A stretch of DNA of 64,000 nucleotides from Listeria cossartiae subsp. cayugensis (lineage in GTDB: Bacteria > Bacillota > Bacilli > Lactobacillales > Listeriaceae): positions 186,001 to 250,000 of the forward strand of contig NZ_JAARZC010000003.1 in NCBI RefSeq assembly GCF_014229095.1, in the 5' to 3' direction. Both the position numbers and the translations under genes were made by a program. Below are positions 1-64,000 of the stretch, one piece after another (position 1 is the first letter of the stretch; every line of letters starts with the position of its first letter). The notes beneath the pieces were generated by a model. It did not search any database. It worked only from the letters and a program-made list of their open reading frames with translations, and was not told the DNA's origin.

Positions 1-217
1 TTTTCTCTGGGAGCATTGGTAGATCTTCCATGTTCCAGCTTTTGTATTTGGAGTCGTAGCGCTCCGGATCTGCTAGTGTTACAAGGTGTCCTAGCGCCCA
101 AGTTACTACATATTTACCGCCTTCTAAATAGCCGTTATTACCTTGTTTGGCACCTAATACTCGGCCAATATCTTTACCGACAGACGGTTTCTCTGCCAGC
201 ACTAATGTTTTTGTCAT
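1..217 (-). CDS. topB: DNA topoisomerase III, N-terminal part
   Basis: Only the first 72 codons are inside the window; the gene runs off the left edge. The translation begins [20 protein letters not shown], the start of the TOPRIM domain of type IA topoisomerase III (TopB); the Glu in LAEKPS is the family's conserved catalytic acid. ATG at 217 is preceded by a GAGAGGG ribosome site. It starts 23 bases after the recQ stop on the same strand, so the two are probably co-transcribed. RecQ and topoisomerase III act together on recombination and stalled-fork intermediates. Confidence 0.85.
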
Positions 218-240
218 CTGTCAAAACCCTCTCTTCTATC

Positions 241-2013
241 TTATTTCGCTACTTCTTCTTGCAAAACGGCCAAGAATTCAGCGCCATATTTATCGCGTTT
301 CATCGCACCGATACCCTTGACCTCAAGCAGTGCATCTTCCGTTTGTGGCATATACGCACACATTTCACGTAGCGTTTCATCTGAAAAAATGATATATGGC
401 GGCACTTTGTGTTTCGCTGCCAGTTCACGCCGGACTTCTCGTAATTTCTCGAAAAGGTCACTATTTACGTCAATTTTAACTTTTTCAGCACGTTTCGCTT
501 GTTTGCGTTCCACTTTGAGTTCGCCTCTTAACACTGATACCGCTCTATCGGTCAGTTTCAGCGAAGGAAATTGGCTATCGGTTGGTTGCAAATATTTTTC
601 TGCAGTCAAGTAATCAATTAATTGCAAGACATCTTTTTGAGAAGCATCCTTCATTAAACCATACGTACTGAGTTCTTCAAAGCGCCAATCTTTTACTTTT
701 TGGTCAGCTGAACCCGTCAAAACCTTAGCAATCAATACTTTTCCGAAACGCTCACCCATTCTTTTAATACACGAGAAAACCTGTTGCGCTAAAATCGTAA
801 TGTCCGTGGCTTCTCTTGTATCTAAACAATTACTACATTTTCCGCAGTTTTCCTCGTCATCGCCAAAATATTGCACAATATACTTCTGCAAACAAATTTC
901 CGTATAACCATAGCCCGTCATTTGACGAAGTTTGGCGAATTCATTTTGTTTACGCTCATCATCCATTTCGGATTGTTCAATTAAAAACTGCTGGATTCGG
1001 CTATCTTGCGGCGAAAATAGTAAAATACAATCACTCGGAACGCCGTCTCGACCAGCACGACCAGCTTCTTGATAGTACGCTTCAATATTACGCGGAATAT
1101 TATAATGAATAACAAAGCGCACATTGGATTTGTTAATTCCCATTCCAAAGGCGTTCGTTGCAACAATAACACGAATATCATCGTATAGAAACTTTTCCTG
1201 CCAATCTTTTCGCGCTATATCAGTCATGCCACCATGATACATCCCTGACTCAACGCCTTTTTTAAGCAAGAAACTGTGTAAACGCTCCACTTCTTTTCGT
1301 GTGGAAGCATAAATAATGCCAGATTCTGTCGCATTCTTCGTTAAATAATCAATCAAATACTTATCTTTGTCTTGTCCTTTTACGACTTGAAAGGCTAAAT
1401 TATCTCTGGAAAATCCAGTTTTAACAACCGAATTCGCATTTATTTTTAATAATCGACAAATATCATCCGAAACAGCTTGCGTTGCCGTCGCTGTGAGTGC
1501 GATAACGAGCGGGCGCCTAGTCATTTTGTCTAAACTATCGCACAGTGTCAGGTAGCTCGGCCGAAAATCATGGCCCCACTGCGAGATACAGTGCGCTTCA
1601 TCAATCGCAAATAACGAAATCGGTACTTGCTCAATTAAACGTTGGAAACCCGGCGTTTCAACTCGCTCTGGTGCAATATAAAGCATTTTTAGCTCGCCGG
1701 AAAACGCGGCATCCAAACGGATATCTATTTCTCTGTTAGTCAGTGTACTATTAATAAAAGTAGCTGCTATCCCTTCTGAGACTAGCGCATCTACTTGATC
1801 CTTCATAAGTGAAATTAGCGGAGAAACAACAATGGTTAAACCGTCAAAAAGAAGTGCTGGGATCTGGTAACAAAGCGACTTCCCGCCACCAGTTGGCATG
1901 ATTGCTAGCGTGTCTTCTCCTGCACAAAGCTTCGAAATAACGTCTACTTGTCCATCCCGAAAATCTTGATAACCAAAGTTTTGCTGTAAAATAGCTCTTG
2001 CTTGCTCTATCAT
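241..2013 (-). CDS. recQ: ATP-dependent DNA helicase RecQ
   Basis: 590 residues, the usual bacterial RecQ length. Visible are the Gln of motif 0 (FRDGQ), Walker A TGGGKS at 41-46, the DEAH box at 138-141 followed by the RecQ-specific CISQWGHDFR, helicase motif VI (QEAGRAGRDG), the four-cysteine zinc cluster around 370-395, the RecQ C-terminal winged helix and a C-terminal HRDC domain (about 510-590). It unwinds duplex and forked DNA 3'-5'. ATG at 2013 sits 14 bases from a GGAGG, a long spacing, but the upstream alternative at 2026 is out of frame. A -10-like TATACT lies at 2044-2049 (minus strand). Confidence 0.95.
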   Translation of the reverse strand: MIEQARAILQQNFGYQDFRDGQVDVISKLCAGEDTLAIMPTGGGKSLCYQIPALLFDGLTIVVSPLISLMKDQVDALVSEGIAATFINSTLTNREIDIRLDAAFSGELKMLYIAPERVETPGFQRLIEQVPISLFAIDEAHCISQWGHDFRPSYLTLCDSLDKMTRRPLVIALTATATQAVSDDICRLLKINANSVVKTGFSRDNLAFQVVKGQDKDKYLIDYLTKNATESGIIYASTRKEVERLHSFLLKKGVESGMYHGGMTDIARKDWQEKFLYDDIRVIVATNAFGMGINKSNVRFVIHYNIPRNIEAYYQEAGRAGRDGVPSDCILLFSPQDSRIQQFLIEQSEMDDERKQNEFAKLRQMTGYGYTEICLQKYIVQYFGDDEENCGKCSNCLDTREATDITILAQQVFSCIKRMGERFGKVLIAKVLTGSADQKVKDWRFEELSTYGLMKDASQKDVLQLIDYLTAEKYLQPTDSQFPSLKLTDRAVSVLRGELKVERKQAKRAEKVKIDVNSDLFEKLREVRRELAAKHKVPPYIIFSDETLREMCAYMPQTEDALLEVKGIGAMKRDKYGAEFLAVLQEEVAK

Positions 2014-2128
2014 TATCTTTTTTCACGCCTCCTCTATAGAAACAGTATAGCGGTTTTACGACTGTAATTGAAGCTTTTTGAGGAAATTCGTGTTTTCTCG
2101 CGGTTTTCTTATTTTTATAGTAGAAATT

Positions 2129-2168
2129 AAAAAGCAGAAACCTCTTTTGGAAGAGATTCCTGCTTTTT
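2129..2168 (-). terminator. Terminator of guaB
   Basis: An 18-bp inverted repeat with G-U pairs (arms 2129-2146 and 2151-2168) lies just after the guaB stop and ends in a T run on the minus strand. Confidence 0.85.
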
Positions 2169-2173
2169 CGACC

Positions 2174-3745
<1,572 letters not shown>

Positions 3746-3883
3746 TCATGCGACTTGTCTTTTATAATCATGCTGAAATAGCCAATGTATATTTTTAGTT
3801 ATTGAATATGATGTTACAAGAAGCTAGGAGCTATGTCAAGAAGGTTTTCCGTTGTTGTTTTATTCAGAAAATATAGTAAAAAA

Positions 3884-3899
3884 TGTTTCACGTGAAACA
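3884..3899. other. parS site (ParB binding)
   Basis: Perfect 16-bp palindrome TGTTTCACGTGAAACA, identical to the Firmicute parS consensus, between guaB and the macro-domain gene and directly after the latter's terminator. Confidence 0.93.
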
Positions 3900-3901
3900 T
3901 T

Positions 3902-3936
3902 TTAAAAAGCCGTCTAAGATTGTTATCTTAAACGAC
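3902..3936 (-). terminator. Terminator of the macro-domain gene
   Basis: 12-bp stem (3909-3920 with 3925-3936, two G-U pairs) plus a T tract on the minus strand. The stop codon of the preceding gene is inside the stem. Confidence 0.85.
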
Positions 3937-4458
3937 TTCGCTATTTATTAATTCGTTATATAGTGTGGCGTTTTCTTCATCAAAACAAACAAAACGTATC
4001 TCTTCAATGCTAGAATCATATTCTTCTTCCATCCATTTACGAACGGTATAAAGAGCTACTTCGGCTGCTAGTTTTTTCGGAAAACCATACACACCAGTCG
4101 AAATATTAGGAAAAGCGATTGATGCTAAGTCTTTTCCAGCTGCTAAATCTAATGCTTTCCAATAACAAGAAGCCAGTTTATTTGCTTCCTGATGCTCGCC
4201 GTCTTTCCAAATTGGCCCTACTGCATGAATAATGTAGCTCGCTTTTAAATCACCCGCAGATGTAATGACTGCTTCACCAGCCGGACATGAGCCAATTCGA
4301 TTAATGACTTCCTGACACTCTTTTAATAAATCAGGCCCCGCCGCTTGATGGATAGCACCGTCCACCCCGCCACCGCCTAAAAGACCCGGATTCGCCGCGT
4401 TCACAATGACATCTACGTCTTGTTTTGTAATATCACCTTTTACAACTGTTATCTCCAT
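3928..4458 (-). CDS. Macro-domain ADP-ribose hydrolase
   Basis: 176 residues from ATG 4458, chosen because AGAGGTGAT lies just upstream; the frame itself opens at 4479. A single macro domain: NAAN at 20-23, the glycine-rich [16 protein letters not shown] loop and the C-terminal [10 protein letters not shown] phosphate-binding loop, all typical of MacroD/YmdB-type enzymes that remove ADP-ribose or hydrolyse O-acetyl-ADP-ribose. It follows the ABC-F gene by 57 bases with no terminator between, so the two probably share a transcript. The physiological substrate is not deducible. Confidence 0.9.
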
Positions 4459-4515
4459 ACCATCACCTCTTTTCTTCATTCTAATTTATTTTGAGAGCGA
4501 TTTCCAGCAAGGGGC

Positions 4516-6126
4516 TTATTCCCGTTTACTAACCGCATAGCTATAATTACCTTCGTACACCGTTAATTGCTTATTCTCAAGCCAAATCACTTTAGAACAA
4601 AGCTGGTCAATAAAGTATCGGTCATGCGATACAGTAATGATTGTGCCAGTAAAAGTCCGAATCGCTTCTTCTAAAACTTCACGTGAAGCAATATCTAAAT
4701 GATTGGTTGGCTCATCAAGAATCAGCGTATTCACTGGCATATTAATAAATTGTGCCAACCGGAGCCGCATTCGTTCACCACCGCTGATATTCGCCACTTT
4801 TCGAAAAACCATTTCCCCATAAAACATGAAGCCTGCTAACATTTGACGCGCTTCCCCTTCTGTCACCGCAACCTTATCGCGGAAAGCCTCCAGTACAGTC
4901 TGCTCTTCGTTTAGCTCTTCCATTTGTTGCGACAGCGAGGCGATTTTCACACTTGCGCCGACTTTGACCACCCCAATATCCGGGGTCACCTTTCCTTCCA
5001 TTATTTTAAGCAAAGTGGATTTCCCAGCACCATTTTCACCAATAATCGCCACCCGCTCTCCTTGCCTAACTTGCAACGAGACGTCACGCACAATTTCTTT
5101 CTCACCAAAAGTTTTGCTTAAACTATCCAGAATCACTACTTCCTGGCCACTTCGACCTGCTTCATCGAACTGTAATTGCATTTGTTTTTGCGTTAAAACT
5201 GGTCGCTTCACTTTCTCCATTCGCTCTAATGCGCGCTCCATATTTTTTGCTCGGCGGAACATGGCATCGTTTGGCGGATTAGCTTGCATCGCCCACTGCC
5301 GCAGTCGTTTGATAGCTTGTTGCATCTTTTTAATTTTCTTTTGTTGGTCTTTATAATCTTGGAATTCGCGTAATAATCGTTCCTCACGCTCTTTTAAATA
5401 TCCAGAAAAATTCGTGTGATAGACGATTAATTCACGACTCTCCAGCTCCACCATTTTCTGAACTACCTCATCTAAAAAGTAGCGATCATGGGAAACAACG
5501 AGCACGGTTCTAGAATAATGTTGTAAAAACGTGGTCAACCACTCCACCGCCATTAAATCCAAATGGTTGGTCGGCTCATCTAACAGTAATAAGTCCGTTT
5601 TCTGCAATAATAAATGAGCTAGCGCTGCCTTCGTTTTCTCACCACCACTTAAATCTCCCCATCTCTGCGGCAGTAACATACCAATTCCTAGTCCATTCAC
5701 TACTTTGCTCAAATCAGCGTCCATCTCATATCCACCAAGCTCGCCAAATAATGCCATTTTATCCCCATAACGGTTCATTAGTTTTTCGCTTGAGTTCGTT
5801 GCCATTTCCACTTCTAATGACCGCAATTCTTTTTCCAAAGCCTCCAGCTCACCAAAACTAGTCCGCAAATATTGTTCTACTATTATATTAGGATCCACAC
5901 TCGACAATTGCTCTAAAAGCCCAATCCTCGCACCCTTTTTACTCGTTACAATCCCACTATCAACACTCTCAATCCCTTTTAAAATCTTCAAAATGGTACT
6001 TTTCCCTTCCCCATTTCGACCGATTAAACCGACACGCTCACCTTCTTCTAATTGAAAGGAAACTTTCTCTAAAATAATATCTCCAGTAAAACTTTTAACT
6101 ACATCATTCATTGCTACTATTGTCAT
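4516..6126 (-). CDS. ABC-F family ribosome-associated ATPase
   Basis: 536 residues from ATG 6126 (GGAGG immediately upstream; an ATG at 6138 overlaps the ribosome site and is unlikely). Two ABC ATPase domains without membrane segments: Walker A GRNGEGKST (36-44) and GENGAGKST, signatures LSGGEKTKA and ISGGERMRL, Walker B LLLLDEPTNHLD and LILDEPTNHLD. The charged helical linker between domains has the KKxKKMQQAIKRLRQWA pattern of ABC-F proteins, which act on the ribosome in translation or in protection from peptidyl-transferase antibiotics. The upstream region holds a small ORF and a terminator (see findings), consistent with attenuation. Subfamily not assigned. Confidence 0.9.
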   Translation of the reverse strand: MTIVAMNDVVKSFTGDIILEKVSFQLEEGERVGLIGRNGEGKSTILKILKGIESVDSGIVTSKKGARIGLLEQLSSVDPNIIVEQYLRTSFGELEALEKELRSLEVEMATNSSEKLMNRYGDKMALFGELGGYEMDADLSKVVNGLGIGMLLPQRWGDLSGGEKTKAALAHLLLQKTDLLLLDEPTNHLDLMAVEWLTTFLQHYSRTVLVVSHDRYFLDEVVQKMVELESRELIVYHTNFSGYLKEREERLLREFQDYKDQQKKIKKMQQAIKRLRQWAMQANPPNDAMFRRAKNMERALERMEKVKRPVLTQKQMQLQFDEAGRSGQEVVILDSLSKTFGEKEIVRDVSLQVRQGERVAIIGENGAGKSTLLKIMEGKVTPDIGVVKVGASVKIASLSQQMEELNEEQTVLEAFRDKVAVTEGEARQMLAGFMFYGEMVFRKVANISGGERMRLRLAQFINMPVNTLILDEPTNHLDIASREVLEEAIRTFTGTIITVSHDRYFIDQLCSKVIWLENKQLTVYEGNYSYAVSKRE

Positions 6127-6161
6127 TTTTTCCTCCATTTATCCAAGGAAGCATGGCAAAA

Positions 6162-6177
6162 TGTTTCACGTGAAACA
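6162..6177. other. parS site (ParB binding)
   Basis: Perfect TGTTTCACGTGAAACA between the ABC-F start codon and the upstream terminator. Confidence 0.93.
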
Positions 6178-6191
6178 ATTTTCCAGACAAC

Positions 6192-6219
6192 AAAAAAGCG
6201 TCAGACAAGCGCCCGACGC
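6192..6219 (-). terminator. Terminator between small ORF and ABC-F gene
   Basis: GCGTC/GACGC stem with partly paired interior (6198-6219) followed on the minus strand by six T (6197-6192). It ends about 66 bases before the ABC-F start codon and about 75 bases after the small ORF stop. It could terminate the small gene or act as an attenuator of the ABC-F gene. Confidence 0.75.
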
Positions 6220-6293
6220 CAATTATAAGTATAATACTAATTTAGTACCATACTACCGATTGCGTGACTCCATGCTTCTCTCATTTTTTCTCG

Positions 6294-6404
6294 TTATACA
6301 GTTTTTTGGGCAGACTTCACCAACGTAACTGCAATACCGGAAAAAATTGCACGGACAATATACAAAAATTTAGCTATACTAGTTCGCGCATTCAAAAGAA
6401 ACAT
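6294..6404 (-). CDS. 36-residue hydrophobic peptide upstream of ABC-F gene
   Basis: Too short for ordinary ORF calling. ATG 6404 is preceded by AAAGAGGTGA at ideal spacing, and TAA is at 6294. The peptide starts MFLLNARTSIAKFLYIVRAI, then a hydrophobic FSGIAVTLV stretch and the basic end KSAQKTV: a single amphipathic or membrane-active helix. The promoter (6435-6463) is strong. It may be an independent small membrane protein or a leader peptide for the ABC-F gene, whose start lies downstream past a terminator. I do not recognise a family. Confidence 0.6.
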   Translation of the reverse strand: MFLLNARTSIAKFLYIVRAIFSGIAVTLVKSAQKTV

Positions 6405-6434
6405 GTCATCTCACCTCTTTTCATTAATACATAT

Positions 6435-6463
6435 AGAATAAGGGATGCTACTATAAATGTCAA
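6435..6463 (-). promoter_or_regulatory. Promoter of the small ORF / ABC-F leader
   Basis: On the minus strand a perfect TTGACA (6463-6458), a 17-base spacer and TATTCT (6440-6435). Transcription would start near 6428, about 25 bases before the small ORF. Confidence 0.7.
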
Positions 6464-6568
6464 TTGTTCTCCCAATCACATGCACGAAACACAGCGTTTC
6501 AGATTAGAAACTTATACCATTGATGTGAAACACGAACCCAAAGCACCAAAATCTATTTACCAATTAGT

Positions 6569-6582
6569 CGAAACCGTTTACA
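6569..6582 (+). promoter_or_regulatory. Candidate CcpA cre site of the beta-glucoside operon
   Basis: CGAAACCGTTTACA matches the cre consensus TGWAANCGNTNWCA at all but the first position. It lies 60 bases upstream of the GH1 gene and overlaps a TTTACA that may be the -35, as expected for carbon catabolite repression. Confidence 0.6.
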
Positions 6583-6614
6583 TTAATAAGGCAAGCAAAA
6601 CTAAAACAGACTAA

Positions 6615-8096
<1,482 letters not shown>

Positions 8097-8141
8097 GCCT
8101 TGTTCTCTCTCTGCTTCAACCATTTTGGGAGGGAAATTTTA

Positions 8142-8444
8142 ATGAAAAAAATATTACTTGTATGTGCGGCCGGAATGTCGACAAGCTTACTCGTTACTAA
8201 AATGAAAGCGCACGCAACCTCTGTTGGGGAAGAAATTGAAATTGAAGCATTACCAGTATCTGAAGCTAGCAGCGTAGTAGATAAAATGGATATCGTTATG
8301 CTTGGACCTCAAGTCCGTTACCAAAAACCGCAAGTGGATGAACTTGTACAAGGTCGCATCCCTGTTGTGGTAATTGATATGAAAGATTATGGTATGTTAA
8401 ATGGGAAAGCCGTTCTTGAAAAAGCTTTCGCGGAGATTGGTTAA
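8142..8444 (+). CDS. PTS system IIB component, lactose/cellobiose family
   Basis: 100 residues from ATG 8142 (GGGAGGG upstream; the frame opens earlier at 8100). MKKILLVCAAGMSTSLLV carries the phospho-acceptor Cys8 and the P-loop-like CAAGMSTS of IIB-cellobiose proteins. It passes phosphate from the IIA encoded at 10718-11026 to the sugar carried by the IIC at 8477-9829. Separate IIA, IIB and IIC genes in one operon are usual for this family. Confidence 0.95.
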   Translation: MKKILLVCAAGMSTSLLVTKMKAHATSVGEEIEIEALPVSEASSVVDKMDIVMLGPQVRYQKPQVDELVQGRIPVVVIDMKDYGMLNGKAVLEKAFAEIG

Positions 8445-8476
8445 GGGAGTTTCATTTAAAATAGGGAGGTTTTAAA

Positions 8477-9829
8477 ATGAGTATAATGTCAAAATTTGAA
8501 CACGGCATGGAACGTGTTTTAGTACCAGTTGCGAATAAATTGAACTCGCAGCGCCATATTGCAGCAATTCGTGATGCATTTATTTTAGTTTTCCCATTAA
8601 TTATGGCGGGTTCAATTATCACTTTGATTAACTTCGCAGTATTATCACCAGATGGCTTTATTGCAAAAATTTTATTCCTAGGGAAAATCTTCCCTAATTT
8701 AGCAGATGCACAGGCTGTATTTTCGCCGGTAATGCAAGGTTCGACTAATATTATGGCGATTCTGATTGTATTCTTAGTCGCACGGAATCTCGCCATCTTC
8801 TTTAAACAGGATGATTTACTCTGTGGACTTACCTCGATAGGTGCATTCTTTATCGTTTATACACCTTACACAGTAGTTGACAATGCATCTTACATGACAA
8901 TCAAATTCTTAGGCGCACAAGGCCTTTTCGTTGCTATTATCGTAGCAATTATTACTGGGGAAGTATTTAGCCGTCTAGCTAGATCCCCTCGTTTAATGAT
9001 TAAAATGCCTGACCAAGTACCACCAGCAGTTGCTCGTTCTTTTAAAGTATTAATTCCAGTTATCATCATCACTATTCTTTTCTCTGTAATTAACTACTTA
9101 ATCACTTTAATCGCTCCAGAAGGTTTAAACGACCTTGTTTACACAGTTATTCAAGCGCCACTTAAAGACATGGGAACTAACGTATTCTCTGTAATTATCA
9201 TCGGGCTTGTTTCTAACTTACTTTGGGTTCTTGGTATTCACGGGCCTAACACTGTTGCGGCTATTCGTGACACCATCTTCACTGAACCAAACTTAGATAA
9301 CTTATCTTACGTAGCACAACATGGTTCTGCTTGGGGCGCTCCTTACCCAGCAACATGGGCTGGCCTAAATGACGGATTCGCAAACTACGGCGGATCTGGT
9401 ATGACTCTAGGTTTACTGATTGCTATCTTTATCGCATCCCGTCGTGCAGACTACCGCGATATCGCGAAACTATCACTAGCACCAGGGATTTTCAACATCA
9501 ATGAACCAGTTATTTTCGGTTTACCAATCGTATTAAACCCAATTATGGTTATTCCTTTCATCATCACACCAGCAATCAATACATTAATTGGTTACTTCTT
9601 CATCTCAACAAAACTTATTCCACCTGTCGCCTATCAAGTGCCTTGGACAACTCCAGGACCACTGATTCCATTCCTTGGTACAGGAGGAAACTGGCTCGCG
9701 CTTCTGGTCGGCTTGCTCTGTCTAGCCGTCGCAACAGTCATTTATCTACCATTCGTACTTGTATCTAACAAAATTGCCGCGAGTGATGCTGCAATGGACA
9801 AAAATGCAACAGCCTCAACGGAACAATAG
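8477..9829 (+). CDS. PTS system IIC permease, lactose/cellobiose family
   Basis: 450 residues, strongly hydrophobic with about ten membrane segments. MSKFEHGMERVLVPVANKLNSQRH is the CelB-type N-terminus, and the motif FNINEPVIFGLPIVLNP is the conserved substrate-loop segment of IIC-Lac proteins. AGGGAGG lies before ATG 8477. It translocates and phosphorylates a beta-linked disaccharide with the IIB and IIA of this operon. Confidence 0.95.
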   Translation: MSIMSKFEHGMERVLVPVANKLNSQRHIAAIRDAFILVFPLIMAGSIITLINFAVLSPDGFIAKILFLGKIFPNLADAQAVFSPVMQGSTNIMAILIVFLVARNLAIFFKQDDLLCGLTSIGAFFIVYTPYTVVDNASYMTIKFLGAQGLFVAIIVAIITGEVFSRLARSPRLMIKMPDQVPPAVARSFKVLIPVIIITILFSVINYLITLIAPEGLNDLVYTVIQAPLKDMGTNVFSVIIIGLVSNLLWVLGIHGPNTVAAIRDTIFTEPNLDNLSYVAQHGSAWGAPYPATWAGLNDGFANYGGSGMTLGLLIAIFIASRRADYRDIAKLSLAPGIFNINEPVIFGLPIVLNPIMVIPFIITPAINTLIGYFFISTKLIPPVAYQVPWTTPGPLIPFLGTGGNWLALLVGLLCLAVATVIYLPFVLVSNKIAASDAAMDKNATASTEQ

Positions 9830-9840
9830 GATGTGACAAA

Positions 9841-10725
9841 ATGAAAATTGCAGCTTTTGATATCGGTGGAACGGCCCTTAAAATGGGGGTCGTTTTGCCG
9901 CATGGTGAAATTATTTTAACAAAATCAGCCGAAATCAGCGGTAGCGACGGCGACCAAATTTTAGCGGAAATGAAAGTGTTTCTTGCTGAAAATACGGACG
10001 TGACCGGGATTGCAGTTAGCGCACCGGGCTATGTGAATCCGAAAACCGGACTTATCACAATGGGCGGCGCTATCCGTAGATTTGATAACTTTAATTTGAA
10101 AGAATGGCTTGAAGCGGAAACCGGACTTCCTGTTGCCATCGAAAATGATGCCAATTGCGCCCTACTTGCTGAAAAATGGCTTGGTAAAGGACAAGATTTG
10201 GATGATTTTCTTTGTTTAACGATCGGAACTGGGATTGGCGGCGGCATTTTTTCTAATGGCGAATTAGTTCGCGGCGGTCGTTTCCGGGCTGGCGAGTTTG
10301 GTTATATGTTTAGCGAACGTCCTGGTGCTTTCCGTCCTGGCAAATATACGCTAAACGAGACCACAACTATGCTCGTTCTTCGCAGACAATACGCGGAACT
10401 TACTGGGCGCCCTTTGGAAGAGATTACTGGTGAAGAAATTTTTGCTAATTATGATGCGCATGATGCCGTTTCGGAACGACTTATTACTGAGTTTTATACC
10501 GGGATTTGTACGGGGCTTTATAATTTAATTTACCTGTTCGATCCAACGCACATTTTTATCGGTGGTGGAATTACAAGCCGCCCTACTTTTATCGCGGAGC
10601 TAAAGCATCATATGGAGAGCTTTGGGCTGCGCGACACGATTATCGAAACAGCAACACATAAAAATCAAGCTGGCCTACTCGGCGCAGTGTATCACTTTTT
10701 ACAGGAGGAAAATAGACATGAATGA
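9841..10725 (+). CDS. ROK family sugar kinase
   Basis: 294 residues. N-terminal AAFDIGGTALKMGVV phosphate loop, IENDANCALLAEKW and TIGTGIGGGIF are ROK/hexokinase signatures. There is no helix-turn-helix domain, so it is a kinase and not a repressor. The ROK zinc cysteines are absent, as in short Firmicute members. Its place between IIC and IIA suggests a beta-glucoside or glucose kinase acting with the GH1 enzyme. The PTS IIA gene starts inside its last codons. Confidence 0.85.
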   Translation: MKIAAFDIGGTALKMGVVLPHGEIILTKSAEISGSDGDQILAEMKVFLAENTDVTGIAVSAPGYVNPKTGLITMGGAIRRFDNFNLKEWLEAETGLPVAIENDANCALLAEKWLGKGQDLDDFLCLTIGTGIGGGIFSNGELVRGGRFRAGEFGYMFSERPGAFRPGKYTLNETTTMLVLRRQYAELTGRPLEEITGEEIFANYDAHDAVSERLITEFYTGICTGLYNLIYLFDPTHIFIGGGITSRPTFIAELKHHMESFGLRDTIIETATHKNQAGLLGAVYHFLQEENRHE

Positions 10726-11026
10726 AATGGAAACAGTTATTTTTGGCATGATTAGCCAAGTTGGTTCTGCGAGAAGCAGTTACTTAGAAGGACTTCGTGC
10801 GGCTCGTGAAGGCAATTTTGAGGAAGCAGAAGCAAAACTAAAAGAAGGCGGCGAAACACTCGCAAACGGGCACCACGAGCATCATAAGCTAATCCAAAAA
10901 GAAGCTTCCGGTGAAAAAGTGGAAATCCAATTACTTTTAATCCATGCAGAAGACTTACTCATCACAACCGAAACATTAAGAGAAGTTGTCACTGAGTTCG
11001 TGCATGTATATAAGAAAATCAACTAA
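10718..11026 (+). CDS. PTS system IIA component, lactose/cellobiose family
   Basis: 102 residues from ATG 10718 with AGGAGG just upstream; overlaps the ROK gene by 8 bases. All-helical IIA-Lac protein with the histidine-rich NGHHEHHKLIQKEA helix that holds the phosphorylated His. It transfers phosphate from HPr to the IIB at 8142-8444. Last gene of the operon, followed by a strong terminator. Confidence 0.92.
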   Translation: MNEMETVIFGMISQVGSARSSYLEGLRAAREGNFEEAEAKLKEGGETLANGHHEHHKLIQKEASGEKVEIQLLLIHAEDLLITTETLREVVTEFVHVYKKIN

Positions 11027-11027
11027 T

Positions 11028-11065
11028 AAAAAGCGTGTAGGCCACGAAAACCTACACGCTTTTTA
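11028..11065. terminator. Bidirectional terminator
   Basis: Perfect 11-bp stem (11031-11041 with 11051-11061) flanked by A and T runs, between the convergent PTS operon and the RpiR gene. Confidence 0.9.
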
Positions 11066-11800
11066 TTATTCTTCTTGTTCTTGATTATAATTTTTCTTCG
11101 CCATCGCTTCCAGTAAAAATAGCACCGGAATTTGCGTTGTAATATTCGTTTTATCGACCATTTCCTGCGTCACATAATACGGAATATTAACATCAGACAA
11201 GCCCGCAAGCGTGTTGTGGCTCGTATTAGTAATACTTATAATTCGACTGCCATATTGTTGCATATTTTGCGCCTGCTCAAGCACCTGGTCTGTCTCACCC
11301 GACACAGAAAGTATAATCATCACTGCTTTATTTTTAAATTGCTCTCCCGGGTTGGGATAGAATGGATCTTTAATATAAAACGTCCGCTTTTTCATATTGG
11401 AGAAAAAACGACTACCATATTCTGCTAAAATCCCTGAGGTTCCGATTCCGAAAAACACGACTAAATCAGCTTCATTGATAATTTCCGCCGCTGCGTCTAA
11501 CACATGATCATAATCACGATTCATTGTCCGTTCAAAGAATTCCTCTAAAACTTCTACTGTATCCGCCGTTTTTTTCTTCACTTCACGTGTCGCTTCTTGT
11601 TTTAGCTTCACTTTAAATTCCGAAAAGCCTTCACAGCCCAATTTTCTAGTAAAACGAACGATGGAAGCTGGCGAAACATGCGTCACTTCTGAAAGCTCAC
11701 GAACCCTCATAAACATAACTTTGTCCCGATTTTCCATTATGTAACGGTATAAATGATGCTCTGTCTCTGTAAATTGTCTAATCACTTCATACGAAAACAT
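11066..11800 (-). CDS. RpiR family transcriptional regulator with SIS domain
   Basis: 244 residues from ATG 11800, which has GAGGTG at 9 bases; a GTG at 11812 overlaps that site. N-terminal HTH (VRELSEVTHVSPASIVRFTRKLG) is followed by a SIS phosphosugar-binding domain (about 110-240; FFGIGTSGILAEYGSRFF). Such proteins sense a phosphosugar. It is convergent with the beta-glucoside PTS operon and likely its regulator, although no operator is recognisable. Confidence 0.88.
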   Translation of the reverse strand: MFSYEVIRQFTETEHHLYRYIMENRDKVMFMRVRELSEVTHVSPASIVRFTRKLGCEGFSEFKVKLKQEATREVKKKTADTVEVLEEFFERTMNRDYDHVLDAAAEIINEADLVVFFGIGTSGILAEYGSRFFSNMKKRTFYIKDPFYPNPGEQFKNKAVMIILSVSGETDQVLEQAQNMQQYGSRIISITNTSHNTLAGLSDVNIPYYVTQEMVDKTNITTQIPVLFLLEAMAKKNYNQEQEE

Positions 11801-11827
11801 AAGTTTATTCACCTCATCTGTATCAGT

Positions 11828-11841
11828 ATTTCCCGGGAAAT
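11828..11841. other. Noc-binding site (NBS)
   Basis: Perfect ATTTCCCGGGAAAT, the 14-bp palindrome bound by nucleoid-occlusion protein Noc in Bacillus. It lies directly beside a terminator, upstream of the RpiR gene. Noc itself is encoded at 27957-28829. Confidence 0.85.
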
Positions 11842-11885
11842 AAAAACAGGCGACCGCTTCGCAATATGCAATCTAGGTCACCTGT
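11842..11885 (-). terminator. Terminator of the DUF1129 gene
   Basis: 10-bp stem (11846-11855 with 11876-11885, one G-U pair), 20-base loop, T run on the minus strand. Abuts the Noc site. Confidence 0.75.
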
Positions 11886-11899
11886 CCGTGTCCATCTTC

Positions 11900-12562
11900 T
11901 TATAAAGATGGAATATTTTTCTTTTTCTTCACATAGAAACGTAGGGCAATAATAATTGCACCACCAACTGTGTTAACAATCGGACTTAACGCTACATTGA
12001 TATTTGGAGGAATTGTCACTTGTACAATCGTCATTACAAACATCCATATCGCAATGACTCCGACCGCTACTAGTAAGTATTTTATTGTTCCACCTTTTTG
12101 GCCTGCACGCATATTGGATGCGTATTTACGTAAGATCAGCATCGCAAAACCACCGACAACTGCAGTGATTAATAACACGATAATTCCTAAAGTCTGTGCA
12201 TTTTTTTGGAAATAAGCACTAATTCCAGAAATCAACATCATCGCTCCAAGTACAAGGAGCCCGCCATCAAGAACTAGCCACCATTTATCCGTATTTTGCT
12301 CAACCGTAGCAGCTTTCACATCTAAAGAAACAACATATTCTGTTGGTGTTAAATTAAATAATTTTCTCGCTGTTATGCCTTTTTTCTGTTCGGCTAAAAT
12401 CTTTTCGCTCATTTCATAAACAATCACTTCTTGTTGTTCTTCGCCGTAATGAGTTCCTCGCAAATGCTTTTCAACTTCCATTACATATTGCAAATTCCGC
12501 TTTGTTAAACTAGCTTTTAATTCAGCTAATTGCGGTTTATTCGTTTCTGTTTCTGTGGTCAA
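11900..12562 (-). CDS. DUF1129 family membrane protein
   Basis: Start placed at TTG 12562, eight bases after GGGAGGA; a GTG at 12580 overlaps that site. About 220 residues: a soluble N-terminal region (LTKRNLQYVMEVEKHLRGTHYGEEQQEVI and the TARKLFNLTPTEYV segment) followed by four hydrophobic segments, the layout of DUF1129 proteins. Function unknown. It follows the ABC exporter genes on the same strand after about 70 bases. Confidence 0.75.
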   Translation of the reverse strand: MTTETETNKPQLAELKASLTKRNLQYVMEVEKHLRGTHYGEEQQEVIVYEMSEKILAEQKKGITARKLFNLTPTEYVVSLDVKAATVEQNTDKWWLVLDGGLLVLGAMMLISGISAYFQKNAQTLGIIVLLITAVVGGFAMLILRKYASNMRAGQKGGTIKYLLVAVGVIAIWMFVMTIVQVTIPPNINVALSPIVNTVGGAIIIALRFYVKKKKNIPSL

Positions 12563-12632
12563 TGCTAAATCCTCCCTCACTCATTCTATCCTCTATTATA
12601 CCGGACTTACCTACTATAAAAAAGCTATTTTT

Positions 12633-13763
12633 TTAATTCGTTTTAGACATCTGGAAAAGGCCACGCATTTTATTTAAAATGTAAAGCGCTAAAATAAAAC
12701 TAGCAATCGTCGCGCCTACTCCCCAAGCTAGATAACCGATGAAACCAAGCTCTGTATCCGTCACAGCCAAATTAGCTGCAGCCATCCCAACAAACAACGA
12801 AAACAATACTAAAAACGGCCATTTCACCCAAGAAAATGCAAATAAATAACCACTTCGTTCAATATGCTGCTTTTTATATAAAATTAAAATAGCTATAACC
12901 ATCAACACACTTAATATCACGCTATAAATTACCGCACCAAACGAAGGCGATTCAAACGAAAACGGAGAAAATACATTCACATAATCCTCAAACCGCAACA
13001 GTTTAGACATCCCTTGATCCCCACCATGCGGCCAAATAAAGTTATACATATTATCCAAAGTAGGATTTAACACGTTCGGCAATAACATCACCCCAAACGC
13101 CACAAATGCCGAAGCAATCGGCGAACCTATCAATAAACCGATTAAAATAGCTACTAAAAATATAACAATATAAGAAAATAGCCCGCCAACAATATCGACC
13201 CAAAATTTCGCTGCATCAAACCGGACATATTCAGTTGGTACTTGCGACAAGAAATAAGCCAAACCAATACCCATAGACGCCATATAACTTAATGCAATCG
13301 TCGCTATCCCCATAATCATTTTAACCCCAACAATATGCGTCCTTTTATACGGCAGTGAGGCAGTAAATCGATTCGCCCTTGTGTATCGTTCAAAAATAAC
13401 CGCTAAAACCCCTAAAATAAACACACTTATTTTAATCAGCGTAAAAAACATCTCTACTTGAAAATAAAACATAAATGGCATGTAATCCACAAACTCATCT
13501 TGAACAAAATTAGTGTACATCGGCACCGCCAAATAAGCGACCGTCAAACTAGCCTTCATTTCTTCATCAGACGTTTTAAATTCCGGATTTTCTTCCTGTT
13601 GTTTTATAAAATCACTGGATTCATAGTAGTCCTTTTGACTGTGCCACCTATCCGCATCCGACATTAATCCTAATGTAATCCCCAGAAAAAAAAGTAACGC
13701 CACGCCCAAAAGCATCCATCTCATATTGCGCCATTCCCGGTACCATAACCCTCGATTAAACAT
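12633..13763 (-). CDS. ABC exporter permease
   Basis: 376 residues from ATG 13763 (GGGGGTGAG upstream). Six or more membrane segments with a large extracytoplasmic loop after the first (about 35-100), the ABC-2 layout. No substrate signature. Its start is 19 bases downstream of the ATPase gene stop, so the two form one transporter. The family includes YtrB/YhcG-type systems with a GntR regulator, but none is adjacent here. Confidence 0.8.
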   Translation of the reverse strand: MFNRGLWYREWRNMRWMLLGVALLFFLGITLGLMSDADRWHSQKDYYESSDFIKQQEENPEFKTSDEEMKASLTVAYLAVPMYTNFVQDEFVDYMPFMFYFQVEMFFTLIKISVFILGVLAVIFERYTRANRFTASLPYKRTHIVGVKMIMGIATIALSYMASMGIGLAYFLSQVPTEYVRFDAAKFWVDIVGGLFSYIVIFLVAILIGLLIGSPIASAFVAFGVMLLPNVLNPTLDNMYNFIWPHGGDQGMSKLLRFEDYVNVFSPFSFESPSFGAVIYSVILSVLMVIAILILYKKQHIERSGYLFAFSWVKWPFLVLFSLFVGMAAANLAVTDTELGFIGYLAWGVGATIASFILALYILNKMRGLFQMSKTN

Positions 13764-13781
13764 TACTCGTCTCACCCCCTG

Positions 13782-14669
13782 CTATATCTCGTAATAATCT
13801 ATTTTGTCATTCGCCAAATGCACCGTGAAAATATCCTCTATCGATATCGACATTTCTTCCAATAAAACCGGTTCCTCCAAACGCAAATCAGCCAGAAAAC
13901 CACTTGCATTTTCCGTCACTAAAAGCGTGTAAATCCGCCCATTTCGATACAATAATTGCGCATTATTTTTCACAAATTCAGGTATTTTTTTCGTTTTAAA
14001 AGCCACCTGTATTTTAACCGCATCCGTTCGCATATCGTCTAAATAATAATCCAGCTCCACGCTCGCGCCTTTTAGAACAATCACCCGGTCTGCAATCGCC
14101 TCAAGCTCTTCCAAACGATGAGACGCAATCACCACACTCGTCCCGCGCTTCTTCACCGTATCCTTAATAATCGCCAAAATCTGTTTTTTTATAATAATAT
14201 CTAACCCGTCCATCGGCTCATCCAGCAACAAATACCGAACATTCAGCGAAAAAGCTAAAATAATAAAAAATAAAGCCTTTCGTCCCTTTGAAAAAGACAG
14301 TAATTTCGCCTTCATCGGTAGTTCAAATTGCTTCATTAGCTCCATAAAAAACGATTCATCAAAAGTTGTATAAATTTGCTTATAAATCTTAACAACTGTT
14401 TGCACGCTATATGTATTAAAGTGATTCATGTTGTCTTCCAAGAAAAATAGTTGTTGTTTCACTTCTGGGTGTTTAAAAATACTCTTCGAATCTAAGAAAA
14501 CATCGCCCTCATCTGGCAAATAAATCCCTGTCATCGTCGAAAATAATGTCGTTTTCCCCACACCATTTCGACCAATTAAAGCCGTTACCTCGCCAGCCTT
14601 CAAATCAAATGAAACATCCTTCAAAACCAAGTTATCATCCATCTTTTTAGTTAAGTTCCGAATTTCCAT
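13782..14669 (-). CDS. ABC exporter ATP-binding protein
   Basis: 295 residues from ATG 14669 (AGAGGTGG upstream). Walker A GRNGVGKTT, an atypical signature LSFSKGRKALFF in place of LSGGQ, Walker B YLLLDEPMDGLD and the switch His in VVIASHRLEELE. The SKGxxK signature is typical of YhcG/YtrB-like ATPases. Pairs with the permease at 12633-13763. Divergent from gshF. Confidence 0.88.
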   Translation of the reverse strand: MEIRNLTKKMDDNLVLKDVSFDLKAGEVTALIGRNGVGKTTLFSTMTGIYLPDEGDVFLDSKSIFKHPEVKQQLFFLEDNMNHFNTYSVQTVVKIYKQIYTTFDESFFMELMKQFELPMKAKLLSFSKGRKALFFIILAFSLNVRYLLLDEPMDGLDIIIKKQILAIIKDTVKKRGTSVVIASHRLEELEAIADRVIVLKGASVELDYYLDDMRTDAVKIQVAFKTKKIPEFVKNNAQLLYRNGRIYTLLVTENASGFLADLRLEEPVLLEEMSISIEDIFTVHLANDKIDYYEI

Positions 14670-14838
14670 TTTTCCACCTCTTTCACTCATTATATAAGCT
14701 CTGTACTATTTTTTCTACACTTTTAAAAACTTTCTATTAATTCACGAAAGAAAGTTGCAAACCAATCATTATACTAATTTCACATATTGCGGTAAAATAT
14801 CTCTATATGAACTTATTTAAAACCCCTGAGGTGAAAAC

Positions 14839-17169
14839 ATGATAAAACTTGATACGACCATGCTCGATTCTTTTAAACAAAACCCGACGCTCCGGAAGTA
14901 CTTATTTTCTGGACATTTTGGTTTGGAAAAAGAAAATATCCGCGTAACTTCTGATGGAAAATTGGCTCTAACGCCACATCCAGCTATTTTTGGCCCAAAA
15001 GAAGATAACCCTTATATTAAAACCGATTTTTCGGAAAGTCAGATTGAAATGATTACTCCGGTAACGGATTCGATTGACTCTGTATATGAATGGCTTGAAA
15101 ACCTTCATAATATCGTTTCGTTGCGCTCCAAAAACGAACTACTTTGGCCGTCTAGTAATCCGCCAATTTTACCAGCAGAAGAAGATATTCCGATTGCTGA
15201 ATATAAAACGCCCGATAGCCCGGACAGAAAATACCGCGAGCACTTGGCTAAAGGCTATGGCAAGAAAATCCAATTATTATCCGGCATTCATTATAATTTC
15301 TCTTTCCCGGAAGCCTTAATTGACGGACTTTACGCCGAAATTAGCCTCCCAGAAGAATCCAAGCAAGACTTTAAAAACCGCCTATATTTAAAAGTTGCCA
15401 AATACTTTATGAAAAATCGTTGGTTGCTCATTTATTTAACTGGCGCGAGTCCAGTCTACCTTGCTGATTTTACAAAAACGGCAAACGAAGAAGCTTTGCC
15501 TGATGGCACTAGCGCCCTTCGTGACGGCATTTCACTTCGCAATAGTAACGCTGGCTATAAAAATAAAGAATCGCTTTTCGTCAATTACAATTCATTTGAC
15601 GCTTATATTTCTAGCATTTCGAACTATATTGAAGAAGGCAAAATCGAAAGTATGCGCGAATTTTACAACCCAATCCGTTTGAAAAATGCTCATACTGATC
15701 AAACCGTGGAAAGTTTAGCGAAACACGGCGTGGAATACTTAGAAATCCGCTCCATTGACCTAAACCCGCTGGAGCCAAACGGAATTTCCAAAGATGAACT
15801 TGCCTTCATCCACCTATTTTTAATCAAAGGTTTGCTTTCAGAAGACCGCGAACTATGCGCAAACAACCAACAATTAGCTGATGAAAACGAAAATAACATT
15901 GCGCTAAACGGCCTTGCACAACCCGCCATTAAAAATTGTGATAACGAAGAAATGTCCGTAGTCGATGCTGGCCTTTTAGAGCTCAACAAAATGAGCGACT
16001 TCATCCAAGACTTGCTACCAGAAGACACCCAGCGCCAAGCAATCATCGAAAAACAAAAAGAACGTCTGCTACACCCTGAAAAAACAATCGCCGCACAAGT
16101 AAAACAACAAATAACCAAACAAGGCTACGTCGGCTTCCATTTAAACCAAGCAAAAACTTACATGGAAGAAACCGAAGCACTAGCCTATAAACTAATCGGC
16201 GCCGAAGACATGGAGCTTTCCACTCAAATTATTTGGAAAGATGCGATTGCACGCGGCATCAAAGTCGACGTATTAGACCGAGCTGAAAACTTCCTCCGCT
16301 TCCAAAAAGGCGACCACGTGGAATACGTTAAACAAGCCAGCAAAACGTCCAAAGATAACTACGTCTCCGTCTTAATGATGGAAAACAAAGTAGTCACAAA
16401 GCTTGTACTCGCAGAACACGGAATCCGCGTCCCATTTGGCGACAGTTTTAGCGACCAAGCCCTCGCACTCGAAGCGTTCTCTCTATTTGAGGATAAACAA
16501 ATCGTTGTGAAACCTAAGTCCACCAATTACGGATGGGGTATCAGCATTTTCAAAAATAAATTCACGCTGGAAGATTACCAAGAAGCTTTAAATATCGCAT
16601 TTAGTTATGACAGCTCCGTTATTATCGAGGAGTTCATTCCTGGCGACGAATTCCGTTTCTTAGTTATTAACGACAAAGTTGAAGCCGTGCTAAAACGCGT
16701 ACCCGCTAACGTTACTGGCGATGGAATCCATACTGTTCGCGAATTAGTCGAAGAAAAAAACACCGATCCATTGCGCGGAACTGACCATTTAAAACCACTT
16801 GAAAAAATCCGTACTGGCCCAGAAGAAACACTCATGCTTTCCATGCAAAAACTTTCTTGGGACAGCATTCCAAAAGCAGAAGAAACTATCTATCTTCGCG
16901 AAAATTCCAACGTCAGCACTGGCGGCGATAGCATTGACTACACCGAAGAAATGGACGATTACTTCAAAGAAATAGCCATTCGCGCCACACAAGTCCTTGA
17001 CGCCAAAATTTGCGGCGTAGACATCATTGTTCCACGTGAAACAATTGACCGTGATAAACACGCTATCATCGAGTTGAATTTCAATCCCGCGATGCACATG
17101 CACTGCTTCCCGTATCAAGGGGAGAAGAAAAAAATTGGTGATAAGATTTTAGATTTCTTATTTGAATAA
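14839..17169 (+). CDS. gshF: Bifunctional glutamate-cysteine ligase / glutathione synthetase
   Basis: 776 residues, the length of fused GshF (GshAB) enzymes that make glutathione from Glu, Cys and Gly in Gram-positives. The N-terminal gamma-glutamylcysteine ligase half (about 1-480) starts with FGLEKENIRVT and contains HYNFSFPEALID. The C-terminal half (about 490-776) is an ATP-grasp domain (VVKPKSTNYGWGI, EEFIPGDEFRFLVI, ELNFNPAMHMH). GAGGTG precedes ATG 14839. A perfect parS match lies inside the coding sequence at 17028. In pathogenic Listeria, glutathione is an activator of PrfA. Confidence 0.97.
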   Translation: MIKLDTTMLDSFKQNPTLRKYLFSGHFGLEKENIRVTSDGKLALTPHPAIFGPKEDNPYIKTDFSESQIEMITPVTDSIDSVYEWLENLHNIVSLRSKNELLWPSSNPPILPAEEDIPIAEYKTPDSPDRKYREHLAKGYGKKIQLLSGIHYNFSFPEALIDGLYAEISLPEESKQDFKNRLYLKVAKYFMKNRWLLIYLTGASPVYLADFTKTANEEALPDGTSALRDGISLRNSNAGYKNKESLFVNYNSFDAYISSISNYIEEGKIESMREFYNPIRLKNAHTDQTVESLAKHGVEYLEIRSIDLNPLEPNGISKDELAFIHLFLIKGLLSEDRELCANNQQLADENENNIALNGLAQPAIKNCDNEEMSVVDAGLLELNKMSDFIQDLLPEDTQRQAIIEKQKERLLHPEKTIAAQVKQQITKQGYVGFHLNQAKTYMEETEALAYKLIGAEDMELSTQIIWKDAIARGIKVDVLDRAENFLRFQKGDHVEYVKQASKTSKDNYVSVLMMENKVVTKLVLAEHGIRVPFGDSFSDQALALEAFSLFEDKQIVVKPKSTNYGWGISIFKNKFTLEDYQEALNIAFSYDSSVIIEEFIPGDEFRFLVINDKVEAVLKRVPANVTGDGIHTVRELVEEKNTDPLRGTDHLKPLEKIRTGPEETLMLSMQKLSWDSIPKAEETIYLRENSNVSTGGDSIDYTEEMDDYFKEIAIRATQVLDAKICGVDIIVPRETIDRDKHAIIELNFNPAMHMHCFPYQGEKKKIGDKILDFLFE
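17028..17043. other. parS site inside gshF
   Basis: TGTTCCACGTGAAACA fits the consensus TGTTNCACGTGAAACA exactly. It lies in the coding sequence of the ATP-grasp domain, about 7.9 kb from the nearest intact parS on its right. Confidence 0.85.
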
Positions 17170-17215
17170 AAAAGAACCGTCATCCTCTCGCTTTAAGGAG
17201 GATGACGGTTCTTTT
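17170..17215. terminator. Bidirectional terminator after gshF
   Basis: Perfect 18-bp stem (17170-17187 with 17198-17215), 10-base loop, A/T runs at both feet. Serves gshF and the convergent small gene. Confidence 0.95.
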
Positions 17216-17400
17216 CAATTCCTAGCTAATAAAAGCTTATTTGTAATTAAATTTAAGACAAAATAAATTCCTACAAAGCTGCCCCAATAAACAAACAAAT
17301 TCTCATACCCCAACAGCAACATCCTAAATAAAATTTTATGAATAAGAACAACAAATAAGATAAGCCCACTATTCACCAAAGAAATACCAACTATTTTCAT
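17215..17400 (-). CDS. Small two-helix membrane protein
   Basis: 61 residues from ATG 17400 with AAAGGAG upstream (the frame opens at 17460, without a ribosome site). Two hydrophobic helices (ISLVNSGLILFVVLIHKILF and YWGSFVGIYFVLNLI). No family recognised. Convergent with gshF and sharing its terminator; the stop codon touches the hairpin. The 490 bases on its upstream side (17401-17893) hold no other gene that I can support. Confidence 0.6.
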   Translation of the reverse strand: MKIVGISLVNSGLILFVVLIHKILFRMLLLGYENLFVYWGSFVGIYFVLNLITNKLLLARN

Positions 17401-17852
17401 TTTATTTCTCCTTTCTGGATTTGAGTGACACGATCTGCTTTTTCGGAGATTTCTTGACATTTAGTATGGAAAATTTATTATCACATCCTTTGTTAAAGGC
17501 TATCTTTACTGTAACATTAACAAACCATGTATAACCAAAACCGTAATAAACGACTTAACTCTTATCATAAATAGCTAAAATTATAGTATCTTAGTGCATT
17601 TTCTACACATATCGTGTTAAAAACCTTCATTTTCAGAATAAAAAAAGCGCTAAACGGCTCATTATACATGTTTCTATTCAGCATCAAGCTGGATAGTCAC
17701 AAAAGTTTCATATACTAGCTTAACTTAAACATATGTAGTTGAACTTTTTCACTTAAATACCGAAATCATGTAAATATCATTGTATATTTATTCAAACACT
17801 CACCAACACTTTATCTTTCCGCCCATATATACTACAATGAACTTTAACGAAA

Positions 17853-17872
17853 AAACGGAACCTTCTCCGTTT
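17853..17872 (+). promoter_or_regulatory. Hairpin in the 5' leader of the efflux gene
   Basis: Perfect 7-bp inverted repeat AAACGGA/TCCGTTT 20 bases before the ribosome site of the leader peptide. A -10-like TATACT lies at 17828-17833, but I see no matching -35. Confidence 0.4.
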
Positions 17873-17893
17873 AAAATAGAAAGGGGTGACTGC

Positions 17894-17965
17894 ATGCTTT
17901 TTTACGAGCGTATTAAAATCATGGTCCCACCATTTCCCTGTGAAGGATGTTTTTTTCCCAGATAA
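17894..17965 (+). CDS. 23-residue leader peptide of the MFS efflux gene
   Basis: ATG 17894 has AAAGGGGTGA at good spacing, and the reading frame stops 24 bases before the MFS start. The peptide reads MLFYERIKIM then VPPFPCEGCFFPR. The PPFP and FFP segments are the kind of proline-rich sequence on which ribosomes slow. Short translated leaders ahead of efflux genes usually couple expression to translation inhibitors. No clean terminator or anti-terminator pair was found, so the mechanism is open. Confidence 0.5.
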   Translation: MLFYERIKIMVPPFPCEGCFFPR

Positions 17966-17989
17966 ATAACTTATTCAGGAGAGAATTTT

Positions 17990-19180
17990 ATGGAAAAAAA
18001 CATCGAAACAAAGAAAATCAATTTAGCATTACTTGTTTGCCTTGTGGGATTTCCACAAATTAGCGAAACTATTTATACGCCTTCTTTAACTGAGATTGCT
18101 ACGAGCTACGGCGTCTCATTAAATTTGGCTCAAATGACTTTAAGTATCTACTTTCTTGCTTTTGCAGTTGGTGTCTTCTTTTGGGGCGTTAGTTCCGATT
18201 TTTTAGGTCGACGAAAAGCAATGAACTTTGGGTTATTTATTTACATTATAGGTTGTTTGGTTTGCCTTATGTCTAATAGTATTACTGTCCTTTTTATCGG
18301 GCGGTTTATCCAAGCATTTGGTGCTAGCACGGGCTCGGTTACTACGCAAACAATTTTACGCGACAACTATCACGGAACGGATCGCCACCATTTATTTGCA
18401 AAAATATCAGCTGCCTTAGCCTTTTCGCCAGCAATAGGTCCATTAGTTGGTGGGTTTATCGGACAGTATTACGGCTTTCGTGTAGTATTTTTATTTCTAG
18501 TAATGATGGGAATGGGCTTGCTATTCTGGAGTTTAAAACGACTACCCGAAACTATTATTGTTACGTCTCATTCTTTCAGCGCGCAGAAAATGGTAGGCAT
18601 TGGTAAAAAAATGGTAGGCGACCGCTACACTGTTGCGTTTGGTGTGTTAATTGGTATTTTTAACGGCATTTTGTTTAGTTACTATTCCGAAGCCCCAACT
18701 ATATTTATCGAAAAGTTCCATTTTAGCCAGAGTCAGTATGGCTTTATGGGATGTGCTGTCGCGGCGGCAACTATATTAGGTGCATGGCTTTCCAACCGGC
18801 GCCTAAAACAGCATTCGCCACAGAAGATAATTACAGAAGGAATTTTGTTAGCCCTTGGCGGAACTCTATCTCTTAACATAGTTTCTGCATTACCCTTAAT
18901 AATCCAAGTGATAGCGTATATCCTCTTCATTTGTATTATCTTGGTAGGAATCGGCATGGCATTACCAAACTGTTTGAGCTTAGCGCTAGTGAAATTTCAA
19001 GAAGTTGCAGGTACGGCTGGTGCCTTTTTAAGCTTAGGGTACTATGTCATTGTCAGTATTTGTACGTTTTTAATCGGAATCCTACACTCAGGATCACTCT
19101 TTGTATTTCCAGCGTTTTGCACAGTGCTACTCTTAATTGCACTTACTTGTATAAAAGCTGTAACTAGAAAAAATAGCTAA
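17990..19180 (+). CDS. MFS multidrug efflux transporter, Bcr/CflA-like
   Basis: 396 residues with about twelve membrane helices. The loop 2-3 motif GVSSDFLGRRKAMNFG matches MFS motif A, and SFAFSPAIGPLVGG-like AALAFSPAIGPLVGGFIGQ is motif C of drug:H+ antiporters. AGGAGAG precedes ATG 17990. A 23-codon translated leader sits immediately upstream. Substrate unknown; Bcr/CflA members export chloramphenicol-type drugs, bicyclomycin or dipeptides. Confidence 0.85.
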   Translation: MEKNIETKKINLALLVCLVGFPQISETIYTPSLTEIATSYGVSLNLAQMTLSIYFLAFAVGVFFWGVSSDFLGRRKAMNFGLFIYIIGCLVCLMSNSITVLFIGRFIQAFGASTGSVTTQTILRDNYHGTDRHHLFAKISAALAFSPAIGPLVGGFIGQYYGFRVVFLFLVMMGMGLLFWSLKRLPETIIVTSHSFSAQKMVGIGKKMVGDRYTVAFGVLIGIFNGILFSYYSEAPTIFIEKFHFSQSQYGFMGCAVAAATILGAWLSNRRLKQHSPQKIITEGILLALGGTLSLNIVSALPLIIQVIAYILFICIILVGIGMALPNCLSLALVKFQEVAGTAGAFLSLGYYVIVSICTFLIGILHSGSLFVFPAFCTVLLLIALTCIKAVTRKNS

Positions 19181-19184
19181 CTAA

Positions 19185-19245
19185 AAAACAGGAAACTTTT
19201 GAAAGCCATTTGCGAAAACGGTGGCTTAAAGAAGTTTCCTGTTTT
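19185..19245. terminator. Bidirectional terminator
   Basis: 14-bp outer stem (19185-19198 with 19232-19245) plus an inner AAGCCA/TGGCTT stem, A/T flanks, between the convergent MFS gene and the 143-residue gene. Confidence 0.9.
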
Positions 19246-19675
19246 ATTTCAAACTTAAGCTAGTTGGCTTGTTTACATCCAACCTTATTTTAAAATTAGC
19301 GCTTGATTCGACAATTACGATACCTTCGCACTCTTCCATAATATTTACAAATGGATTGGAAGTTTCCGAGTATAAAACCCAAAGTAAATTTTTACTCTCA
19401 TCAAGATAAGCAACAAATCCTTCCGAACCATAACTTCCCTCACCAACACAACAGTAAAAACCATTGGATAACTTGATTTCCTTAAAAACATCGATTTTTG
19501 TCATGTTTTCTTGATCCGCTTTATAAACATCCAAAAATGAAAAGTAATGACCCTTTTTGATATCCGGAATGGGATAGTAGCTGATTTCCACCTCCACCCC
19601 CGAACCATCTGAAAAATGAAAGCCATTTTTAATCAGCAATTCTTCTCTATTCCATAAATCATTTATTCGTATCAT
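19244..19675 (-). CDS. Uncharacterised immunity-like protein
   Basis: 143 residues, soluble, acidic, beta-rich; no family recognised. Its last 60 residues (GSEGFVAYLDESKNLLWVLYSET and SNPFVNI) match the 64-residue protein at 19869-20063 (DNEGFIVKTDADNQINWMLFSTT and SNPFIKL), so the two are paralogues. With the SUKH-type gene at 21191 it forms a cluster of small variable proteins resembling orphan immunity genes of contact-dependent or polymorphic toxins. No toxin gene is visible nearby. Confidence 0.6.
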   Translation of the reverse strand: MIRINDLWNREELLIKNGFHFSDGSGVEVEISYYPIPDIKKGHYFSFLDVYKADQENMTKIDVFKEIKLSNGFYCCVGEGSYGSEGFVAYLDESKNLLWVLYSETSNPFVNIMEECEGIVIVESSANFKIRLDVNKPTSLSLK

Positions 19676-19684
19676 GGATTTCTT

Positions 19685-19839
19685 CTACCTCTCAATCTGC
19701 TCGTCATGAATTATTTCCGCCACATTAAGCTGATTCATCACATTTTTCATGAACTTATATCCCATCTCGTATAAAGAAAACTACGTATTTCCTCTTTTGA
19801 AAAATTACTGCCATATTCTAAAGAGTAGTTTTTTATCAT
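19685..19839 (-). pseudogene. Frameshifted small gene remnant
   Basis: ATG 19839 follows a strong AAAGGAG, and the frame reads MIKNYSLEYGSNFSKEEIR before stopping at 19747. From about 19770 an overlapping frame reads EMGYKFMKNVMNQLNVAEII to a stop at 19685. Joining them gives a continuous ~50-residue protein, so a one-base frameshift probably broke this gene. It sits between the two paralogous immunity-like genes. Confidence 0.45.
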
Positions 19840-19868
19840 AATTCTCCTTTCCGTTTCCAGTAACTCTT

Positions 19869-20063
19869 TTATTTTAAATTATTCAAAATAGAAATTTCAT
19901 TGGTTTTCACATTTAAAGTAATAAAGAATCCCGCAGTAGACTTTATATATACGATATTATTATTGGTTGTTAGTTTGATAAAAGGGTTTGATGTTGTAGA
20001 AAAAAGCATCCAATTAATCTGATTATCTGCATCTGTTTTGACAATAAATCCTTCATTGTCCAT
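19869..20063 (-). CDS. Short paralogue of the 143-residue protein
   Basis: 64 residues. ATG 20063 lies two bases after a GAGGTGAGGG ribosome site that contains the stop codon of the preceding gene, so translation is coupled. It corresponds to residues ~83-143 of the 19244-19675 product (shared EGF, W, SNPF and TLNV/RLDV positions). It may be the C-terminal half of a gene that was split, with the 86-residue ORF upstream as its partner, or a small immunity protein. Confidence 0.55.
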   Translation of the reverse strand: MDNEGFIVKTDADNQINWMLFSTTSNPFIKLTTNNNIVYIKSTAGFFITLNVKTNEISILNNLK

Positions 20064-20075
20064 CTCTCCCTCACC

Positions 20076-20336
20076 TCAGAAAACAAATTGATCGTCAACC
20101 GAAATACGATCATTTACTTGGCAATTTGCCCATGGATCCTTATAATCTAGCAATAGTTTAGGCAGTGTAGTATCTGCACCGTATGAAATAACGTATTCTT
20201 TTTTAAAAGTGTCTATTAAATTTTCGTTGTGCGTATATGTAATATCAATCAGTTTCACATGTTCAGAGTCTTTAACGATAACATCTATACCTATTAGTTG
20301 GTTTTGTAGCCATCTTCTTTGTAATTCGTTTAACAT
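20076..20336 (-). CDS. Uncharacterised 86-residue protein
   Basis: Starts at ATG 20336 after GGGGTGAAT. Soluble; text such as RRWLQNQLIGIDVIVKDSEH suggests an alpha/beta fold. No family recognised. Its stop overlaps the ribosome site of the 64-residue gene. Part of the cluster of small immunity-like genes. Confidence 0.55.
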   Translation of the reverse strand: MLNELQRRWLQNQLIGIDVIVKDSEHVKLIDITYTHNENLIDTFKKEYVISYGADTTLPKLLLDYKDPWANCQVNDRISVDDQFVF

Positions 20337-20356
20337 CTATTCACCCCATATCTAAT

Positions 20357-20370
20357 ATTTCCCGGGGAAT
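20357..20370. other. Probable Noc-binding site
   Basis: ATTTCCCGGGGAAT differs from the NBS palindrome ATTTCCCGGGAAAT at one position. Intergenic, 20 bases upstream of the 86-residue gene. Confidence 0.55.
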
Positions 20371-20399
20371 AAAAACTCTCCCCGTATACCTATCATAAC

Positions 20400-20433
20400 A
20401 AAAAAAGCACCAAACCCCTAAGAGTCTAATGCT
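20400..20433 (-). terminator. Terminator of the membrane protein gene
   Basis: 12-bp stem with several G-U pairs (20406-20417 with 20422-20433) and a T run on the minus strand. Confidence 0.7.
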
Positions 20434-20440
20434 TAATTTA

Positions 20441-20950
20441 TTATGCTAATTGTTCGTTCATGCTTTCCATTTGAGCAAGAAAGGCTTTTTGCCATTTTTT
20501 CTCGTTTAAGAATTCAATTGGGAACTGAGGATCGATCGTGTTTAAAATTTTAGCCCATGAATCGGTACGTAACGAAGATGCTTGACGAACTGTCATAACA
20601 AACATAGCTATAGTGCCTCCGATTAAATATAGAGCCAAAAGAATTCCTGCAGCTATTATAGCTATTATGTTGTTACTCATTACAAAGAAATAGATTATAT
20701 AACCTAAAACACCTGCTCCAACAAAGAATCCACCAATAAAAATAAACGTTTTCTTACGGTTACGTCCATAAGTAGAAATACCTAGTGCCTTTTCTAACAA
20801 GGCCATTTGGCGAATTGGATTTTTTTTCTTCGCAACTTGAATACCATATTTATCAATTAGTAAATGTGCTGCTTTTACTTCTTCTTTATTATTCTTCGGC
20901 ATAAGTACGATTAGAACAATAAAAAGTGCTATAAAAATTAACTGTACCAA
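20441..20950 (-). CDS. Uncharacterised membrane protein
   Basis: About 169 residues. TTG 20950 is chosen because AGGAG lies 8 bases upstream; a GTG at 20959 overlaps that site. One N-terminal helix (LIFIALFIVLIVLM), a basic cytoplasmic stretch (LLIDKYGIQVAKKKNP), then two more membrane helices around 70-125 and a soluble tail. No recognised domain. Monocistronic, with a terminator after it. Confidence 0.6.
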   Translation of the reverse strand: MVQLIFIALFIVLIVLMPKNNKEEVKAAHLLIDKYGIQVAKKKNPIRQMALLEKALGISTYGRNRKKTFIFIGGFFVGAGVLGYIIYFFVMSNNIIAIIAAGILLALYLIGGTIAMFVMTVRQASSLRTDSWAKILNTIDPQFPIEFLNEKKWQKAFLAQMESMNEQLA

Positions 20951-21091
20951 ACAAAACACTCCTATAATAAGATTTATAGTTAATTATAGCATTGTTAAGC
21001 TCTACGCAAATTGTACATTTTGTGAATTAATTACGACACATAGAACAAAAAGCCGCCATTATTCACTTGACAGAATATTTTATTTAGCAAA

Positions 21092-21107
21092 TGTTTCATG
21101 TGAAACA
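21092..21107. other. Degenerate parS-like site
   Basis: TGTTTCATGTGAAACA has one change (C to T) in the central CACGTG of parS, a position important for ParB binding. Probably a weak or decayed site. Confidence 0.4.
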
Positions 21108-21190
21108 TTTAGGTGTTTTCGCCCTGCTAGTAAGTCCCAATTGAAGTCATGTATTATCTTCTTACCCATTTTTAACGTACTCCCTTCACA

Positions 21191-21670
21191 TCAAAAATTG
21201 GTTAAAGCTTCTTCTATTTCCACTAGTAGAAACTCGCCAAAATTATCCGCTACAATCCGCTTCTCGGCATTGTGTTTGAAAGATAATTGCGTTTCAACTA
21301 TCACGGCCTCACCCGCATCTCCAATCGTCGAAGTGTCGATAGAAAATATCGATCCATAGCCTGAATTTTTTATCATAATCAGTTCTTTATTTATATCCCC
21401 AAGTGCGCGCGCCTGCTCCGTTGCAAATCTAACATCCGGGATAGATGCAGCACTTAATCCCCTTTTAGATATGCCGTAAAAAGATTCACCATTAAAAGTT
21501 AACGTTCCATATTTTTCTAAAAAAACCTTATATGACTCCGGAAATTCATTCCCTAAAGAGTCCTGATAAACTTCAATTAATTCAGGTGTTCCGGTCCCAC
21601 TAAATTGATAGGTTGTTTCGCTTAGAATCATTAGTCTTTCTACTTCCTCAATAAAACTACTAGTCATCAT
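21191..21670 (-). CDS. SMI1/KNR4 (SUKH) family protein, immunity-like
   Basis: 159 residues. The pattern [19 protein letters not shown], then [10 protein letters not shown] and a C-terminal [14 protein letters not shown] is the SUKH/Smi1-Knr4 fold, whose bacterial members are mostly immunity proteins of polymorphic toxins. GGGAGTG precedes ATG 21670 (a second ATG follows at once). No toxin gene is adjacent, so this looks like an orphan immunity gene. Confidence 0.75.
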
Positions 21671-21768
21671 AGTTACACTCCCATAGGCTTTTTATTTTTT
21701 AACATTAAGATACTTTATTATATCACCCTAGGCATTTGTAGGACTTGTTTATTACTTATTCCATAAAA

Positions 21769-21804
21769 AAACAATCTTTTGATGAGGAAGTCAAAAGATT
21801 GTTT
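21769..21804. terminator. Bidirectional terminator overlapping parS
   Basis: Perfect 14-bp stem (21769-21782 with 21791-21804). The right arm shares its last five bases with the parS at 21800-21815. Terminates ychF on the minus strand. Confidence 0.85.
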
Positions 21805-21815
21805 CACGTGAAACA
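21800..21815. other. parS site (ParB binding)
   Basis: Perfect TGTTTCACGTGAAACA two bases beyond the ychF stop codon, overlapping the ychF terminator stem. Confidence 0.93.
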
Positions 21816-21817
21816 TA

Positions 21818-22918
21818 TTAAACGTTAAAGCGGAAATGAACAACATCTCCATCTTTCATTTCGTATTCTTTACCTTCTAAGCGTACTTTACCTGCTTCTT
21901 TGGCTGCTTGTTCTGAGCCGTGTTCAAGCAATGCATCATATGCAACTACTTCGGCACGAATGAAACCGCGTTCGAAGTCAGTATGGATAATCCCAGCACA
22001 TTGTGGAGCTTTCATACCTTTGATGAATGTCCATGCGCGAACTTCTTGAACGCCTGCTGTGAAGTACGTCGCTAAGCCAAGCAATGTGTACGCGGAACGA
22101 ATCAATTGATCTAAGCCGGATTCTTCAATTCCAAGCGCTTCTAAAAACTCAAGCTTATCTTCGTCTTCAAGTTCAGCGATTTCTTCTTCGGCACGAGCGC
22201 AAACAACGATAACTTCGGAGTTTTCAGCTGCAGCGAATTCGCGTACTTGTTGTACGTATTTGTTATCGTCTGGATTAGAAACGTCTTCTTCACTTACATT
22301 TGCCACATATAAAACTGGTTTTCTTGTAAGTAAGAACAAGTTGCGGACGATTTTATCTTCGTCTTCGTTAAATTCAATCGCGCGAGCTGGTTTGTCATTT
22401 TCAAATGCTTCACGTAATTTAACTAACACGTTATATTCTGCAACCGCATCTTTATCTTTTTGTTTAGAAAGCTTCTCAACACGCCCAATACGCTTCTCTA
22501 CTGTTTCTAAATCCGCTAAGATAAGTTCCAAGTTAATTGTAGAAATATCGTCTAGCGGGTCTACTCGGCCTTCTACGTGGGTAATGTTTTCATCATCAAA
22601 ACAACGAGTTACATGACAAATTGCATCTACTTGGCGAATATGGGATAAGAATTTATTTCCAAGTCCCTCACCTTTACTAGCACCTTTTACAATTCCGGCG
22701 ATATCTGTAAATTCAAAAGTAGTTGGAACGGTTTTTTTCGGTTTTACAAGTTCAGTTAGTTTGTTTAATCTTTGGTCAGGAACTTCAACAATTCCTACGT
22801 TCGGGTCAATCGTCGCAAACGGATAATTCGCAGCCTCTGCTCCTGCTTTTGTGATTGCATTAAAAAGTGTCGATTTCCCAACATTAGGAAGCCCGACAAT
22901 ACCAGCTGTAAGTGCCAT
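21818..22918 (-). CDS. ychF: Redox-regulated ATPase YchF (Obg family)
   Basis: 366 residues from ATG 22918 (AAAAGGAG upstream; the frame opens at 22966). P-loop GLPNVGKSTLFN (9-20), DIAGIVKGASKGEGLG switch region, and a C-terminal TGS-like domain ending in MKDGDVVHFRFNV. YchF is an Obg-related ATPase that binds ribosomes and influences stress responses. In Bacillus the homologue lies in the same spo0J-soj neighbourhood. Confidence 0.96.
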   Translation of the reverse strand: MALTAGIVGLPNVGKSTLFNAITKAGAEAANYPFATIDPNVGIVEVPDQRLNKLTELVKPKKTVPTTFEFTDIAGIVKGASKGEGLGNKFLSHIRQVDAICHVTRCFDDENITHVEGRVDPLDDISTINLELILADLETVEKRIGRVEKLSKQKDKDAVAEYNVLVKLREAFENDKPARAIEFNEDEDKIVRNLFLLTRKPVLYVANVSEEDVSNPDDNKYVQQVREFAAAENSEVIVVCARAEEEIAELEDEDKLEFLEALGIEESGLDQLIRSAYTLLGLATYFTAGVQEVRAWTFIKGMKAPQCAGIIHTDFERGFIRAEVVAYDALLEHGSEQAAKEAGKVRLEGKEYEMKDGDVVHFRFNV

Positions 22919-23025
22919 TATATATAAACTCCTTTTCATTAACTTCATTTTAAAAATGCCCATCAATCAGACATTTTTTCACTAACGTATATTATAAAGG
23001 TTTTTCACACAAAAAGCCACCCACC

Positions 23026-23063
23026 AAAAAACGAAAACCCTTTAAATAACAAAGGATTTCCGT
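23026..23063 (-). terminator. Terminator of the catalase gene
   Basis: 13-bp stem with two G-U pairs (23031-23043 with 23051-23063), active on the minus strand, followed by a T run. Confidence 0.75.
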
Positions 23064-23074
23064 TTTCATTTCAC

Positions 23075-24541
23075 TTATTTTAAATCTGCTACATGTTCTT
23101 CAAGATTAATTCCAGTTCCCGCAGCCACTCGACTAGCGAATTCTGGTTCTACTTGATAGAAATTGCGTAAGTTGCGGATTTTAATGTCTTCACGCACGCC
23201 AGACCAATCGTCGACAATATTTTTCACAAGTGCCGCACGTTCTGCATCTGAATAACGATCCCATACTTCTTTTGCATGACCAAAATTATTTGGTTTTTCC
23301 GCAATCAGGCGGCCAGCAATATCACCACGGATTTCTTGCTCAGGTTCGATAAACGCTGGATTTTCTTTCGGTTCTGTATCGTAACTATTTGGCTCATAAT
23401 TAATCGAGCTCGTTTGTTGTTTAAACGGCATATGTCCGTCACGTTGATTATTGGCAACAGGTGCTTTTGGACTATTAATTGGCAGTTGCAAGTAGTTCGG
23501 TCCAACGCGGTGTCTTTGCGTATCTGAGTATGAGAATAAGCGTCCTTGCAACAAACGATCCTCAGAAGGAAGCATTCCGCGTACAAGTACACCAGGATTA
23601 AAGCCAACCGATTCTGTTTCCGCAAAAATATTATCCGGATTGCGGTCAAGTGTCATTGTTCCTACGTGTTCATATGGGAAAACATCTTCAAACCAATCTT
23701 TTGTCGCATCTAGTGGATTGAAATCAAAGTTGTCTAAGTCTTTCGGATCTAACACTTGCACATATAAATCCCACTCCGGATAATCTCCATTTTCAATCGC
23801 TTCATACAAATCGCGGCTCGCATGGTTAAATTCTTTTGCTTGAATCTGTGAAGCTTGTTCCGTCGAAAGGTTTACGATACCCGCTTTTGGAACCCAGCGC
23901 AGTTTTACGTATACCGTTTTGCCTTCTTCGTTAATCCATTTAAAAGCATGGACACTAGAACCGCGGATTTCGCGATAAGACGCCGGCGTGCCTTCATCAC
24001 TGAACAAGTACATAATCATCGTTGTAGCTTCTGGGGTTAAACTAAAGAAGTCCCAGTAACGATTGCCATCTTGAATATTTGTGCGCGGATCCGGCTTCAA
24101 AGAGTGAATAACGTCCGGGAACTTAATTGCATCACGAATAAAGAATACCGGCAAATTATTTCCGACAAAATCATAATTCCCCTCTTCTGTATAAAACTTA
24201 ACGGAGAATCCACGTGGATCACGCAACGTTTCCGGAGAGTGCTGACCGTGAATTACTGTTGAAAAACGAACAAAAACCTCTGTTTCCGCTCCTTCTTCTT
24301 GTAAAAAGTTAGCCATTGTATATTTTTTCATGCTCTTTTTAGTAACAAATTTCCCGTGCGCACCAGCACCACGAGCATGTACAACCCGCTCTGGTACACG
24401 TTCTCTATCAAAATGCGCCAATTTCTCAATTAGTACATAATCTTCTAACAAAGTTGGTCCTTTAAGTCCCGCAGTCATCGAATTTTGGTTATCGCCAACC
24501 GGCACACCTTGGTTCGTTGTTAAATTTTTTCTATCTGTCAT
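23075..24541 (-). CDS. kat: Haem catalase
   Basis: 488 residues from ATG 24541 (GGAGG upstream). Monofunctional small-subunit catalase: distal His55 in RVVHARGAGAHG, an FSTVIHGQHSPETLRDPRGF-type substrate channel, and the proximal haem ligand Tyr in RLFSYSDTQRHRVG. Degrades hydrogen peroxide in the cytoplasm. A near-perfect PerR box lies just upstream, matching known PerR control of listerial catalase. Confidence 0.97.
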   Translation of the reverse strand: MTDRKNLTTNQGVPVGDNQNSMTAGLKGPTLLEDYVLIEKLAHFDRERVPERVVHARGAGAHGKFVTKKSMKKYTMANFLQEEGAETEVFVRFSTVIHGQHSPETLRDPRGFSVKFYTEEGNYDFVGNNLPVFFIRDAIKFPDVIHSLKPDPRTNIQDGNRYWDFFSLTPEATTMIMYLFSDEGTPASYREIRGSSVHAFKWINEEGKTVYVKLRWVPKAGIVNLSTEQASQIQAKEFNHASRDLYEAIENGDYPEWDLYVQVLDPKDLDNFDFNPLDATKDWFEDVFPYEHVGTMTLDRNPDNIFAETESVGFNPGVLVRGMLPSEDRLLQGRLFSYSDTQRHRVGPNYLQLPINSPKAPVANNQRDGHMPFKQQTSSINYEPNSYDTEPKENPAFIEPEQEIRGDIAGRLIAEKPNNFGHAKEVWDRYSDAERAALVKNIVDDWSGVREDIKIRNLRNFYQVEPEFASRVAAGTGINLEEHVADLK

Positions 24542-24577
24542 ATGTAATACCTCCATAAAAATAATATATCATTTTGT

Positions 24578-24592
24578 TTATAATAATTATTA
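24578..24592. promoter_or_regulatory. PerR box upstream of catalase
   Basis: TTATAATAATTATTA matches the PerR consensus TTATAATNATTATAA at 14 of 15 positions, 37 bases upstream of the kat start codon. Expect peroxide-inducible derepression. Confidence 0.75.
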
Positions 24593-24649
24593 AATGATAC
24601 TATTTATATTTTAAAGAAGGAAGAGCTAAACTTCAACTAAAAGGCTTAT

Positions 24650-24687
24650 AAAAAAAGAACAGGCGACTAATTAATCGCCTGTTCTTT
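24650..24687. terminator. Terminator after the parAB-DUF951 operon
   Basis: Perfect 13-bp stem (24654-24666 with 24675-24687), 8-base loop, A and T flanks. Confidence 0.9.
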
Positions 24688-24886
24688 ATTCTTGTTCAGC
24701 TTTAACTAAAATCTTCTTCACTTTTCGTTCGAATTCGCGGCGTGCGATCATCACACTATGACCACAACCTTCACACTTAATCCGAATATCCATACCCATG
24801 CGTATAATCTTAAATTGATTGGTACCACAAGGATGTGGCTTTTTCATTTCTACAACATCATTTAAATCGAAATGCTTTTTTTCCAT
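24686..24886 (-). CDS. DUF951 family protein
   Basis: 66 residues from ATG 24886 (in-frame starts also at 24892 and 24895; the ribosome site AGGTTGTGATG is weak). Conserved small protein with PHPCG and CEGCG, a likely zinc-binding cysteine set, and a basic tail REFERKVKKILVKAEQE. Begins a few bases after the parB stop, so it is translationally coupled to parAB. Homologues sit beside spo0J in Bacillus. Function unknown. Confidence 0.8.
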   Translation of the reverse strand: MEKKHFDLNDVVEMKKPHPCGTNQFKIIRMGMDIRIKCEGCGHSVMIARREFERKVKKILVKAEQE

Positions 24887-24898
24887 AAACATCACAAC

Positions 24899-25750
24899 CT
24901 ATTCATCATCAAACTGAATGTCTAAAATCTCTAAAATACGATCTAAATCATCATCAGATAAAAATTCAATTTCAATTTTACCTTTTTTATCGCGTCGTTT
25001 AATCGAAACTGCCGTACCGAATTTATCACGTAACTGGCTTTCGCTTTCACGGATAAAGATAGGAACTCTAGCTGGCTTAATTGTTTCACGTGAAACATTT
25101 TCGTTTAGATTATTAATAACATCTTCTAATTGGCGGACCGTTAAGCCTTGTGCCACAGCCTTTTTAGCAGTTGGAATGATGTTTTTCTTGAGTTTCAATC
25201 CTAGCAATACACGGCCATGTCCAGCTGACAACGAACCATCGCGCAACATTACTTGCACTTCTTCTGGCAATGTCAACAAACGAACAAAGTTAGCAATATA
25301 TGGTCGGCTTTTCCCAACTCGTTCTGCTAATTTCGCTTGTGTTAAGCCTAATTTTTTCATAAGGAATTGGTACGATTCAGCTTCTTCTAAAGGAGATAAA
25401 TCTTCGCGTTGTAAGTTTTCAATTACAGAAAGCTCCATCATCTCTTCTTCCGTTAAATCACGAACAACTGCTGGAATTTCTTTTAATTTAGCTTCTTTTG
25501 CTGCGCGGTATCTACGCTCACCGACAACAATTTCGTATCCTTTTTCCGTATTTCTTAAAATAATTGGCTGTAAAACGCCGTGAATTTTAATGGAGTCACG
25601 TAATTCATTGATTGCTTTTGCATCAAAGATTTTACGTGGTTGGTATGGGTTCGGCTTAATTTCTTTTATTGCGATATTTTGAACTGTCTCTTCGTTGGCA
25701 TCAACATTGTTAAATAGTGCGTTGATCCCTTTACCTAGACCTTTAGCCAT
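24899..25750 (-). CDS. parB: Chromosome partitioning protein ParB (Spo0J)
   Basis: 283 residues from ATG 25750, overlapping parA by 8 bases. CTP-binding motif GERRYR at 77-82 and [14 protein letters not shown], a central HTH ([21 protein letters not shown]) and a C-terminal dimerisation domain. ParB loads on parS as a CTP-dependent sliding clamp and recruits SMC. Like Bacillus spo0J, the gene itself carries a parS (25082-25097). Confidence 0.97.
25082..25097. other. parS site inside parB
   Basis: Perfect TGTTTCACGTGAAACA within the parB coding sequence, in the same relative arrangement as in Bacillus spo0J. Confidence 0.95.
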
Positions 25751-26504
25751 GTGCAACCACTTCCTTTGCTAATTCTAAATAAACTTCTGCACCTTTCGAT
25801 TTTGCATCATATAGCAGAATCGGTTTTCCATGACTAGGTGCTTCACTTAGGCGAACATTACGTGGAATGATTGTGCTGAACACTTTATTTTGGAAGTATT
25901 TCTTCACTTCTTCTATTACTTGAATACCCAGATTCGTTCTAGCATCAAGCATTGTTAGTAAGACACCTTCAATTTGTAAATCTTCATTAAGATGTTTTTG
26001 AACGATTCTAATTGTGTTTAAAAGTTGGCTTAAACCTTCTAGCGCGTAATATTCGCACTGCACTGGAATTAAAACGGAGTCCGCTGCTGTTAATGCATTT
26101 AAAGTCAAAAGCCCAAGTGATGGTGGACAATCAATAATTACATAGTCATAATCATCACGGATTGAGTCGATTGCTTTTTTCAATCTAATTTCACGTGAGA
26201 TAGCTGGAACTAGCTCTACTTCAGCACCCGCAAGTTGAATTGTAGCTGGAATAACATTTAAATTATCTAAGTCTGTTTTTTGCAACACATCTTGAATGGC
26301 TACATCGTCAACTAATACATCATAAATACAATGTTCAATTTCACCTTTGTTAACACCAACCCCACTTGACGCATTACCTTGTGGGTCAATATCAACTAGT
26401 AATACTTTTTTACCTAAAAAAGCTAGGCTAGAGCTTAAATTAACGGATGATGTCGTTTTACCAACCCCACCTTTTTGGTTTGCTAGTGCAATCACTTTGC
26501 TCAA
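25743..26504 (-). CDS. parA: Chromosome partitioning ATPase ParA (Soj)
   Basis: 253 residues. Deviant Walker A KGGVGKTT (11-18), [14 protein letters not shown] and [17 protein letters not shown] identify a ParA/MinD-type ATPase without a DNA-binding extension, as in Soj. Start codon is TTG 26504 with a weak GGTTGGTGA site. Works with ParB and also modulates DnaA. First gene of parA-parB-DUF951. Confidence 0.96.
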
Positions 26505-26664
26505 TCTTTTTCACCAACCCTTATTTTGTACCGAGATTTCCGGTTCTTTTATCTTCTATTCTACCAAAAGATTTTCATTTAGTCTTACAAAAAGTAAAAA
26601 TAAATTGAAATTCGTGTTTTGAAAGCCTAAAAATGATGAAAATAATGTTTTGAAAAACCAGAAA

Positions 26665-26680
26665 TGTTTCACGTGAAACA
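26665..26680. other. parS site (ParB binding)
   Basis: Perfect TGTTTCACGTGAAACA in the 220-base gap between parA and the upstream HTH gene, next to that gene's terminator. Confidence 0.93.
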
Positions 26681-26687
26681 TTTTAAA

Positions 26688-26719
26688 ATAAAAAAGCAAC
26701 CAACCTAAGCTGATTACTT
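26688..26719 (-). terminator. Terminator of the HTH gene
   Basis: Roughly 9-bp stem with G-U pairs (26694-26703 with 26711-26719) and a T run on the minus strand. Confidence 0.6.
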
Positions 26720-26727
26720 TTCTATCT

Positions 26728-27486
26728 TCAATCCACCGAGAAAGTTGCCTTAACCCCTAGAACTGTGCAGACTTTCTGATACATCCTAAGCGTTAAATCT
26801 GGATCCCCTGCTTCTAAACGACCAATAATAACTGGAGATAAATCTGATTTAAGCGCCAAATCTAATTGCGACCATTTTTTCTCCATTCGTTTAGCAAAAA
26901 TATATTTACCAAGGCTTGCGGAAAAACTATCTAAGTAATGGGCAATGCCTTCATTTTCTAATGCTTTATTTTTCAGTGTTTCAAATTGATACTCTGAGTT
27001 GCCAATGCTTGTTTCAGCTTCGATACGGCGCAAGAATACGCGTTTTACTTCCTCGCGGTATGAGCCCATTTGGTCTGTAAATGGATTTTTATCTTTGAAA
27101 TAGCCTTTAACGAAGCAATAATATGTTTCATCTCCACTAAATGCAGTGAAGTAAATTAAACGACAATTTTTATCTTTAAAATGTGCTTTCATCTCTTGAA
27201 TCGGTTGGTCTACAGTTGTTTCTATACGAGTGGTTTGCAGTGAATAAGCTTGACTTTTACCGATGATTAAATGTACATCGGGGAGAATTTGTTTCCCTGT
27301 ACTAAGTTTTCTTGTTTCTGCTGTTTCTAATTGTAGCAGGCCTTGGAAAACTAAAGTGGCCATAAGTGGTTCTTCCACAATTAAATTTTGTAAGAAATCA
27401 TACGCTTGGAACTCATTTTGTTCGTCTTTCACAAAAATGATTTTTGCCATTCGTTTCGTGATTCCACCCAGAGTTGAGTGAATCAC
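26728..27486 (-). CDS. XRE-type HTH protein between parA and noc
   Basis: Up to 252 residues. The C-terminal ~65 residues form an XRE helix-turn-helix (FAKRMEKKWSQLDLALKSDL then SPVIIGRLEAGD). The N-terminal ~170 residues match no family I know. The start is uncertain: an excellent AAAGGAGG lies only two bases before GTG 27486 and five before an ATT codon, whereas ATG 27450 (MAKIIFVKDEQ) has only a GGTGG at 13 bases. Its position between noc and parA is shared by other Listeria as far as I recall. Role unknown. Confidence 0.7.
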   Translation of the reverse strand: MIHSTLGGITKRMAKIIFVKDEQNEFQAYDFLQNLIVEEPLMATLVFQGLLQLETAETRKLSTGKQILPDVHLIIGKSQAYSLQTTRIETTVDQPIQEMKAHFKDKNCRLIYFTAFSGDETYYCFVKGYFKDKNPFTDQMGSYREEVKRVFLRRIEAETSIGNSEYQFETLKNKALENEGIAHYLDSFSASLGKYIFAKRMEKKWSQLDLALKSDLSPVIIGRLEAGDPDLTLRMYQKVCTVLGVKATFSVD

Positions 27487-27612
27487 TCCCTCCTTTACAA
27501 CTTTACCTAATTCTATTGTACTTTTTTCTGTTCAAAATTGCACTTATTTTCTCTAATTTTTAAGAAATAAAGCTATGCCACTCAAATTGAGTTGATTCGA
27601 ATTCTGAAAATA

Positions 27613-27640
27613 AAAACCCTACTTCATTAAGCAGGGTTTT
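27613..27640 (-). terminator. Terminator of the noc operon
   Basis: 12-bp stem with one G-U pair (27613-27624 with 27629-27640) and T-rich tail on the minus strand. Confidence 0.75.
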
Positions 27641-27644
27641 ACGA

Positions 27645-27944
27645 CTATTTTTTTGCTTCTTTAGCTATTTGGTACCAACCGTAGATCTTCACTATTGCAA
27701 AGAAAGTATATGCAAAAGCGATGATATACGCGCCATAATTCGTTAGTAAAATATTAAAGCCACTTCCCCAGCCAGACTCTTCCGCCACAGCAACTGCTCG
27801 AACGTAAGGGCTGGTGAAAAAGTATGTAATATAGATTGGGTTAAAACTCATAATCGCGCTTGTGATGGCAATCGCCAAGGACGGCAACACCATGAAAGAG
27901 CTAATGATACCAATTGCATGTCCAATTATCTTCAAAAACCTCAC
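27645..27944 (-). CDS. Small membrane protein downstream of noc
   Basis: 99 residues, GTG start at 27944 with AGAGGTG upstream. About three hydrophobic helices (IGIISSFMVLPSLAIAITSA, NPIYITYFF, YIIAFAYTFFAIVKIYGWY). It starts 12 bases after noc and so is co-transcribed with it. Unknown function. Confidence 0.65.
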   Translation of the reverse strand: MRFLKIIGHAIGIISSFMVLPSLAIAITSAIMSFNPIYITYFFTSPYVRAVAVAEESGWGSGFNILLTNYGAYIIAFAYTFFAIVKIYGWYQIAKEAKK

Positions 27945-27956
27945 TGTTACACCTCT

Positions 27957-28829
27957 TTACTTCTTTTTAGGAATTTGAATGGTAATTTGATAAAAATCGT
28001 CTGTTTCTTCTTCGGTGAAATCTAGGTCCATTCCATTATCTTTAACCATTGTCACCGACTGTTTAATCGTGTTCATGGCAATGCGCACGTCACGACTAAT
28101 AGCTTGGCGTTTTGGTTTTGGTTTTTTCGGTGCTTCAGGTTTTTTTACGCCTAAAATTTCTTGAATTCTTGCTTCGGTTTGTTTGACGTTCCAGTGATTT
28201 TCTTCTATTTCAGCTAAAAGAGCCACTTGTTGTGCTTCCGTTTCTAAAGCTAGTAACGAACGAGCATGGCGCTCTGAAATTTGTTTATTAAGCACGGCTT
28301 CTTGAATTGTTTCTGGTAGTTTTAGAAGACGCATTTTGTTTGCGATGGCAGATTGGCTTTTGCCGACACGTTGCGCAAGTGCTTCTTGTGTGACTTCTTG
28401 CATGTCCAGCAAGCTCCGATATGCTTTTGCTTCTTCAATTGGCGTTAATTCCTCACGTTGTAAGTTCTCAATTAACGCAATCGCAGCTACTTCTTCATCA
28501 TCTAAATTTTGAATAATTGCTGGGATTTTTTCCAATTCTAAAGAAAGCACGGCACGAAAACGGCGCTCTCCTGCAATGATTTCATAAGAATCTGGTTCCA
28601 TTTCTCTAACCACAATCGGCTGTATAACACCGTGAATTCGGATAGTTCGAGCAAGCTCATCAATCTTATCTTGATCAAATACTGTCCGTGGTTGGAATTG
28701 GTTCGGGAAAATTTTATCTGTAGGAAGTTCTTGTACGCGCTGTACCTCTTCTTCTGCTACTTTATTATCATTATCGATATCATCTACTTGATTCTTATCT
28801 TTTTTTCCAAATAAACGTGAAAAAGGCAT
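27957..28829 (-). CDS. noc: Nucleoid occlusion protein Noc
   Basis: 290 residues from ATG 28829 (AAAGGAAGG upstream; the frame opens at 28868). A ParB paralogue: GERRFR CTP motif at 87-92, [17 protein letters not shown] ([21 protein letters not shown]). The N-terminal [10 protein letters not shown] is the short amphipathic helix that tethers Noc to the membrane. It binds NBS palindromes (ATTTCCCGGGAAAT), matches of which are at 11828, 20357 and 52666, and blocks division over the nucleoid. Confidence 0.94.
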
Positions 28830-29007
28830 CTGGGTCCTTCCTTTCCGGAAAATCTTGGGGTTTCTCACTATCGGCTATTATCCGCAAGTCTCTTAAACTA
28901 TTTTAGCAGAAATGTTACAGAAAAACACGCTTATTCTACAGTTTGCATACGAAAAAATAGATCGAGCTGCTAAAATTCCACAGTTCCATCTATTTTCCAA
29001 TTTTATC

Positions 29008-29814
29008 TTAATGAAATTCATCGGTTACTGTATTGATGGTTTTTTCCATATTTTCACGATACGACTCATTTTGCAGTAGCATCATAGAAATAATATCCAT
29101 CACGTACATAATCGAAAACTGGCTATTGGCGAAATATCTTTTACTCACGAATAAAGTATTGTAAACCGGGATTGTCACGTCACTGATTTCGGTCATTTCG
29201 CTGTTTTCAAAGCTAGTAAATGTGGCGACTTTACTTTTGTTTTTCTTGGCATTTTTTAGCGCTGTGACTAGCTCTGGGGTGTTACCTGAATTGGAAATAC
29301 CTATGACGAAATCTTCTTTTGTCGTAATTGAACTGGTAATGATCATCATGTGCGGATCATTAACACTGATAACGTTTAGCCCCATCCGAATCAGGCGCTG
29401 CGACATCTCAACAGCCGTGAGACCCGAACTTCCAACACCGCAAATATAGACACGTTTGGCCGCTTGAATATACTGCACCACTTCACGGATTTTCGCTGGT
29501 TCAATCAACTTGACCGTGTTATCAATCACTTTATGGTAAAACGAATAAACTTCCTCAAAAAGGTCATCGTAACCAAGCGACGGAACCATTGTTGCTGCTG
29601 TATTAACCCGCATTTTCAAATCAACGAAACTATCGCAACGTACATGGCGACAAAATCTCGTTATCGTTGAAATGGACGTGCCAGTTTGTTCAGCTAGCTC
29701 TTTAATATTAATATTCTTGAGTTCGTCGCTTTTTTCTAAAATATATTTCGCGATTTGCTTTTCTTTATTTGGTAATCGATTGTAATTTTGTTGAATTTCA
29801 CTTAAAATCGTCAT
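29008..29814 (-). CDS. RpiR family regulator of the NanE/PTS operon
   Basis: 268 residues. HTH with IKELAEQTGTSISTITRFCR near 35-60 and a SIS domain (VYICGVGSSGLTAVEMSQRL, SNSGNTPELVTAL). Its start overlaps the end of the ROK gene by 17 bases, so it is the last gene of the 29.0-35.1 kb operon and probably its phosphosugar-responsive regulator. Confidence 0.88.
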   Translation of the reverse strand: MTILSEIQQNYNRLPNKEKQIAKYILEKSDELKNINIKELAEQTGTSISTITRFCRHVRCDSFVDLKMRVNTAATMVPSLGYDDLFEEVYSFYHKVIDNTVKLIEPAKIREVVQYIQAAKRVYICGVGSSGLTAVEMSQRLIRMGLNVISVNDPHMMIITSSITTKEDFVIGISNSGNTPELVTALKNAKKNKSKVATFTSFENSEMTEISDVTIPVYNTLFVSKRYFANSQFSIMYVMDIISMMLLQNESYRENMEKTINTVTDEFH

Positions 29815-30703
29815 CTTTTTTGGCCTCTTTCTGGTTTAAGAAATGATAGAGCGCGCCAATCATCCCCGCTTCATTTCCCAGCTTTGCAAAGGTAAGATCT
29901 GCTGTATCGAACATCGGTGAGATTAACTTGGCTGAAATGGCTGCTTTTAGACGCGGTTTGAAGAACGCCTCTTCTTCCATTAATCCACCACCGAGCACAA
30001 TCACTTCTGGGTTGAAAATATAGATTAAGTTTACTACACCTTCTACTAAATTCTCAATCCATTGCTCTATTTCGGCTAGTACAGCCGCATCCCCACCATA
30101 GGCCCATTCCATGACTTGACGGCCATTTAACGTATTTACATCGATATTTTTTCGTATGGCCACTTGCTTAATTAATGTTTTGGTCGAAGCGACATCTTGA
30201 AATTTCCCTTGCGAAAGTTGCATATAGCCGACCTCGCACGCGGTAAAAGAATAGCCATTTATTAACTCATCATGTAACAGCATTGCTCCGCCGATACCAG
30301 TTCCAATTGTCAAACAGAGCACGCTCGAACGCCCCCGTGCTCCACCTTGCCAAAACTCGCCGAGACAGGCCGCATTTACATCATTTTCCACTGCGCACGG
30401 AAGACCAAAATGATGCTCTATTGTTGTTTTTATTTCCGTTCCAGTATAGCCGGGAATCGTGTAGCCAGCGTAAATAATTTTGCCATGTTCAGGATGAACG
30501 ACACCCGCAGAAGCCACACAGACACCTGCTACATCCATCTTTTCTTGCTCGACAATCCGAATAAGCGCGGGCATAATTTGATTCGCTCCGTCGCTTATAG
30601 GGGTCGTACAAGACGCAAGCGTACTTACCCGCTCGCCTTCTTGGTTAAATTTGGCATATTTGATACTCGTTCCACCAATGTCGACACAAAGATAATTTTC
30701 CAT
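29798..30703 (-). CDS. ROK family sugar kinase
   Basis: 301 residues. VDIGGTSIKYAKF phosphate loop, AVENDVNAACLGEFW, LTIGTGIGGAML. No HTH. AAGAGGTG precedes ATG 30703. In an operon with NanE it could be an N-acetylmannosamine kinase, but a generic glucokinase-like role is equally possible. The zinc cysteines of NanK are not evident. Confidence 0.85.
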   Translation of the reverse strand: MENYLCVDIGGTSIKYAKFNQEGERVSTLASCTTPISDGANQIMPALIRIVEQEKMDVAGVCVASAGVVHPEHGKIIYAGYTIPGYTGTEIKTTIEHHFGLPCAVENDVNAACLGEFWQGGARGRSSVLCLTIGTGIGGAMLLHDELINGYSFTACEVGYMQLSQGKFQDVASTKTLIKQVAIRKNIDVNTLNGRQVMEWAYGGDAAVLAEIEQWIENLVEGVVNLIYIFNPEVIVLGGGLMEEEAFFKPRLKAAISAKLISPMFDTADLTFAKLGNEAGMIGALYHFLNQKEAKKDDDFK

Positions 30704-30727
30704 TTCTTCACCTCTTTAGTGAAATTA

Positions 30728-31174
30728 TTATCCTTCTTTTGTTAACTCATCGTAAAATGCTTGGCTCGAATTTGCTGCGATTAAACGGGCTACTTTTTCC
30801 GCGTCCATGAGTACTTCTGCAAGCTCCGACAATACTTCTAAATGGCTTTCTGAATCTGTTGCCGCTAGCGTAATAATCAGCTTCACTGGGTCGAACATTT
30901 CGCTACCAAAAGCTACACCTTCAGCGAGGGTTGCAAATGTTAAACCGCCGTGAATGACGCCAAATTCTGGTCGTGTGTGCGCCAGTGCGATATGTTTCGC
31001 GATCACTATATATGGTCCATTATTTTCTACACTTTGAATCATTCCGTCAATGTAACTCTCTTTGATGGCACCGCGCTCTAGTAAAAGTCTCGCGGATGTT
31101 TGGATGGCTTCACGCCAGTCTTTTGCTTCAATATTTATCTCAATATCTTCCAAACTAACTCGGTCTAACAACAT
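30728..31174 (-). CDS. PTS IIA component, fructose/mannitol family
   Basis: 148 residues, an intact PTS EIIA type-2 domain. The phospho-His lies in VIAKHIALAHTRPE. Partner of the IIBC encoded at 31907-33313. GAGGGGGC precedes ATG 31174. Confidence 0.88.
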   Translation of the reverse strand: MLLDRVSLEDIEINIEAKDWREAIQTSARLLLERGAIKESYIDGMIQSVENNGPYIVIAKHIALAHTRPEFGVIHGGLTFATLAEGVAFGSEMFDPVKLIITLAATDSESHLEVLSELAEVLMDAEKVARLIAANSSQAFYDELTKEG

Positions 31175-31186
31175 ACTTGCGCCCCC

Positions 31187-31843
31187 TCATTTGTTATATT
31201 CGGCTATTATTTCAGCTAAATCCACCTTAGCTAACGACTCTCGCTCCAAATAGTTCGGTGTTAAATCACTATGTTTTGTCACTTCATTTGGAATGACCAG
31301 TACATTCACACCCGCGCTATTCCCTGCCAAAAGTCCATTGCGCGAGTCTTCCACAATAAGCGCCTCATCAGCCGTAACATCAAGCGTACGTAAAGCTTCT
31401 AAAAATAAATCCGGTTCTGGCTTAATTCGCGTAACATCCTCCGCAGTAATAATTGCGTCAAAGTATTCCAGTAACCCCAGCCGTTCCAAATGATAAAGCG
31501 GTTTTGGTCGCTGCGATGAGGTGGCGAGCGCTAATTTTAGTCCCCGCTCTTTTAATTCACGAATAAAACTTTCCACGCCTTCTTTGGCCGGCAAATTTTT
31601 ACTATTTTCAATAAAAGTTGCTTGTGTTTCTGCTTCGAACACTTGGCGATTAATATCCATTTGCTTCGTCTCGTTTAATTCACGAAATAAGTCGTCCACA
31701 TTAGACCCGACACAACGCAAAAACTCCTCGATAGAAAGATCATAATTTTGCTTCGTTTTAAACCAATCTTTAAAAATTTCGTACCAAACTACCTCTGTAT
31801 CAATAACAATTCCGTCAAAATCCATCACAATCGCTTTTAACAT
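31187..31843 (-). CDS. HAD superfamily phosphatase / phosphoglucomutase-like
   Basis: 218 residues from ATG 31843 (another ATG directly before; AAGGAGG upstream). DFDGIVIDTE gives the HAD nucleophile and acid Asp; the cap domain, ATSSQRP (motif II), KPEPDLF (motif III) and VEDSRNG (motif IV) are all present. Likely dephosphorylates or isomerises a sugar phosphate of this PTS pathway. Starts 12 bases upstream of the IIA gene. Confidence 0.85.
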   Translation of the reverse strand: MLKAIVMDFDGIVIDTEVVWYEIFKDWFKTKQNYDLSIEEFLRCVGSNVDDLFRELNETKQMDINRQVFEAETQATFIENSKNLPAKEGVESFIRELKERGLKLALATSSQRPKPLYHLERLGLLEYFDAIITAEDVTRIKPEPDLFLEALRTLDVTADEALIVEDSRNGLLAGNSAGVNVLVIPNEVTKHSDLTPNYLERESLAKVDLAEIIAEYNK

Positions 31844-31872
31844 CATTTTCCTCCTTAGCTACTTTACCATTC

Positions 31873-31896
31873 AAAGCGCTCCTAAAAAGAAGCGCT
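31873..31896 (-). repeat. Intercistronic hairpin between HAD and IIBC genes
   Basis: Inverted repeat AAGCGCT/AGCGCTT with a 10-base loop. On the minus strand it is not followed by a clear T run, so it may be a processing or attenuating hairpin instead of a terminator. Confidence 0.4.
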
Positions 31897-31906
31897 TACA
31901 AATAAG

Positions 31907-33313
31907 TTAATTCTTTTGTTCTCGGTCTGCAACTATTTTATCTATTAGCTCTTGATACTCTGGTGCGCCGAGATAATCTGTTATTTCCACATAGTAGGCG
32001 TCTGGTTGCTTTTCTTTGGCTCGGTCGATGAGGGATTTGTGCGTCACGACCACATCACATTCGGTTGGCAATTCATGGATGGCAATGTGGAACACTTTGA
32101 TATCATCTAAACCAGCGTTCTTAATTTTTTTCTGTAGCACGGTTGCGCCCATTGCACTTGATCCAAGCCCCGCATCGCAAGCATAGGCGATTCTTTTAAC
32201 ATTTTTAAAATTAAAATCGTCTACTGTAGATTCGAAAACAGAGGAAATGCTGCTTTTTTTGCCTTTAAGACTTTCCATTTTCTTCGCTGCGTCTTGTAGT
32301 TCAGAGTCTTTGTTTCCCATGCGTTTAATAAATGGAATGGCGGTAATGAACGTGACAAGTGCCGCACATAGTACTGCGATAAGTATCTTAATATGGTCGC
32401 CGGGAGCCGCCATCATCATAATGGTGATAATACTACCCGGAGAAGCGACACCAACAAGCCCCGCGTTTGTCATTGTTAAAATAAACGTTCCTGTCATACC
32501 ACCAAGAATGAGCGGTAAAATAAGAATTGGATTCATTAAAACGAACGGGAAGTAAATTTCATGAATACCACCAAATAAGTGAATCACGCTTGCCCCATAA
32601 GAAGATGCTTTAGAGTTTCCTTTTCCAAAGAACATATAACCAAGTAGAATTCCAAGACCTGGTCCTGGGTTAGATTCTAGTAAGTAAAGTACCGACTTCC
32701 CTGTTTCCGCCAGTTGCAAGGTGGCGAGCGGACTGAGAATACCTTGCCCAATCGCATTATTTAGGAATAGCACTTTGGCCGGTTCAATAATTAAAGCTGT
32801 TAATGGCAGTAAATGGTTATTAATTAACACATCCACGCCACTTGCTAAGACTTTTGTTACAGATTCTACCATAGGAGCAATCGCAACGTAAGAAAATAGT
32901 GCTAAGCCTGCTCCGATAATCCCAATCGAAAAGTTATTAACTAATAGTTCAAATCCAGCTGGAATTTTTCCATCAATACGTTCGTCAAATTTTTTGAGTA
33001 TCCAAGCAGCAAGCGGACCCATTATCATTGCGCCGATAAACATGGTTATGTCCGAACTAATAATTGCCCCCATTGTTGCAACTGTACCAATAACTCCACC
33101 TCGGTAACCGTGAACCGCTCGACCTCCAGCAAAAGCAATCAGAAGTGGTAACAAGTAATTTAGCATTGGTGCGATAAACCCTTTTAACATCTCAGAGCCT
33201 GTCGCCACCCCAATTGCCGTTAAAATACCCCAAGCCATAAAAGCCCCTAAATTCGGAATGACCATACCACTTAGCTTACTCCCAAACTTTTGTACATGTA
33301 CCCGAATAGACAT
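31907..33313 (-). CDS. PTS IIBC component, mannitol family
   Basis: 468 residues from ATG 33313 (GGAGGGGG upstream). An N-terminal IIC domain (about 1-340; GSKLSGMVIPNLGAFMAWG, HLFGGIHEIYFPFVLMNP) is the mannitol/cryptic-mannitol type. The C-terminal IIB domain has phospho-Cys in YACDAGLGSSAMGA. The IIA is a separate gene. Substrate unknown; the NanE and oxidoreductase partners argue against plain mannitol. Confidence 0.9.
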   Translation of the reverse strand: MSIRVHVQKFGSKLSGMVIPNLGAFMAWGILTAIGVATGSEMLKGFIAPMLNYLLPLLIAFAGGRAVHGYRGGVIGTVATMGAIISSDITMFIGAMIMGPLAAWILKKFDERIDGKIPAGFELLVNNFSIGIIGAGLALFSYVAIAPMVESVTKVLASGVDVLINNHLLPLTALIIEPAKVLFLNNAIGQGILSPLATLQLAETGKSVLYLLESNPGPGLGILLGYMFFGKGNSKASSYGASVIHLFGGIHEIYFPFVLMNPILILPLILGGMTGTFILTMTNAGLVGVASPGSIITIMMMAAPGDHIKILIAVLCAALVTFITAIPFIKRMGNKDSELQDAAKKMESLKGKKSSISSVFESTVDDFNFKNVKRIAYACDAGLGSSAMGATVLQKKIKNAGLDDIKVFHIAIHELPTECDVVVTHKSLIDRAKEKQPDAYYVEITDYLGAPEYQELIDKIVADREQKN

Positions 33314-33346
33314 AATTCCCCCTCCAATCATATGTGTGGCGCTATT

Positions 33347-34348
33347 TTATAGTGATACTTCTTTCCCCTCAGCAATCGAACGTTCAATCGCATCTACTAC
33401 TCGCAAGGAGTCATACGCTTCTTTCGGTGTAATAATCGATTTTGTGTTATTTGCAACGTTATTAATAAAAGCCATAACTTCTTCTGCCAAATCTCCGGAC
33501 ACTTCGCCATTTGTGTAATACCAATGTCTTGAATCAGGATAGGAAACCCCTTTTTCACTAACAAAACGAACGCCGTGGTCACAAGAGTCTACATATGCTA
33601 CGCCTTTTGTTCCAACTAATTCAAGTTTGTCGTCAATGATGGTTGGCGAATTTTCTGGAAGTACCCAGCACGCTTCAAGGCAAGCAATTGCGCCATTTTC
33701 ATAGGTAACGATGGCATAGATAACATCATTCATGCCGTATTCTTTAAGTAGCACACTGCGGCTTTTGGCGATGACTTTGACCGGCTCGCTATCCATGTAC
33801 CAGTTAATATAATCAATATCATGAATCATTACGTGCATACTTAAATCAGAAGCACCTATGTAACGCTTTGGTCCGGTAATTGGGCTGTTACGACGACAAT
33901 AAAGATGAATAATATCGCCTAATTCGCCATTGTCTAGGCGCTGCTTAATCATATTAAAACGTGGATCAAATCTTAGTAAAAATCCAACTGTAAATACTTT
34001 GTCGTAGTCTTTTGTTAGTTCATACATCGCTTTGCCGTCTTCGAGTTCTTTTGCGAGTGGTTTTTCGAGCAAAATGTGTTTTTTATGTTTTACGGCTTCT
34101 TCCACACAATCACGGTGCATATTATCAGGTAAAACAATGCTCACAGCTTCAATCTCCGTATTTGCTAGAAGTTCATGGTAGTCTTTGTATGCTTTGCACT
34201 GAAATTTTTCTGCCATTTCGGCGCGTCTTTCATCGTTATACTCACAAATTGCTACTAACTCAACTTGCGGAAGTTTTTGATAAATTTCTGCATGATACTG
34301 CCCCATTTGTCCAACACCAATTACGCCAACTTTGATTTGCTTTGTCAT
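33347..34348 (-). CDS. Gfo/Idh/MocA family oxidoreductase
   Basis: 333 residues. N-terminal Rossmann GVIGVGQMGQYHAEIY and LLEKPLAKELEDG, with the catalytic Lys in EKP, followed by the GFO/IDH/MocA alpha/beta domain (VMIHDIDYINWYM). Oxidises or reduces a sugar or inositol-like intermediate with NAD(P). It starts one base after the nanE stop. Confidence 0.9.
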   Translation of the reverse strand: MTKQIKVGVIGVGQMGQYHAEIYQKLPQVELVAICEYNDERRAEMAEKFQCKAYKDYHELLANTEIEAVSIVLPDNMHRDCVEEAVKHKKHILLEKPLAKELEDGKAMYELTKDYDKVFTVGFLLRFDPRFNMIKQRLDNGELGDIIHLYCRRNSPITGPKRYIGASDLSMHVMIHDIDYINWYMDSEPVKVIAKSRSVLLKEYGMNDVIYAIVTYENGAIACLEACWVLPENSPTIIDDKLELVGTKGVAYVDSCDHGVRFVSEKGVSYPDSRHWYYTNGEVSGDLAEEVMAFINNVANNTKSIITPKEAYDSLRVVDAIERSIAEGKEVSL

Positions 34349-34349
34349 G

Positions 34350-35063
34350 TCACTTACCTCTTTCTTCTTGGATTTTTTGGATTTCGTTTGTAAAGCGGGT
34401 GGTTATTTCCTGTGGCCGAGTTACCGCGCCGCCAACAACGACGGCATAACAACCTAACGTAAGAACTTGTCTTGCTTTACTAGGCGAATCGATTTTCCCT
34501 TCTGCAATCACCGGGCGCTTCGTACTTTTCAATACTTCTTTCAAATGGGAGAAATCGTGATCGCTGATATTTTTATTCGCTGTTTCTTCGGTGTAGCCGT
34601 AAAGTGTCGTGCCAATTAAGTCGAAACCGAGGGAATCAGCGTAATAAACGTCTTCAATACTGCCTGTATCCGCCATAAAAAGTGTATCTGGATACTCTTT
34701 TCGAATGGCGCTTAGTATCTCTTTGAGGTCTTCGTTATGTGGTCTTTTTCTCGTTGTCGCATCCATTGCAACAATTCCCACTCCCGTTTCGCATATTTCT
34801 CTAACTTCTTTTAAAGTGGGGGTGATAAACACGTCCGAATCAGCGTAGTCTTTTTTGTAAATGCCAATAATCGGGACGTCTACCTCACTTTGAATTGCGC
34901 GAATATCTTTTGCCGTATTTGCTCGAATGCCAACAGCACCACCTTGAACTGCGGCCAGAGCCATTTTCGACATAATAAATGCGCTATGAAGTGGTTCGTC
35001 TTCTAAAGCTTGGCAGGAAACCACTAACCCGCCTTTGATTTGTTCCATAACAGAATTAACCAC
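34350..35063 (-). CDS. nanE: N-acetylmannosamine-6-phosphate 2-epimerase
   Basis: 237 residues, GTG start at 35063 with GAGGAGGAG seven bases upstream. NanE TIM barrel: GGLVVSCQALEDEPLHS, GAVGIRANTAKDI, IIGIYKKDY, and VIAEGKIDSPSKARQVL. Converts ManNAc-6-P to GlcNAc-6-P. It is first in the operon, but no sialate lyase, NagA or NagB gene is present, so the pathway fed by the PTS is unclear. Confidence 0.88.
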   Translation of the reverse strand: MVNSVMEQIKGGLVVSCQALEDEPLHSAFIMSKMALAAVQGGAVGIRANTAKDIRAIQSEVDVPIIGIYKKDYADSDVFITPTLKEVREICETGVGIVAMDATTRKRPHNEDLKEILSAIRKEYPDTLFMADTGSIEDVYYADSLGFDLIGTTLYGYTEETANKNISDHDFSHLKEVLKSTKRPVIAEGKIDSPSKARQVLTLGCYAVVVGGAVTRPQEITTRFTNEIQKIQEERGK

Positions 35064-35097
35064 TGATACTCCTCCTCTATACTGTGTTTCAGTGTAA

Positions 35098-35171
35098 AGT
35101 ATGCGTTTTCAAACAGACTATATCACAAGAAAATGATTTTATCAATATCGATTAAATGAAAATGATTTTCA
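35098..35171 (-). promoter_or_regulatory. Regulatory region of the nanE operon: cre-like site and repeated AT palindrome
   Basis: On the minus strand TGAAAACGCATACT (35111-35098) matches the cre consensus at 12 of 14. Further upstream the 12-mer GAAAATGATTTT occurs twice (35129-35140 and 35158-35169), the second inside a perfect 8-1-8 palindrome that matches the Fur-box core TGATAATNATTATCA at 13 of 15 (35157-35171). Confidence 0.45.
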
Positions 35172-35228
35172 TATTTAGACGTGGTTGCTTATAGAAACTA
35201 GCTTTGAAAAATGACGTTGCTGTTAAAA

Positions 35229-35257
35229 ATAAAAAGCCCTTTCGATTGAAAGGGCTT
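35229..35257 (-). terminator. Terminator of rsmG
   Basis: Perfect 10-bp stem (35234-35243 with 35248-35257), GATT loop, T-rich tail on the minus strand. Confidence 0.9.
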
Positions 35258-35265
35258 ATCTTAGA

Positions 35266-35982
35266 TTATTCGATTGGTAATTTGTTGGGTGTGCCTGGTT
35301 TGCGTGGATATTTGTTGGGCGTTTCTTTTGTTTTATTAATGACGTAGATGTTGCGTTCACTTTCTTCTACTGGTAATAAGAAGGAGTAATGATTGACCAC
35401 TTTTCCGCCAAATAGTTTGATGGCTTTCTCGGCCGTTTGTAGCTCTTGTTCGGCTTGGGCTGCTTTCATTACTAGGAACGAACCGCCTTTTTTGACAAGT
35501 GGCATGCAAAGCTCGGATAATACGCTCATTCTTGCTACGGCACGTGCGGTTACAAGGTCGTATTTTTCGCGGTGCGCTTTGTTTTGACCAAATGTTTCAG
35601 CGCGATCATGGTAGAAATGCACATCAGTTAGACCTAATTTTTCTGCTAGCGCATCAAGGAAAGTCATGCGTTTTTTCAAGGAATCCACAATGCTCACTTT
35701 TAAATGCGGGAAGCAGATTTTAATTGGAATGCTTGGAAAACCAGCGCCAGCCCCGACATCACAGATGGACTCGAATTTCGTAAAATCAACATAAAACGCA
35801 GCTGATATGGAATCATAAAAGTGCTTTAAGTACACTTCTTTTTCGTCGGTAATGGCCGTTAAATTCATTTTTTCGTTCCATTCTACTAACATTTCGAAGT
35901 AATCGTGGAACTGTTTTAGTTGCGTGTCGCTTAATTCTATTCCTTTTTCAGCAAGTGCTGTTTGGAATTGTTCTGGATTCAT
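35266..35982 (-). CDS. rsmG: 16S rRNA (guanine-N7) methyltransferase RsmG
   Basis: 238 residues. SAM-binding [31 protein letters not shown] and VTARAVARM identify RsmG (GidB), which methylates G527 of 16S rRNA. Nine bases after mnmG. In Bacillus the next gene would be noc; here a 6-kb sugar operon intervenes. Confidence 0.96.
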
Positions 35983-35991
35983 GTTTTTTCC

Positions 35992-37878
35992 TCACTTTAT
36001 TTTCGCGATTTTTCCTTGCTCAATATAAACTAGCAATATCGATATATCAGCTGGGTTTACTCCGCTGATACGGCTAGCTTGAGCAATGGAAAGTGGTTCG
36101 ATTTTCTTTAATTTTTCTAGGGCTTCTGTTGCGAGGCCGCTGATTGCATCATAGTCGATGTTTTCTGGGATTTTTTTATCTTCCATCCGTTTCATTTTTT
36201 CTACTTGAAGGTTGGATTTTTGGATGTAGCCTTCGTATTTTACTTGGATTTCTACTTGTTCGGCGATTTCGTCGGTCACAAATGTTTCACGTGAAACAAT
36301 TTGGGCGATTTTATCGTAAGTTATTTCTGGACGGCGTAGTAAATCTGCTGCTAGAATTCCGTCTTTTAGCTCACCTGAACCGATTTCTTTTAGCATTGCT
36401 TGTACTTCAGCAGTTGGTTTGATGCGTGTTTTTTGTAGTCTTTCTTTTTCTGCTTCGATGGCACTTTGTTTCGCTAAAAAGCGTTCATAACGTTCGTCGC
36501 TAATTAAGCCGATTTCATGACCGATTTCAGTTAAACGTAAATCTGCGTTGTCGTGACGTAATAGCAAACGGTATTCAGCACGAGAAGTAAGCAAGCGATA
36601 CGGCTCTTCTGTTCCTTTTGTTACTAAATCGTCAATCAAAACGCCGATATAAGCTTGGTCACGACCGAGGATAACAGGTTCTTTCTCAAAGACTTTGCGT
36701 GCGGCATTAATTCCTGCCATTAAGCCTTGGCCAGCTGCTTCTTCATAACCACTTGTACCATTAATTTGGCCTGCTGTGAAAAGCCCTTCAACTAATTTGG
36801 TTTCAAGTGATGGCCATAATTGGTCAGGCATCACTGCGTCATATTCGATTGCATAGCCAACGCGCATCATTTCGACATTTTCAAGTCCCGGAATACTTCT
36901 TAACATTTCACGTTGTACTTCTTCTGGTAAACTTGTGGAAAGACCTTGGACATATACTTCTTCAGTGTTTTTGCCTTCTGGTTCAAGGAAGATTTGGTGT
37001 CTAGGTTTGTCGCTGAAACGGACGATTTTATCTTCAATGGATGGGCAATATCTTGCGCCAGTACCTTTTTTTGTTGCTGTAAACATTGGTGAACGGTGCA
37101 AATTGGCTTGGATTATTTCGTGTGTTGTTTCGTTTGTATAGGTTAACCAACATGGTAGTTGATCGAGCATCATATCTACCGTATCAAAACTAAATGCGCG
37201 CGGATGATCATCACCCGGTTGTTCTTCTGTTTTTGAGTAGTCGATTGTACTTGATTTTACGCGTGGTGGTGTTCCGGTTTTAAAACGGCGTAGTTCAAAG
37301 CCTAGCTCTTCCAGATGCTCCGAAAGTTTCACAGATGGTTGTTGGTTGTTCGGACCACTTGAGTAGCGCAGTTCGCCGACAATAATTTCGCCACGTGAGA
37401 AAGTTCCTGTCGTAATAACAACTGTTTTCGCATAATAAATCGCACCACTGTTTGTAATAACACCTTTACACACGCCATCTTCAATAACTAAACGGTCAAC
37501 AAGTCCTTGGCGCAAAGTGATATTTTCTTCTTTTTCAATCGTGTGTTTCATTTCGTGTTGGTAATCCCATTTGTCTGCTTGAGCACGTAATGCGCGAACA
37601 GCTGGGCCTTTACCGGTATTTAGCATCCGCATTTGGATGTACGTTTTGTCCGTGTTGCGACCCATTTCGCCACCAAGAGCATCAATTTCGCGCACAACCA
37701 CGCCTTTTGCTGGACCTCCAACAGAAGGATTACATGGCATGAAAGCGACCATATCTAAATTTATCGTTAACATCAGTGTTTTGGCGCCCATCCGGCCACT
37801 GGCAAGACCTGCTTCTACACCCGCATGGCCTGCACCAACAACGATGACGTCAAAAGTTCCTGCATCATAGGTTTGCAT
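35992..37878 (-). CDS. mnmG: tRNA uridine-5-carboxymethylaminomethyl modification enzyme MnmG
   Basis: 628 residues. FAD-binding [14 protein letters not shown] (12-25), [13 protein letters not shown], and the C-terminal GidA domain ([16 protein letters not shown]). With MnmE it installs the cmnm5 group on the wobble uridine of tRNAs. A parS lies inside (36283). AGGAG is 12 bases before ATG 37878. Confidence 0.97.
36283..36298. other. parS site inside mnmG
   Basis: Perfect TGTTTCACGTGAAACA within the coding sequence. Confidence 0.93.
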
Positions 37879-37902
37879 TTTATAAAAACATCTCCTAAAA
37901 AA

Positions 37903-39276
37903 TCATTTTCCAAGGCAAAATTGATTGAACAACTGATCGAGTAATTCATCCTGGACAGAATCACCAGTAATTTCACCTAGTAAATCCCATGCACGAGTCA
38001 TATCGATCTGAACGATATCCACCGGCATGCCGAGTTGAATTCCAGTTGTAACAGCATTTAACGCTTCCAGTGCTTGATGAAGGAGCGCGATATGGCGGAC
38101 ATTCGACACATAAGTTGCATCGCCGGCATCAATATCACCAGCAAAAAATAGCGTTTTAATTGCTTCTTCTAAAGCCTCTAAACCTTCATCGTTCACTAAA
38201 GACGTCGCGACAATCGGGTTTTCACCGGCAATTTCACGTACTTTTTCTATATCAAGCTTTGTTTCCAAATCGGTTTTATTTAAAACAACCACATAGTTAT
38301 GACCTGCCGCTGCTTCAAATAACGCTTCATCTTCCACGGTTAGCTCTTCATTTTGATTTAATACTAGCAGGATAAAGTCCGCATCCGCTAGTGCTTTTCT
38401 TGAACGTTCTACGCCGATTTTTTCGACGATATCTTCTGTTTCACGGATTCCAGCTGTGTCTATTAAACGTAATGGGACGCCGCGGACGTTGACGTATTCT
38501 TCGATAATATCTCGCGTTGTCCCCGCAATATCAGTGACAATCGCTTTTTCTTCTTGAATTAGTTGGTTAAGCAAGGACGATTTCCCGACATTTGGTCGGC
38601 CGATAATTGCTGTTGCTAAGCCTTCGCGGAGAATTTTCCCTTGGCTCGCTGTTTGTAAAAGTTGCTCGACGGAAGCGCGAACTAGTTCTGTTTTTTCCAG
38701 TAGCATTCGCTGGGTCATTTCCTCTACATCGTCGTATTCAGGGTAGTCGATATTCACTTCGACTTGCGCAAGTGCATCTAAAATTTCTTGGCGCAAATTG
38801 CGAATCAACCGTGAAAGATTTCCGTCCATTTGTCTAATTGCCACGCCCATCGCCCGGTCTGTCTTGGCGCGAATTAAATCCATCACAGCCTCTGCTTGTG
38901 ATAAATCAATTCTTCCATTTAAAAATGCGCGCTTTGTAAACTCCCCCGGCTCAGCTAGATTGGCGCCGTTTCGAAGTAATAATTGCAGTACGCGGTTTAC
39001 TGACACGATACCACCGTGGGCATTTATTTCCACGACATCTTCTCGCGTAAAAGTACGCGGGGCACGCATAACTGTCGCCATCACTTCCTCAATCACTTCG
39101 CCGTCTTCTTTTATATGACCATAATGAATGGTGTGACTTTCCGCATCACTTAAACTATTTTTGGCATAAAAAATACGATCCGCTATCTGAATCGCCTCTG
39201 GACCGCTTAATCGAATAATAGCAATGGCCCCTTCTCCCGGCGGTGTTGAGATTGCAGCAATAGTATCAAATTCCAT
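37903..39276 (-). CDS. mnmE: tRNA modification GTPase MnmE
   Basis: 457 residues. N-terminal tetrahydrofolate-binding domain ([20 protein letters not shown]), a G domain with [17 protein letters not shown] and NKTD, and the invariant C-terminal CLGK (Cys454). Partner of MnmG, encoded 24 bases downstream. Its upstream region carries DnaA boxes. Confidence 0.97.
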
Positions 39277-39420
39277 TCTTTACTCATCCTTTCTCATTAG
39301 AATTCCAGCTCAAATAAGCTTTATCCTATTTTGAATAAATTTTGGCACATGATTTTGTGCATTTTCAACAACTTACGCTCCGCTTTGACCAAAGCAATTA
39401 AATTGTTAGTATTTTGAAGG

Positions 39421-39506
39421 TTATCCATAGACTTATTAACATATCCACAGAAAAACCGTTAATAAAAATTCATCCCTACCATTTTAACTTATCCACATGT
39501 GAATAA
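39421..39506. other. DnaA-box cluster upstream of mnmE
   Basis: Two perfect boxes lie tail to tail: TTATCCACA (39489-39497) immediately followed by TGTGAATAA (39498-39506, the reverse complement of TTATTCACA). Two 8-of-9 boxes precede them: TTATCCATA (39421-39429) and ATATCCACA (39441-39449). The surrounding sequence is AT-rich. The rest of the 39277-39633 gap shows no gene. Confidence 0.7.
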
Positions 39507-39633
39507 CAATAGTTTTATCTCTACTAGTTAAGAAAACTTAAATTTTCCCGTTAAAGCTTTAACATATCCTTCTACTTCCTTGGCTTTAACTCAATTCTTT
39601 TTCTCTATACTAAAGTCAAAAGGAGGAGAAAAA

Positions 39634-40443
39634 ATGAAAATACATAAACTTACTTGGGTGCTACTAATAGGGCTATTACTGCTCTCATCATGTTCCGCGA
39701 AGCAACCAGATGTATATTTATCCGCACAATCCGCCACTGTTTTTTCAGTCGAAAATGGCAAAATGTTATATGAAAAAAACGCCGATAAAGTCATGCCAAT
39801 CGCAAGTTTAACTAAATTAATGACAGCTTTTTTAGTTCTCGAGGCTGTGGATAACAAAAAATTATCTTGGGATGAGCAACTTGATCTCGTTCGGCTCAAT
39901 GATCCCTCCGCAGTTTCACTTTACGCTATTACGAAAAAAAGAACATGGTCGGTCAGGGATTTATATAGCGCAATGCTCGTCATGTCCGCGAATGATGCTG
40001 CTGAGACGTTAGGTGACCGTTTGGACGGAGCGAATTTCCCTCAAAAAATGAATAATGCGGCGAAAAAAATGGGATTGTCTAATAAAACCAAATTTGTCAG
40101 CGCTAGCGGGCTTGATGTTGACGGGAAAATGGCTGTTTCAACTACAAAAGATTTATTTTTGCTATCATCTAAATTAATTTCCACTCATTCTGAAGTGCTT
40201 AAAACAACTGCCAAATCCAGCATCATAACCGAAGAAGGCGCCAAACTCGAATCAACTAACGACTTGATTGGTGCCATACAAGGGCTAGACGGGTTAAAAA
40301 CTGGATTTACAGATGAAGCTGGCTATTGCTTTATCGGAACTGCTGAGCGCAACGGAAAGCGTGTTATTTCGATTGTTTTAAATGCGGATACTGCGGAGAA
40401 ACGGTTTAAAGATACGGAGAAGCTGATGAAAGTTGGATTTTAG
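39634..40443 (+). CDS. Lipoprotein D-alanyl-D-alanine carboxypeptidase
   Basis: 270 residues from ATG 39634 (AGGAGGAG upstream; the frame opens at 39580). A signal peptide ends in LLLLSSC, a lipobox, so the protein is lipid-anchored outside the membrane. Peptidase S11/PBP5 motifs: SLTK, SAND and KTGFT. It trims the terminal D-Ala of peptidoglycan stems. At 270 residues it lacks the C-terminal beta domain and membrane helix of classical PBP5, the lipid anchor replacing the latter. Confidence 0.9.
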   Translation: MKIHKLTWVLLIGLLLLSSCSAKQPDVYLSAQSATVFSVENGKMLYEKNADKVMPIASLTKLMTAFLVLEAVDNKKLSWDEQLDLVRLNDPSAVSLYAITKKRTWSVRDLYSAMLVMSANDAAETLGDRLDGANFPQKMNNAAKKMGLSNKTKFVSASGLDVDGKMAVSTTKDLFLLSSKLISTHSEVLKTTAKSSIITEEGAKLESTNDLIGAIQGLDGLKTGFTDEAGYCFIGTAERNGKRVISIVLNADTAEKRFKDTEKLMKVGF

Positions 40444-40450
40444 CCATAAT

Positions 40451-40485
40451 AAAAAGGGATTTGCTAAAAAGCAATATCCCTTTTT
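40451..40485. terminator. Bidirectional terminator
   Basis: 15-bp stem with one bulge (40451-40465 with 40470-40485) between the convergent carboxypeptidase and TetR genes. Confidence 0.85.
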
Positions 40486-40486
40486 G

Positions 40487-41014
40487 TCACTTAACCAACT
40501 GCCAAACACGCTCAAATAACTCCTCTTGCCCCTCTTGCTCCCAACGATTTGCAAAATAAGGATTGTGAAAATAAACAAACGCCGTTATAATCGCGGCGCC
40601 TTGTTCCTTCCGCCCACTAACTGTCTCTGCTTTTTGCGCTAAATGCTCTAAATGATTCTTCACCAATGCCTCATTTTGCTCAATATAATCCGTATAAAGC
40701 AAAAACATCTTCCGGTCAGTTGCATATAGCTTTCTCTTCGTCCCAGCCAAGAGCCAGAGCCAATCGTGAAGCGCCTCATCTGGTGATTGCCCAGCGTCCG
40801 GCATCCACGCAAAAATTTCTCGTGAAGTTTCATCCAGCCAACGCAATGCTAGTTTTTGAAATAAATCTTCCTTGTTTCGATAATGCTTATAAAGCGCCGC
40901 ATGTGTGACGTTCAAATTCCCCGCAATATCATAAAGAGTCGTTTTCTCCATCCCTTTTTCATAAATAATTTTCTCTGCCATATCCAAAATAATTTCTTGT
41001 GATAAACGCGCCAT
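40487..41014 (-). CDS. TetR family transcriptional regulator
   Basis: 175 residues. N-terminal TetR HTH: ILDMAEKIIYEKGMEKTTLY then DIAGNLNVTHAALYKHYRNK. The rest is helical and ligand-binding. Divergent from an SDR gene across an intergenic region with two GTTAC/GTAAC inverted repeats, so it most likely represses that gene and itself. Confidence 0.9.
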   Translation of the reverse strand: MARLSQEIILDMAEKIIYEKGMEKTTLYDIAGNLNVTHAALYKHYRNKEDLFQKLALRWLDETSREIFAWMPDAGQSPDEALHDWLWLLAGTKRKLYATDRKMFLLYTDYIEQNEALVKNHLEHLAQKAETVSGRKEQGAAIITAFVYFHNPYFANRWEQEGQEELFERVWQLVK

Positions 41015-41068
41015 TCCAAGCCCTCCATTCCGCTCATTCTTTGCTTTTAATTATACATGAATTTAAAA

Positions 41069-41146
41069 AAGTTACAAATCCTTGACAAAGTAACCAAAAG
41101 GAGTATACTTCCAACTATAAAGTTACTTAAAATAAAAAAAGTAACT
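41069..41146 (+). promoter_or_regulatory. SDR promoter with two TetR-type operators
   Basis: Promoter TTGACA (41082-41087), 16 bases, TATACT (41104-41109). One inverted repeat AGTTAC...GTAAC spans 41070-41094 over the -35. A second, AGTTACTT...AAGTAACT (41121-41128 and 41139-41146), lies in the early transcript. Confidence 0.7.
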
Positions 41147-41174
41147 ATTTTGTAATTAAAGGAGCGAATAGAGC

Positions 41175-41906
41175 ATGACAAATAAACGTGTTGCATTTAT
41201 TTTAGGGGGTTCTGGCGGTATTGGTAAGGCCGTGGTTGAAAAATTAGTCGCGCAAAATTTTGCGGTAGCTATCCATTATGCTGGAAATAAGGCGAAAGCG
41301 GAAGCGCTGGTCGAAACAATTGTAACAGCTGGTGGAGAAGCGATTAGCGTTGGTGGCGACGTTGCGGATGAGGTGCAAATGATTAGCGCATTTGACTTAA
41401 CCGAAGCGCATTTTGGTGGCGTGGATGTTGTCGTCAATACAGCGGGCATTATGAAATTAAGTCCGATTGCCACTTTAGATATGGACGAGTTTGACCTTAT
41501 TCAGCGAACTAATGTCCGTGGAACTTTTATCGTTTCCAAGCAGGCTGCCCTTAGAGTGCGAACAGGTGGCGCGATTATTAATTTCTCCACTTCGGTAACC
41601 AGAACCAATTTTCCGGCGTATGGGGCTTATGTGGCTAGCAAGGCTGCGGTTGAGTCGCTCACTTTAATCCTCGCGCGCGAACTTCGTGGCAAAGATATTA
41701 CCGTCAATGCAGTCGCACCCGGCCCAACTGCCACCCCGTTATTCTTAACTGGAAAAGATGAACAAACCATTGAAAATCTAGCAAAAGCAACACCACTCGA
41801 ACGCCTCGGACAGCCGGATGATATCGCTGAAACCGTAGCCTTTTTGGCCGGACCTGCACGCTGGGTCAATGGGCAAATCATCTTTACAAATGGCGGATTA
41901 GCTTAA
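41175..41906 (+). CDS. Short-chain dehydrogenase/reductase
   Basis: 243 residues. Classical SDR: cofactor loop GGSGGIGKAV, NTAGIM (NNAG-equivalent), catalytic Ser in INFSTS and YGAYVASK with the Tyr-x3-Lys pair, ending in the FTNGGLA typical of FabG-like enzymes. Substrate unknown. Controlled by the divergent TetR gene. AAAGGAG is ten bases from ATG 41175. Confidence 0.9.
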   Translation: MTNKRVAFILGGSGGIGKAVVEKLVAQNFAVAIHYAGNKAKAEALVETIVTAGGEAISVGGDVADEVQMISAFDLTEAHFGGVDVVVNTAGIMKLSPIATLDMDEFDLIQRTNVRGTFIVSKQAALRVRTGGAIINFSTSVTRTNFPAYGAYVASKAAVESLTLILARELRGKDITVNAVAPGPTATPLFLTGKDEQTIENLAKATPLERLGQPDDIAETVAFLAGPARWVNGQIIFTNGGLA

Positions 41907-41909
41907 TGA

Positions 41910-41949
41910 AAAAGGAGGAAAACAAAGCCAATCTTGTTTTCCTCCTTTT
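41910..41949. terminator. Bidirectional terminator
   Basis: Perfect 16-bp stem (41910-41925 with 41934-41949) between the convergent SDR and MFS genes. Confidence 0.93.
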
Positions 41950-41952
41950 ATT

Positions 41953-43158
41953 TTATTCACTGATTACGGAACGTTTTTTAATCGCTAAAACAATAATTCC
42001 TGACATTAATAAAGTCAGCGCCAAGAATAGAAAGGCAGACTGGTAGGAGTTAGTAGCTTTTACCAAGTCTCCAATAATCATCGGTGCGAAAAAGCCACCT
42101 AAAACCCCGCCCGAGTTAATAGCTGCGTATTTTGTCGCAATGTGGCTCTGTTTGAACAACTTGTGCGGCAGCCCCATCAGCGTTGTAAAGGCCATAATGA
42201 GGAAAACATTACATAAGCACAAGCAAATAATCGAAAGCGTCAACTGGTCAAATAAGTACACGCCATACACCGTAAACGCCCCAAGTACGCAAAACGTGAA
42301 AATGACCATTGGCTCTTTTCCTTTGAAGAAACGACTAATAAAATAGCCACCAACAACACCCGCGATTAAAATACAAAGTCCCGCTAAAGAACTAATATAA
42401 CTCACTTGGCTAATAGAAATCCCGCGTACCTCACTCAAATAAGAAGCAAGCCAACTTGTTAAACCGTAGTTCGCCGCATTGATAAATAGCGCCGATAACA
42501 ACAGAATCCATAGTTGTTTGTCTTTTAAAAGTTCCGAAAAAGGTACTTTGATTTTTTCTTTTTGAGCGCTTAAATCTACTTTTGGCGCTTTTGGTACTAC
42601 TAGTAAAATCAAAAATCCAATCAAAATTACTGCAAGACCAATCCAATAATATGTATTGCGCCAACCTACTGATAGTAACAGTTGTGCGATTAAAAGCGGG
42701 CCAATAAAGGCCGCAAAACCAGAGGAAGCAAGCATTGCCGATTGCGCAAAACCACGCTTATTTAACGGTATATGCAGAGAAATATAGTTGCTGACAGATG
42801 GTGGATAACCCGCATGCCCGAACGCCCCGGACAAGAAACGAATAACAACCAAAAACAGCAAGGAATAGCCAAAACCAAAAATAATAAGGAACAGCCCAAC
42901 GATAATAATGGATATCGCAAGGACAGGTCGCGCGCCAATCCGATTATTTAAGTACCCCATTGGAATTTGAAAAAGTGTGTATCCTAGAAAGAAAGCACTT
43001 AAAATCAAACCCTTTTGACTTGGATCAAATCCTAAATCCTGAGAAACAGTTACAAGCGAAATTCCGATAGTATATTTATCTACGTATACACTGGTATAAC
43101 CTATAAATAGAACGAGTAATACCATTAGCGAATGCCTTTCTCCTTTTACCTGATTCAT
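41953..43158 (-). CDS. MFS transporter, anion:cation symporter type
   Basis: 401 residues, twelve membrane helices. GYTSVYVDKYTIGISLVTVS and GYTLFQIPMGYLNNRIGARP resemble the ACS family (organic anions, sugar acids). AGAGGAGTG precedes ATG 43158. A terminator separates it from the M20/MFS operon upstream, so it has its own promoter. Confidence 0.85.
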   Translation of the reverse strand: MNQVKGERHSLMVLLVLFIGYTSVYVDKYTIGISLVTVSQDLGFDPSQKGLILSAFFLGYTLFQIPMGYLNNRIGARPVLAISIIIVGLFLIIFGFGYSLLFLVVIRFLSGAFGHAGYPPSVSNYISLHIPLNKRGFAQSAMLASSGFAAFIGPLLIAQLLLSVGWRNTYYWIGLAVILIGFLILLVVPKAPKVDLSAQKEKIKVPFSELLKDKQLWILLLSALFINAANYGLTSWLASYLSEVRGISISQVSYISSLAGLCILIAGVVGGYFISRFFKGKEPMVIFTFCVLGAFTVYGVYLFDQLTLSIICLCLCNVFLIMAFTTLMGLPHKLFKQSHIATKYAAINSGGVLGGFFAPMIIGDLVKATNSYQSAFLFLALTLLMSGIIVLAIKKRSVISE

Positions 43159-43192
43159 TTGAATTCACTCCTCTTTAAATCCCGCTACTAAC

Positions 43193-43235
43193 AAAAGAGC
43201 ATAGCCAGATTCTTAAAGTCTGACTATGCTCTTTT
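43193..43235 (-). terminator. Terminator of the M20-MFS-M20 operon
   Basis: 12-bp outer stem (43193-43204 with 43224-43235) extended by CAGA/TCTG inside, with A/T flanks. Confidence 0.85.
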
Positions 43236-43243
43236 CAAAGCTA

Positions 43244-44434
43244 TTATCCATTTAATTTATAATAATCTAACACAACGTCTGCAACTGATTTAGCCGCAAC
43301 TAACAACGCATCTTCATCAATGTCGAATTTCGGATGATGATTAAAATATGCATGTGAGACATTTTTTGGCTTTGCACCAATGTAGAAGAAAACGCCCGGG
43401 ATTTTTTGTAGATAATATGCAAAATCTTCTGACCCTGAAAGCATATCATATTCAGAGATTTCTGTTAAGTACTCCCCAAGACCTTTTTGCAAACTACCAA
43501 TAACTTGTTCCGTTACAGCTGGATCATTATAAAGTGGCGGATAATCATTTGTATACGTTAATTCCACGCTTACGCCAAACATCGCCTCAATACCAGCAAC
43601 AATTCGGTGGATTTCCGCGTCCATTTTATCTCGATTTTCAGTATTCATATAACGAACGTCGCCTTCTAACTCCACAGCATCCTTAATTACATTAAAGCTA
43701 CCTTTTCCGTCAAAAGAACCAATTGTTATAACACCCGTATCAAATGGATTCAAGCGTCTGCTCACAACCGTTTGGATAGCTGTCACAAAATAAGCACCCG
43801 CAACAATCGCGTCATTCGCCATATGCGGAGACGAACCATGCCCACCAACACCTTGAATTTTTAATTTAAAATAGGTGCGTCCAGCCATCGCGTAGCCACT
43901 ATGATAATATACTTGACCACTTTCACCGAATGGAAATACATGAATCCCAAAAATTTGGTCCACATCGTCCAAAATACCGGACTCGACAACGCTTTTCGCT
44001 CCGCCGGGTGGTGCTTCTTCGGCATGTTGATGCACAATTTTAATCGTTCCAGGAATATTTTCTTTCAGCTGGATTAAGCAATCTGCCAACACAAGTAAAT
44101 AAGCCGTATGTCCATCATGACCACAAGCGTGCATTACGCCAGGATTTTTGGACTTAAATGGTAAATCGGTTTCTTCTTCAATCGGAAGTGCATCGAAATC
44201 GGCGCGCAAAGCAATAGTTTTTCCGGGTTTGCCACCTTTAATCGTTACAACTACCGCATGGCCATTACCTACTTCCGTTGCAATTTCTACATCTTTTCCT
44301 TTGTAAAAATCTTGAATGAATTTTGCTGTTTCTGCTTCATGAAACGATAATTCAGGATGTTCGTGCAAATGACGTCTAATCTGAGTGATTTCATCTTTTC
44401 GTTCCTCAAGCATGTTCATTAACTTGGTACGCAT
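43244..44434 (-). CDS. M20 family amidohydrolase (copy 2)
   Basis: 396 residues. M20D metallo-amidohydrolase: IRRHLHEHPELSFHE, the metal-binding CGHDGHTAY, HQHAEEAPPGGA, and GHGSSPH in the dimerisation domain. Relatives remove acyl or amino-acid groups from N-acyl amino acids. Closely similar to the copy at 45850-47037; the two flank an MFS gene in one operon. Confidence 0.9.
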   Translation of the reverse strand: MRTKLMNMLEERKDEITQIRRHLHEHPELSFHEAETAKFIQDFYKGKDVEIATEVGNGHAVVVTIKGGKPGKTIALRADFDALPIEEETDLPFKSKNPGVMHACGHDGHTAYLLVLADCLIQLKENIPGTIKIVHQHAEEAPPGGAKSVVESGILDDVDQIFGIHVFPFGESGQVYYHSGYAMAGRTYFKLKIQGVGGHGSSPHMANDAIVAGAYFVTAIQTVVSRRLNPFDTGVITIGSFDGKGSFNVIKDAVELEGDVRYMNTENRDKMDAEIHRIVAGIEAMFGVSVELTYTNDYPPLYNDPAVTEQVIGSLQKGLGEYLTEISEYDMLSGSEDFAYYLQKIPGVFFYIGAKPKNVSHAYFNHHPKFDIDEDALLVAAKSVADVVLDYYKLNG

Positions 44435-44449
44435 GATAAATACAGCCTC

Positions 44450-45850
44450 CTATTCTTTTGCCGCTTTTAATTCGAGTGCTTTTTTCGCAGACGGTGTTGT
44501 TACCGCAACAGCAATAAGTGACACTACACAAAAACCAACATTTGTTAAAAGTCCAACCATTGCAGCTAAATCAATATTTCCGGAAAGTGCAATCACTCCA
44601 TAAATTGTAGCGGAAATCGCCACGCCGAATGAGCCACCTAGCGAACTTGCCATTTTGTAAATCCCAGAAGCTACTCCGACTTTATCTTCCGGTGCATTGG
44701 AAATCGCTGTATCTGTTGAAGGTGTTGCATACATGCCAAGTCCGATACCGAATAAAGCAAAACCGATAAACACAAGTACTGTATAAAGTGTTCCCGGAAC
44801 AAATGTTAGTGCCATTAATGCAATACCAACTGCTGTAATTCCAGAACCTAGAATCATTGGTTTACGCGCACCAACACGTTGCAGAATTTTTTCACCAATA
44901 CGAATCATTCCAAGTACACAAACTAGATAACCGATAGAAAGTAAACCTGATTGGAATGCCGTAAAACCACGACCAATTTGCACATAAGTGTTTGCAACAA
45001 CAAGTGTTCCAGCTGCGGCGTTTAACAAGAAGTTAGAAAGTGTTGCGCCTGTATAAGCTTTATTTTTAAACAACGAGAAATCAATAAATCCATTGGCTTG
45101 TCGTAGTTCCACTCGGAAAAATAGTCCCGCGGAAATTAGGAAAACAACGAGCATAGCGATTGTAATTGGGCTTGTCCAACCAAATGTAGCCCCACGAGTA
45201 ATGATAAGGTTTAAGCAAACCATTGCGATAACGAAAAGAACAAGTCCAACTGAGTCAAATTTTGCTTTCGTATTTTGAACGACTTTACTTTCTGGAGTAC
45301 CTTTAATTAATAGCATTCCAAGTAGTGCGAATACGATGGAAATAATGAAAATCCAGCGCCAACCCATGTAAGTTGCGATAGCTCCACCTGCAAATGAACA
45401 AATACCAGATCCGCCCCATGAGCCGATTGACCAGTAACTAAGCGCTCTTTGTCTGTCCGCACCTTCGAAATAAGCTTTCATTAATGCAAGAGTTGCCGGC
45501 ATAATACAAGCAGCTGAAAGCCCTTGAATAATACGACCGATAATAAGTAACGTTGCACCTTGAGTCACAACAAGTAGTAGCGAACCTATAATGCTAAGAA
45601 TAAGTCCAATATAAGTTAATTTTACACGACCAAATTTGTCAGCCATTCCGCCCGCTACAACAATAAAAATACCTGAAAATAGTGCGGTTAAGCTGATTGC
45701 GATACTAAGTAAATCTGAGGAAATCCCAAGATCTGATTGTACCGCTGGGATGATATTTACCATTGATTGAGCAAAAAGCCAAAACGTGATAACTCCAAAA
45801 ACAATCCCAACAATAAGTTTATTTGTGCCTTTATAAGCAGTTGATGTCAT
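44450..45850 (-). CDS. MFS transporter between the two M20 genes
   Basis: 466 residues, about fourteen membrane helices, DHA2 (EmrB/QacA) type: GGMADKFGRVKLTYIG (motif A) and a LGMYATPSTDTAISN-type late motif. Its ATG overlaps the preceding M20 stop (TAATG), and the next M20 starts 15 bases after its stop, so all three are translated together. It probably moves the substrate or product of the hydrolases. Confidence 0.88.
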   Translation of the reverse strand: MTSTAYKGTNKLIVGIVFGVITFWLFAQSMVNIIPAVQSDLGISSDLLSIAISLTALFSGIFIVVAGGMADKFGRVKLTYIGLILSIIGSLLLVVTQGATLLIIGRIIQGLSAACIMPATLALMKAYFEGADRQRALSYWSIGSWGGSGICSFAGGAIATYMGWRWIFIISIVFALLGMLLIKGTPESKVVQNTKAKFDSVGLVLFVIAMVCLNLIITRGATFGWTSPITIAMLVVFLISAGLFFRVELRQANGFIDFSLFKNKAYTGATLSNFLLNAAAGTLVVANTYVQIGRGFTAFQSGLLSIGYLVCVLGMIRIGEKILQRVGARKPMILGSGITAVGIALMALTFVPGTLYTVLVFIGFALFGIGLGMYATPSTDTAISNAPEDKVGVASGIYKMASSLGGSFGVAISATIYGVIALSGNIDLAAMVGLLTNVGFCVVSLIAVAVTTPSAKKALELKAAKE

Positions 45851-47037
45851 TAGTTATTCTCTCCTTTTAAGTAATCTACAACACAAGCTCCCATTGCTTT
45901 TGATGCAATTAATAACGAATCTTCATTAATATCGAATTTTGGATGATGATGCGGGTAAAAATGACCATCCGCCGGCATCGCGCCAACATAGAAAAATGAG
46001 CTCGGACGTTCTTTTGCATAATAAGCAAAGTCTTCCGATGGCGGTTGCGGCTCACAGCGTATAACATCCGTAATTTCTGGAATATCCGCCCCTTTAATTG
46101 ATTTAACAACAAACTCTGTCAAAGCTTCGTCATTATTTAAAACCGGATAATCATTTTTGTAATCCAGTTCACAAGTAACGCCAAACATCGTTTCAATCCC
46201 GTTAACGATACGCGTAATTTCTTTTTGAATAATATTGCGCGCCTCTTCGGACATTGAGCGAACATCACCTTCAAGTTCCACAGCATCCTTAATTACATTA
46301 AAACTACCTTTTCCGTCAAAAGAACCAATCGTAATCGAACCAACATCAAACGGATTCAAACGGCGGCTAATAACGGTTTGAACAGCGACAACGAATTCAC
46401 TAGCTGCCACAATTGCGTCATTTGCCAAATGTGGGGAAGATCCGTGCCCACCTTGACCTTGAACTTTAAGTTTGAAATAAGAACGACCAGTTTGAATCGC
46501 GCCTTCGCGGTAGAAAACCTCGCCTGTTTTCATCGTAGACATAACATGAATTCCAAGTACATTATCCACGCCATCTAATGCGCCATCGTTAATCATTTGA
46601 ATCGCGCCACCAGGAGGAGTTTCTTCTGCATGTTGATGTAAAATAACAATTTTCCCAGTTAATTCTTGTTTCATTTCGATAAGCGTTTCACCTAAAATAA
46701 GCATGTAAGCTGTATGACCATCGTGACCACAAGCGTGCATTACACCAGGGTTTTTAGAGGCAAAAGTTAACCCAGTTTCTTCGTGAATAGGAAGTGCATC
46801 AAAGTCGGCGCGAATAGCAAGCGTCTTACCCGGCTTGCCTGTGTCAATCGTTACAACAACACCATTTCCCCCAACATGCGTCCGCACATCGCAGTCCATA
46901 TCTTTGTAAAAATCTGCCACATATTTCGCTGTATTTTCCTCTTGAAAAGAAAGTTCAGGGTGCTCATGTAAGTAACGACGAATTTCTATCATACGATCTC
47001 GTTTTTCGTCTAGTTTTTGAAACAACTTCTCTTTCAT
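45850..47037 (-). CDS. M20 family amidohydrolase (copy 1)
   Basis: 395 residues from ATG 47037 (GGAGG at eight bases; the frame opens at 47079). Same motifs as copy 2: IRRYLHEHPELSFQE, CGHDGHTAYML, HQHAEETPPGGA, GHGSSPH. First gene of the M20-MFS-M20 operon. The two copies share most residues in the first 120 positions, indicating tandem duplication. Confidence 0.9.
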   Translation of the reverse strand: MKEKLFQKLDEKRDRMIEIRRYLHEHPELSFQEENTAKYVADFYKDMDCDVRTHVGGNGVVVTIDTGKPGKTLAIRADFDALPIHEETGLTFASKNPGVMHACGHDGHTAYMLILGETLIEMKQELTGKIVILHQHAEETPPGGAIQMINDGALDGVDNVLGIHVMSTMKTGEVFYREGAIQTGRSYFKLKVQGQGGHGSSPHLANDAIVAASEFVVAVQTVISRRLNPFDVGSITIGSFDGKGSFNVIKDAVELEGDVRSMSEEARNIIQKEITRIVNGIETMFGVTCELDYKNDYPVLNNDEALTEFVVKSIKGADIPEITDVIRCEPQPPSEDFAYYAKERPSSFFYVGAMPADGHFYPHHHPKFDINEDSLLIASKAMGACVVDYLKGENN

Positions 47038-47217
47038 TCTCCAAACCTCCATTTTTAATACTTCTGCTGGCCAGAACATCCGTATTTTTAACTACACCTT
47101 TATTATAAAAAAATTTATCCTAAAAGAAGTTTGCTTTTTTGCTTAGTTTTAGCTTGAAATTTTCTTCTTTTCTAAACGGCACCGGCCAATGTCAAAAATT
47201 CGGTGTTGAAGGTATAA

Positions 47218-47248
47218 AAAAAGCTCAACTGTTGTAGTTGAACTTTTT
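47218..47248. terminator. Terminator of the AraC-type gene
   Basis: 12 pairs with one mismatch (47218-47230 with 47236-47248), A/T flanks. The AraC gene stop codon is in its right arm. Confidence 0.8.
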
Positions 47249-49589
47249 AAATCGAACTTCTAAACTCATAAAAATGAATCGCATTAATATCTAAATAAGC
47301 ATAAAATGACCAATCTTCCGTAATCGACTCATCCGTCACCGTAAGCGTCGGCTGTGAAACCTCCACAATATAATCCAAAATTTCTTGATCCATCCCATAC
47401 TTACTATTCAACTGCCAATACTTCGAGTAAAGCGCCCCATTATCACGGTCAAACTGCCACTTGCGCACCTGATAATCACCAGCCTCAAGCCCCGTAAGTC
47501 GAATATGCATTTCTTTTTGCTCTTCTTTAATGAACCGTTCCTCCACCGAATAACGCGGATTAATCGTCGCACAGTTCATCAAAATCAACTGATATCCGTC
47601 GACATGCTTCGTCATAATAAAGTCCGGACCTTCCGCGACAACAACACCTTTAAGCCTTCTCAAAAACTTCACCGCATAAAACGCCGGCCTTTTTCCGTTA
47701 AAGAAGTGAAACATTTCAATCCCGTCAAGGCTAATATTTAACTTACTATCATCACCCTCATGCAGCTCCGTATTAATCCAAAAGCCTAACGCATCCACTT
47801 CCGGCACCAAATCTAACATCGTTTTCAAAACAAGCGCACCCCGGAAAAATGTCCCGTTCGTGTACCTAGTATTCCCCGATAGCGTATTCCAATTCACCAA
47901 CATCAACGGTTTATTAATATGATGATGCTTCAAGAAAGCCTTCAATTTCAACGTTTTCGACAAACAATGATCCTCTGAAACTAAAAACGACTGCGTATCC
48001 TCTTTCGAAAAATCTACCGCTTCATTTTGATTTGCATTAAAGGCGACAAAATCAATCTTGTCCGCTTCTTCTAAAAACCACATGTGGCACTCTGGCACCG
48101 CATCTTTTGACAACGAAAACGGGACAAAATTTCCGACTTGGATAGCAGGAAAACGCGATTTTATAATTTGATATAGTTTCAAATAGAGTTTTCTTAACTC
48201 CTCTTTATCAGCATATGTATTTTTCGGCTCAAAAAACATAAAATGCCATTTAGAAACAAATTCCCGCCCAAAAACTTGAATACAATGCCTTAAAAAGTGA
48301 TCCAACCGCTCAAAAACAGCTTCTTCATCGCCTAATATATCTTGATACTCCAACCGAATAAACAACTGTAAATTCTGCTGTTTTAAAAAAGTGAGCGCTA
48401 AATCCGCATTAGCATATGGCGAAGACGTTGGCACTAACTCATCCGTTTCCGTTTCGGGCAAGAACGTCGAACCTCTAAACAAATGACGAATACCAATATA
48501 ATTTATCCCAATTTCATCACGCGTCGTAATAATCTGCTTTTGCACGTTATGCTTCAATACTTCTTTAAGCTCACCAATCGTCAAAATGTTCATATTCTTA
48601 CTAAGAGAGCGCGCCGCTTTTTCCGTAATATCAATCTTCTTTTTCTCAAAAGGCGCTTTATTTAATTCCTTACCAAGCTCCACATCGTAATAAAGTCCCG
48701 CTAACTTCACTAAAATCTCCGGCGATGGCGCAATATGTTCGATACTAGCGCCCATTTGCGACGCCCGATTTTCTATTAACAAATTCGTTTCCGAATGATG
48801 TTCCATACGATATTCGCTAGGCGTTAACTCAAAATGAAACTTGAACACTTCCGAAAAATGTTTTTGACTCGAAAAGCCATTTTTCAGCGCTATTTCCGTA
48901 ATAGTTTCCGCCGAGTGAAGCAAATCTTGAATCGCATGCTTCAGCCGAACTTCCGTCAAATACTGCAAAAAGCCTAACCCCGTCGTCTTTTTAAAATAAC
49001 GCGACAAATACGCCTCACTCAAAAACTCTTTTTGGGCAAACTCCCGCAGAGACAAGGCTTCATCAAACCGCTCTTCCACTTCCCGAATAATACGCGAAAT
49101 CCGTTTATCATTAACTTCTTTCCGTGCCGAAGACGGAATTCCTCTTTTCAAAAAGCGCGTAAGCAAAAGTAAAATTTGGAATAATGCCGATTGCGCCTCT
49201 AATTTATTCGCGCGTTTTTTAGTCGCCGAGGCAATCAAAAGCTCACTAATCGACTTTCGTAAAGACCCAACAACCCGCTCGCGCCCCGGATCACTCTCCT
49301 TCGAGAAAAATTTAAACGAATGCTGGAAATAATCCTCATAATAATGCGCAAAAAATGTATCTGAAATAGTTAAATCAATAATTAAATTAGCTTCATTTCC
49401 TTCAATTGTATAAAAAGTGTTGCGATCAAGAACTAAAATATCGCCTTCCTGCAAATAAAATTTCTGCTCTGAAAGCTTAATCGTTATCTGTCCAGAAATA
49501 GCAAATACCAACTTTGTTCCAAGTGAAATTTCCGAAGTCAGCTGCTTTATATGTTGAATCCCAATCGTATAATCTTTCAAATGTGGCAC
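47247..49589 (-). CDS. AraC family regulator fused to a GH39-like domain
   Basis: 780 residues from GTG 49589 (AAGGAG at eight bases; GTG 49598 is too close to it). Domains in order: cupin-like sensor (1-90), AraC HTH pair (about 170-265; LSREFAQKEFLS-type helix and AETITEIALKNGFSSQKHFSE), then ~480 residues resembling a GH39 beta-xylosidase barrel and C-terminal beta domain. The barrel may sense a sugar or be catalytic. Divergent from the AbiF-like gene; no sugar operon is adjacent. Confidence 0.8.
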   Translation of the reverse strand: MPHLKDYTIGIQHIKQLTSEISLGTKLVFAISGQITIKLSEQKFYLQEGDILVLDRNTFYTIEGNEANLIIDLTISDTFFAHYYEDYFQHSFKFFSKESDPGRERVVGSLRKSISELLIASATKKRANKLEAQSALFQILLLLTRFLKRGIPSSARKEVNDKRISRIIREVEERFDEALSLREFAQKEFLSEAYLSRYFKKTTGLGFLQYLTEVRLKHAIQDLLHSAETITEIALKNGFSSQKHFSEVFKFHFELTPSEYRMEHHSETNLLIENRASQMGASIEHIAPSPEILVKLAGLYYDVELGKELNKAPFEKKKIDITEKAARSLSKNMNILTIGELKEVLKHNVQKQIITTRDEIGINYIGIRHLFRGSTFLPETETDELVPTSSPYANADLALTFLKQQNLQLFIRLEYQDILGDEEAVFERLDHFLRHCIQVFGREFVSKWHFMFFEPKNTYADKEELRKLYLKLYQIIKSRFPAIQVGNFVPFSLSKDAVPECHMWFLEEADKIDFVAFNANQNEAVDFSKEDTQSFLVSEDHCLSKTLKLKAFLKHHHINKPLMLVNWNTLSGNTRYTNGTFFRGALVLKTMLDLVPEVDALGFWINTELHEGDDSKLNISLDGIEMFHFFNGKRPAFYAVKFLRRLKGVVVAEGPDFIMTKHVDGYQLILMNCATINPRYSVEERFIKEEQKEMHIRLTGLEAGDYQVRKWQFDRDNGALYSKYWQLNSKYGMDQEILDYIVEVSQPTLTVTDESITEDWSFYAYLDINAIHFYEFRSSI

Positions 49590-49700
49590 GTGATTCACTC
49601 CTTCGTTTAACTTAATCGGACACTTTTATATTATCATAGACGTGAAGATTAAGCGCTAGTGTTTTTGGTTGGGGTTTATAAAAACAGATTATGCTTTTCC

Positions 49701-49729
49701 TTGTGTTACTGATTATCCAGCCTTATAAT
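49701..49729 (+). promoter_or_regulatory. Promoter of the AbiF-like gene
   Basis: TTGTGT (49701-49706), 17 bases, perfect TATAAT (49724-49729), giving a leader of about 28 bases. Confidence 0.55.
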
Positions 49730-49763
49730 AATTTAAAAAACAGTCTTCACGGGAGTGTGCTTA

Positions 49764-50834
49764 ATGAAAAATAATAATTCGAAAAAACCAGCACAGATAG
49801 GCAATATTTCTTCAAATAAAACTACAGCATCGAACAGTTCTAATTTAGCAAGAATACAGAAAATAGTTGCTACGCACGGGAAACTATCACTTGATGATCA
49901 GATTACCTATATGAAGCATAAAGGTATAACTTTTAATCATATTACAGAAGATGCTGCCAAAGATTATTTATCCCAGAATACCTATTATTATAAAGTAACA
50001 GCTTTTAGGAAAAATATAGCAAAAGAAAACGGAAAATATACTTCTTTGGACTTTGGTTTATTAAGCGATTTAGCAACCATTGACATGTATTTAAGGTACG
50101 CACTAATAAAAATAAATTTAGACATCGAACATACACTTAAAGCTTTATTGGTAAGTGTAATAACTAGGTCGAATGCTGAAGATGGGTATACTATTGTAAA
50201 AGAATATGATACGTATTGTAAAACTAAATTAATGGCAAGCAATCCTCGTTTAAAACCAGAAGAATATATTCCTGTGGATAAAAAAATAATGAATAGAAAT
50301 AAAAGTAGAGACGGATATCATTATGATTTGTACATGAAAAGAAAAAATAATCCTCCTATTTGGGTTTTAATTGAATTAATGTCATTTGGAGAACTTATAA
50401 GGTTTGTAGAGTTTTATTATGATAGTAATAAATATAAGAGAAAACTGTTTACGCCAGCTTTTATATTATTAAAATATACAAAAAATCTTAGGGACTCTGC
50501 AGCACATAGTCGACCTCTTTTGTTAGATGTTGTTTTACCAAAACAGATAACCCCAACTCAAAATGCAACACAATATGCTGAAAAAGCTGGTGTAGAAAAA
50601 CTAGAACGTAGGAACTTAGTTTCAAATAAAAAAATTCACGATTTTATTTGCATGCTTATTCTTCATGATGAATATATTAAAAGTGATGCCATGAAAAGTG
50701 ATAGAAAAATAGAGTTAACTAATTTAATCGAACGCTGTACAAAACGGTCTCACTACTATAAAGATCAAGCTGACTTAATTAGGGTTTACGAAGTTTTGTC
50801 TAAAATCCTTGCCAACTACCACCAAAAATGCTAA
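49764..50834 (+). CDS. AbiF/AbiD-like HEPN protein (Abi_2 family)
   Basis: 356 residues from ATG 49764 (GGGAG eight bases upstream; GTG 49755 overlaps that site). The Abi_2 pattern is visible: LDDQITYMKHKGI, an ..AAKDYLSQNTYYYKVTAFRK segment, LATIDMYLRYALIKINLDIEHTLK. NLRDSAAHSRPLL gives the HEPN catalytic motif R243-x4-H248, so it is a candidate RNase. The family includes lactococcal abortive-infection proteins. Strikingly AT-rich and Asn/Lys-rich compared with its neighbours, suggesting acquisition. Flanked downstream by a candidate ncRNA (50844-50972). I recall that inlJ occupies this site in L. monocytogenes. Confidence 0.82.
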   Translation: MKNNNSKKPAQIGNISSNKTTASNSSNLARIQKIVATHGKLSLDDQITYMKHKGITFNHITEDAAKDYLSQNTYYYKVTAFRKNIAKENGKYTSLDFGLLSDLATIDMYLRYALIKINLDIEHTLKALLVSVITRSNAEDGYTIVKEYDTYCKTKLMASNPRLKPEEYIPVDKKIMNRNKSRDGYHYDLYMKRKNNPPIWVLIELMSFGELIRFVEFYYDSNKYKRKLFTPAFILLKYTKNLRDSAAHSRPLLLDVVLPKQITPTQNATQYAEKAGVEKLERRNLVSNKKIHDFICMLILHDEYIKSDAMKSDRKIELTNLIERCTKRSHYYKDQADLIRVYEVLSKILANYHQKC

Positions 50835-50837
50835 AAT
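50809..50837 (+). promoter_or_regulatory. Promoter inside the 3' end of the AbiF-like gene
   Basis: TTGCCA (50809-50814), 17 bases, TAAAAT (50832-50837): 5 of 6 matches to each sigma-A element at ideal spacing. The -10 contains the gene's TAA stop. Start expected near 50844. Confidence 0.7.
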
Positions 50838-50843
50838 TTATTC

Positions 50844-50972
50844 AAAGGAAAAAACGGTTCGACCGTTTATCACTCATGTACAATATTGTATGTAAGTTGG
50901 TTATTCTTCACAAAATAAACTATTTAAGACAAGCTTCCGTTTTCTAGTCTGTCTTAAGTAGTTTATTTTTTT
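50844..50972 (+). ncRNA. Candidate structured ncRNA paired with the AbiF-like gene
   Basis: About 130 bases between the internal promoter and a terminator. It holds a perfect 7-bp hairpin AAACGGT-TCG-ACCGTTT (50852-50868), a 12-bp palindrome TACAATATTGTA (50879-50890) and a 20-bp stem (50912-50931 with 50950-50969, one G-U) with an 18-base loop and a T run. No ORF. Could be the RNA antitoxin or guide-like partner of the HEPN protein. Confidence 0.55.
50912..50972 (+). terminator. Terminator stem of the candidate ncRNA
   Basis: 20-bp stem, 18-base loop, TTTTTT at 50967-50972. Unusually long for a simple terminator and may be a functional RNA domain. Confidence 0.8.
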
Positions 50973-50980
50973 ACTGTATA

Positions 50981-51018
50981 AAAAAGCCAGCCAGGATTAA
51001 TTTCCCGACCGGCTTTTT
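50981..51018. terminator. Terminator of the DUF1015 operon
   Basis: AAAAA/TTTTT feet around a 10-bp G-U-containing stem on the minus strand (50981-50995 with 51004-51018). Confidence 0.75.
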
Positions 51019-51022
51019 GATT

Positions 51023-51346
51023 TTAATCTTCTTCCACTTGAATTGAAACACCCACATCTAGCAAGTCTTCAATCGCTTCAATCACAGAAAACTCGCCATA
51101 CTTATATACTTCCTCATTCACAACTAAAACCGGCAAAGCTTCCATCCCGTTCTCGTCAAGCAGCGTCTCAACCAACTCCGGCAATTCCACTTTCCCGACC
51201 TCACCAAGCTGAATATCAAACACAATACCTGTATATTCAAAATGGATTTCACGCTCAGCTTCACTTTTATTCATAAACTCTTTCCATATCTCTAGGTGTA
51301 TCTCCGACTCATTTTCCGCAGAATAAAAGTAACTAATATGCTTCAT
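51023..51346 (-). CDS. Small thioredoxin-fold-like protein
   Basis: 107 acidic residues without any cysteine. The stretch LLDENGMEALPVLVVNEEVYKYGEF resembles the C-terminal half of ArsD-like thioredoxin folds (ALPVILVDGEI, then a GRYP-type turn), but the N-terminal metalloid-binding cysteines are missing. Begins seven bases after the DUF1015 stop, so co-transcribed with it. Weak ribosome site. Function unknown. Confidence 0.55.
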   Translation of the reverse strand: MKHISYFYSAENESEIHLEIWKEFMNKSEAEREIHFEYTGIVFDIQLGEVGKVELPELVETLLDENGMEALPVLVVNEEVYKYGEFSVIEAIEDLLDVGVSIQVEED

Positions 51347-51353
51347 CCAAAAA

Positions 51354-52595
51354 TCACTTGCTCTCTAAATCATGAACAAACAGCCCACTTAATAATTTCG
51401 GCTCAAACCAAGTCGATTTTGGTGGCATGATTTCCGAAGCATCTGCCACACTAAGTAAGTCGTCCATTGTTGGCGGGTACATCGCAAACGCGACCGAATG
51501 ACTGCCATTATCAACGAGACGCTCTAACTCACCTAATCCGCGTATTCCACCAACAAAATCAATGCGATTGTCGCGACGAATATCCTCAATCCCAAAAATC
51601 GGCGTTAAAACTTGCGATTGTAATATCGAAACATCCAGCTGCCCGATAACATCACTTGGAATCACTTCACTTTTCGCCGTAAGCTTATACCAAATTCCGT
51701 CTAAATACATCCCAACTTGTTTTGGTTGTTCGGGTTTAAATGCTTCTTTACCAACCTTCTCCATGTCAAAACTAGCTTCTACTTTGCTAAGGAAATCCGC
51801 TTCAAGTGGCACATTCACAACCCGATTATAATCAAGAATTTCTAATTGCTCTTCCGGGAAAACAACCGATAAAAAGAAATTGAATTCCGCTTCTGGCCCA
51901 GCCTCTGGAAACTCGTCGCGCCGTTTCAAGCCAACTTTTACCGCCGACTCCGTTCTATGATGACCGTCTGCGATGTATAGCGCTGGGACTTCCGAGAACG
52001 CCGCTGACAGGTCTTCTAAAATATGTGCGTCCGTAATTGCCCAAACCTTATGTGCGACCCCGTGGAAGCTCTCAAAGTCGTATTCAGGCTCATTTTCCCT
52101 CACCCAGGACTCAACAAGCGTATTAATCGCTTCTTTTCCACGATAAGTTAAGAAAATCGGACTTGTATTCGCATCACAAACATCGACATGGCGAATCCGG
52201 TCCAACTCCTTCTCCTCACGAGTCAGCTCATGTTTTTTAATCTTCCCATTCATATAATCATCAATCGAGGTACAAACAACAAGCCCCGTTTGCGGACGAC
52301 CATCCATCGTCAGCTGATAAATATAAAATGCCGGATTTGCTTCTCTTCCAAGCCAACCATCCAGCTCAAATTGCTCCAAATTGTCAGCCGCCTTTTGATA
52401 AACAGCTGGGTCGTAAGGGGAAATCGCCGGATCTAAATCAATCTCCGCCTTATCAATATGTAAAAAAGAATATTTATTTGCATCACCAAGTTCGCGTGCC
52501 TCATCCGAATTAAGTACGTCATATGGCAATGAAGCCACTTTTTCCACTAAATTTTTAATTGGACGAATCGCTTTAAATGGACGTATGTTTACCAT
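51354..52595 (-). CDS. DUF1015 family protein
   Basis: 413 residues from ATG 52595 (AAGGAGG upstream; the frame opens at 52649). N-terminal IRPFKAIRP then VASLPYDVLNSDEAR, central DGHHRTESA, and C-terminal HSVAFAMYPPTMDDLLSVAD are DUF1015 hallmarks. Widely found beside serA/serC; biochemical role not established to my knowledge. Separated from serA by a hairpin. Confidence 0.85.
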   Translation of the reverse strand: MVNIRPFKAIRPIKNLVEKVASLPYDVLNSDEARELGDANKYSFLHIDKAEIDLDPAISPYDPAVYQKAADNLEQFELDGWLGREANPAFYIYQLTMDGRPQTGLVVCTSIDDYMNGKIKKHELTREEKELDRIRHVDVCDANTSPIFLTYRGKEAINTLVESWVRENEPEYDFESFHGVAHKVWAITDAHILEDLSAAFSEVPALYIADGHHRTESAVKVGLKRRDEFPEAGPEAEFNFFLSVVFPEEQLEILDYNRVVNVPLEADFLSKVEASFDMEKVGKEAFKPEQPKQVGMYLDGIWYKLTAKSEVIPSDVIGQLDVSILQSQVLTPIFGIEDIRRDNRIDFVGGIRGLGELERLVDNGSHSVAFAMYPPTMDDLLSVADASEIMPPKSTWFEPKLLSGLFVHDLESK

Positions 52596-52610
52596 TGTTA
52601 TCCTCCTTTT

Positions 52611-52661
52611 TAGTAAAAGAGCATGAACCCCTCTGGCAATAACCATCACGTTTCATGCTCT
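52611..52661 (-). terminator. Hairpin between serA and DUF1015 genes
   Basis: 10-bp stem (52618-52627 with 52652-52661), 24-base loop and TTTTA on the minus strand. The tail is short, so termination is probably partial. Confidence 0.55.
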
Positions 52662-52665
52662 CATT

Positions 52666-52679
52666 ATTTCCCGGGTAAT
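52666..52679. other. Probable Noc-binding site
   Basis: ATTTCCCGGGTAAT, one mismatch to the NBS palindrome, three bases beyond the serA stop codon and next to the intercistronic hairpin. Confidence 0.5.
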
Positions 52680-52682
52680 AAT

Positions 52683-53870
52683 TTAAACTGTTACACCTAA
52701 GGGCTCAATAAGTCGAACACGCAAAACCCCTTGTACAGACAACAAATCTTGCTTTAATTGTTCCAAATTAGCTTGCGTTTCCTTATCAATATCAATTAAC
52801 GTGTAGGCATATTCATTTTTACTGCGATTGGTCATATCTAAAATATTTAAAGAATATTTCCCAAGTTCTGTCGTGATTTGCCCTACCATATTCGGAATAT
52901 TTTTGTGGCAAATACCAATCCGCGGATGCCCATTATACGGCATTTCAACGTTTGGATAGTTAACAGAGTTTTTAATGCTACCAGTTTCAAAATAAGCTTG
53001 TAGTTCTTTCGCAGCCATTTTGGCACAGTTGGTTTCCGCTTCTTCCGTCGATGCGCCTAAATGAGGAAATACATGCACTTTTTTATGATTTAATAATTCT
53101 TTTGTCGCGAAATCTGTAATATATAAACGTAAAAGTCCATCGTCTAAAGCTTCTCTCATAGAAACAGCATCCACTAATTCGCCGCGTGAAAAGTTCAGTA
53201 AAACCGCATTGTCTTTCACTAATTGCAGCGTATCTGCGTTAAACATGCCGCGCGTTTTATCTGTTAAAGGCACATGGACCGTTAAATAATCACATGTTGC
53301 TAAAACTTCTTCTATCGTCATCGCGCGTTCCACTTCTTTAGAAATTCTCCAAGCCGTGTCCACCGAAACGAACGGATCATAACCAACCACATCCATTCCA
53401 AGTGATAAGGCATCATTCGCCACTAAGGCACCAATCGCACCCAAGCCAATAATCCCCAATTTTTTACCCGCAAGTTCTGTTCCTGCAAAAGCTTTTTTAC
53501 CAGCTTCGACTTTTTGCTCGACATCATCTTCCGCCGGTAATTCTTTCACCCATTCCGTTCCTTCCAAAATTGGGCGTGCCGAAACGAATAAACTCGCAAG
53601 GACTAATTCCTTCACAGCATTGGCATTCGCACCAGGCGTGTTGAATACAACAATACCTTTTTCAGAACAATTTTCTACTGGGATATTATTAACTCCTGCA
53701 CCAGCTCTAGCAACTGCCTTCACTGTTTCTGGAAAGTCAAAATCGTGTAAGTTGTAACTCCGTAGTAAAATCCCGTCTGCTGGCTGGTTTGCATCAATCA
53801 CATATTTTTCGAGATCAAATGTCTTTAAGCCTTCTTTTGCGATAGCATTAAACGTTTGGATATTAAACAC
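52683..53870 (-). CDS. serA: D-3-phosphoglycerate dehydrogenase
   Basis: 395 residues from GTG 53870 (GGGGGAG six bases upstream), overlapping serC by 8 bases. Substrate-binding domain, then NAD-binding [17 protein letters not shown], catalytic-region NFSRGELVD and [11 protein letters not shown], and a C-terminal ACT domain ([20 protein letters not shown]). First step of serine synthesis. The short form lacks the intervening domain of longer SerA enzymes; the ACT domain may bind serine. Confidence 0.94.
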
Positions 53871-54954
53871 GTACTTCTCCCCCTTTTCTTGCATTTGCAA
53901 ATTTTTCCATAAAGGCGATTAGAGCTTCCACCCCTTCAATTGGAAATGCATTATAAAGACTTGCTCGCATACCGCCCACTGAGCGATGTCCTTTCAAGTT
54001 TTTAAAACCATTTGCTTCAGCTTCTTGAACAAAAGCTTTATCAAACTCCGCTGAATTCGTCACAAAAGGAACATTCGTGAGCGATCTAGCAGAAGGTTCG
54101 ACCGGTGAAGAAAAGAAATCCGATTGATCAATATAATCATATAATAATGCCGCTTTTTTGCGATTTAACGCCTCGATTCCAGCAACGCCACCTTGCTCTT
54201 TAATCCATTCAAATACTAATTTCGCTACATAAATGGCGAACGTTGGTGGTGTGTTATACATCGAATCATTCTCGGCTTGTACTTTGAAATCTAACATAGA
54301 AGGAAGCCCTTCTACTTGCCCAAGTAAATCTTCGCGCACGATGACAAGCGTTAACCCAGCAGGACCGATGTTTTTTTGCGCGCCCGCATAAATTAAGCCA
54401 AATTTTTTCACATCATAAACGCTGGATAAAATATTAGAGGACATATCGGCAACGATTGGTACAGCAGAATCTGGCACATCAAACATCGCTGTTCCTTCGA
54501 TCGTATTATTTGTCGTTACATGTAAGTAAGCCGCATCACTAGAAACTGTAGGAATTTCAGGAATATAGCTGAAATTGCGGTCTTCAGATGAGGCAATCAC
54601 TTCCACCTCAACACCCTGAATTTTTTTGGCTTCGGAAATTGCTTTTTTCGCCCAAGATCCTGTGTTTACATAAGCTGCTTTTTTACCATTTGCAAGATTC
54701 ATCGGCACCATGTTAAATTGTAAACTCGCACCACCTTGCAAAAATAGTACTTTGTAATTATCTGGAATCTCCATCAATTCTCGAATTAAGCTCTCCGCAT
54801 CGTCTAGGATGTTTTGAAATAATTCTGAACGGTGACTCAGCTCCATTACTGACATTCCTGAACCATTGTAAGAGAGTAGCTCCCTTTGAACCTTTTCAAG
54901 TACCGGTACTGGTAAAACTGCCGGACCTGCCGAAAAATTATAAACACGTTCCAC
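53863..54954 (-). CDS. serC: Phosphoserine aminotransferase
   Basis: 363 residues, GTG start at 54954 with AGGAG nine bases upstream. Class V PLP enzyme; Lys194 in [12 protein letters not shown] binds [15 protein letters not shown] is the SerC N-terminus. Converts 3-phosphohydroxypyruvate to phosphoserine. Translationally coupled to serA. No serB is seen. A long leader with a terminator and a CodY-like box precedes it. Confidence 0.96.
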
Positions 54955-55084
54955 TCAACATCTCTCCTGTCTTCAAATTTCCCCAATTACTTACAAAAAT
55001 TTTCACCAATAATCGAATACTTATTGGCCAGATATGAGCCTTCCTCGTTACACTTATGCTTTTCGAAGTTCTGTTGTTAAGAAA

Positions 55085-55123
55085 TAAAAAAGCCGAATCT
55101 GTGATATTCTACACAATATTCGG
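55085..55123 (-). terminator. Leader terminator upstream of serC
   Basis: Stem CCGAAT/ATTCGG plus a 5-bp inner helix (55093-55103 with 55112-55123) and six T on the minus strand. Lies about 40 bases after the predicted start site and 130 bases before serC. Confidence 0.75.
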
Positions 55124-55169
55124 ATTTTTCAGCGCTTAAAAGTAAACACTGCCCTTTGTACTTTTGTAT

Positions 55170-55204
55170 ATTATAGCAGAAACAGCGCTGTTTTTCAGAA
55201 AATT
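55170..55204 (-). promoter_or_regulatory. serC-region promoter with CodY-like box
   Basis: Minus strand CTGAAA (55198-55193), 17 bases, TATAAT (55175-55170). AATTTTCTGAAAAAC (55204-55190) matches the CodY consensus AATTTTCWGAAAATT at 13 of 15 and covers the -35. Confidence 0.6.
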
Positions 55205-55252
55205 TATACTAAATCTACAAATAAATGTGATGTTCCAACTTTCCGCTATAAA

Positions 55253-55295
55253 AAAAGTGCGAAAATCAGCTATTTAAAGCCATTCTCGCACTTTT
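55253..55295. terminator. Terminator of the MFS gene
   Basis: 10-bp stem (55253-55262 with 55286-55295) with A/T flanks. Confidence 0.8.
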
Positions 55296-55324
55296 AAAAT
55301 TTGAAAACAGCTTCACAAAAGATG

Positions 55325-56473
55325 TTAGCTATTTTTCACTTTTCGTCCTAAAGTAAACCAATACACGGCAAAAAATACGATGAGCGCAATAATTGCTGTG
55401 CGGTACATGATCGCATAATTGTAGTAAGTCGCCACGATACTCAGGCCAAAACTACCAACAGCCATCCCAATATCCATCCCCGAAAGAAAAGTCCCATTCG
55501 CGGTACCTTTATTGTGAGGTGCAGCCCGGTCAACAGCAAGCGCTTGAAGTGCCGGTTGCGACATCCCGTAACCTAGCCCAAAGAAGAGCGACGCGATAAA
55601 CAGACTGATTGCCCCCGTTGCAAACGAAAGAATCAATATCCCGATAATCATCGAAAGCGCGCCCGGAATAACAACAAAACGGTGCCCCTTCGTATCATAA
55701 AGCCGCCCAGCAAACAATCGGCTCACAAGTACCATAATCGCTTGCCCAATAAAGTAAACCCAAGTTGTCGAAATCCCTAACTCCGTCCCATACACCATCA
55801 TGAACGTCTGAATCCCACCAAGCGGAATCGCCATTAATAAACATAATCCAGCTGGAAGTAAAGCCGTTTTCTCGAACAATTTCATTTTATGATGTACGAC
55901 TTTGTCCGATTTTGGAATTTTCAGCTGTGTCATCAAAATTAAAATAAAAACCATCAAAACTAGCGAAAATGTCACCAATACATCGAAAGAAAAATAATTC
56001 ATAATTAAAATTGCAATAATCGGCGCCAGTGACATTCCAAGCGCAGTTGTAAGCCCGTAAAACCCAATACCTTCTCCGGTTCTGCTCGGCGGTACTAATT
56101 TAGAAACACCTGTCGCAATCGATGTTGTACCAATCCCCCATCCAGCCCCGTGAAAAAGCCGTAATAACAGCAAGGCCGCAACCGCAGTCGACCAGTAAAA
56201 GTTCACCGTCGTTAAAATTAAAATCAAAAATCCGACAATAATTAATACTTTCGGTCCAAATTTATCGTTCCAACTTCCCGCAATCGCTCGCATCAGTAGT
56301 GCCACAATCGAAAATAATCCTACCGCCAAACTCGCTTGCATTTGTGTTCCGCCTAGTTCAATAATCCGGGCCGGTAACGTCGGCATAAACACCATAAATC
56401 CAATATATAAAAGCACGCTTCCTAATAATAAAAATACGTAGTCCTTCGTCCAAAGTCTTGTCTTATTTTCCAA
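55325..56473 (-). CDS. MFS efflux transporter next to a MarR regulator
   Basis: 382 residues, twelve membrane helices. TTG start at 56473 with GAGGGG upstream. GSWNDKFGPKVLIIVGF is motif A; FHGAGWGIGTTSIATGVSKL resembles YfkF/DHA1-type exporters. Starts 13 bases after the MarR gene, so the regulator and pump share a transcript, the usual drug-responsive arrangement. Confidence 0.87.
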   Translation of the reverse strand: MENKTRLWTKDYVFLLLGSVLLYIGFMVFMPTLPARIIELGGTQMQASLAVGLFSIVALLMRAIAGSWNDKFGPKVLIIVGFLILILTTVNFYWSTAVAALLLLRLFHGAGWGIGTTSIATGVSKLVPPSRTGEGIGFYGLTTALGMSLAPIIAILIMNYFSFDVLVTFSLVLMVFILILMTQLKIPKSDKVVHHKMKLFEKTALLPAGLCLLMAIPLGGIQTFMMVYGTELGISTTWVYFIGQAIMVLVSRLFAGRLYDTKGHRFVVIPGALSMIIGILILSFATGAISLFIASLFFGLGYGMSQPALQALAVDRAAPHNKGTANGTFLSGMDIGMAVGSFGLSIVATYYNYAIMYRTAIIALIVFFAVYWFTLGRKVKNS

Positions 56474-56486
56474 AATTTACCCCTCT

Positions 56487-56909
56487 TTACTCTATATTAG
56501 TAGAAATGTTCTTTAAAATCGCCGTGAATTTCTCCAAATCTGCCCGATCAATTCCTGCAAACATTTTTTCGCAACTCGCTTCCACGATATCTCGCAGTTC
56601 ATTCGTCTCTTTTCGCCCTTTTTCCGTTAAAGATAATAGCGAAATCCGTCTATCTTCTGTACTGATTTCCCGCACAATAAGCTCTTTTCTGAGCAAAACA
56701 TCGACAATGCGATTCACAGTCGGCGTGTCCTTCTTCGTCCAAAGCGCAATCTCTTTTTGTGAAATTGGCTCGTTCGCTTCAATACCCTCTAAAACAGACC
56801 ACTGCTCAGGCGTCACATCATAACTCGCAATCGAACGCAGCAAAAACAAATGCATTTTCTTCGCTGTCGTATTCACATCAAATGAGATTTCATCATAATA
56901 TCCGCGCAT
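56487..56909 (-). CDS. MarR family transcriptional regulator
   Basis: 140 residues from ATG 56909 (AAAGGGG upstream; the frame opens at 56984). Winged HTH with ISQKEIALWTKKDTPTVNRI and the wing EISTEDRRISLLSLTEKG. Represses its own operon with the MFS pump; two tandem operator palindromes overlap the transcription start. Confidence 0.92.
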   Translation of the reverse strand: MRGYYDEISFDVNTTAKKMHLFLLRSIASYDVTPEQWSVLEGIEANEPISQKEIALWTKKDTPTVNRIVDVLLRKELIVREISTEDRRISLLSLTEKGRKETNELRDIVEASCEKMFAGIDRADLEKFTAILKNISTNIE

Positions 56910-56925
56910 TACTATCCCCTTTTCC

Positions 56926-56984
56926 ATTGTCTTAACAATAATTGTCATAACAATCATTATACATATTAATGACCTCTTTGACAA
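56926..56984 (-). promoter_or_regulatory. marR-MFS promoter with tandem operators
   Basis: Minus strand TTGTCA (56984-56979), 17 bases, TATAAT (56961-56956). Two copies of ATTGTCWTAACAAT, each an ATTGT/ACAAT palindrome, lie at 56926-56939 and 56941-56954, a 15-base repeat just downstream of the -10. Confidence 0.8.
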
Positions 56985-57011
56985 GAAAAGCAGCCGAATA
57001 AACGACTGCTC

Positions 57012-57365
57012 TTACAATAATTCCACATCAATAATATCTCTAAATTCTATAACGTATTCATACCCAACTATATCCTTAAAAATAACTTCTTCTGTTAACA
57101 TATCTATTTCGAGTGGCACCAAATCTTGTTTTTCAAGTTCTCCAAGCCCAAGAAACGCGGAAGGATATTCAAATGATGCTAGGCGTAAAGAAGAAACATC
57201 TGCTTCTTGAAAATAGTTTAAACGAACGACCCATTCTCGCTTCACGGCGTCTTTTAATGTGATAAAAAAGCTCTCGCGTTCTAAATAATCCACTTCTGGC
57301 CGACTCGTTAAAAAAGCAGCATTCTTCGCTGTCCGCACTTGCTCTTTCTGAATTGCCGTAACCAT
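57012..57365 (-). CDS. SOS-regulated protein of unknown function
   Basis: 117 residues from ATG 57365 (AGAGGTGAT upstream). Soluble, acidic; the C-terminal EYVIEFRDIIDVELL faintly recalls YolD-like proteins that accompany Y-family polymerases. A LexA box sits in its promoter. From memory, the L. monocytogenes gene at this position (lmo2828) is in the published SOS regulon. Function unknown. Confidence 0.7.
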   Translation of the reverse strand: MVTAIQKEQVRTAKNAAFLTSRPEVDYLERESFFITLKDAVKREWVVRLNYFQEADVSSLRLASFEYPSAFLGLGELEKQDLVPLEIDMLTEEVIFKDIVGYEYVIEFRDIIDVELL

Positions 57366-57385
57366 AATTATCACCTCTTAACTCC

Positions 57386-57414
57386 ATTATACGAACAAAC
57401 GTTCTATAAATCAA
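57386..57414 (-). promoter_or_regulatory. LexA-controlled promoter
   Basis: Minus strand TTGATT (57414-57409), 17 bases, TATAAT (57391-57386). The spacer contains CGAACAAACGTTCT (57392-57405 on the plus strand), 13 of 14 to a CGAACNNNNGTTCG LexA box. Confidence 0.8.
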
Positions 57415-57491
57415 GTGTTTTTCTGAAAAAGTTTTTTCGCAAGAGCCAGAACTGGTTTAGCGCTTACATAATCTTTTTCCGACAAAAACAC

Positions 57492-57519
57492 TTGCAAATT
57501 AATAAATAGTTGCTATACT
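57492..57519 (+). promoter_or_regulatory. Promoter of the nitroreductase gene
   Basis: TTGCAA (57492-57497), 16 bases, TATACT (57514-57519), 39 bases before ATG 57559. Confidence 0.65.
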
Positions 57520-57558
57520 TATGTAAGTAAATAACATTAACAAAGGAGTTTTATAATT

Positions 57559-58158
57559 ATGACTAATACATTTTTAGATTCTATTAAAGTTCGTCGTTCC
57601 ATTTATGCACTAGATAAAAACGTTTCCCTAGAGGATTCCAAAATTGAAGAAATCATTAAAGACGCTGTTAAATATAGCCCATCTTCATTCAACTCTCAAA
57701 GTTCTCGCGCTGTTATTCTTTTAGGAGAAAACCATGATAAACTTTGGAATATCGTAGAAGATACTTTGCGCGCAATCGTACCTGCTGAAAACTTTGCAGC
57801 TACTGAAGAAAAAGTTGGTTCTTTCCGCGCTGGATACGGAACAGTTCTTTTCTTTGAAGATACTGCTGTTATCGAAGGCTTACAAGAAAACTTTGCTTTA
57901 TATGCAGATAACTTCCCTGTATGGTCCGAACAATCTTCAGGTATTGCACAACATTCTGTATGGGTTGCTCTTGCAAACGCTGGTATCGGCGCTTCTCTTC
58001 AACATTACAACCCACTAATTGACGACGCTGTTAAAGCTGAGTGGAATATTCCTGCAAGCTGGAACCTACGCGCTCAAATGCCGTTTGGTAACATCGTTCA
58101 AGAAGCTGGCGAAAAAGAATTCATCGATGACGCTGATCGTTTCCGCGTTTTCAAATAA
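57559..58158 (+). CDS. Nitroreductase family oxidoreductase
   Basis: 199 residues. FMN-binding KVRRSIYALDKNVSLEDSKI, YSPSSFNSQSSRAVIL and the C-terminal LRAQMPFGNIVQEAGEKEF are typical of the HBN/frm2-like nitroreductases. AAAGGAG precedes ATG 57559. Codon usage is strongly biased towards preferred codons, suggesting high expression. Natural substrate unknown. Confidence 0.9.
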   Translation: MTNTFLDSIKVRRSIYALDKNVSLEDSKIEEIIKDAVKYSPSSFNSQSSRAVILLGENHDKLWNIVEDTLRAIVPAENFAATEEKVGSFRAGYGTVLFFEDTAVIEGLQENFALYADNFPVWSEQSSGIAQHSVWVALANAGIGASLQHYNPLIDDAVKAEWNIPASWNLRAQMPFGNIVQEAGEKEFIDDADRFRVFK

Positions 58159-58162
58159 TAAA

Positions 58163-58178
58163 TGTTTCACGTGAAACA
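58163..58178. other. parS site (ParB binding)
   Basis: Perfect TGTTTCACGTGAAACA four bases after the nitroreductase stop, before the shared terminator. Confidence 0.93.
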
Positions 58179-58180
58179 AA

Positions 58181-58215
58181 AAATTCCGCGACCATTAACT
58201 GGTATCGCGGAATTT
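58181..58215. terminator. Bidirectional terminator
   Basis: Perfect 11-bp stem (58181-58191 with 58205-58215) plus inner CCA/TGG pairing, between convergent genes. Confidence 0.9.
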
Positions 58216-58536
58216 TTATTTTGCTAAACTTTTAAATCTGCTTCTAAGTTCATCACAACTGACAATACCAGCAATTGCGCCTTTAATTTCTCCATCAACA
58301 AGAACAAGCGAATTGGGTATTCCTTTTACATCAAACTGTTGAGCTAATGCACGTTGTTTATCTACATTAATTTTCACAACTTGGACATTACCTTCTTCCA
58401 TCTCAGAGAATTGCTCAAGCGTTGGCCAAAAGCAGCGGCACGGTGCACACCACTCTGCCCAAAAATTAAGTAATATTTTAGGATGGCTGCTAATAATCTC
58501 TTCCAAGTCATCTTCTTTTGCAAAAATAATCGCCAT
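58216..58536 (-). CDS. Thioredoxin-like protein
   Basis: 106 residues from ATG 58536 (GAGGTGG upstream; the frame opens at 58584). Active site WCAPC (Cys30, Cys33), cis-Pro in KGIPNSLVL, VDKQRALAQQF. A second thioredoxin-like disulfide reductase distinct from the housekeeping type (which has WCGPC). A third cysteine, in CRCFW, directly follows the motif. Confidence 0.88.
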   Translation of the reverse strand: MAIIFAKEDDLEEIISSHPKILLNFWAEWCAPCRCFWPTLEQFSEMEEGNVQVVKINVDKQRALAQQFDVKGIPNSLVLVDGEIKGAIAGIVSCDELRSRFKSLAK

Positions 58537-58640
58537 ACATATCCACCTCACATTCAGAATATTCCAAAGTTGTATCGTGGTCAAGTAAAGGGTTTTAGAA
58601 TAGCAATTTATCTTGCTCTTTGTTCATTTTTTGACACTTT

Positions 58641-58656
58641 TGTTTCACGTGAAACA
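58641..58656. other. parS site (ParB binding)
   Basis: Perfect TGTTTCACGTGAAACA between the thioredoxin-like gene and pgmB, 463 bases from the previous parS. Confidence 0.93.
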
Positions 58657-58658
58657 TT

Positions 58659-59321
58659 TTATTTGCTATGTAATATCTCTAAAATGCGTAAATCTAGCAA
58701 ACCAGTATTTTTCAAGGTCATGTCTGCCTCGCGCAGACCAGAACCAACACCTACACTTACAATCCCAGCTGCATTGATTGCTTCGATTCCAGCTTGAGCA
58801 TCTTCAACGCCAACTACTTCTGATGTTTCTAACCCTAAACCACGGCAAGCTTCCACAAAAATTTCTGGATCAGGTTTTGATTTAGTGATTTTTGCCGCAT
58901 CCACAATGTAATCAAATTCTTGTTCCATTTCTAGCGCGCTCAACACCGTACGAGCATTTTTTGAAACAGATGCAATGGCGCATTTAAGATTTTGCTTTTT
59001 AAGATCTACAATAAGCTCTTTAATTCCTGGCAAAACATCAGCTGGCGTAATTTCTTGCAATAAGCTCACATAGAACTCATTTTTATCTGCTGCAAGAGCT
59101 TCGATTTGTTCTTGTGTAAAATCGTTTTCGCGGCCGCCCTTCTTCAAAATTAGCAGTAGCGAGTCAATTCTACTCACGCCTTTTAAATTTTCATTAAATG
59201 CTTCATCGAATTCGATTCCGATACTTTCTGCTGTTTTTTTCCAAGCTAAGTAGTGATAATGCGCCGTATCTGTGATGACACCATCTAAATCGAAAACTAC
59301 TCCTTTTAATGCTGTTGTCAT
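58659..59321 (-). CDS. pgmB: Beta-phosphoglucomutase
   Basis: 220 residues from ATG 59321, overlapping the glycerate kinase by 4 bases. HAD enzyme with FDLDGVITDTA (Asp11 nucleophile, Asp13 acid), the cap-loop KGVSRIDSLLLIL typical of beta-PGM, and GVEDAQAGIEAI. Converts beta-glucose-1-phosphate to glucose-6-phosphate, the natural follow-up to an inverting GH65 phosphorylase. Confidence 0.93.
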   Translation of the reverse strand: MTTALKGVVFDLDGVITDTAHYHYLAWKKTAESIGIEFDEAFNENLKGVSRIDSLLLILKKGGRENDFTQEQIEALAADKNEFYVSLLQEITPADVLPGIKELIVDLKKQNLKCAIASVSKNARTVLSALEMEQEFDYIVDAAKITKSKPDPEIFVEACRGLGLETSEVVGVEDAQAGIEAINAAGIVSVGVGSGLREADMTLKNTGLLDLRILEILHSK

Positions 59322-60439
59322 TCTACTCGTCCTTTCCAAACTGCCGCCACATTTCGCGCGGTTCTTCTTAAATTATTTGGTGTTTCTTTAAGTATATTTT
59401 CTAAAGTTGCTGGTTTGGCAATGGATGGAAATACTGCGCTGATTCCGACTTCGTAAACTGCTTCGAGGCCTTCACCAACACTTCCACAAATTGCGAAAAC
59501 CGGTGTTTCTTTCGGCACTACTTTTGCAACGCCAACTGGAGCTTTTCCTTGAGCGGTTTGCCCGTCCATTTTACCTTCGCCAACGATGACTAGATCGGCA
59601 TCTTCGCAAACGGTTTTGATTTGAAGTGCTTCAATCACAAAATCAATTCCCGATAGCAAATTCGCTTCTGCAAATGTCACCAGTCCAGCGCCAATTCCGC
59701 CACCAGCACCAGCTCGCGGCATTGTAACCATCGCTGGATTTGCTAACTGATAAAAATGGCACATGGCTTCATCTGTACTTGCCAAATCGGCTTCCGACAG
59801 CCCTTTTTGCGGGCCAAACACATAAGATGCGCCAGACTCTCCACAAAGCGGATTTTCAACGTCGGTCACAATATTCACCGTGATATTTTTTAACTCAGCG
59901 GCTACATTTTCAGAACGAATCGTTGCGATTTTCGCTAAATTGGTGCCAATTGGATCGACGACATTATTTTCTGCGTCCAGGAATTCATAACCAAGCGCAC
60001 TAGCCATGCCAATTCCACCGTCGTTTGAAGCGCTTCCACCAATACCAATGATAATCTCGGTCGCACCTTTTTCTATCGCGTGTAAAATTAGCTCGCCCAC
60101 GCCTTTTGTGCTGACTTGAAGTGGGTTCCGCTTGCTCATCGGGACTAAGTGTAAACCGCAAACTTCTGCCATTTCAATCAGCGCTGTTTTGTTTCCACTC
60201 GTGAAAGCAACTTGCGCTGAAATTTGGTCGCCAAAAGGTCCAGACACGCCAATTTTCATTTTTTTTGCATCTAAAGCATTACTTAAAATCTCTAGCGTAC
60301 CTTCCCCGCCATCACTGACAGGGAGCAAATGATAATCTGCATCTGGATAAACCTCTTGAAAGCCCTCTTTAATATACTCTGCCACCTCATGCGCCGTCAA
60401 ACTTTCTTTGAATGAATCCGGTGCAATGACTATTTTCAT
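59318..60439 (-). CDS. glxK: Glycerate kinase
   Basis: 373 residues, GlxK/GarK family: MKIVIAPDSFKESLTAHEVA, PVSDGGEGTLEIL, GIGGSASNDGGIGMASALG, GEGKMDGQTAQGKAP. Phosphorylates glycerate, usually to 2-phosphoglycerate. It overlaps both neighbours (pgmB and GH65) by 4 bases, so it belongs to the disaccharide phosphorylase operon. Confidence 0.94.
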   Translation of the reverse strand: MKIVIAPDSFKESLTAHEVAEYIKEGFQEVYPDADYHLLPVSDGGEGTLEILSNALDAKKMKIGVSGPFGDQISAQVAFTSGNKTALIEMAEVCGLHLVPMSKRNPLQVSTKGVGELILHAIEKGATEIIIGIGGSASNDGGIGMASALGYEFLDAENNVVDPIGTNLAKIATIRSENVAAELKNITVNIVTDVENPLCGESGASYVFGPQKGLSEADLASTDEAMCHFYQLANPAMVTMPRAGAGGGIGAGLVTFAEANLLSGIDFVIEALQIKTVCEDADLVIVGEGKMDGQTAQGKAPVGVAKVVPKETPVFAICGSVGEGLEAVYEVGISAVFPSIAKPATLENILKETPNNLRRTARNVAAVWKGRVE

Positions 60440-62613
60440 AAAGACACATCCTTCTGTTCCAAATTAATGGTTAATGTATCCGTTAATTGTTGTTTTTCTC
60501 CGTAGATAACTAATTCTAGCACGCTTTTTGTATTTTTTGAAAGTTGCAGTATATTTGGCGCGATTTCTACTAAAATTGTTTCACCTTTCCAAGCGAATTC
60601 AAACGCAACTGATTGCCACGCATCCGGTAAATTTGGTGCGATTTCCAGCAATTCCCCGCTAGTATCAAAGCCCGCAAATCCAAAAACTACCGCCAACCAA
60701 ATTGCGCCGAGTGATGCCGCATGAAGCCCATCATCTGATGAATGAGGTTCACTTCCAAGATCAATTAAACACGCTTCTTGGAAAAATTGGTAAGCTTGCG
60801 CGCGATTTCCAGTTTGATTTTCCACAATTGCATGGATTGCTTTACTTAAAGAAGAATCATGAATCGTTCGTTTTTCATAATAATCTAGGTTTTTCTTCAC
60901 AATATTCGGTGCAAACATCTTAGGAAATAGATAAAATAACATCACTAAATCTGCTTGTTTTAAAATTTGCAATTCGTTTACTTCTTGACGTGAATAATCT
61001 AGCAAAATTCCTTGCGTGCCTTGTGCCGCCTTATATTTATCTAAATTTATCCAGTCTTTTTGCAAGAAAGTGTCATCTTGTGGAATTAAGCCCGCTTCGT
61101 TTATGACAGGTAAATATAGATTTTTAAGGAATTTTTCCGCTCGTACCGTGAAAGATTCGTTATCTTTATTCCATTCAAGCGCCTTTTTGACATTGTAGTG
61201 CGCCATGTAATTCGTGTAAGTATTATTATCGATATGCTCCGTGTACTCGTCCGGCCCAATCACATCAAGAATTTCCAAGCGACCATTACGCTTAGTTGCA
61301 CGGCTCATCCAAAATTCAGCTGTTTCAAGAAGCAGTTCCGCGCCACAATCAGCCATGAACTGCGCATCCCCCGTTGCCGCTTCATATTCACAAACCGCAT
61401 AAGCAATGTCCGCCACTAAATGATGCTCCGAAATCGCTGAAGCTACCTTTTGACGTGTTCCAGTCCGAATATTAATCGCTGCAAATTCCGGTGTTTCTTC
61501 TTCGCCAGAAAATGCACTTTCCCACGGATAAAGCGCCCCATTATAGCCATTTTTAGCCGCTTTTTCTCTTGCTTCTTTCAAATGAAGATAACGATATTGC
61601 AGTAGTTGTTTGGCAATTTCCGGCTGATTATAAAGGAAAAATGGCATAATGAAAATTTCTGTATCCCAAAACACATGTCCCTTGTAACCTTCCCCAGTCA
61701 GCCCTTTCGCACCAACACTACAGCGAAAATCTTCTTTCGGCGTCATAATTTCTAAATGATAGCACGCAAAATCCAGCGCAAACTGATCAAATTCATTCGT
61801 GCTCTTAACGTGAACACCTGCATGCTCCCAAAAATCAGCCCAAACAGTTTCCGAAGCCGATTTCAGTTCTGCGTAGCTTGCTTTTGGAAATTCCGCATCC
61901 ACTTCATCTAGTGAAGTTTTAACCACACTTATTTTTTCCAAAGCGAACACTTGATTTATAGCGGTTTCTTGCTTCACTTCGGTCATCAATTGCCGATTTT
62001 TCGCAGTGAAAATTCCTTTCTCGTTCACTTTTGTTGCTACTGTAATTCGCTGTTTGCTCTCGATTGTTTCGTATCCGCCGACCATCAACTCTTCGTCAAA
62101 AATCCGCAAACTCGACTCCGCTAGCTGCTGCGTTCCAAAATTGGTTTGTTGCGCATCAATACCAGTCTTTACTTTCACTTTCATATTGGCGCTTAAAGGT
62201 GTGATCTCCACTTTAGCCGCGATAACATGTTTTATTGCTTTTGAAACAAATCGGTGAAAATTCAGTTGGTATTTTTTGCCCGCGCTACTTTCCCAAGTGA
62301 TTTTGCGAATTAATTCTCCTGTGTCCATATCTAAAAAACGTTCGTATGCGTGGACTTTTCCCGCTTGCATCGAAAAAACTTCGCCATCAAGCGTCACTTG
62401 GAATCGCGTCACATCCGGCAAATTCACTAGCTCCGAACTCATCGAACCGCTCGGACGATTGTAAATTCCCGCCACATACATACCGCGAACTTGCTCCGGA
62501 TACTCTTCTTCAAGAGCACCGCGCACACCCAAATAACCGTTTCCCACAGTCATTTGGCTTCCATATTTATTTAGATAATTTAATGCAAATTCCTTCTCAA
62601 TTATTTTCCTCAT
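60436..62613 (-). CDS. GH65 glycoside phosphorylase
   Basis: 725 residues: N-terminal beta-sandwich (TVGNGYLGVRGALEEE), linker, (alpha/alpha)6 barrel with WDTEIFIMPFF and the general-acid Glu in DVIGPDEYTEHIDNN, and a C-terminal beta domain. Inverting phosphorylase giving beta-glucose-1-phosphate. Maltose, trehalose, kojibiose and nigerose phosphorylases share this fold; the adjacent glycerate kinase points to another acceptor (see findings). Overlaps the oxidoreductase gene by 4 bases. Confidence 0.92.
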   Translation of the reverse strand: MRKIIEKEFALNYLNKYGSQMTVGNGYLGVRGALEEEYPEQVRGMYVAGIYNRPSGSMSSELVNLPDVTRFQVTLDGEVFSMQAGKVHAYERFLDMDTGELIRKITWESSAGKKYQLNFHRFVSKAIKHVIAAKVEITPLSANMKVKVKTGIDAQQTNFGTQQLAESSLRIFDEELMVGGYETIESKQRITVATKVNEKGIFTAKNRQLMTEVKQETAINQVFALEKISVVKTSLDEVDAEFPKASYAELKSASETVWADFWEHAGVHVKSTNEFDQFALDFACYHLEIMTPKEDFRCSVGAKGLTGEGYKGHVFWDTEIFIMPFFLYNQPEIAKQLLQYRYLHLKEAREKAAKNGYNGALYPWESAFSGEEETPEFAAINIRTGTRQKVASAISEHHLVADIAYAVCEYEAATGDAQFMADCGAELLLETAEFWMSRATKRNGRLEILDVIGPDEYTEHIDNNTYTNYMAHYNVKKALEWNKDNESFTVRAEKFLKNLYLPVINEAGLIPQDDTFLQKDWINLDKYKAAQGTQGILLDYSRQEVNELQILKQADLVMLFYLFPKMFAPNIVKKNLDYYEKRTIHDSSLSKAIHAIVENQTGNRAQAYQFFQEACLIDLGSEPHSSDDGLHAASLGAIWLAVVFGFAGFDTSGELLEIAPNLPDAWQSVAFEFAWKGETILVEIAPNILQLSKNTKSVLELVIYGEKQQLTDTLTINLEQKDVSL

Positions 62614-63641
62614 AAAGAAACACTCTCACCTTTTTCTGCCGATTCGTATAAGCTTTCAACGATTTTTTGGATGATATAGCCTTGTTCTGCGCCGGCAAGC
62701 TCCACTTTTCCATCACCAAGAACACTATCAACAAAGGCTTTCATGCTATTTTCGTGTTTATTTTCATCCAGTTGACCAAGGCTCTCCAATAACTCAAATG
62801 CACCTGCATTATCTGTATAAATTTCAGCCGGGTATAAACTCCCTCCAGCTAAGTCACCGAAAAAGTCGACATTTAGCATGTTTTCCGGTTTAATATGTAG
62901 CGCAAAAGAAGTATCCAGCTCAATCAATCCGCCATTTTCCAGTTCAATAAAGCCAAATAAAGAATCTTCTACGGTATATTTTTTCGGATCCCATGAACCA
63001 AATGTCCCAGCACTTTTCTTCGTACCGATTTTTTGGAAACTTTTTGCCGTTACTTTCTTCACTTTTGGAAAGCCGAGGACGAACATCGCCGCATCAAGCA
63101 TATGAATCCCCATATCAATCAACGGACCGCCACCTTGCATTTCTTTGTTCGTAAACGTTCCCCAACCCGGGACACCAGAACGACGAAGCGCAGTAGCCTT
63201 CACACAATAAATCTCACCTAAAAGCGCCGAATTTCCTTTTAAAAACTGTGCTTCACTAGAAAAACGATGGTGGAAATCATATGCCAAAATCGCACCCTTT
63301 TCCTCAGCCAGCTCCCACATCGCTTTCGCTTCTGCCGCACTCATTGCGGGTGGTTTTTCACACATAACGGCTGCCCCATGCGCTAATGAAAGCATCACAT
63401 TGTCAAAATGGAACCGATTAGGCGTATAAATACTCACAATATCAATTTTTTCTGTAGCAAACATTTCTTCTGCTGTAGCATAATGCTTCTCAAAACCATT
63501 GTTCACGCGGAACTCTTCGCCTCGTTCCATACTTGGATCGCAAACAGCCACTAGCTCTAGTTCATTTCTTGTCTTATAATATGCAGCGTGAACCTTCTCA
63601 GCGACTTGTCCGGCGCCTATAATTGCAACTCTTTTTTTCAT
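62610..63641 (-). CDS. Gfo/Idh/MocA family oxidoreductase
   Basis: 343 residues. Rossmann AIIGAGQVAEKVHAAYY, catalytic MCEKPPAMSAAEAK and GGGPLIDMGIHMLDAAMFVLG. NAD(P)-dependent sugar or polyol dehydrogenase. First of four overlapping genes with GH65, glxK and pgmB; a terminator separates it from the epimerase gene upstream. Confidence 0.92.
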   Translation of the reverse strand: MKKRVAIIGAGQVAEKVHAAYYKTRNELELVAVCDPSMERGEEFRVNNGFEKHYATAEEMFATEKIDIVSIYTPNRFHFDNVMLSLAHGAAVMCEKPPAMSAAEAKAMWELAEEKGAILAYDFHHRFSSEAQFLKGNSALLGEIYCVKATALRRSGVPGWGTFTNKEMQGGGPLIDMGIHMLDAAMFVLGFPKVKKVTAKSFQKIGTKKSAGTFGSWDPKKYTVEDSLFGFIELENGGLIELDTSFALHIKPENMLNVDFFGDLAGGSLYPAEIYTDNAGAFELLESLGQLDENKHENSMKAFVDSVLGDGKVELAGAEQGYIIQKIVESLYESAEKGESVSL

Positions 63642-63661
63642 TATCCGAAACTCCTTTTAGA

Positions 63662-63693
63662 AAAATCCGTCCGCTTTGAATGGGACGGATTTT
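63662..63693. terminator. Terminator of the epimerase gene
   Basis: Perfect 11-bp stem (63662-63672 with 63683-63693) with A/T flanks. Confidence 0.88.
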
Positions 63694-63698
63694 CTATT

Positions 63699-64000
63699 TT
63701 AAATTAAACAGCTTTTTAAATGCGCTAATGCATCTTTATAAGCTTGTTCAGGATTTTCACTACGAACACGACATTCAAAAGTTAAAAATCCGTTGTAACC
63801 GTTCTTTTTCAGTTGATCAAAACTTGTTTTAAAATCAAGGCTGCCGCTTCCTGGTTGGTAGCGATGATTATCAGCAACATGAATGTGACCAATTGATGCT
63901 TTATACGTCTCAAGTGCAGCTGGAATGCTATCTTCTTCAATGTTCATATGATAAAAGTCAGCGATAATTTCTACATTTTTGAGATTATTTTCATCAATAT
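63699..64000 (-). CDS. Sugar phosphate isomerase/epimerase, C-terminal part
   Basis: The last ~100 residues of a TIM-barrel AP-endonuclease-2-like epimerase; the 5' part lies beyond the right edge. ADFYHMNIEEDSIPAALETY, GHIHVADNHRYQPGSGSLDF and GFLTFECRV show the metal-binding Asp/His and Glu typical of hydroxypyruvate isomerase/xylose isomerase-like TIM barrels. An internal ATG at 63947 is not the start. Confidence 0.85.
   Translation of the reverse strand, partial: IDENNLKNVEIIADFYHMNIEEDSIPAALETYKASIGHIHVADNHRYQPGSGSLDFKTSFDQLKKNGYNGFLTFECRVRSENPEQAYKDALAHLKSCLI

What the first reader, a model, noticed from the sequence alone, without database searches (positions are those of the whole stretch)
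49700..50975. HEPN AbiF-like gene with a dedicated promoter and structured ncRNA overlapping its stop codon
Seen: an Abi_2-type protein with an R-x4-H HEPN motif (R243, H248); directly at its 3' end a near-consensus promoter TTGCCA-17-TAAAAT whose -10 contains the stop codon; then ~130 bases with no ORF, a perfect 7-bp hairpin, a 12-bp palindrome and a 20-bp terminator stem with T run. Known: HEPN Abi_2 proteins are abortive-infection effectors, and I recall recent work deriving Cas13 from AbiF-like proteins that work with a neighbouring ncRNA. Inference: this is an RNA-controlled HEPN toxin/anti-phage unit in Listeria.
Basis: partly seen in the sequence, partly recalled or inferred. Interest (0 to 1): 0.9.

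Follow-up and report, generated by a model that had tools for sequence, protein, structure and literature searches.

The report
HEPN toxin with downstream RNA partner
A Listeria gene for a probable RNA-cutting phage-defence toxin ends in a separate small RNA gene that many related toxins also carry, and stand-alone copies of that RNA sit in some phage genomes, perhaps to disarm the toxin.

Summary
Window 49764-50834 encodes an Abi_2 HEPN protein whose only PDB fold match at E<=0.001 is PbAbiF bound to its RNA. At its stop codon lie a promoter, a ~130-nt structured RNA and a terminator. Promoter, GAAA and hairpin recur at 32 of 52 relatives' gene ends against 1 of 184 other ORF ends. In a Staphylococcus relative the RNA is Rfam RF02397, sau-5971/RsaL, a Northern-validated sRNA. 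The known abiF RNA (RF03085) was not found here or at 49 relatives, so this is a distinct, downstream RNA. RNAs outlive toxins: two Listeria genomes lost the toxin by different deletions but keep promoter and RNA. Ten viral contigs and one prophage remnant carry the RNA in records or genomes without a detected Abi_2 gene; seven of these eleven are supported beyond the search pattern. Best reading: a toxin/RNA-antitoxin defence pair that works like AbiF, a new variant of a known kind. Boldest reading: phages carry the RNA as a decoy antitoxin. Nothing was measured in Listeria; toxicity, binding and phage effect are inferred.

The parts
49764..50834 (+). Abi_2 (AbiD/F-type) HEPN protein, 356 aa; HEPN motif R243-N244-x3-H248
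   Evidence: Pfam PF07751 E 2.1e-20, PADLOC AbiD, phrog_2158; R243 and H248 invariant in 43 aligned proteins; fold match 8VZ6
50809..50837 (+). promoter TTGCCA-17-TAAAAT of the RNA; the -10 holds the toxin's stop codon
   Evidence: score >=9 at 48 of 52 relatives' gene ends
50844..50972 (+). small RNA gene, predicted start to end of T run
   Evidence: fold z -6.7; start inferred from the promoter and from the 5' boundary of sau-5971 in L038
50847..50851 (+). GGAAA 5' of hairpin 1
   Evidence: conserved in alignment A1
50852..50868 (+). hairpin 1, 7 bp, loop TCG
   Evidence: two-sided compensatory changes at 7 of 7 pairs in 18 sequences
50869..50901 (+). hairpin 2 around the 12-bp palindrome
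   Evidence: predicted fold; covariation not tested apart
50899..50904 (+). GGTTAT, recurrent in several relatives and phage copies
   Evidence: by eye and in pairwise alignments
50912..50972 (+). Rho-independent terminator, 20-bp stem plus T run

Best explanation
A two-gene defence unit that works like a type III toxin-antitoxin pair. The Abi_2 HEPN protein is a dimeric RNase toxin held inactive by binding the small RNA made from its own promoter at the toxin's 3' end. Phage infection, by cutting off or degrading the RNA supply, would free the toxin, which cleaves RNA and aborts the infection. Shown here: protein family and fold, invariant HEPN residues, the recurrent RNA gene with its compensated stem, its linkage to the toxin, and RNA copies outliving the toxin. 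Shown by others: transcription of the S. aureus member. Inferred: dimer, binding, inhibition, RNase activity, toxicity, triggering by phage.
For: Only PDB match at E<=0.001 is PbAbiF with ncRNA (8VZ6), also found by sequence profile, E 7e-6. R243 and H248 invariant. Promoter + GAAA + hairpin at the gene end in 32 of 52 relatives against 1 of 184. Seven of seven stem pairs with two-sided changes, covariation 0.66 against 0.21 in shuffles, 0 of 500. S. aureus member is RF02397/sau-5971, validated on Northern blots. Toxin lost and RNA kept by two different deletions in Listeria, as expected if toxin goes before antitoxin. A solved and a characterised relative are RNA-neutralised (PMC12373285, PMC12737573 passages).
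Against: No transcript, binding or toxicity measured. The RNA lacks the abiF motif and stands downstream, not upstream. The covariance model found nothing at E<=0.01 in 33 relatives' and control loci outside its seed, so homology of the RNA across all relatives rests on layout and short motifs. Rows of the covariation test were chosen by eye for a hairpin. PMC3386247 calls RsaL 'processed from large 3'UTR', not independently started. By identity only one protein stretch ties it to AbiFCd (24% over 172 aa).
Confidence: 0.72

Rival explanations
1. The RNA is a cis-acting 3' element: it ends or stabilises the toxin mRNA or sets its level and does not bind the protein.
For: RsaL is described as processed from a 3'UTR; every copy ends in a terminator-like hairpin in the toxin-linked loci inspected.
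Against: The promoter sits at the gene end in 48 of 52 relatives. Copies without toxin keep promoter and RNA in Listeria and occur in phage records with no detected Abi_2.
Confidence: 0.1
2. The RNA is an ordinary trans-acting regulatory sRNA that happens to travel with Abi genes.
For: It persists without the toxin and the S. aureus one is highly expressed.
Against: It is tied to the ends of Abi genes across several families of Bacilli. Stem sequence changes fast with pairing kept, which suits protein binding better than pairing with a fixed mRNA.
Confidence: 0.08
3. The RNA is a guide that directs the HEPN protein to phage RNA, Cas13-like.
For: HEPN proteins of this family are proposed ancestors of Cas13 (PMC12373285 discussion; PMC12737573 passages).
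Against: No array of repeats and spacers was noted at the locus; in Listeria the RNA is nearly constant between genomes. No search for targets was made.
Confidence: 0.04
4. Toxin-less copies are decay remnants or passengers and do nothing; only the toxin-linked pair matters.
For: G177 and G032/G039 keep scraps of the Abi gene beside the RNA, so decay does occur. G018 has a change in the conserved GGTTAT. L125/L169 stand before an integrase as toxin-linked L043/L182 relatives do. In G002 the short spacer beyond the RNA is as conserved as the RNA.
Against: RNA mismatches in the toxin-less Listeria are 0 of 128 and 3 of 128, against 63 and 173 of 1326 in a neighbouring gene. L113, L189 and L139 stand in phages at a similar site after a transcription regulator gene, with no Abi scrap found. 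L112, L125, L195 and L199 have a TATAAT promoter unlike toxin-linked copies (by eye).
Confidence: 0.45

Closest known systems
AbiF-ncRNA pairs: PbAbiF (PDB 8VZ6) and AbiFCd-RCd22 of C. difficile (PMC12373285)
   Same: Abi_2 HEPN protein with R and H of the motif, PbAbiF fold, one adjacent structured ncRNA with promoter and terminator.
   Different: RNA downstream with its own promoter across the stop codon, not upstream and co-transcribed; no RF03085 motif; the unpaired stretch is GGAAA 5' of the stem, where RF03085 has its internal loop on the 3' side. Only 24% protein identity over 172 aa to AbiFCd.
AbiD of Lactococcus/Streptococcus
   Same: Best PADLOC family; AbiD gives narrow phage resistance with mechanism listed as unknown in S. 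thermophilus (PMC12322248 passages).
   Different: I saw no RNA partner mentioned for AbiD in those passages; the founding L. lactis genes were not fetched.
sau-5971 / RsaL (Rfam RF02397)
   Same: It is the RNA at the end of the S. aureus relative of this gene (L038), with stop codon inside the -10.
   Different: The RF02397 model does not match the window RNA (E<=10); sequences have diverged.
Phage RNA mimics: pseudo-ToxI (PMC3475682) and Racr (PMC10651486), abstracts seen
   Same: Phage-borne copies of the RNA part of a host defence system.
   Different: Here the system is Abi_2 HEPN, the copy is single, and function is inferred only.

Membership tests
Abi_2 / HEPN abortive-infection proteins (PF07751) | Abi_2 domain above the curated cut-off | tested here: met
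   74.3 bits against 25.6
Abi_2 / HEPN abortive-infection proteins (PF07751) | HEPN R and H residues | tested here: met
   R243, H248 invariant in 43 proteins; N244 at least 90%
AbiF-ncRNA systems | PbAbiF-like fold | tested here: met
   8VZ6 E 2.9e-4, TM 0.50/0.58, 14% identity
AbiF-ncRNA systems | abiF RNA motif RF03085 beside the gene | tested here: not met
   absent at E<=10 in 49500-51100; phiC2 control found
AbiF-ncRNA systems | RNA upstream and co-transcribed with the gene, as in AbiFCd | tested here: not met
   RNA downstream with own promoter-like site; transcripts not measured
AbiF-ncRNA systems / type III toxin-antitoxin | toxic RNase neutralised by direct RNA binding | not testable with these tools
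   needs bench assays
Type III toxin-antitoxin (ToxIN type) | antitoxin RNA made of tandem repeats | not tested
   no repeat search was run; one core is seen by eye
sau-5971 (RF02397) | match to the Rfam model | tested here: not met
   met by L038, 117 bits; not by the window
Cas13 / type VI CRISPR | two HEPN domains and a CRISPR array | not tested
   one Abi_2 stretch found; no array search was run
Phage RNA mimics (pseudo-ToxI, Racr) | RNA copy in a phage genome without the toxin or effector | tested here: met
   0 of 10 viral records have Abi_2, 7 of 7 positive controls do; records may be fragments; 3' flank supports 6 of the 10
Phage RNA mimics (pseudo-ToxI, Racr) | the phage RNA inhibits the defence | not testable with these tools
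   needs neutralisation and plating assays

The most novel reading that the evidence does not exclude
Phages and prophages of Bacilli carry stand-alone copies of an Abi_2 antitoxin RNA as counter-defence: a decoy that keeps the host's HEPN toxin bound during infection. In some phages the copy lies among tRNA genes and is released with the right 5' end by tRNA maturation, as in L189, where the tRNA ends directly before the RNA's TAGAAA start.
Probability: 0.45. Interest if true: 0.87.

Novelty: new variant of a known kind. Interest (0 to 1): 0.72.

Why it matters
It suggests a partner and function for an abundant S. aureus sRNA (sau-5971/RsaL), for which the passages I read name none, and predicts that AbiD-type abortive-infection proteins, whose mechanism one recent table lists as unknown (PMC12322248), are RNA-controlled HEPN RNases with an RNA family of their own. 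If the phage copies work, they would be a further RNA-mimic counter-defence beside pseudo-ToxI and Racr, against the protein family from which Cas13 is proposed to derive. Each step can be tested with two plasmids in a laboratory strain.

Tried and rejected
RF03085 as the RNA: not found; in 25 Listeria genomes 0 over the cut-off and 1 weak match (which scored at most 150 candidates a genome). Other Rfam hits in the region (trpB, snR47, His_leader, 23S-methyl and more) are all below their gathering scores.

Model R1 as a general detector: no match at E<=0.01 in 33 loci outside its seed; its window match is by construction.

Viral scans: the first pattern gave 112 stretches, of which 80 were held; 16 of the 80 match R1 at E<=0.5 and 10 at E<=0.016. 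L171, L183 and L111 lie inside 512-527-aa ORFs and were rejected; L161, L179 and L150 were not looked at. The stricter pattern gave 16 stretches, 8 of them new, 6 of these 8 R1 matches below 1e-4. The ACGAT stem gave 24 stretches, none at E<=0.016; the CAAGG stem gave none. A protein search of viral contigs gave no relative.

Weak phage copies: the 3' flanks of L199, L139, L155 and L190 are no better than resampled sequence. L199 is kept because its 5' side resembles L195 and L112 by eye, L139 because of site and nearby tRNAs, L155 because it resembles L139 by eye; L190 is the weakest. L125 and L169 carry the same stretch and are not independent. BLAST in annotated phages: nothing for the window RNA core or for stretches of L139 and L189; for L113 one phage, over query 30-231, which does not reach the RNA.

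An outer stem around the core was considered and dropped, since the sau-5971 5' boundary lies too close to GGAAA. That RF03085 and this RNA are mirror or permuted forms of one fold is an idea only. Nothing is said of residues 1-19 (pLDDT under 50). A thirteenth phage or plasmid locus, L247, was fetched and not used.

Full report
What is there. Window 49764-50834 encodes a 356-aa Abi_2 protein (Pfam PF07751, E 2e-20; PADLOC AbiD; phrog_2158 'abortive infection resistance protein'; no NCBIfam family). It is the only match to itself in its genome. AlphaFold2 on 31 sequences gives mean pLDDT 89.9. Among 350,542 PDB chains one matches at E<=0.001: 8VZ6, PbAbiF dimer bound to ncRNA, 14% identity. 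A profile search of PDB sequences also returns only that entry, E 7e-6. R243 and H248 are invariant in 43 aligned proteins.

The RNA. At the stop codon are TTGCCA-17-TAAAAT, then GGAAA, a 7-bp hairpin, a second hairpin and a terminator. The promoter alone is unremarkable against shuffles; the fold is not (z -6.7). The telling test is comparison. Relatives occur in 6 of 25 Listeria genomes, 38 of 395 genomes of the order, 13 of 398 of the class (four of the 13 were in the order set), 22 phage and 18 plasmid records (12 of these 40 were fetched and studied). In 52 loci scored, a promoter of score 9 or more lies at the gene end in 48, against 13 of 50 window ORFs. Promoter plus GAAA plus hairpin is found in 32 of 52 against 1 of 184 ORF ends. 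Several of the 20 that fail show a variant by eye, for example GATGAAA before the hairpin in L013, L014, L016 and L079; others, such as L045 and L088, do not. In an 18-row alignment all seven stem pairs have two-sided changes; covariation is 0.66 against 0.21 in shuffles, 0 of 500 reaching it, and slid versions score lower. The rows were chosen by eye for the hairpin, so percent paired is flattered, and two rows (L023, L027) are misaligned. A covariance model from this alignment finds nothing at E<=0.01 in 33 loci outside its seed: the family is diverse and one model does not span it.

Not the known abiF RNA. RF03085 is absent from the region at E<=10 and from 49 relatives' loci at E<=1 or 0.5, while in the C. 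difficile phage phiC2 it is found just upstream of abiF. RF03085 has its internal loop on the 3' side; this core has unpaired GGAAA on the 5' side. AbiFCd keeps its RNA upstream and partly co-transcribed (PMC12373285, section 7).

Transcription evidence from a relative. In L038, a 2.6-kb contig filed as a Staphylococcus phage but holding rpsR, so perhaps host DNA, the RNA at the Abi gene's end is Rfam RF02397, sau-5971, 117 bits against a cut-off of 90. The match runs 2121-2216. The promoter there is TTGACT-17-TAAACT with the stop codon in the -10, ending at 2113, which predicts a start near 2120. The order Abi, RNA, convergent rpsR equals rpsR><<SA0355 given for RsaL/SAU-5971 in Table 1 of PMC3386247, where it is 'Highly expressed' and 'Processed from large 3'UTR of SA0355' (passages). 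Table 1 of PMC5826253 lists it as a bona fide sRNA with Northern validation (passage). That SA0355 is this Abi gene is my inference from gene order. A search for the RNA's name listed 5 papers; I read passages in two and saw no function.

RNA without toxin in bacteria. By DNA search 5 of 25 Listeria genomes hold this RNA. Two lack the toxin through different deletions: G002 joins window 49683 to 50808, G018 joins 49716 to 50790 with 9 bases between. Both keep promoter, RNA and terminator. With the toxin gone, RNA mismatches are 0 of 128 and 3 of 128, against 63 and 173 of 1326 in the neighbouring AraC-type gene and 76 of 1292 and 104 of 1289 in the DUF1015-like gene (p 4e-5 to 0.009). Toxin-bearing G019 shows the same, 2 of 129. 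Against selection on the RNA alone: in G002 the 44 aligned bases of the spacer beyond it are also unchanged, and G018 has a change in the recurrent GGTTAT. A scan of 295 genomes with the RNA model gave 15 with E<=0.01 where about 3 would be expected by chance, E-values being rough. Six of the 15 (G002, G018, G177, G032, G039, G165) have no Abi_2 match. G177 keeps an N-terminal scrap and G032/G039 a C-terminal scrap of an Abi gene beside the RNA; G165 shows none. Those scraps were unknown when the model was made and so support it independently, as does G005, not in the seed, with an Abi gene in two ORFs.

RNA in phages. Two patterns in viral contigs, filtered by the RNA model at E<=0.016, gave 16 contigs. 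Six have an Abi gene beside the RNA (L120, L146, L182, L193, L201, L215); ten do not (L112, L113, L125, L139, L155, L169, L189, L190, L195, L199). None of those ten records holds Abi_2, while 7 of 7 positive controls do; records may be fragments. Beyond the search pattern, the 3' flank matches a toxin-linked RNA better than all 200 Markov resamples in L112, L113, L125, L169, L189, L195 and the prophage-like remnant L107, but not in L139, L155, L190 or L199; none of 31 control loci reaches that. L113 resembles the RNA of L024, L189 that of L030, L107 that of L012. L107 lies upstream of a phage endolysin gene. In L113, L189 and L139 the upstream neighbour is a phage transcription regulator (phrog_36 or phrog_248; that these are late-gene regulators is recalled). 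In L189 a tRNA ends directly before TAGAAA; in L139 two tRNAs follow; in L113 no tRNA was found.

How it most likely works. By analogy with AbiFCd and PbAbiF (PMC12373285: abstract, sections 7 and first part of 13, passages; PMC12737573: passages; the original Cas13-origin paper was not among the papers I could read), the RNA binds the HEPN dimer and blocks its RNase, and loss of RNA supply during infection frees the toxin. RNA surviving toxin is what an antitoxin predicts. Precedents for phage mimics are pseudo-ToxI (PMC3475682, abstract and outline) and Racr (PMC10651486, abstract and outline).

Membership and novelty. It is an Abi_2 HEPN protein (tested, met). It is not filed as an AbiF/RF03085 system, since the RNA motif and the RNA position were tested and not met; it probably works like one. 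Paper searches for AbiF, AbiD or Abi_2 with RNA, ncRNA or antitoxin terms listed no paper whose title or abstract start describes this downstream RNA family or phage copies of it; most subscription papers are not held.

Limits. Nothing was measured in Listeria.

Noticed in passing
window 6192-6429: Listeria sRNA rliI (RF01487) on the - strand, 272 bits.
   Followed up: no
L005 and L009 (L. marthii scaffold): The Abi gene is split over two distant places next to N runs, most likely a scaffolding fault of the draft.
   Followed up: partly
L056, L057 against window 49640-50980: Two Listeria genomes (G011, G004) have neither toxin nor RNA between the same two neighbours.
   Followed up: partly
L078 near 1754: In toxin-less G018 part of the ArsD-like gene (window 51091-51289) is missing too.
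   Followed up: no
L011 (G023): A sub-threshold RF03085 match, 32.1 bits, in one other Listeria genome.
   Followed up: no
L037, L039, L041, L043, L047: In Streptococcus satellite phages, a prophage and an L. salivarius plasmid the Abi gene is followed by an integrase gene.
   Followed up: no
window 43244-44434 and 45850-47079: Two similar peptidase-like ORFs flank a transporter-like ORF (similarity by eye).
   Followed up: no
L045 1204-2199: Exiguobacterium plasmid copy of the Abi gene lies next to thyX and a predicted trimethoprim-resistance gene, and shows no clear RNA.
   Followed up: no
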